Source: a virus
Strand: one strand, 5' to 3'
Length of the DNA: 21,507 bases
Virus record (IMG/VR): IMGVR_UViG_3300021963_000754
Span: 1-21,507 of that record
The position numbers and the translations under genes were made by a program. The notes beneath the pieces are model-generated. The model saw nothing but the letters and a program-made list of their open reading frames with translations, made no database searches and was not told the DNA's origin. Shown piece by piece: positions 1 to 21,507 of the stretch; positions within the stretch are counted from its first letter, which is position 1, and every line of letters starts with the position of its first letter.

Positions 1-1412
1 GAGGGTTTATAGAGCAACTTCGCGTTACTGGTGTAGACCGTGGTGGGCGTGCCTGACGTCGCGGCGGCAAAGATGGGGTAGATGTCGGTCGCGGTTGAGG
101 TATCGTTCGACAGCGCGGACCCTCCCCCAATGGCGGCCCACGCGGCGCCGCTATAACCTTCGAAGGAGGTGGTCGTCGTATTGAACCGCATATACCCCGC
201 CGCAGGACTCGCGTCTCGTTGCGCCGTGGTGCCTGACGGAATGATTTCTGAACCGGTCGCTGCCGAAATGACCGCAAGGGCAATCTTGGCTGCGGCAGCC
301 GTGGTACTGGCCGTGCCGCCTGATGCAACAGGAATGGGCGTGGCAATCGAAGCCGCACTCGCTGCGGCTGCGGCGGCACTACTGGCGGCGGCTGACGCCG
401 AACTGGAGGCTGACGACGCATTTGCGGACGCGCCTTGAATGGCCACAATGTTGGTGGCATTGGTAGTGACATCAGCACTAATGCCCGCCACGGTCGTCAC
501 GTTCGCGCTAATGCCGGCCACGGTCGTGACGTTGGCACTGATCCCCGCGACCGTATTGACATTTGCGGCATTACTATTGAGGGTCGTAATGGCCGAGGAC
601 ATCCCCGCCACGGTCGTCACGTTCGCGCTAATGCCGGCTACCGTTGTCACATTGGCACTAATACCCGCGACCGTAGTGACATTTGCGGCATTACTATTGA
701 GGGTCGTAATGGCCGAGGACATCCCAACGACCGTCGTGACCGAGGCACTGATCCCAGCCACGGTGGTGACATCAGCACTAATGCCCGCCACGGTGGTCAC
801 ATTCGCGCTAATGCCGGCCACGGTAGTCACATTTGCGCTGATCCCAGCCACGGTGGTCACATTCGCTGCAATAGCGGCTACCGTGGCAACATCGGCTAAA
901 TAATTCGTTGTGGTCACCGCCACATCGCCGGTGGTGGCATCAAAACCTAACAGCCGACCAGCACGGGCCACTTTGGCGGGAATCGCACTCAAGGCCGCGC
1001 TGTCGCCGTCGGGTTGCCGAAGTGAGCGGGCCACGAGATCGCGAGTCCGTTGATTGAGCATCGTCTGATAGTCGAAGGCCGCTTCCAAGGCTTCGGCTGG
1101 GAGCGCATCATTGGCGACCAAGTCCGTGGTCTGTGTGGCGGCCGGATCGCGATAGATGGTCCAAGTGACGGTCGCGGCAGGGGCCACGAGCGCGGTGACG
1201 GTGCCGCCACTGCTGTAATGCCCCAGGCTGTCGGTCGAGCCGCTGATCGTATAATCGGTCGTCAGGGCTTGGGTTGTCTGGGCGCCCGTGGCAATAATGG
1301 TCGAAACGACAATGAGATCCGCTTGGGCGAAGAAAGCGTAGGGAAAGCTAAAGGCCGTTGTGACCGCGTTGCCGGTATACACGACGCGATTGGTGGTGCT
1401 CGAAATGGTCAT
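1..1412 (-). CDS. Tail fibre protein, N-terminal part (runs off the left edge)
   Basis: The reading frame is open from an ATG at 1412 to the left edge, so the C-terminus is missing. AGGAG lies five bases upstream of the start. The first ~150 residues (MTISSTTNRVVYTGNAVTTA onward, with FSFPYAFFAQADLIVV) resemble the N-terminal virion-attachment domain of T7 gp17-type fibres. They are followed by about fifteen 10-residue repeats (consensus ANVTTVAGIS), an Ala/Ser-rich stretch (ASANASSASSSASAASS) typical of a trimeric helical stalk, and the start of a beta-rich region (PSGTTAQRDASPAAGYMRFN) common in fibre shafts. It would be the host-recognition fibre, last gene of the leftward morphogenesis block, 36 bases after the 1130-aa ejection protein. 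The N-terminal domain type and position make the assignment firm; the receptor-binding part is outside the window. Confidence 0.85.
   Translation of the reverse strand, partial: MTISSTTNRVVYTGNAVTTAFSFPYAFFAQADLIVVSTIIATGAQTTQALTTDYTISGSTDSLGHYSSGGTVTALVAPAATVTWTIYRDPAATQTTDLVANDALPAEALEAAFDYQTMLNQRTRDLVARSLRQPDGDSAALSAIPAKVARAGRLLGFDATTGDVAVTTTNYLADVATVAAIAANVTTVAGISANVTTVAGISANVTTVAGISADVTTVAGISASVTTVVGMSSAITTLNSNAANVTTVAGISANVTTVAGISANVTTVAGMSSAITTLNSNAANVNTVAGISANVTTVAGISANVTTVAGISADVTTNATNIVAIQGASANASSASSSASAAASSAAAAAASAASIATPIPVASGGTASTTAAAAKIALAVISAATGSEIIPSGTTAQRDASPAAGYMRFNTTTTSFEGYSGAAWAAIGGGSALSNDTSTATDIYPIFAAATSGTPTTVYTSNAKLLYKP
447..896 (-). repeat. In-frame 30-bp (10-residue) tandem repeats in the tail fibre
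   Basis: About fifteen consecutive 30-bp units encode decads of the form ANVTTVAGIS, with two variant decads SAITTLNSNA. A 49-bp stretch is identical at 557-605 and 677-725, exactly 120 bp (four units) apart, showing block duplication inside the array. The plus strand is also open across it, but this is a by-product of repeat composition. Confidence 0.9.
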
Positions 1413-1448
1413 CGTGGCTCCTTTGTAGCATAACTTGCCCGTGTGCGT

Positions 1449-4400
1449 CTACTTCTCATAGGCCAACCGACGCTGCAATTCACCAATGGCCGCCTGCGTG
1501 ACCGCGGGATCTTGCCCCGCCACCAGTTGGGCGTGTGCATAATCACGCGACGCTTTGAACGTCTGCTCAAACATCATCCGCTTCACCAGTTTGGGGTAGG
1601 TGTCCCAGTTGGGCTGGTCCACCAGGGGTTGCAAGATACGGTAGGCCAGTTGCCCAGATTGCGTGGCAAAGCCATCGCGTTGTTCGGGCGTCAGTCGGAC
1701 GAGATCCAAGGTGCCCAGTTTGGCGTTCGGAATCGTGTCCAAGGTTTTAGGAATGGTCGGGGTGGCGAAGCCAATCCGACTGGCTTCCAGACGCACTTTG
1801 TCGGTCGCAGCGGACGAGACCGTAAACGGGCTCCCCACCCATAACCGTTCCGGTGACGCGATCGGTTGGCCAAAGAGGTCTTTTTGCGGCATGAGTCCTT
1901 CCCGCATCAGCGGAATCCGAGCGCGCATGGCCTCCTGCATGCCGTGAATTTCTCGCATCAACGGGTCCCGATCGGCGGCGGTTTGACCGATGATAGAGGG
2001 GACCAGGGAGCCGGCCAACGACTCAAAATAGTTTTCCCCATATCGACTCGGGTCTTGAAGGACATTGACCAGGTTGGTCAAACCCGTCATGGACGACTGA
2101 TTGGTGGCGACATTGGCAAAAGCAAAAGCCAGCATCCGTGCCCATTGGTCATGCTCTTCGCTCGTCATATAATTCCAAAATTCGTGCATATCGACGGCGG
2201 CGCCCATGACGGGTCCGATGGGGGCCATGCGAAGATAGCCATCATAGTATTGCCCGTCCATTTTGATCGCGTAGGGTTTCCACCCGGCGGCTTTATCGGT
2301 GGCCCGAAGACGTTTGTCAGGTTGTCCACCTCCCGTAATCAGTCCGTCGCTGGCCGCCGCCACCACGGCGGTCATCAGGGCGGCGCCGAGCAGGGTTTCT
2401 GCCATCGCTCGATCGCGGCGGATGCCTCCGGCTTCGTAGTCTGCGCGCCATTCACGCACAAGGAAATTCGCGCCGGGCGTCATCCGCGCCGTTTCTTTGA
2501 AAATATTGCCTGGCGTGGTTAAGAAGGGGAAGATCCACTCTAGTCCCCATTCCCGTACCGTCCGCTGGAAGGCTTGCCCACCCGGTCCAAGCGGCGTGGT
2601 AAAGATGCGACGATCCCCCTCGATACGGGCGGCCTCCTGCATGGCGGGCGTGGGGTGATCGACGAGGGATACGACCCGCGCCATAAAGCGTGGATCGCGC
2701 ATCGGGATCTGTTCGAGAAGAGTTTGGCGCGTGGCCTGCGCATAGAGTTCTCCCCGTTCATTCATGGTGCGCAGCATCGCATCGGCCGCCGAGAGTGCAC
2801 GAAACGGGAGTCGCACAATCTCCCCTAAGGTGCCGGGAATGGCTTGTTTGAAGGTGTCGGTTTTTGGACCAGGAGCCTCACCCGTTCGAAGGACGGCGCC
2901 CGCGACGGTCATCCCCTCGCGAATCCCCGCAAGAAGTCCGAGGGCCCGAGCGGGAATCTCTGCATACTCGACGCGCTCCCCGACGGGTCGATTTTGTCCG
3001 ATCACGGCCGCCAGGGCGTCCGTTGGGAGCTTAAGCGTGGTAAAGGCGAGTGTTGAAAGGATGTTAACTTCGTGCGTGCGCAAGCCTGAAACAAGCCCGG
3101 CTTTCCAGGCTTCCACCAACATCTCGCGGGTCGTAGCCTTGGTTGCGGCGGTGGCAAACGCCGCCACTTGCGCGGGCGAATCATACTCGCCCAGTTTCTT
3201 CACCAGCTCACGAACGGACTCAGGGCCGCCATAGCCATTGACCACATCAATCAAGGCTTGCGCGCGGTCCGCTTCGCGTTTTGTGGATTTTAAACTGTTT
3301 AAGGCACGTCCCACATCGGCGCGTTGTCCCAGAAATCCCGCTTGTACCTGTGAGACTTTCTCCACTTGTCCAAGAAAGGTCGCAAGGTCTTCCGGCGTGG
3401 CGGCGTCTCCTTTGGCGAGGAGACTCGCCCGGCTGCGCATGAGATCCTCCATGAACCCCACGGCAAGTTCCTTGCGCGCCAGCAGTTGTGCGGTCGTCGA
3501 GGGTCCGGGTGTTTGGCCTTTCAGAAAGGCGGTGACCGTGTGTTCATCGGCGTGCACCAGATCCGCGAGGACCGAAGCCGCGTCTTCGTGGGACTTCTCC
3601 CAACTCCTGGGACTCCGTTGTTGCGTTTTGATCTGGTCTTCATAGATCGTGGACAGTCTCGACAACGCGCCAGAGACTTCCTCCGTCGTCTGGATGTAGT
3701 TGTAATTCATGTGCGTGGGGCGTGAGGGTTCGCCCGGTGCTTGTGGAATTTCGGCAAAGGGTTGCTCCATGAACGCCCGCGCTTGGGCCTGCTGTTCAGG
3801 GGTCAACGTCGGGGCGGGCGTGTCTTTCGGGGTCGCGAGCAGCGCATCAATCCGTTGGGCTTGTGTCTGGGGACTTGGCGGCGTCTCTACGTGTCCTTTG
3901 TAGGCGTCTGGCATCCGTCCGTCCAGCACGTCCTGCCACACGCCCTTCTCCCCGTGCATCGCATCCGTCATCAGTTGCTCAGGCATGATCCCTGTTTTGG
4001 TATAAATGTCCGTAATGGGTGTAGCCTGGGACCAAGACGGCATGACCGCCTTTACCACGCCCAGCACAATCGCCGTATTCAACAAATCGCGGGGTTCTGG
4101 GGCATGACCCTCAATCCGGGCACTTACTTCCGTCAAGGTCGCAAGTTCCGCCGTCGTCGTTAGTATGGGGTTCCACGCGCCAGGAAGAGCACTAGTGGAT
4201 CGGGACGCCAGCGCGCCGACGCCGGCGGTCGTGGCACCCACGACCCATCCTTTGGCCGTTTCAATAATGGTGCCTGCGGCGCGATCCGCAAACTCCTTTT
4301 TTGTGCCGACTTCATTTTGCATGAGGGCGTCCACAAAGGTCTGCCGGAGACCTGCGGCCAAGCCAAATCCTCCCGCCGCCGCCGTCACGGGGCTCAAAGG

Positions 4401-4841
4401 ACCGCCTCCGAGGGCGGCGCCGGTTACAAAGGCGGGTGCGTCACTGGCTAACCCGGCAAGCGTGCCCGCCGCTTGTAACGCCCACGGCATCTCGTTAGAC
4501 AACGCTTGTGCCGGCAATCGACCCGCGGACTTGTCCTTGAGCATTTCCCGCCCAAGCCCCATTGCGCCCCAGTTCCATCCGGTGGCGATTGCCTCTGCGA
4601 GCGTCGTGGGTGCCGGTCGCGAGGAAAGGACTGCATGACCGGGTGCCGCGACGGCATTCGTATTGAAGGGATTGGGCTGTTTGAGATAGTCGTCAATTGC
4701 GGTTTGCGCCTCCAGCGTGGAATAACCCGCAGCCTGGGCCTCTTGCATCTTCTGCGACATCGCCGCGTGAATTTCTTCGGGGCTATAGCCGTGATTGAGC
4801 GCATCAGCCATTGGCGGTGCAGGTGGCATCGTGCGTGGCAT
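1449..4841 (-). CDS. Large internal virion / DNA-ejection protein (T7 gp16 position), 1130 aa
   Basis: This is the largest gene of the window and precedes the fibre gene, the place of gp16 in T7-like phages. The N-terminus has two GYS-type helical motifs (GYSPEEIHAAM at about 18-28 and GYSTLEAQTAIDDYL at about 39-53), a signature seen in many podovirus internal proteins. Hydrophobic, Gly/Ala-rich segments lie near residues 120-165 and 812-836. Around 767-784 is LEWIFPFLTTPGNIFKE, of the FPF..TP.NI type recurrent in large phage ejection or polyvalent proteins. These segments suit a protein that inserts into the host envelope during DNA delivery. I see no convincing lytic transglycosylase motif, unlike T7 gp16. 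The start overlaps the previous stop by one base (TAATG). The role is inferred from position, size and these segments. Confidence 0.7.
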   Translation of the reverse strand: MPRTMPPAPPMADALNHGYSPEEIHAAMSQKMQEAQAAGYSTLEAQTAIDDYLKQPNPFNTNAVAAPGHAVLSSRPAPTTLAEAIATGWNWGAMGLGREMLKDKSAGRLPAQALSNEMPWALQAAGTLAGLASDAPAFVTGAALGGGPLSPVTAAAGGFGLAAGLRQTFVDALMQNEVGTKKEFADRAAGTIIETAKGWVVGATTAGVGALASRSTSALPGAWNPILTTTAELATLTEVSARIEGHAPEPRDLLNTAIVLGVVKAVMPSWSQATPITDIYTKTGIMPEQLMTDAMHGEKGVWQDVLDGRMPDAYKGHVETPPSPQTQAQRIDALLATPKDTPAPTLTPEQQAQARAFMEQPFAEIPQAPGEPSRPTHMNYNYIQTTEEVSGALSRLSTIYEDQIKTQQRSPRSWEKSHEDAASVLADLVHADEHTVTAFLKGQTPGPSTTAQLLARKELAVGFMEDLMRSRASLLAKGDAATPEDLATFLGQVEKVSQVQAGFLGQRADVGRALNSLKSTKREADRAQALIDVVNGYGGPESVRELVKKLGEYDSPAQVAAFATAATKATTREMLVEAWKAGLVSGLRTHEVNILSTLAFTTLKLPTDALAAVIGQNRPVGERVEYAEIPARALGLLAGIREGMTVAGAVLRTGEAPGPKTDTFKQAIPGTLGEIVRLPFRALSAADAMLRTMNERGELYAQATRQTLLEQIPMRDPRFMARVVSLVDHPTPAMQEAARIEGDRRIFTTPLGPGGQAFQRTVREWGLEWIFPFLTTPGNIFKETARMTPGANFLVREWRADYEAGGIRRDRAMAETLLGAALMTAVVAAASDGLITGGGQPDKRLRATDKAAGWKPYAIKMDGQYYDGYLRMAPIGPVMGAAVDMHEFWNYMTSEEHDQWARMLAFAFANVATNQSSMTGLTNLVNVLQDPSRYGENYFESLAGSLVPSIIGQTAADRDPLMREIHGMQEAMRARIPLMREGLMPQKDLFGQPIASPERLWVGSPFTVSSAATDKVRLEASRIGFATPTIPKTLDTIPNAKLGTLDLVRLTPEQRDGFATQSGQLAYRILQPLVDQPNWDTYPKLVKRMMFEQTFKASRDYAHAQLVAGQDPAVTQAAIGELQRRLAYEK

Positions 4842-6451
4842 TATGGTTTCTTGCCCCCAAACATAAAGTCATAGGCCGTGGGTTTTGGCGTGGTGCCAGG
4901 AGCTGCCGTGACGGGTGGCGTCGTCGAAAGTGGGGAAGGCTTCGCCCCAAACCCCAGCCGATCGACCGCGTTTGCCATTCGGTCAGCCATCGACCGACTA
5001 AACCGAGCCAAAATTTCTGGCGAGAACACATAGTCTGGTGAGGTGGGATTGTATAGCGAAAATACATCCTTCTTTTCTTTGAGAAACTGGGCTTCCCGCA
5101 CATCCGCAAATTGTTTGGCAAGTTCGACTTGATAGGCCATTGAAGTATCAACAAACGCCCCAAACTTATCCCGCGGCGCCACAATTTGTTCCATCATTTT
5201 GAACGCGGACTGGCGCTGCTCATTGAGCGACTGCCCTCCCGGTGACGTGCGGTCACGGAACATGTGTGTGAGGCGGGTCATCTGCTCCGTCGAGAGCGGG
5301 TCAACCAATTGCGCGCGGCCTTGAAGGATGGGGGTCGTGTCGGTAATGGTCTTATTGATGATGCCCGTCGCCAAGGTATTTTCAAGGTCAAGATTGCCGT
5401 GCGCTTTCCCGGCTTTTTGTTCGGCAATATCTGAATCTATCGCTCCCAATAGCGCGCGCACCATCTCGGGATGGTTTGCCACCGCGTCAGGATACTGCTG
5501 CAAAAATTGAATGGTGTCTCGCTTGGTTTGCGCAGGATTATACTGCGGACTGGCCTGATCTTTAATCCAATTGACGGTGCCTAGTCCCAGTGTCTCTTTC
5601 TGCTGCATGTCCGTCGCTTTGGCGAGGGCGGCATTTGCAAGTTCTTTCTTATGAACCTCAAGCGCGCCCATCACACGCGCATGGTCGATGAGGGTCGCGA
5701 GTTTTTCTTGTGGCACATGTTTCGCGATCCACCCATACTTCTCATTCGTGGCCAAATTCGGGTCCGTCAGAATCTGTTCCGCAAGGAGTGGCATCATACG
5801 AATCAAGCCTTGCACGCCACTCACGGCCAATTTTTCTTGTGCCTCATGCACGAGTTTTTGCTGGGCCAGCGCACCGATATTGGCATAAATACCCTGCCGC
5901 GAGCCCAAAATCTGCGCCATTTCATCCAGAATGCCGGGCGCGGAGGCAGGATGCGTTTGCAGATGGACGCCCTGTGTATTTACATGGTTTTCCATCTGGA
6001 GTACGGCCGCTTGTCCATCCAGTTTGGCTTGAATGTTGCCACTGATTTCGGCAAAATGTGCGGTCATGGATGCGGCATGTTTGCGGTAGGTGTCCTGACC
6101 GAGGGCCGTGGTAAACTGCTCCGCGCCCTTGTCCAGCATCGCTTTCACTTTGCCCATCGTGACGCCCGGCACCGAGTCCATACCCGGTTTCCAGGCTAAG
6201 GCATCCGCATCCAGGTCATTGGCGGCGCTGGTCTGGAGCTCGGACACATAGATCGCCGCATTGGTGGCTTCTTTCTGGGCGAGGCCATGCTGCAGAATGG
6301 CACTCGTGCGCGCCAGGTCAATGCCCGCCGAGACCACCCCCTGGCCGAGATTGTGCAGACCTGCCCCGCCGAAGTCTGCGCCACTCGCTTGCCGGCCGCC
6401 AAGCGATCCGTTGGCGGCAATCTGCTGTTGGTAGGGTTTAATGACGGGCAT
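4841..6451 (-). CDS. Internal virion protein (T7 gp15 position), 536 aa
   Basis: A mostly helical, Gln/Ala/Lys-rich protein starting MPVIKPYQQQIAANGSLGGR, with no transmembrane segment or catalytic motif that I recognise. The C-terminus is Pro/Thr-rich (STTPPVTAAPGTTPKPTAYD). It sits between a gp14-like and a gp16-like protein, and its size and long helical pattern fit the middle member of the three-protein ejection set that forms the inner core and periplasmic channel in T7-like phages. The ATG at 6451 has GGAG upstream and follows the preceding stop by two bases. Its own stop overlaps the next start (TAATG), so the three ejection genes are probably translationally coupled. The name rests on order and length rather than recognisable sequence. 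Confidence 0.6.
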   Translation of the reverse strand: MPVIKPYQQQIAANGSLGGRQASGADFGGAGLHNLGQGVVSAGIDLARTSAILQHGLAQKEATNAAIYVSELQTSAANDLDADALAWKPGMDSVPGVTMGKVKAMLDKGAEQFTTALGQDTYRKHAASMTAHFAEISGNIQAKLDGQAAVLQMENHVNTQGVHLQTHPASAPGILDEMAQILGSRQGIYANIGALAQQKLVHEAQEKLAVSGVQGLIRMMPLLAEQILTDPNLATNEKYGWIAKHVPQEKLATLIDHARVMGALEVHKKELANAALAKATDMQQKETLGLGTVNWIKDQASPQYNPAQTKRDTIQFLQQYPDAVANHPEMVRALLGAIDSDIAEQKAGKAHGNLDLENTLATGIINKTITDTTPILQGRAQLVDPLSTEQMTRLTHMFRDRTSPGGQSLNEQRQSAFKMMEQIVAPRDKFGAFVDTSMAYQVELAKQFADVREAQFLKEKKDVFSLYNPTSPDYVFSPEILARFSRSMADRMANAVDRLGFGAKPSPLSTTPPVTAAPGTTPKPTAYDFMFGGKKP

Positions 6452-6453
6452 CC

Positions 6454-6975
6454 TTATTCTCCTGAGCTGTAGAAGGGGTTCGAGGCGGGATGGCCTCCCG
6501 GTGCAACCGGTGCCCCTTTGTCCGCAAGCGTCGAGCCATACGCGGCGCGTCCCGCCCCAGTCAACAACGAACTCGCCGCATTGTAGTACCCTTGCTGAAT
6601 GGCGGTCTTGCCACTAAACCGGCTAAGGGCGGCGTCGTTGTAGTAACCCGTCGCTTTCACACGCCCCGCATAGGTGATGTTTTGCTCATCGAGACTCGCA
6701 TTCGCCACACTCATTTGTAAGACATCGGAGGGGGAGCCCTCCATCGTCACCCCCGACGCGCCAACGCCCGCCACCAGTGATCCCTGCACTTGCGCCGTCT
6801 GCCGTTGATGACTGGCCACATTTGCACGCGCCTGATCCAACGCCATTGTGGCATTCGTCGTACTTTGCTGCGCGTTATATTCCGCGGCTTGCGCTTGGGC
6901 TTTCGCCGCCGACATGGCACCCGCGGCAGAAATCACGGCACCACCGGCCATCAAAAAAGGGATTGCTGCGGCCAT
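6454..6975 (-). CDS. Internal virion core protein (T7 gp14-like), 173 aa
   Basis: The N-terminus is a hydrophobic Gly/Ala helix (MAAAIPFLMAGGAVISAAGA) leading into a long Gln/Ala-rich helix (KAQAQAAEYNAQQ). The middle has GASGVTMEGSPSDVLQMSVA followed by LDEQNITYAGRVKATGY. The ASGV...GSP.DVL...A..LD pattern is widespread in small podovirus internal core proteins, in which the N-terminal hydrophobic helix is thought to enter the outer membrane during ejection. The ATG overlaps the stop of the gp13-like gene by one base (TAATG), and the 536-aa gene follows after two bases. The role is inferred from family pattern and neighbours. Confidence 0.75.
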   Translation of the reverse strand: MAAAIPFLMAGGAVISAAGAMSAAKAQAQAAEYNAQQSTTNATMALDQARANVASHQRQTAQVQGSLVAGVGASGVTMEGSPSDVLQMSVANASLDEQNITYAGRVKATGYYNDAALSRFSGKTAIQQGYYNAASSLLTGAGRAAYGSTLADKGAPVAPGGHPASNPFYSSGE

Positions 6976-7409
6976 TAGCTGCCTTTCTGCAAGCGCACGT
7001 AACGATCATACACTTCGCCCTGCGGACCATAGGCCGGCATCGTGCTTTCATACTGAAATCCCAAAGCCGTTGCCCAGGCCACGGCGCGTGGGAACGTCGG
7101 GTCTAACTCCAATTCTAACCGTCGAATCCGAAAGTCACGAAGAAATGTCTTGACCGCGCGGTGAATGGCGAGTTTATACGTGGGCAGATGGACCGACATG
7201 AGGCTCCACACTTGCGCGCGTCCCTCCCAACAATGTCCAATCCCCGCACAGGCCACGAGCGTCGTCCCCGCCCACGCCGTATAACACGGCCCACCGGACC
7301 GCAGTTGTTCGCCATAGGCGAGTGTCAGAAAAGGACGCATCGGGGCTTGCTCCGGTTGGAGGATGAGCCAGGCAAGATGCCACGGCTCAAACGGTTCAAT
7401 GACCACCAC
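6975..7409 (-). CDS. GNAT-fold internal virion protein (T7 gp13-like), 144 aa
   Basis: A small acetyltransferase-like protein. The N-terminal half has the strand pattern expected of GNAT (LVACAGIGHCWEGRAQVWSL), and the end has FPRAVAWATALGFQYE, matching the A..WA..LGF helix-strand at the end of GNAT folds. No clear acetyl-CoA pyrophosphate loop (Q/RxxGxG/A) is visible, so enzymatic activity is doubtful. T7-like phages carry a GNAT-like gp13 needed for virion assembly between the tail tubular and core genes, exactly where this lies. The start is a GTG directly after the TAA of the previous gene, with AGGAG about seven bases upstream; there is no ATG alternative nearby. Confidence 0.65.
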   Translation of the reverse strand: MVVIEPFEPWHLAWLILQPEQAPMRPFLTLAYGEQLRSGGPCYTAWAGTTLVACAGIGHCWEGRAQVWSLMSVHLPTYKLAIHRAVKTFLRDFRIRRLELELDPTFPRAVAWATALGFQYESTMPAYGPQGEVYDRYVRLQKGS

Positions 7410-9755
7410 TTAACGCTCCTGCGTATCCAGATTGGGCATGATCGCCACAATCGTACCGGGTAAGGGTTGATCCATTCTCCAGCACACATAGTTTTCACTA
7501 CTATACCCGCCTTCCCACGCAAAGTCACCTTTATCTCCCGTAAACAGGGGCACCGCCGTATCCGTCAAATCCGCCGACGTGCGGAACGTAATGGGCGTTA
7601 ATTTGCCATACCCTGTACTGTTAAAGTTTGCTCCCACCGACAGTCCCCCCGTATCATGCAACCGGAAGAACACGCGATGGCTGCGCATGGTTTGTCCTTG
7701 GGCTGTCCCCTTGGCTGCGCCAGATTCAGGACGCAAACTTTGCCCATCGCTGTCATACGCATACCCGATTTGTACGGTAGACGCCGTCCGAGTCAACGTT
7801 ATTACGCCGAGCGCACTCACAACCACATCGGGATGCACTGCCCCATCGGCCAAAATTGACACGGTCTCGCCCGCCAAGTGAAACAATCCCGTGATCGTAG
7901 CTGTGGCGCTGCCAGAGTAGGTTAATCCACCATCTACATAAAAAGCGTCCGCTTGAGCGTCGCCATGTTCCCAAATCCTCGTCATGTATTCAATATGCCG
8001 AACACTTCGCCCATTAATGTACCGTTGCACCACTAGCCAGACTTCATCGCGCAGCCCGTCTGAGGACGGAATCACCGTGACCGATTCCACTTTTGCCGCG
8101 GTGGTATGCCCCGCATTGGCATAGCCCCCCAACGTATGCCGATGCCATCCCATCACTTTATCGGCACGCGAATAACTAAATCCCAAAAGCAAGCCATCAT
8201 TGCGAATACCCCAAATGACCTTTACCCGCTTCTTTTGATAGGCAAACTCTTTGACACCAGACGTGGCGTCACTTGCCGATTTGGTCACATGCTCCGCAAG
8301 GATCGTGAGATCGGCCCCCTCCACCGCATTATCTTGATATGAATAGTTCAGCTCGTAGATTTCTCGTCCGCCGGCGGCAATGTGAATAATGGCATTACCA
8401 ATTTTCAATGGCGCCACATCTAAACTGCCGATGGAGGTGGATTGTTTGGCATTGACGTTGGTGGGCTTAATGGCTTCGCCTAACGCCGAGGGGCTGACCA
8501 GCCACTCCCCCTCATAGGTGCCAATGACAATACCATTTGCGGTGCCCTTCATCCAGCGCATGGCTTGCACATCGTCGCTATTGAGTGTAAAACTGACGGC
8601 ATTGTCATCCGCCACCGTGCCATCGGTTTTTGTCACCGCAAAATTCACATAGTCAGACACTTTTGAGCCATCCATCCGGCCCGGTTTGTAGGACACACCG
8701 CCTAGATAGAGTCGATCCCCGAAAAACGTGCCGCAGGTGGGATAATAGCCGGTGGTGATGCCGTAATAGAGTCCAAGTCGCCAGTCCGTTTTTGCCGCCA
8801 CGCTCGTCAAGGTATTAATGATTGTGACGGTCACGACCGTCGTGGAGGTATAGCCGGTTACAAGCACGTAGCCCCACGTCGTGCCTTGCAAAAGCCGAAT
8901 GTAGCGCCCCACATCTTCCGCGCTAAATCCAAGGTCACTATTAATTCCCGTAATGGCCGAGGCGGTCAGCGTCACGCCGGCACCAGGAGCAAAGGCGCTA
9001 GGCGTCAACGTTGTCGGGGTAGCATTTAGGGGCAGATAGGGACCATCAAGCAGTACCATGTCGGCCAACGTCCACGACGTATCGGACGCACGGGTCAAAG
9101 TCGCGGGAGCGTGCTGCGGGTGAAAAATGTAGAGGGTATCCGCCGACTGCACAAATTTGAGCGCAAAGATTTGAGCCGCGGTATAGGTCGTGGTGAGAGT
9201 GTACACTTCGGCCACGGTCCCCCCGGAAGACCAGGCCGTGTACGCCGTGCTATTGACATTTGTGCCATCAACAAGTTGCAGTTCAAAGGTGTTGGCCCCA
9301 GCGTTGACATTTGCCACCTTGAACCGTCGGCCATTTACCTGGGTCATGCCAACGACGGAGACGATATTGACGTGGTCACCGTTGGCATAGGTATCCGCAC
9401 CGGCATACGTTAGGACGGCGGGATTGGCTTGGGTAATGCCCGTGATGTTCTGCGTCGCGAGATTGACCGAACCCCCATTTTTCTTAAAGCGAACATAGTT
9501 GTGACCAAACTCGAGCACATACGCTTGGACGGTGGAATACTTGAACCCCACCACGCGTGTGGCCTGCGTCGAGTCTTTGGCTTCATCACAAAAGTAGGTG
9601 CCAGGACGTCGAGTGAGGGGACCTTGCACCAACGGGATCATATTCAGGCACGTAGCCAAAGACGATTTGTACCGATCAAAATCGACCCGCCCATACATCA
9701 GGGGTGAGATTTCGCCTGTCGTGAAACTCGTCTGGATCGGGTTTGCACCTGGCAT
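7410..9755 (-). CDS. Tail tubular protein B / tail nozzle protein (T7 gp12-like), 781 aa
   Basis: The N-terminus PIQTSFTTGEISPLMYGRVD, followed by YKSSLATCLNMIPLVQGPLTRRPGT, is the hallmark of podovirus nozzle proteins (F..GE.SP...GR.D...Y..g...c.N......G...RRPGT). The rest is long and beta-rich with repeated ATITGL/VTVT strands, ending WRMDQPLPGTIVAIMPN. In the virion it would form the distal tail tube below the adaptor ring, to which the fibres attach. The ATG directly abuts the stop codon of tail tubular protein A (TAAATG), so the two are coupled. The length is typical of the family. Confidence 0.88.
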   Translation of the reverse strand: MPGANPIQTSFTTGEISPLMYGRVDFDRYKSSLATCLNMIPLVQGPLTRRPGTYFCDEAKDSTQATRVVGFKYSTVQAYVLEFGHNYVRFKKNGGSVNLATQNITGITQANPAVLTYAGADTYANGDHVNIVSVVGMTQVNGRRFKVANVNAGANTFELQLVDGTNVNSTAYTAWSSGGTVAEVYTLTTTYTAAQIFALKFVQSADTLYIFHPQHAPATLTRASDTSWTLADMVLLDGPYLPLNATPTTLTPSAFAPGAGVTLTASAITGINSDLGFSAEDVGRYIRLLQGTTWGYVLVTGYTSTTVVTVTIINTLTSVAAKTDWRLGLYYGITTGYYPTCGTFFGDRLYLGGVSYKPGRMDGSKVSDYVNFAVTKTDGTVADDNAVSFTLNSDDVQAMRWMKGTANGIVIGTYEGEWLVSPSALGEAIKPTNVNAKQSTSIGSLDVAPLKIGNAIIHIAAGGREIYELNYSYQDNAVEGADLTILAEHVTKSASDATSGVKEFAYQKKRVKVIWGIRNDGLLLGFSYSRADKVMGWHRHTLGGYANAGHTTAAKVESVTVIPSSDGLRDEVWLVVQRYINGRSVRHIEYMTRIWEHGDAQADAFYVDGGLTYSGSATATITGLFHLAGETVSILADGAVHPDVVVSALGVITLTRTASTVQIGYAYDSDGQSLRPESGAAKGTAQGQTMRSHRVFFRLHDTGGLSVGANFNSTGYGKLTPITFRTSADLTDTAVPLFTGDKGDFAWEGGYSSENYVCWRMDQPLPGTIVAIMPNLDTQER

Positions 9756-10391
9756 TTAGTATTCGCTCCCGCCCACGCCGGACATCCAACTGCGGTCGGT
9801 CGCGTAGATAGACCCTTGCTGCCGTGCGGCAATCCAGCTATCAAGAGGTTCTTCGGCGGGAATTTGCTCAAAAGCATTCAGGCGTTTCGCCTCTGATCGG
9901 AGATCCCGATATTCTTGATTGAGGGCTTGCTTCTTGCCATTGGATTGGGTCAGCACTTCGCAGAGATGCCAAGCAATCTTGGCCGCAAGCATTTCCACAA
10001 AGAGCGCGTCGAATTTTGCGGGATCGGTGATTTTGGCAATATACCGAATTTGAAGACTCGTCCCATCGTTGGTGAGAATCGCCGGGCTGCCATCAATGGA
10101 CTCAATCTTCCAATCTAACCCCAGCCGCGGAGGCAAGAGCAATCGCAGCAGATCGACAGGCAAGGGGAAGGCTAAGTTATAATTAAAGTCGGGCAGCGTG
10201 GCCGAAGCCGCCAGTGTGGTGCGCTTGACCGCAAAGTTCCACGCCGTGGCGCGCAGTTCTCGATCTCGTAATGGCTCGAACGCCACATTACAATGCCGGG
10301 CGTTGCTGTTGTCATCGTCCAGCGCGACAATGCGGGATTGCCCCACTTTTTGCAGTGCCAGATTACAGATCGTCACATTGCTAATCGACAT
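9756..10391 (-). CDS. Tail tubular protein A / head-tail adaptor (T7 gp11-like), 211 aa
   Basis: The protein begins MSISNVTICNLALQKVGQSR and continues with DDDNSNARHCNVAFEPLRDRELRA.AWNFAVKRTTLA. The pattern ICNLAL..lG...I..l......A..C...y...rd..L....WnFA..R is diagnostic of podovirus tail tubular protein A, which forms the dodecameric adaptor between portal and nozzle. I place the start at 10391 because AAGGAGAGA lies just upstream; an in-frame ATG at 10460 would add 23 Arg-rich residues with no ribosome site and no match to the family start. It follows the glycosyltransferase after a 78-base gap and ends flush against tail tubular protein B. Confidence 0.88.
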   Translation of the reverse strand: MSISNVTICNLALQKVGQSRIVALDDDNSNARHCNVAFEPLRDRELRATAWNFAVKRTTLAASATLPDFNYNLAFPLPVDLLRLLLPPRLGLDWKIESIDGSPAILTNDGTSLQIRYIAKITDPAKFDALFVEMLAAKIAWHLCEVLTQSNGKKQALNQEYRDLRSEAKRLNAFEQIPAEEPLDSWIAARQQGSIYATDRSWMSGVGGSEY

Positions 10392-10469
10392 GGACTCTCT
10401 CCTTCGTCGTGTCGCTCGGGATACGGCTGCGCCTGACCCGTGCCTCCTCACCCACTTCACTCTCGCCCG

Positions 10470-11042
10470 TCAGTATTCGTAGTCTCCTATGTGCGTGGCG
10501 GCGATGGTGGGATCGCACCAGGTCTCAATGCCGACTGACCGCGCTTGTCGGGCAAACCAGACGGCATCATCAATGAACAGTCCTTCGGGCGTGTACGCCG
10601 TACAAAACCACGGAGTCGGGATTCGGCGCAAGGCGTCGGTGCGAATGAGTTGACAGCCTGAACCGATGGCATAACAGGCAAAGAGGTCGGTGGGCAGTGG
10701 TCCAGTCGGAATGCCGACCGTGCCGGCCGCGTCGTGAATGCGGACGGTCGTTTGCAGCGGAAGTCCCCGTCGATTGTACGCGGCACCCACGATGTCGCCA
10801 TGATGGGCGAGCAGCCGTTCCCACGCATCGGACGGAAAGCGCATGTCGGCATCGACGAGCCATAGGTGGGAATACCCTCCCTCGACCGCTTCCTGCGCCA
10901 AGGCGTTCCGATTTTCCGGTCCCAACGCCCCTTCCACAAACACCGTCGTCACCTCGGGGTGCCGCATCGCGGCAAGAACAGATTGCACGGTCTTGGCCTT
11001 GATGCTTCCCCCACACGGAATGCCCAACAGAATCTTTTGCAT
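10470..11042 (-). CDS. Glycosyltransferase, GT-A fold (phage family), 190 aa
   Basis: The N-terminus MQKILLGIPCGGSIKAKTVQ matches the first strand and loop of small phage nucleotide-sugar transferases. It is followed by ENRNALAQEA and LWLVDADMRFP at about 60-70, where DAD (64-66) is the DXD metal/nucleotide-sugar motif of GT-A enzymes, and DIVGAAYNRRG at about 83-93. GLFIDDAVWFARQAR near the C-terminus resembles the catalytic-base region. The substrate cannot be told; plausible acceptors are virion proteins or the host surface. It is embedded between head genes and tail genes. I choose the ATG at 11042; a GTG at 11060 is in frame but has no better ribosome site. The ribosome site at 11042 is itself weak, so translation may be low. 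Confidence 0.75.
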   Translation of the reverse strand: MQKILLGIPCGGSIKAKTVQSVLAAMRHPEVTTVFVEGALGPENRNALAQEAVEGGYSHLWLVDADMRFPSDAWERLLAHHGDIVGAAYNRRGLPLQTTVRIHDAAGTVGIPTGPLPTDLFACYAIGSGCQLIRTDALRRIPTPWFCTAYTPEGLFIDDAVWFARQARSVGIETWCDPTIAATHIGDYEY

Positions 11043-11089
11043 GGAGCCTAGCCGCGGCACGCGTGTGCGCGCGAATGTGTGCGTTGCCC

Positions 11090-11353
11090 TTAGTTAAAAC
11101 TCACCGTCAGATCGCTGGCGCCCGCCGTCACCACGGTCAATCCCGTGGAAAATTTCACTTCATATTTGTAGGTGCCCACTCCCGCCGACGCCGCGATCGT
11201 GGCAATCTTTTGCCCCGCACCGCTGGTGTTATCATAGATGGTGATGGCACCCGCCACCGACGTGTTGATAATAATCGCGTTCAGAAACCCTTGCCCCGTT
11301 TTTACCACGGTGGTCGTGGCAGAGGCGATGTTCACATATCCCGTGCCGGCCAT
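11090..11353 (-). CDS. Small beta-rich virion protein, 87 aa
   Basis: This short protein (MAGTGYVNIASATTTVVKTG start) is built of alternating hydrophobic and Thr/Ser/Gly strands, with no charged catalytic cluster, membrane segment or cysteine. The pattern (GFLNAIIINTSVAGAITIYD, then TGLTVVTAGASDLTVSF) resembles small capsid-decoration or head-fibre folds often found after capsid genes, but I do not recognise a named family with certainty. A strong AAGGAGGT lies eight bases upstream, suggesting high expression as for a structural component. It lies between a 64-aa protein and the glycosyltransferase. Confidence 0.6.
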   Translation of the reverse strand: MAGTGYVNIASATTTVVKTGQGFLNAIIINTSVAGAITIYDNTSGAGQKIATIAASAGVGTYKYEVKFSTGLTVVTAGASDLTVSFN

Positions 11354-11375
11354 AACACGAACCTCCTTGTTGACC

Positions 11376-11407
11376 GGGAGCGCGAGCGCGTAGGCTCCCG
11401 CGCTCCC
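11376..11407 (-). other. GC-rich hairpin between two small structural genes
   Basis: GGGAGCGCG and its exact complement CGCGCTCCC form a 9-bp stem with a 14-base loop, directly before the ribosome site of the 87-aa gene. No T-run follows, so it is more likely a transcript-stabilising or processing structure than a strong terminator. Confidence 0.5.
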
Positions 11408-11415
11408 ACGGTGGC

Positions 11416-11610
11416 CTACGGTGTGACGCTGTGCGTCGTGATATAGGCTTCAAACGATTCTAGCGCCAACAACACATCCTTCTGTGTCAGTGCCGCCCCA
11501 TCCAACATCCGCAACTCCACCGCCTCGGTTGAGGCCGATGAGGTGCCCACGGTCAGGTTGCCGGGGTTAATTCCATCGCCTTTGTCAAAGCTAATGTAAT
11601 GACTTGCCAT
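11416..11610 (-). CDS. Small structural-block protein of unknown function, 64 aa
   Basis: MASHYISFDKGDGINPGNLT begins this 64-residue protein; the second half is helical (QKDVLLALESFEAYITTH). AAGGAGG lies about ten bases upstream of the ATG. Its position between two probable head-decoration genes and its good ribosome site argue that it is real and expressed late. I recognise no family. The first half may be a strand-rich virion-binding segment, but this is a guess. Confidence 0.6.
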   Translation of the reverse strand: MASHYISFDKGDGINPGNLTVGTSSASTEAVELRMLDGAALTQKDVLLALESFEAYITTHSVTP

Positions 11611-11624
11611 GTATCAGTGCCTCC

Positions 11625-12137
11625 TTAGAGTACGAACCAGACCTGGATGCCCAGGGCGCCTGTGCCGGTCGTGACATCGGTCGTCGCTACCGTGGCGGCG
11701 ATTTCGTAGGTGGATTTTGGATCAACGGACGCACCGGCGGCTTGCCAGAGCGGTTGATGCAATTTGACATTGGTCAAAACCGTTGACTCCTGCAACACGC
11801 TTGTCCCAGTGACGGCTGATGCGCAAGAGACGGCCGAGCCAAACAAATCCGCATCCACTACTGCGCCGCCGTCGGCCGTATTCTTGTACACGCCGATGTC
11901 GAACGCACCCGCCGTCTGTGCGGCGGAGAACAACTTCACATCAATTACGCGCGCGCCCGATGGCACTTCGCACAACCGAATGATCGAAGTCGTGGTCAAC
12001 GAGGCGGTAACGCTCGCAATGTAGCCCGAGACGCACCGCACCACACCTGCGCCACCACTGCCCACATCATTCATCACCTTGGGCGTGGCATCGCGGTTGG
12101 TCAACTGCACGGATTTCAGCGTAAGATCGATAGCCAT
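11625..12137 (-). CDS. Probable head decoration / capsid-associated protein, 170 aa
   Basis: This beta-rich protein starts MAIDLTLKSVQLTNRDATPK and contains SIIRLCEVPSGARVIDVKLF followed by AFDIGVYKNTADGGAVVDAD. The R...VP.GA.v..v.l.......fDIGly sequence is a pattern I associate with phage head-region structural proteins encoded right after the major capsid gene. It has no enzymatic motif or membrane segment. AGAGGACC precedes the ATG. A UUCG-capped hairpin separates it from the capsid gene, which could lower its expression relative to capsid. The decoration role is inferred from position and fold pattern. Confidence 0.6.
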   Translation of the reverse strand: MAIDLTLKSVQLTNRDATPKVMNDVGSGGAGVVRCVSGYIASVTASLTTTSIIRLCEVPSGARVIDVKLFSAAQTAGAFDIGVYKNTADGGAVVDADLFGSAVSCASAVTGTSVLQESTVLTNVKLHQPLWQAAGASVDPKSTYEIAATVATTDVTTGTGALGIQVWFVL

Positions 12138-12164
12138 AGTCAGGTCCTCTCTGTGTCAAGTGCC

Positions 12165-12180
12165 GGGGGCCGAAGCCCCC
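12165..12180 (-). other. UUCG-capped GC hairpin downstream of the capsid gene
   Basis: On the minus strand GGGGGC-UUCG-GCCCCC forms a six-GC-pair stem with an extra-stable tetraloop ten bases after the capsid stop codon. No U-run follows, so it is probably an mRNA 3'-end stabiliser or weak attenuator rather than a full Rho-independent terminator. Confidence 0.55.
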
Positions 12181-12189
12181 AGCGGTGAT

Positions 12190-13086
12190 TTATGCGCGAT
12201 AGGATTCAATCGCATACACTTTGTTTTCTTCGATGCGGGTTGCGCCCGCCGTCATGTACACATACGCCTGCCAGGGTTCGCCCTGGAGATCGTTGCGCTT
12301 GCTGATCGAGGTGGAGACATCATTCCACATCCCGAGGTGCATGCCACTCTTCGCCCAAATGGGAATGGTGACTTCATTGGTCCCCGCCATCACGGTTTCC
12401 GCGAGTTGGCAATAGACAAAGTCAATACCCAGGAACCGCTGCAACTTCCCGTCCTTCAACACCGGGCGATCGCCCCCGTTGAAGTCGGAGCTGATGATCT
12501 GAATTTCGTTGAGGAGGGCGCTTTCGTCCTTTGCGGTCAACGGACAGATGACTTGATCCATCTCAAAGTCCACACTGTTCGCCCGCATGACTTCCTTGAC
12601 GGCCAACAGCTTCGCCACATTCAAGCGGCTGTTGGTGCCCCCGATCGCGACATCGACTTCATTACCCGCCGTAAAGATCGTGCTGGTGGCGCCGGCTTCA
12701 CCGGTTTTCGCCGTGCCCGTCGTCGCAGACAGAATGAGACGATCCATCTGCCGTCCCGCGGCATAGACCGCATTCTGGACATACGTGGATTCGGGATCAG
12801 TCAGCAACCGAAGCTTGTCAAACTGATCGATCAACTGCGGAAGATCGTAGTCGCTGGGGAAGACCCACCGACGATCCACGTTGGCATCCACGCGGCCCAT
12901 CGCGGCAAACCGCGAGGAGACCTGCTGCATTTCGACCGCGCCAAACTGATCGACGGGACTCGCTTGCTTCCCGACGTAATGGCCTTCGGTGACATACGGG
13001 CGCAGCTTGCTGCCCTTTTCCTGCAACAGCATATTGATGTTGCTGCTATAGCTGATGACGTAATGGGATGGGAGATTAACAGACAT
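12190..13086 (-). CDS. Major capsid protein, 298 aa
   Basis: The start MSVNLPSHYVISYSSNINML, the segment GHYVGKQASPVDQFG, and the later DRRWVFPSDYDLPQLIDQFD and GRQMDRLILSATTG follow the pattern of podovirus HK97-fold capsid proteins of the type encoded right after a scaffold gene. FLGIDFVYCQLAETVMAGTN and the end YAIESYRA fit the P-domain and C-terminus of that group. It is a little shorter than T7 gp10A. GGAGGG is the ribosome site, lying inside a predicted hairpin. The gene has its own promoter and a structured leader, consistent with the need for very high expression. Confidence 0.85.
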   Translation of the reverse strand: MSVNLPSHYVISYSSNINMLLQEKGSKLRPYVTEGHYVGKQASPVDQFGAVEMQQVSSRFAAMGRVDANVDRRWVFPSDYDLPQLIDQFDKLRLLTDPESTYVQNAVYAAGRQMDRLILSATTGTAKTGEAGATSTIFTAGNEVDVAIGGTNSRLNVAKLLAVKEVMRANSVDFEMDQVICPLTAKDESALLNEIQIISSDFNGGDRPVLKDGKLQRFLGIDFVYCQLAETVMAGTNEVTIPIWAKSGMHLGMWNDVSTSISKRNDLQGEPWQAYVYMTAGATRIEENKVYAIESYRA

Positions 13087-13087
13087 G

Positions 13088-13129
13088 GGGAGAGCCCTCC
13101 AAACCTAAAATGTTTGAGAAGGGCTTCCC
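13088..13129 (-). promoter_or_regulatory. Hairpin sequestering the capsid-gene ribosome site
   Basis: In the minus-strand RNA, GGGAAGCCCT pairs with AGGGCTCTCCC (one bulge) and CAAAC pairs with GTTTG above it. The 3' arm holds the GGAGGG ribosome site just before the capsid ATG at 13086. Translation would therefore depend on opening this stem. The upstream leader (13130-13205) can form further stems, for example GTCGG/CCGAC (13164-13168 with 13187-13191) and a CCAG/CTGG hairpin (13128-13144). Confidence 0.55.
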
Positions 13130-13211
13130 AGTCCTACAGGCTGGACCCGGTGACTGCTTGGGTGTCGGATCTCAGGAGGAGACTTCCCGACGAAATCATA
13201 CGCTACACTAG

Positions 13212-13240
13212 CTCATACTCGCTTTCGAGTCAAATGTCAA
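13212..13240 (-). promoter_or_regulatory. Sigma70-type promoter for the capsid gene
   Basis: TTGACA (13235-13240) and TATGAG (13212-13217) are separated by exactly 17 bp on the minus strand. The -35 box is perfect, and its TGA is the stop codon of the scaffold gene. The spacer contains a 5-bp inverted repeat ACTCG-AAAG-CGAGT that could be an operator. Transcription would begin near 13205, giving a leader of about 120 bases. Confidence 0.6.
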
Positions 13241-14172
13241 GGCCGTCCAGGAAACGTCTGCATGCCGGGCGCCGCAATCTGAGCCAAGCGCGCCATCTTG
13301 GATCGCGCTTCGCTGCGCACACGCGGATCGGGACTGCTAAACTCCTGCGAGAAGGCTTTATCTTTCTGAAGTCGGGCCATCTCAGCTCCCGCTTGATCCG
13401 GCGACAGGCCATTAAAACTCGACGGCGCCGTACCATTGACAAAATGGGTGTCTTCGGCCGCAATCTTCGACCCAATATTGCGCATGAACTCCATCGCGCC
13501 CTTCGGCCCCATCACCTGCTTTAAGGCCGCGAGTTGCTCGGGCTTCATCCCGAAGGCGTCGGCGGCTTTATCCACCACCGCGGCATGTCGGTCGTAGTCC
13601 CCGCCCCATTCCGCTCGGAGTGCGGCCACGTCCTGCGCGTCTCTCGCCGTGAGTTGCTCCTGTTGGGCTTTTACGTGCCCCGCTTGAAATTCGTTCCATT
13701 TCGTCGCCAATCGCGTGGCGCCCGCTTGGGTCAGCCCGGCCTCGTGCATCCAATCGGCGGCCACCTTTGCAAATCCGCTGGTATCCCCCTCGGGGACCGG
13801 GAGCTTATAATCGGCCGCTTTCTCCGGGCGACCGAGACGCGTGTAGATTTCGTTCCAGGCTTTGGGATCATCCCCTTTCGGCAATTTGAGCAGTTGCTCG
13901 GCAGGCACGCCCGTCAATTTTTCGAGATTGCGGTAGGAACTAATCACCTCGTTCGGATGCTTCCACTGCCGTTCCGACACCAGGGCTTGGGCGTCAGACG
14001 CCAAGCCAATTTTGCCCCAATCAAATGCGTCTGGTTGCGCCGACCCCGGCGCACCAGGGGCAGCCGACGGCGCCGCACTTGCTGAAGGCGCCGCGGCGTC
14101 AGCCACCGCGCCGCCAGCGGGAGCGCCAGCAGCTTCATAGGAGAGTCCGTGATGCACAGTCATGGGAAACAT
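13237..14172 (-). CDS. Capsid scaffolding protein, 311 aa
   Basis: An Ala/Pro/Ser-rich disordered N-terminus (about residues 12-48) is followed by DWGKIGLASDAQALVSERQW, then HPNEVISSYRNLEKLTGVPA and EQLLKLPKGDDPKAWNEIYT. This W..p..v..SYRNLEKL.G.P...l...P......W..i...LG pattern is typical of podovirus scaffolds between portal and capsid genes. The central part is helical and charged, as expected for a protein that assembles the procapsid and then leaves. The ATG at 14172 is preceded by AAAGG; a second ATG three codons later is too far from it. The stop codon overlaps the -35 box of the capsid promoter. Confidence 0.82.
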   Translation of the reverse strand: MFPMTVHHGLSYEAAGAPAGGAVADAAAPSASAAPSAAPGAPGSAQPDAFDWGKIGLASDAQALVSERQWKHPNEVISSYRNLEKLTGVPAEQLLKLPKGDDPKAWNEIYTRLGRPEKAADYKLPVPEGDTSGFAKVAADWMHEAGLTQAGATRLATKWNEFQAGHVKAQQEQLTARDAQDVAALRAEWGGDYDRHAAVVDKAADAFGMKPEQLAALKQVMGPKGAMEFMRNIGSKIAAEDTHFVNGTAPSSFNGLSPDQAGAEMARLQKDKAFSQEFSSPDPRVRSEARSKMARLAQIAAPGMQTFPGRP

Positions 14173-14175
14173 GGG

Positions 14176-14448
14176 TTAGCCTTTCTGTGGTGGGGCGCCC
14201 AGCAGCGCCCACAGTTGGTCGAGACTGAGTTGCGTGTGTTCTTGAATCCGGAGAAAGACTTCACGTCGGCCGTCTAACTGGGCCGCGATCCGCGGATCGG
14301 GATGAAAGGTCGTGGTCAAGGCGCGGCAGAATTGGGCAAGATCCTTCAGCACCACCTGCACATCCACACTCTCGGAATTGAACACGCGCTGGTAGGCCGC
14401 TTGGCGTCCGGCCAAAAACTCTTTGCCCGCCTGTTCTTTGTCGGTCAT
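14176..14448 (-). CDS. Bbp19-like small protein, 90 aa
   Basis: The protein begins MTDKEQAGKEFLAGRQAAYQ and has VFNSESVDVQVVLKDLAQFC, TTFHPDPRIAAQ and LDGRREVFLRIQEHTQLSLD. The sequence YqrvF......vl.DL..FC......f..dpr.....eGRREv.lrI...l.ls matches the Bbp19 family (named after a Bordetella podovirus BPP-1 protein) usually found beside the portal gene. Its biochemical role is not established as far as I know. The ATG overlaps the portal stop (ATGA, four bases), which fixes the start at 14448 rather than at the in-frame ATG at 14583 inside the portal gene. The scaffold gene follows after three bases. Confidence 0.75.
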   Translation of the reverse strand: MTDKEQAGKEFLAGRQAAYQRVFNSESVDVQVVLKDLAQFCRALTTTFHPDPRIAAQLDGRREVFLRIQEHTQLSLDQLWALLGAPPQKG

Positions 14449-16118
14449 CGGCCTTGTGCCATCGGCATGATAGTCTTCGCCACACTCGCCGCGGCAGGGG
14501 CGGCGGCCAGCAGCTGCTGCTGCTCCGCCTGTTGCTGCCGACCCTCGCGAAGCTGGGCAATCGCCTCCATCGATCGACGCCATCGCGACGGCATGGCATG
14601 AATGTCCATCACGTCCGGCATAATTTCATCCATGTTGAAATGATCCATCGGCGTCAAGTCCTGCGTCGTCTCCACATAGCGCAAGGCCACTTCCATCGAG
14701 CGCATAAAGCCCGAAGCTTCTTCGGCGCGGGCAATGCGGGAGAGCGGAGAATCATACTGAACCGTGTAGCGACCTTCCGCTTCCAGCACCGCTTGCGGCA
14801 TTGGCGGAATCAAGCCTTGCTGCATCAGCACATCAATTTCCCGTTCAATCATCGGGCCTAACGATTCGGATTGCTGCCGGCCCATCGTGGGGGACAACAG
14901 CGCCCCTTTCTCACGGGCTCGTTCCAGCACTTCCGTCGCCGTCATGGCGGGCGTCTCAATGAGAATCTGGAACAGCGTGACAAGAAAGAAGTCATTAATC
15001 GTTTGCTTTTCCGCGTCCATCATCTCCTGCCCGATCGACAGATTACCCGTCGGCAGCGCATGGACGAGGGGTCGGCCTTCTGCGGTCACTCCGCCATAAT
15101 TTATGGCACCCGGCCGCAGCGAAAACGAATCAATCACGCCATCGTCATGGGCTAACAGAACCGGGTCCACGGTGCGATGGCCTTGCTTCAGCATGGTCTT
15201 CTTTTCTTCATTCAGCACTTTGATCGCCGGCAACGCCATCATGGCGGGACTCCGCCCATACGTCTCGCCCGGCGCCATCACATACCGACTGATCGCATAC
15301 GGAAAGGTTTGATAACCTCCCGTTTGCACTAAGTGCTTCTCCGTCACCGAGACATAGTAGGACGTATAGGCCATGCCGGCCGTATCCAAGCGGCCTTCCT
15401 GATAGCCTTCAGCCTCAGAGCGCGGCTTCACACAATGCACAAACTGATAGACCTTCGTGGCACCTTTGGCGTCTGAGGCGGCTTTGACGATCACCTCGGG
15501 TAAGGACGCCGGATCAAATTGCTGCACCGCTTGCCGAGCCGTCAATGGAAACTTGCGCAGGGCGGTATCGACCAATCCCTGGTGATTTTCTTGAAAGTAC
15601 ATTTGCCCCAGATGGATCGAGCGATACCGCAGTCCCTGTTCCCGCCGATGTTGCAGCGCATCTACAAACATACACCCCGTCCCAAAGGCGCCTAACGCCA
15701 TATAGTCTTCATGCTTCTGACTGGCAAAGTTGGCGTTGGGGGCATAGCGATAGTCAAACAAGGCGCGATTCAAGTCTTCGTACCAGAGACGGGCTTCACG
15801 ATTTTTGAGCAGCGCCTTATCGGCTGGCTTCAGATAATGCCAGGTGGAACTCCGTGGCGTGAGCATCGACTCCATCGCCGCGGCAAAGCGCGTGAGGGCC
15901 AAGGCGCCCGTTGCATCCACCATCTCCTCGGTGCGTTGCACGCCCGAGAACGGAGGATTGCCCGATTGACTATAAAACTGTTGCGTATAGTGAGGAAAAA
16001 TGCGTTGGGCGATTTGCTCCCACGTCGCCTCCCACGAGCCGCGAATGCCCGAGACCGCGGCCAGCCGATCCAGCACATCCTGCGCGATCGCCTGCGAGGT
16101 CGTGTCTTGCTGATTCAT
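14445..16118 (-). CDS. Portal protein (podovirus head-tail connector), 557 aa
   Basis: The protein carries the head-to-tail connecting pattern: RGSWEATWEQIAQRIFPHYT near 25-44, ALALTRFAAAMESMLTPRSS with TWHYLKP at about 71-97, and FGTGCMFVDALQHRREQGLR with YRSIHLG near 144-170. QTFPYAISRYVMAPGETYGR (about 273-292) and SPAMMALPAIKVLN (about 293-306) precede a helical C-terminal region with TPAMTATEVLERAREKGALL, closely matching connectors of the Head-tail_con family. It would form the dodecameric DNA channel at the capsid vertex and bind terminase, then the tail adaptor. The end is a Gln/Ala-rich barrel-like helix (REGRQQQAEQQQLLAAAPAA). The start overlaps the previous stop (ATGA), and the stop overlaps the Bbp19-like start in the same way. 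Confidence 0.92.
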   Translation of the reverse strand: MNQQDTTSQAIAQDVLDRLAAVSGIRGSWEATWEQIAQRIFPHYTQQFYSQSGNPPFSGVQRTEEMVDATGALALTRFAAAMESMLTPRSSTWHYLKPADKALLKNREARLWYEDLNRALFDYRYAPNANFASQKHEDYMALGAFGTGCMFVDALQHRREQGLRYRSIHLGQMYFQENHQGLVDTALRKFPLTARQAVQQFDPASLPEVIVKAASDAKGATKVYQFVHCVKPRSEAEGYQEGRLDTAGMAYTSYYVSVTEKHLVQTGGYQTFPYAISRYVMAPGETYGRSPAMMALPAIKVLNEEKKTMLKQGHRTVDPVLLAHDDGVIDSFSLRPGAINYGGVTAEGRPLVHALPTGNLSIGQEMMDAEKQTINDFFLVTLFQILIETPAMTATEVLERAREKGALLSPTMGRQQSESLGPMIEREIDVLMQQGLIPPMPQAVLEAEGRYTVQYDSPLSRIARAEEASGFMRSMEVALRYVETTQDLTPMDHFNMDEIMPDVMDIHAMPSRWRRSMEAIAQLREGRQQQAEQQQLLAAAPAAASVAKTIMPMAQGR

Positions 16119-16327
16119 GTGCCTCCCAATGCCGTCGGGGCCTTGCTTGCGTCGGGACTCAGTTGCGTACTGGGGTCCATCAGCATGGTGGAGGCGCGGC
16201 CTTGGGCCAAGGCCCGTCGGCGCATCTCCTCGCGGGTCTGGTCTTGCACGGCGGCATCACTGAGCGAGGGCACCGGCGGCGGGGCTTGGACCGTAGGCAC
16301 TTGTGGTGACCCAAATAAGCCTGCCAT
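16115..16327 (-). CDS. Small protein upstream of portal, 70 aa, unknown function
   Basis: It starts MAGLFGSPQVPTVQAPPPVP and has a Pro-rich N-terminal third, a charged helix DQTREEMRRRALAQG, and then RASTMLMDPSTQL. Small proteins with this layout (Pro-rich start, RRR..GR.ST.L tail) are frequent just before podovirus portal genes, but I know no assigned role. It overlaps the portal start by ATGA and the upstream gene's stop by one base (TAATG), so it is clearly a translated member of the block. It may be a connector accessory or virion-core piece. Confidence 0.65.
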   Translation of the reverse strand: MAGLFGSPQVPTVQAPPPVPSLSDAAVQDQTREEMRRRALAQGRASTMLMDPSTQLSPDASKAPTALGGT

Positions 16328-16725
16328 TAGCCGAGTGTCCCGGTGAGATAGCTACTTGCGCCACCCAATGACGACCGCGCGGCGGTCGCCCGCTTCCGCG
16401 CCAGATATTCTTCCGCTCCACTTTGCGGCATCGCCGCGAGACGGTCTTGCTCGGCTTGTGCCGCGGCCTTGGCTTGTGCGTCCCCTAACGCTTGCGCTTG
16501 ATCTTTCGCGGCTTGCTTCTCGTCCGTGCCCTTCGGGGCGGGGCTTCCGAGCGTTTGCGTTGTGGCTGCTGCGGCGCCGAATGGCACAAAGCGTCCAATC
16601 CCTTGCCCGCCACCCGTGGTGGGCTGGTCATTGGAGCCGATATTCTGAAAGGGTTTCTTTTGAAAAGCTTCCGAGGCACCCAACGTTGCGGCTCCCGCGA
16701 AGATGCGCTGTATATTGCCACCCAT
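16327..16725 (-). CDS. Small structural-block protein, 132 aa, unknown function
   Basis: The start MGGNIQRIFAGAATLGASEA is chosen at 16725 because GGAGGAG lies six bases upstream; an in-frame ATG at 16830 would lie inside the large terminase gene and add an Arg-rich tail without a ribosome site. The middle is Gly/Ala-rich, followed by a long Lys/Gln/Ala helix (AAKDQAQALGDAQAKAAAQA). The end, RKRATAARSSLGGASSYLTG, echoes the end of the following 70-aa protein. A Gly-rich N-terminus plus Ala/Gln helix is common in small podovirus core proteins. It is the first gene after an internal promoter. Function unknown. Confidence 0.65.
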   Translation of the reverse strand: MGGNIQRIFAGAATLGASEAFQKKPFQNIGSNDQPTTGGGQGIGRFVPFGAAAATTQTLGSPAPKGTDEKQAAKDQAQALGDAQAKAAAQAEQDRLAAMPQSGAEEYLARKRATAARSSLGGASSYLTGTLG

Positions 16726-16752
16726 GTTGCTGCTCCTCCGTGGTGTGCGTGT

Positions 16753-16781
16753 CCTATACACGACTCGGCGCCGTGTGTCAA
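16753..16781 (-). promoter_or_regulatory. Sigma70-type promoter between large terminase and the 132-aa gene
   Basis: TTGACA (16776-16781) and TATAGG (16753-16758) lie 17 bp apart on the minus strand. The TGA in the -35 box is the stop codon of the large terminase gene. The layout is the same as for the capsid promoter. The predicted start would be near 16746, about 20 bases before the GGAGGAG ribosome site of the 132-aa gene. Confidence 0.6.
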
Positions 16782-18310
16782 CCGAAGAGCGGATAGTCTG
16801 TCCCGGCCGCGACGGCGCTTCGCCGTCCATACTTGCTCAGTTTGGTATCCCGCCGCGCCACGCGGCCGGCGAAGGTCAAGGCCAACGCATCCCCATCATC
16901 GGGCGACGGCAGGCCGCGGCCCTTCATACTCTCCTTCGCCTCCAGCATCACACTATCCTGCGCTTTGCCAAAGTAATCATACTCGGGCGCCGTCAGATCG
17001 CGAAACAACGCGGGATCGGCATCAATGCACCCGCCTCCCAACCAATCCCGCAGATCCGCCCACATCTCCGTGCGCTTGTTCGCCCACTCCTTGGAGGACG
17101 AGCTTCCCCCAAACCACACTTCAGTGACACGATACCCCATTTCCCGTAAGCGGTCAATCACGCCCGTGCCGTTGCCCGCATCAATATTGACGGCGTCGGG
17201 TTTGAGCTTATCCATCAACCGCGCAATCTCGTTCGCCACATACATGTTGTCGCGTTCCTTAAACCGCACCGGCGGAATACTGCGCGCATCGCGCCCTTGA
17301 CGGAATCGAATCACCGTCGCGTCATCCCCATAGCGCGCCACGTCCACCCCCATCACCAGCGGCGCCCCCAAATCCGGTTCCACCGGCCGCTGCTGCGCCG
17401 CCTGTGTCACGGTGTTGCTGATAAACTGCCGCGTCCCTTGACTCGGAAATTGGCCGAGGACTTCGATCTTGACCGTATCGGACTCGACGCCATACTGCTG
17501 AATGATGCGATCAAACAGGGCGGTATCGGTGCCCTCCACCGTGCGACTATCAATATGCCGCAGACGCCAGTAATCCTTGTGCGTATGAAAGCAATCGTAG
17601 AAGCCGCCCGAGTTCCGACGAGGATTGGAGAAGACGCACCAGAATCGATTGATCGTGGGCTCCGTAAAAAACCCTTCCGACACCGTGAAGATGGTATTGG
17701 GAATGCCCGAGGCTTCATCGAAGATCAGCAAGACGCCGTTGGGATTGTGCACGCCGGCAAACGCATCGGGATTCTCTTCCGACCACGTTTGGCCCATGAT
17801 GTAATAATAATTGGTGTCGATCTTGAGTTGCTCGCTCAACGCCTCTTTGAACCACGGGGCCGGCTTGACCGACAAGACCGTGGATTCAAACCAATGGGCG
17901 TTGATGAGCAACGTCGTCCACTTCCCAATTTCGGCAAACGTCCTCGTTTTCAACTGCGGCTCGGTATTCGCCGTGACAATCGTGGTGGAACCCAGCCGCG
18001 TGGTCGCCATCCAATCACAGAGCCAGGAGACGAGGGCAGACTTTCCAGGCCCACGACCACTCGCCGTGGCACTGCGCCACATCTCGGGCATCAGCCCCAG
18101 ATCCACCCGCCCGTGCTGCGCCTGTAGATGCGCCGTCATCTGCTGCAAGGCGTCTCGCTGCCAGGAGCGGGGACCCGTGTGGTTCGCCAACGGGGTGTTG
18201 GGGCGACCCCACGGATAGGCGAAGAGGACAAAGGCTTCGAGATCGTTGGCCAACCGAGGATCAAAGAGTTCGGTCATCAGACTTTGTTCGATGTCGCGAG
18301 CATATTTCAT
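16778..18310 (-). CDS. Terminase large subunit, 510 aa
   Basis: This is the ATP-driven DNA packaging motor and nuclease. Walker A is SGRGPGKSA at residues 84-92 and Walker B is LLIFDEA at 194-200, with the catalytic Glu after Asp198. Motif III-like SNPRRNSGGF follows at 228-237. The C-terminal RNase H-like nuclease has its acidic residues in VMGVDVARYGDD (Asp323), NIDAGNG (Asp377) and DDGDALALTF (471-480). The length is typical of podovirus terminases. It heads the structural block, 329 bases after the small subunit. No strong ribosome site precedes the ATG at 18310, so either translation is modest or the next ATG (codon 12) is used. Assignment is firm. Confidence 0.95.
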   Translation of the reverse strand: MKYARDIEQSLMTELFDPRLANDLEAFVLFAYPWGRPNTPLANHTGPRSWQRDALQQMTAHLQAQHGRVDLGLMPEMWRSATASGRGPGKSALVSWLCDWMATTRLGSTTIVTANTEPQLKTRTFAEIGKWTTLLINAHWFESTVLSVKPAPWFKEALSEQLKIDTNYYYIMGQTWSEENPDAFAGVHNPNGVLLIFDEASGIPNTIFTVSEGFFTEPTINRFWCVFSNPRRNSGGFYDCFHTHKDYWRLRHIDSRTVEGTDTALFDRIIQQYGVESDTVKIEVLGQFPSQGTRQFISNTVTQAAQQRPVEPDLGAPLVMGVDVARYGDDATVIRFRQGRDARSIPPVRFKERDNMYVANEIARLMDKLKPDAVNIDAGNGTGVIDRLREMGYRVTEVWFGGSSSSKEWANKRTEMWADLRDWLGGGCIDADPALFRDLTAPEYDYFGKAQDSVMLEAKESMKGRGLPSPDDGDALALTFAGRVARRDTKLSKYGRRSAVAAGTDYPLFG

Positions 18311-18352
18311 GGGGTGTGTCCGTGTGTGAAAATAGGATACGTGGCTTCTACT

Positions 18353-18380
18353 AAAAAATTTTCAGTTATCAAAATTTTTT
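18353..18380. repeat. AT-only inverted repeat before the large terminase gene
   Basis: AAAAAATTTT (18353-18362) and AAAATTTTTT (18371-18380) are perfect inverted copies separated by eight bases. The element lies within the presumed leader of the large terminase mRNA, just downstream of a minus-strand TATAAT at 18388-18393. It could be a bent or easily melted DNA site, or a protein-binding site. Confidence 0.6.
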
Positions 18381-18490
18381 TACAAAAATTATAGGTCCAG
18401 CCATCGACCCTCCCCCACGGTCCAAGCGCGTGGCCGAAAAGCGGGGCACCCCCCCGCCCTACCCCCCCCATTAAACGTGGCGCAAGCAGC

Positions 18491-18571
18491 TAACCCCTTG
18501 ATAATGTTCACATTGCGTCTCAGTTGTCATAATACATCTTATCAGACGTTGACTCATAACCCCTTGATAAT
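18491..18571. repeat. Two direct copies of TAACCCCTTGATAAT
   Basis: Identical 15-base copies sit at 18491-18505 and 18557-18571, 66 bp apart. They lie around the promoter-like sequences of the terminase gap and may be binding sites of a regulator, replication protein or terminase. Confidence 0.7.
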
Positions 18572-18639
18572 AAATCTGCTTGTATTGAAAAGCTGCTTTG
18601 AAACGTGCAAGCAGGGCCTTGCTTGCGTTTCTGCTTCGA

Positions 18640-19089
18640 TTAATCAAAGGGGCTGTTGGCTTCCAGTTGCAGAGCCCTGGGCGTGATATCAATCACGCGC
18701 TGTTTCGCGTCAGCAATGGCTGATCCAATGTCAACCAGGGCGTGTTTGACTTCGAGCCGATCGCCGTATTTATTGGGAAATGCCTTCACCACATAAAACC
18801 TGGTACATTCGGCCTTGATACGAAGCAGATTCGGATCGAGATCGGGATTGTCTTCCACTAGTGTTAACAAACTTTCTAAAATCGCTTCGCCGCCGGCTTC
18901 TCGCGCTTGAATGAATCGTTGATTGAATGCAGCATCGGCATTCCGTAACCGTAAAAAAAGATCCGAGGAAATGCCCAGCGTTTCGATGATTCGGCTATAT
19001 GTTTTACCCTCGAACGCTTGTGCGATCGCCGCTTCAACTTTTTCTGCGTCGAGATCCGATACCGTCCTGAGCTTCGGGCCTGATTTCAT
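18640..19089 (-). CDS. Terminase small subunit, 149 aa
   Basis: This DNA-recognition subunit of the packaging motor is inferred from its position right before the large subunit and from sequence. The N-terminal half has a helix-turn-helix (YSRIIETLGISSDLFLRLRN, about 31-50) followed by FNQRFIQAREAGGEAILESL. The C-terminal half has DNPDLDPNLLRIKAECTRFY and FPNKYGDRLEVKH. The order HTH, f...y..AR..., D......R.k.....w, P..YG is typical of Sf6-like small terminases. It is the first gene of the leftward block and diverges from the amidoligase cassette. The ATG at 19089 has only a GGGG nearby, so translation signals are weak; see the divergent region for a possible promoter. Confidence 0.8.
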   Translation of the reverse strand: MKSGPKLRTVSDLDAEKVEAAIAQAFEGKTYSRIIETLGISSDLFLRLRNADAAFNQRFIQAREAGGEAILESLLTLVEDNPDLDPNLLRIKAECTRFYVVKAFPNKYGDRLEVKHALVDIGSAIADAKQRVIDITPRALQLEANSPFD

Positions 19090-19214
19090 ACAGGCCCCAT
19101 AGCATAAAGTTCAACGCTCCGTCAATAGCCCTGGAACAAGACGTTGACTCCTTGTATCCTTTGTGGATACACTCCCGCTTGACAGGGCCATACAACACTA
19201 ACCAGGGGGGTACT
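19090..19214. promoter_or_regulatory. Divergent promoter region between terminase and the amidoligase cassette
   Basis: These 125 bases separate the leftward and rightward transcription units. On plus, TTGACT (19144-19149) with GATACA (19166-19171) at 16-bp spacing is a plausible though imperfect promoter for the 39-aa gene. On minus, TTGACG (19120-19125) with TATGGG (19096-19101) at 18 bp could serve the small terminase, but would put the start almost on its ATG. The 12-mer AGACGTTGACTC at 19139-19150 recurs at 18544-18555. Confidence 0.4.
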
Positions 19215-19334
19215 ATGAAACGGTACGAAACACAAGTCGAACGGGCCGAACGATCAACACGCCATGCGAACGCGCTGTGCTACGCGCTGCTTGGTCTATT
19301 AGCCTTGCTGGTAGTGTTTATTTATTCGCGTTAG
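19215..19334 (+). CDS. Single-pass membrane mini-protein, 39 aa
   Basis: The protein begins MKRYETQVERAERSTRHANA: a charged N-terminus of about 20 residues, then the hydrophobic stretch LCYALLGLLALLVVFIY and a final Ser-Arg. This is a simple one-helix membrane protein, probably N-terminus in the cytoplasm by the positive-inside rule. The GGGGGG run six bases before the ATG can serve as ribosome site. It is the first gene of the plus-strand cassette, 23 bases before the amidoligase. It could be a membrane anchor or regulator for the neighbouring enzymes, or a holin-like or superinfection peptide. Nothing in the sequence decides between these. Confidence 0.55.
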   Translation: MKRYETQVERAERSTRHANALCYALLGLLALLVVFIYSR

Positions 19335-19357
19335 CTTTTAACTGCAAAGGGGACGCT

Positions 19358-20458
19358 ATGCCAGATGTAACTGATGACGCGCCAACGGTAGTTTCCATTG
19401 AACACACGCAATGCGAACGCTGCGCAGAAGAAATGCCGAATGGTTGCGTGTGTCGAGATTGCGAAAACTGTGGCGAATCTTTCTTTTATGAAGACGCAGA
19501 AACGTGTTGCGAAGACTATTGCTCGTACCGCTGCGCAGAGCGAAACAGTCACTACCATTGCGAATGTGGCGAAACACAGAGTGACTTTGCGCAAACGTGT
19601 TCGGATTGCGGACGGGGCGAATGTTGTCGAGAATTTAGCTGCGGGAATGCTAGCTGTTATTTGTGCGAACGCTGTTGCACGTGTAGTTATGACGATACAG
19701 AAGAAGCAGACGCGCAGTCCGCGTATATTCGGCATTCTTCATGCCGAACATATCCCACTAGCAATCCTACACGCGCGCCCTACACGCCTTTTTTGTTCTC
19801 CGGCGTTGAATTGGAGCTTGAGTGCGAAGATCGAGCCGAACGCGATCAAGTGGCTGCTGATTTGCAAGTGCACGCGCACCAAATTTTACTGAAAGAAGAT
19901 GGCTCGCTTAGTTGTGGCTTTGAAATTGTCACAGGGAAAAACAGCTTGGAAGCCCAACAGGCGTTATGGCCCTTGGTGGCTGCAGTTGCGCGCAAGTCTG
20001 GAGCGCGCAGCTGGAAACACTCCTCAACCGGCTTGCACGTGCACTTATCCCGCAATTGGTTTTCGCCGTTGACGTTGGGAAAATTTCTGGTCTTCTTAAA
20101 TTCGCCATGCACTCGAGCCCCAATCATTACGTTAGCTGGGAGAGAGTGCCCCAACTATGCTGCGATAAAAGCCAAAAAGTTGACAGATGGTCGCAATATG
20201 TCGAACGGGCGTTATGAAGCGGTGAACCTTACCAATGCCGCGACGATTGAAGTTCGCATTTTTAAGGGTACGCTCAATACCGACCATATTCTCGCTGATA
20301 TTGAATTCTGCTACGCAGCAGCATATTGGGCTGCGCAAGTGTCCGCGACCGAATGCGAATCATGGGAGAATTTTTGGGCGTACGTGCTAGCCCATAAAAA
20401 AAATTATCAACACTTGGTTACGTTTTTCGCCTCTCATTTAATTGGAAAGGAAAGCTAA
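19358..20458 (+). CDS. Amidoligase (Amidoligase_2 type, glutamine-synthetase-like fold) with Cys-rich N-terminus, 366 aa
   Basis: Residues ~145-335 carry the signature of ATP-dependent carboxylate-amine ligases of the Amidoligase_2 family: FSGVELELE (147-155, the GxExE metal/ATP strand), LKEDGSL...GFEIVTG (178-193), STGLHVHLS (223-231, the GxHVH motif), and GRYEAVNL (284-291) followed by TIEVRIFKGT (296-305). The family forms amide or peptide-like bonds on small molecules, proteins or cell-wall material; the substrate here is unknown. Residues 19-129 hold 23 cysteines, many as CxxC, CxC or CC, suggesting two or more zinc-binding modules that could recognise the target. The start at 19358 is set by AAAGGGG seven bases upstream; an earlier in-frame ATG at 19277 lacks one. 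The glutamine amidotransferase gene follows after four bases. By eye, base composition is less GC-rich than the structural genes. Confidence 0.85.
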   Translation: MPDVTDDAPTVVSIEHTQCERCAEEMPNGCVCRDCENCGESFFYEDAETCCEDYCSYRCAERNSHYHCECGETQSDFAQTCSDCGRGECCREFSCGNASCYLCERCCTCSYDDTEEADAQSAYIRHSSCRTYPTSNPTRAPYTPFLFSGVELELECEDRAERDQVAADLQVHAHQILLKEDGSLSCGFEIVTGKNSLEAQQALWPLVAAVARKSGARSWKHSSTGLHVHLSRNWFSPLTLGKFLVFLNSPCTRAPIITLAGRECPNYAAIKAKKLTDGRNMSNGRYEAVNLTNAATIEVRIFKGTLNTDHILADIEFCYAAAYWAAQVSATECESWENFWAYVLAHKKNYQHLVTFFASHLIGKES

Positions 20459-20462
20459 TATT

Positions 20463-21245
20463 ATGTGTCAAGCGATTGTGAAACCCGCTGGATTGCGCAT
20501 CGAGAAAGCCACCCTACAACTGGCCTGGGAGCAGAACGGAGACGGGGCCGGATTTGCAGTTACGCTGCCAGATGGTACGCTGAAGATTGAGAAAGGATTC
20601 TTCACATTCAAACACTTTTGGCGGGAATACGCGCCTTACGAAGCCCTCAATTGTTTGATCCACTTTCGCTTCGCAACACACGGCGAAAAAGAGATCGCGA
20701 ATTGCCATCCCTTCGCCCTGGGGCCGGACGCAGCGATGGTGCACAATGGGATTTTGTCCCGCTTTCTTCCCAGCGTGTTGGATACGCGCAGCGATACCAG
20801 GCTGCTGGTTGAAGATTATCTGATTCCTGCCTGGATCGCGTCTAGCTTATCGGTTCCGGCTTTTTTTGCGCAACCAGGCATGAAAGCCCTAATAGAATCA
20901 TTGATCGATGGAAATAAAATTGCGCTACTCACGCCAGAGGGGTTTACTATTTTCAACGAACGCCTAGGCGAATGGAAAGAGGGTATTTGGTATTCCGCCG
21001 GATTTCCCGCACCATTCTTCGCCTATAACTATGGGCCGATATCTCGCAGCCACTATTCGCCAGGCTATGATGATGAAGTATGGGAACAGGCGTGGGAAGC
21101 CTGGAACGAAGAAGAAGAAGAAGACTTCACGTGCGTGCTCTGCGAAGCCCCAGGCCCCTTGTATCACATAGGCGAAGAGGGCTTGTGCGAACTGTGCTGG
21201 AACGATTACACGCGCCCGATTGCGGCGGATGTCAAGCCATGCTAA
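20463..21245 (+). CDS. Class II glutamine amidotransferase (GATase II), 260 aa, with C-terminal zinc knuckle
   Basis: The protein starts Met-Cys, so after Met removal Cys2 is the N-terminal nucleophile of the Ntn-type glutaminase. Other family motifs are in order: NGDGAGFAV (25-33), IHFRFATHG (66-74, the HxRxAT glutamine-binding strand), NCHPFAL (80-86), MVHNGIL (92-98) and SDTRLL (110-115). It would release ammonia from glutamine. I see no attached synthetase domain, so a partner enzyme should use the ammonia; the adjacent amidoligase is the obvious one. The C-terminus has an acidic run (EEEEED, 216-221) and a CxxC...CxxC zinc knuckle (C224, C227, C242, C245). The start at 20463 fits the required Met-Cys, with GGAAAGGAAAG upstream inside the end of the amidoligase gene. 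Confidence 0.9.
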   Translation: MCQAIVKPAGLRIEKATLQLAWEQNGDGAGFAVTLPDGTLKIEKGFFTFKHFWREYAPYEALNCLIHFRFATHGEKEIANCHPFALGPDAAMVHNGILSRFLPSVLDTRSDTRLLVEDYLIPAWIASSLSVPAFFAQPGMKALIESLIDGNKIALLTPEGFTIFNERLGEWKEGIWYSAGFPAPFFAYNYGPISRSHYSPGYDDEVWEQAWEAWNEEEEEDFTCVLCEAPGPLYHIGEEGLCELCWNDYTRPIAADVKPC

Positions 21246-21331
21246 AACGACTAGCCTGGGGCTTCGCCTGGATCGCCGTGTGGTACGTGTTGACACTCGG
21301 CGTGATACGCTGCTCGCATTGGCACAAGTAA
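21239..21331 (+). CDS. Single-pass membrane mini-protein, 30 aa
   Basis: The frame MLKRLAWGFAWIAVWYVLTL continues GVIRCSHWHK: a positively charged start, about 17 hydrophobic residues rich in Trp, then a Cys/His tail (CSHWH). It overlaps the end of the amidotransferase gene by seven bases, so it can be translated by coupling; no separate strong ribosome site is seen. Together with the 39-aa peptide it brackets the two enzymes with membrane peptides. The small size makes this call less certain, but the clean hydrophobic helix, the overlap and the terminator right after it support a real gene. Confidence 0.45.
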   Translation: MLKRLAWGFAWIAVWYVLTLGVIRCSHWHK

Positions 21332-21341
21332 CCCCCCCCGT

Positions 21342-21374
21342 GACTCTGCCCCTGCATGAAAGGGGTAGAGTCTT
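21342..21374 (+). terminator. Hairpin terminator after the amidoligase cassette
   Basis: GACTCTGCCCCT (21342-21353) pairs with AGGGGTAGAGTC (21361-21372) to give a 12-bp stem with one G-U pair and a 7-base loop, ten bases after the last stop codon. Only two T follow on plus, so termination may be partial, but stem strength and position make an end-of-operon role likely. Confidence 0.6.
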
Positions 21375-21377
21375 CCC

Positions 21378-21408
21378 AGGGGCCTTTTAGGGGCCTTCCA
21401 GGGGCCTT
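21378..21408. repeat. Three 11-bp-spaced copies of AGGGGCCTT
   Basis: Copies begin at 21378, 21389 and 21400, exactly 11 bp apart (one helical turn). Each has the AGGGGCCTT core with a variable final two bases. They follow directly after the cassette terminator. Confidence 0.8.
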
Positions 21409-21420
21409 GCAAAAGCTGCT

Positions 21421-21507
21421 CCGATCCCCTGGTCCGATCCCCTGGTCCGATCCCCTGGTCCGATCCCAGTCCGATCCCCTGGTCCGATCCCAGTCCGATC
21501 CCCTGGT
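21421..21507. repeat. Tandem GATC-containing repeats at the right edge
   Basis: Seven units fill the last 87 bases: CCGATCCCCTGGT (13 bp) three times, CCGATCCCAGT (11 bp), the 13-mer, the 11-mer, and the 13-mer. Every unit contains one GATC. The CCCCTGG part is the reverse complement of CCAGGGG found in the neighbouring 11-bp repeats. The array reaches the end of the window and may continue. It contains no gene. Confidence 0.9.

Follow-up and report, generated by a model that had tools for sequence, protein, structure and literature searches.

Two adjacent viral genes, encoding an amidoligase and a class II glutamine amidotransferase, probably form one glutamine-dependent, ATP-using amide ligase that is divided over two chains and acts on a host molecule. 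This reading follows from protein families and predicted structures, and the pair is a divergent new example of a kind of phage gene set that has already been reported. An earlier note on this DNA had proposed a two-enzyme amide-forming unit carried by a phage, and the profile matches, catalytic residues, folds, nearly obligate pairing and correlated divergence of the two proteins all agree with that proposal. What sets the pair apart a little is that a minimal two-gene unit is combined with cysteine-rich extensions on each of its chains. The earlier note had identified the two genes correctly and judged their chemistry well; it made no mention of the extensions or of the gene sets of this kind already published for phages.

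Layout of the fragment

The window (the whole stretch of DNA analyzed) is a linear fragment of 21,507 bases from a viral record. From about 1.4 kb to 19.1 kb, minus-strand genes make up a podovirus-type late module, with genes for an internal virion protein, tail tubular proteins, a major head protein, a head-tail adaptor (portal), and large and small terminase. The pair lies to the right of the small terminase gene, on the opposite strand, and the contig ends 0.26 kb past the amidotransferase gene. The features of this region are as follows.

18640-19089, minus strand: small terminase gene (phrog_1482, E 9.6e-13), which diverges from the pair and marks the insertion site at the edge of the late module
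19215-19334, plus strand: tentative ORF upstream of the pair for a possible 39-residue membrane-helix-like peptide, with AGGGGGG before the ATG
19358-20458, plus strand: amidoligase gene (Amidoligase_2, predicted glutamine-synthetase-like fold), 366 residues, ATG start, ribosome-binding site AAGGGGA
19358-19792, plus strand: segment for the cysteine-rich, probably zinc-binding N-terminus of the ligase, with 23 Cys in 145 residues and 7 CxxC motifs (direct count)
20463-21245, plus strand: stand-alone class II (Ntn, Cys2) glutamine amidotransferase gene, 260 residues, with an ATG-TGC start giving Met1-Cys2
21239-21331, plus strand: tentative ORF, from sequence only, for a possible 30-residue membrane-helix-like peptide, overlapping the amidotransferase stop
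21342-21372, plus strand: hairpin after the unit, a possible transcript end (RNA fold z -2.6)

Both genes were found where they had been placed before, four bases apart, with a plausible ribosome-binding site ahead of each. The signals proposed around them fared differently. A divergent promoter belonging to the unit was not borne out, as the promoter-like match at 19144-19173 does not exceed what chance would give (3 found versus 3.1 expected). The hairpin proposed as the end of the unit is real as a fold, with a 12-bp stem, but no proper run of T follows it. The composition of the pair had been described as standing apart from that of the virion genes. This is correct for most of them, since third-position GC is 0.49 and 0.57 in the pair versus 0.60-0.73, but the small terminase gene is equally low (0.50). 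Membrane peptides flanking the pair were considered as parts of the system; the downstream ORF is unsupported, with a comparable small ORF after the amidotransferase in 2 of 148 relatives, and the upstream 39-residue ORF had no family match in profile searches. Rfam and tRNA scans of the window gave no matches.

Elsewhere in the window, an open-ended tail-fibre-like frame at 3-1412 (minus strand, at least 470 residues) contains many copies of the 10-residue repeat NVTTVAGISA. At the DNA level the repeat appears as 30-base and 120-base repeats at 478-863. A glycosyltransferase-like gene at 10470-11060 (minus strand; phrog_1574, and weakly phrog_12406) lies within the block of head-tail genes and is without an annotated counterpart at the matching place in the complete genome MW202898. 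At the right end, direct repeats of 13 and 24 bases (TCCGATCCCCTGG) are found at 21416-21507, and the contig breaks within them. They could mark a site of replication or packaging, or a break in the assembly.

The amidoligase

The profile match and the predicted fold both place the ligase in the Amidoligase_2 family, as the earlier note had proposed from its motifs. The protein passes the curated cut-off of Pfam PF12224 (30.3 bits versus 22, E 4.8e-7), and it matches two phage families, phrog_16683 and phrog_2443, of which the second is named amidoligase. A cysteine-rich N-terminus (residues 1-145) precedes the catalytic core (residues 146-366). Residues E153, D181, S183, G187, E189, G225, H227, R262, E298, R300, and F302 are identical in 60 of 60 ligase rows, and by analogy to glutamine synthetase E153, D181, E189, H227, E298, and R300 are likely active-site residues. 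The motifs GVELELE, GLHVHLS, RYEAVNL, and TIEVRIFKGT, on which the initial identification was based, are all present and fall on invariant or well conserved columns.

An AlphaFold model built from the 60-row alignment has a core mostly above pLDDT 90 and an N-terminal region of low confidence. The core has the glutamine-synthetase/glutamate-cysteine-ligase-like fold of Amidoligase_2. Its best PDB match is YbdK (1tt4, Z 13.8); glutamine synthetases match at Z of about 13, with 180-218 residues aligned, and the plant glutamate-cysteine ligase 2gwc at Z 12.8. Given this fold, we take GLHVHLS and IEVRI to resemble metal- and nucleotide-binding motifs of glutamine synthetase. A direct sequence alignment of the ligase with E. 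coli GlnA was not significant, though it placed IEVRI on IEVRF.

The glutamine amidotransferase

The second protein consists of a glutaminase core (residues 1-183) followed by a C-terminal tail. Because it falls below the curated Pfam cut-offs for GATase_4 (19.6 versus 23 bits) and GATase_6 (17 versus 27 bits), it is assigned to the class II (Ntn) superfamily and to neither of these families. The profile of its 57-row family matches the glutaminase domain of GlmS (1xff, E 2e-12) and PurF (6e-7). The protein had been described as a stand-alone Cys2 enzyme with all the expected motifs, and the alignment agrees. Cys2, from the Met-Cys start, is present in 55 of the 55 rows covering that position; R69, T72, G74, H94, N95, G96, and D111 are found in 57 of 57 rows and H73 in 56. 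The catalytic Cys, which removal of Met1 would expose, and the Arg-Thr-His-Gly, Asn-Gly, and Asp glutamine-site motifs of the class II superfamily are thus all present. Both this family and that of the ligase keep their catalytic residues across about 60 relatives each; the loss in homologues that would have spoken against the identification did not occur.

The core of the AlphaFold model built from the 57-row alignment is above pLDDT 93, while the tail is poorly modelled. The core has an Ntn glutaminase fold and scores Z 14.7-14.8 against the glutaminase domain of GlmS, 14.8 against EgtC, and 13.6 against PurF. Since EgtC, a gamma-glutamyl hydrolase, is matched as well as GlmS, it is not certain that the amidotransferase supplies ammonia. 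A fold match alone is no proof of activity, and the conserved residues in both chains agree with the folds.

Cysteine-rich extensions

The sequences of the cysteine-rich extensions on both chains strongly suggest that they are zinc-binding modules. In the amidotransferase tail the CxxC pairs C224/C227 and C242/C245 are zinc-ribbon-like. The N-terminal region of the ligase has a weak RING-like profile match (E 0.028), and none of the curated zinc families in Pfam matched either chain above threshold. Of 83 non-redundant rows, 29 have a cysteine-rich ligase; on the best tree the trait must change seven times. A cysteine-rich partner accompanies 19 of the 29 cysteine-rich ligases and none of the 54 cysteine-poor ones (27 of 39 versus 2 of 91 in raw counts); the association is no proof, since only three independent pairs are testable and independent events are too few.

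Pairing of the two genes in relatives

The amidoligase and amidotransferase genes are nearly always found together in this subfamily. Searching viral contigs with either protein alone brought up no relatives, and alignments were required. With alignments as queries, IMG/VR yielded 471 relatives of the ligase and 139 of the amidotransferase, of which the best 80 of each were kept. The amidotransferase follows the ligase on the same strand in 78 of the best 80 ligase loci, the two exceptions stopping at the contig end, and the ligase adjoins the amidotransferase in 77 of the best 80 amidotransferase loci. Taking the two samples together, most exceptions are loci cut by contig ends. The order is ligase then amidotransferase in 152 of 158 IMG/VR loci. 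The case that would have told against the unit, namely a neighborhood survey without conserved pairing, is therefore absent. Both samples consist of the top matches to profiles that had themselves been built from paired genes, which favors finding pairs, so these figures apply to this subfamily.

For the same reason more distant records were examined, and both genes are present in five of seven. They lie side by side in two unannotated faecal phage records, a mycobacterial plasmid, and a contig binned as Lokiarchaeota, and are separated by one gene in a Bifidobacterium phage. A Microcoleus phage and a Clostridioides phage have the ligase alone, with no amidotransferase found in the flanks searched. 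The pairwise distances of the two proteins are correlated (r 0.84 over 83 pairs; maximum of 0.07 after shuffling), which fits partners but would also be expected if the two were simply inherited together. Phage records searched at the DNA level gave no matches.

Among 84,980 species genomes a single relative turned up, on a contig that has terminase and replication genes and sits in a Lokiarchaeota bin; in this form, the pair is thus mainly viral. The species-genome scan used a four-row alignment whose peptide patterns were not those of the viral scan, and the two counts can be compared only roughly. The matching region of this phage-like contig (L175, 5830-7932) has zinc-finger-like extensions on both chains. 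Should its host be archaeal, which a bin assignment does not establish, a peptidoglycan target would be unlikely there. In two large phage contigs of 214,733 bases (L165) and 365,299 bases (L158), a second amidotransferase-like gene lies about 1.7 kb beyond the first (at 7714-8505 and 7711-8487, respectively), and each has an ATP-grasp gene in its flank.

Genomic setting

The pair is optional cargo at the border of early and late genes. Among relatives with similar terminases, two contigs with about 82% identical large terminase (L168 and L172) and the complete genome MW202898 (63% identical) have other genes at its site, in line with the earlier view of the pair as accessory. The divergent arrangement of terminase genes and pair recurs in a phage with 44% identical large terminase (L076).

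In relatives the pair is usually in the early region, either next to genes for replication or in divergent orientation to the terminase genes. Downstream genes include primase in 55 loci and helicase in 51 of them, and the large terminase lies upstream on the opposite strand in 30, a layout shared by the window. The position of the genes suggests that they are probably expressed early in infection. A virion protein, one of the targets named in the earlier note, is made less likely by this location in the early or replication region of relatives.

Comparison with known phages

The nearest named relatives of the pair are in the Marvin-like mycobacteriophages, Podoviridae sp. ctgrD200, and the OM43 phages. 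In Marvin (gp105 and gp106) and other Marvin-like phages the genes are adjacent and in the same order, and both chains have cysteine-rich extensions; the proteins are about 25-32% identical to those of the window, and phage type and host differ. Marvin gp105 (L004, 5899-7260) aligns with the ligase and gp106 is the amidotransferase. Despite this, many Marvin-like phage records annotate gp105 as a glutamine amidotransferase domain protein. Podoviridae sp. ctgrD200 (MW202733) has the same pair in the same order at 1926-3482 and 3488-4402, with five-base spacing and a cysteine-rich ligase N-terminus. Its core identity to the window is 32%, its amidotransferase is without the CxxC tail, and a phage RNA polymerase gene is nearby. 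The Methylophilales (OM43) phages MEP401 and MEP402 have the same pair in the early region, before primase, helicase, and polymerase. The N-terminus there is longer with few CxxC motifs, and the identities are 29% and 40%. The OM43-type pair is reported in more than 30 related genomes (PMC10580990). The available text of the literature on close relatives reports no activity or substrate of the isolated enzymes.

Possible functions of the pair

In the proposed mechanism, the amidotransferase would hydrolyze glutamine through its N-terminal cysteine and hand the ammonia to the amidoligase, which, like glutamine synthetase, would use ATP to activate a carboxylate and then form a primary amide. 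The cysteine-rich, presumably zinc-binding extensions would probably help the chains to bind each other or the target. Made early, the pair would probably modify a host molecule rather than the virion. The leading guess for this target is a cytoplasmic cell-wall precursor peptide. The MurT/GatD system combines a Mur-ligase fold with a class I amidotransferase, unlike the pair in the window with its glutamine-synthetase-like fold and class II amidotransferase. MurT/GatD, which amidates peptidoglycan in Staphylococcus, is likewise reported to be two-chain and glutamine-dependent (PMC3267633).

Several more specific functions can be weighed. The idea that such phage genes modify peptidoglycan reportedly goes back to Iyer and co-workers in 2009. 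The pair could be a reduced form of the peptidoglycan-modification cassette of LUZ24, phiEco32, and RIO-1, amidating or re-linking cell-wall precursor peptides and so blocking superinfection or rival lysins. This is possible, if doubtful, and as one version of the main reading it overlaps with it in confidence. In LUZ24 the amidoligase gp18 is directly followed by the class II amidotransferase gp19, as in the window, and gp19 by ATP-grasp and gamma-glutamyl cyclotransferase genes. The window thus has the amidoligase with adjacent class II amidotransferase that characterizes the cassette, to which LUZ24, phiEco32, RIO-1, and PSA-HP1 add a COOH-NH2 ligase, ATP-grasp, and gamma-glutamyl cyclotransferase. 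Some or all of the amidoligase, glutamine amidotransferase, ATP-grasp, and cyclotransferase genes are reported in LUZ24, UFV-P2, tf, PaP3, phiEco32, RIO-1, and PSA-HP1. The LUZ24/phiEco32-type genes have been proposed to modify peptidoglycan and hinder superinfection, and a paper on Pseudoalteromonas phages names the set a peptidoglycan modification cassette (PMC5498523). Among 123 loci of relatives with enough flank, ATP-grasp is found in 38 and gamma-glutamyl cyclotransferase in 9, but 76 have neither in the flank. No ATP-grasp, COOH-NH2 ligase, or gamma-glutamyl cyclotransferase gene occurs in the window, but such genes may follow beyond the contig end, which lies only 0.26 kb past the pair. 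Moreover, the LUZ24 proteins are only remotely similar to those of the window (hhalign probabilities of 61% and 90% over short stretches), and the published role, as these sources word it, is a hypothesis rather than a measurement.

The tie of EgtC and GlmS as best fold matches of the amidotransferase (Z 14.8 each) raises an alternative that appears unlikely, in which the second enzyme is a gamma-glutamyl hydrolase like EgtC of ergothioneine synthesis. It would trim a gamma-glutamyl adduct made by the ligase, and the pair would build a small metabolite. The match of the ligase to glutamate-cysteine ligase 2gwc, whose fold is presumably that of EgtA, points the same way. However, the amidotransferase profile finds GlmS and PurF (down to E 2e-12) but, at E 0.01, no chain of EgtC, and other ergothioneine-like genes were not noted beside the pair. 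It is also improbable, though suggested by several features, that the cysteine-rich extensions guide the pair to a macromolecule, either a host protein or a target bound to nucleic acid, whose side chains are amidated early. The 23 cysteines in the ligase N-terminus, the four CxxC cysteines in the partner tail, and the concentration of cysteine-rich partners among cysteine-rich ligases argue for this, as does a structural neighbor named LIM domain protein. On the other side, the association, with three testable pairs, may simply reflect descent, the extension is modelled at low confidence, and many relatives are without it. A bolder form of this idea is quite unlikely: virus-specific, target-guided amidation in which zinc modules dock a host macromolecule early and acidic side chains become amides, disarming or redirecting the target. 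To our knowledge, such viral amidation of acidic side chains on a docked host macromolecule is a kind of protein modification not yet described. Phage genes of this type are described in the literature as a peptidoglycan-modification cassette or as auxiliary metabolic genes, and it is very unlikely that the pair belongs to the latter and aids the assimilation of nitrogen into amino acids by the host during infection. The Planctomycetes phage Phage-ZRK32, which has amidoligase, amidotransferase, glutathione-synthase-like, and cyclotransferase genes, is reported to make its host grow better on nitrate or ammonium (PMC10945688). That effect, as reported, is one of the whole phage and not of single genes, and cysteine-rich extensions with a glutamine-consuming partner are unlike a nitrogen-assimilation step.

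Significance of the pair

The PHROGs families that best match the two proteins, phrog_16683 and phrog_25883, are listed as of unknown function, and the present analysis links them as partners. Among the accessory gene sets of phages the pair is one of the more regular (471 ligase relatives in one scan of viral contigs versus one match in 84,980 cellular species genomes, as roughly comparable counts). The small two-gene form, which has no further enzymes, lends itself well to initial biochemical work on what would be a glutamine-dependent amide ligase acting on a host molecule.
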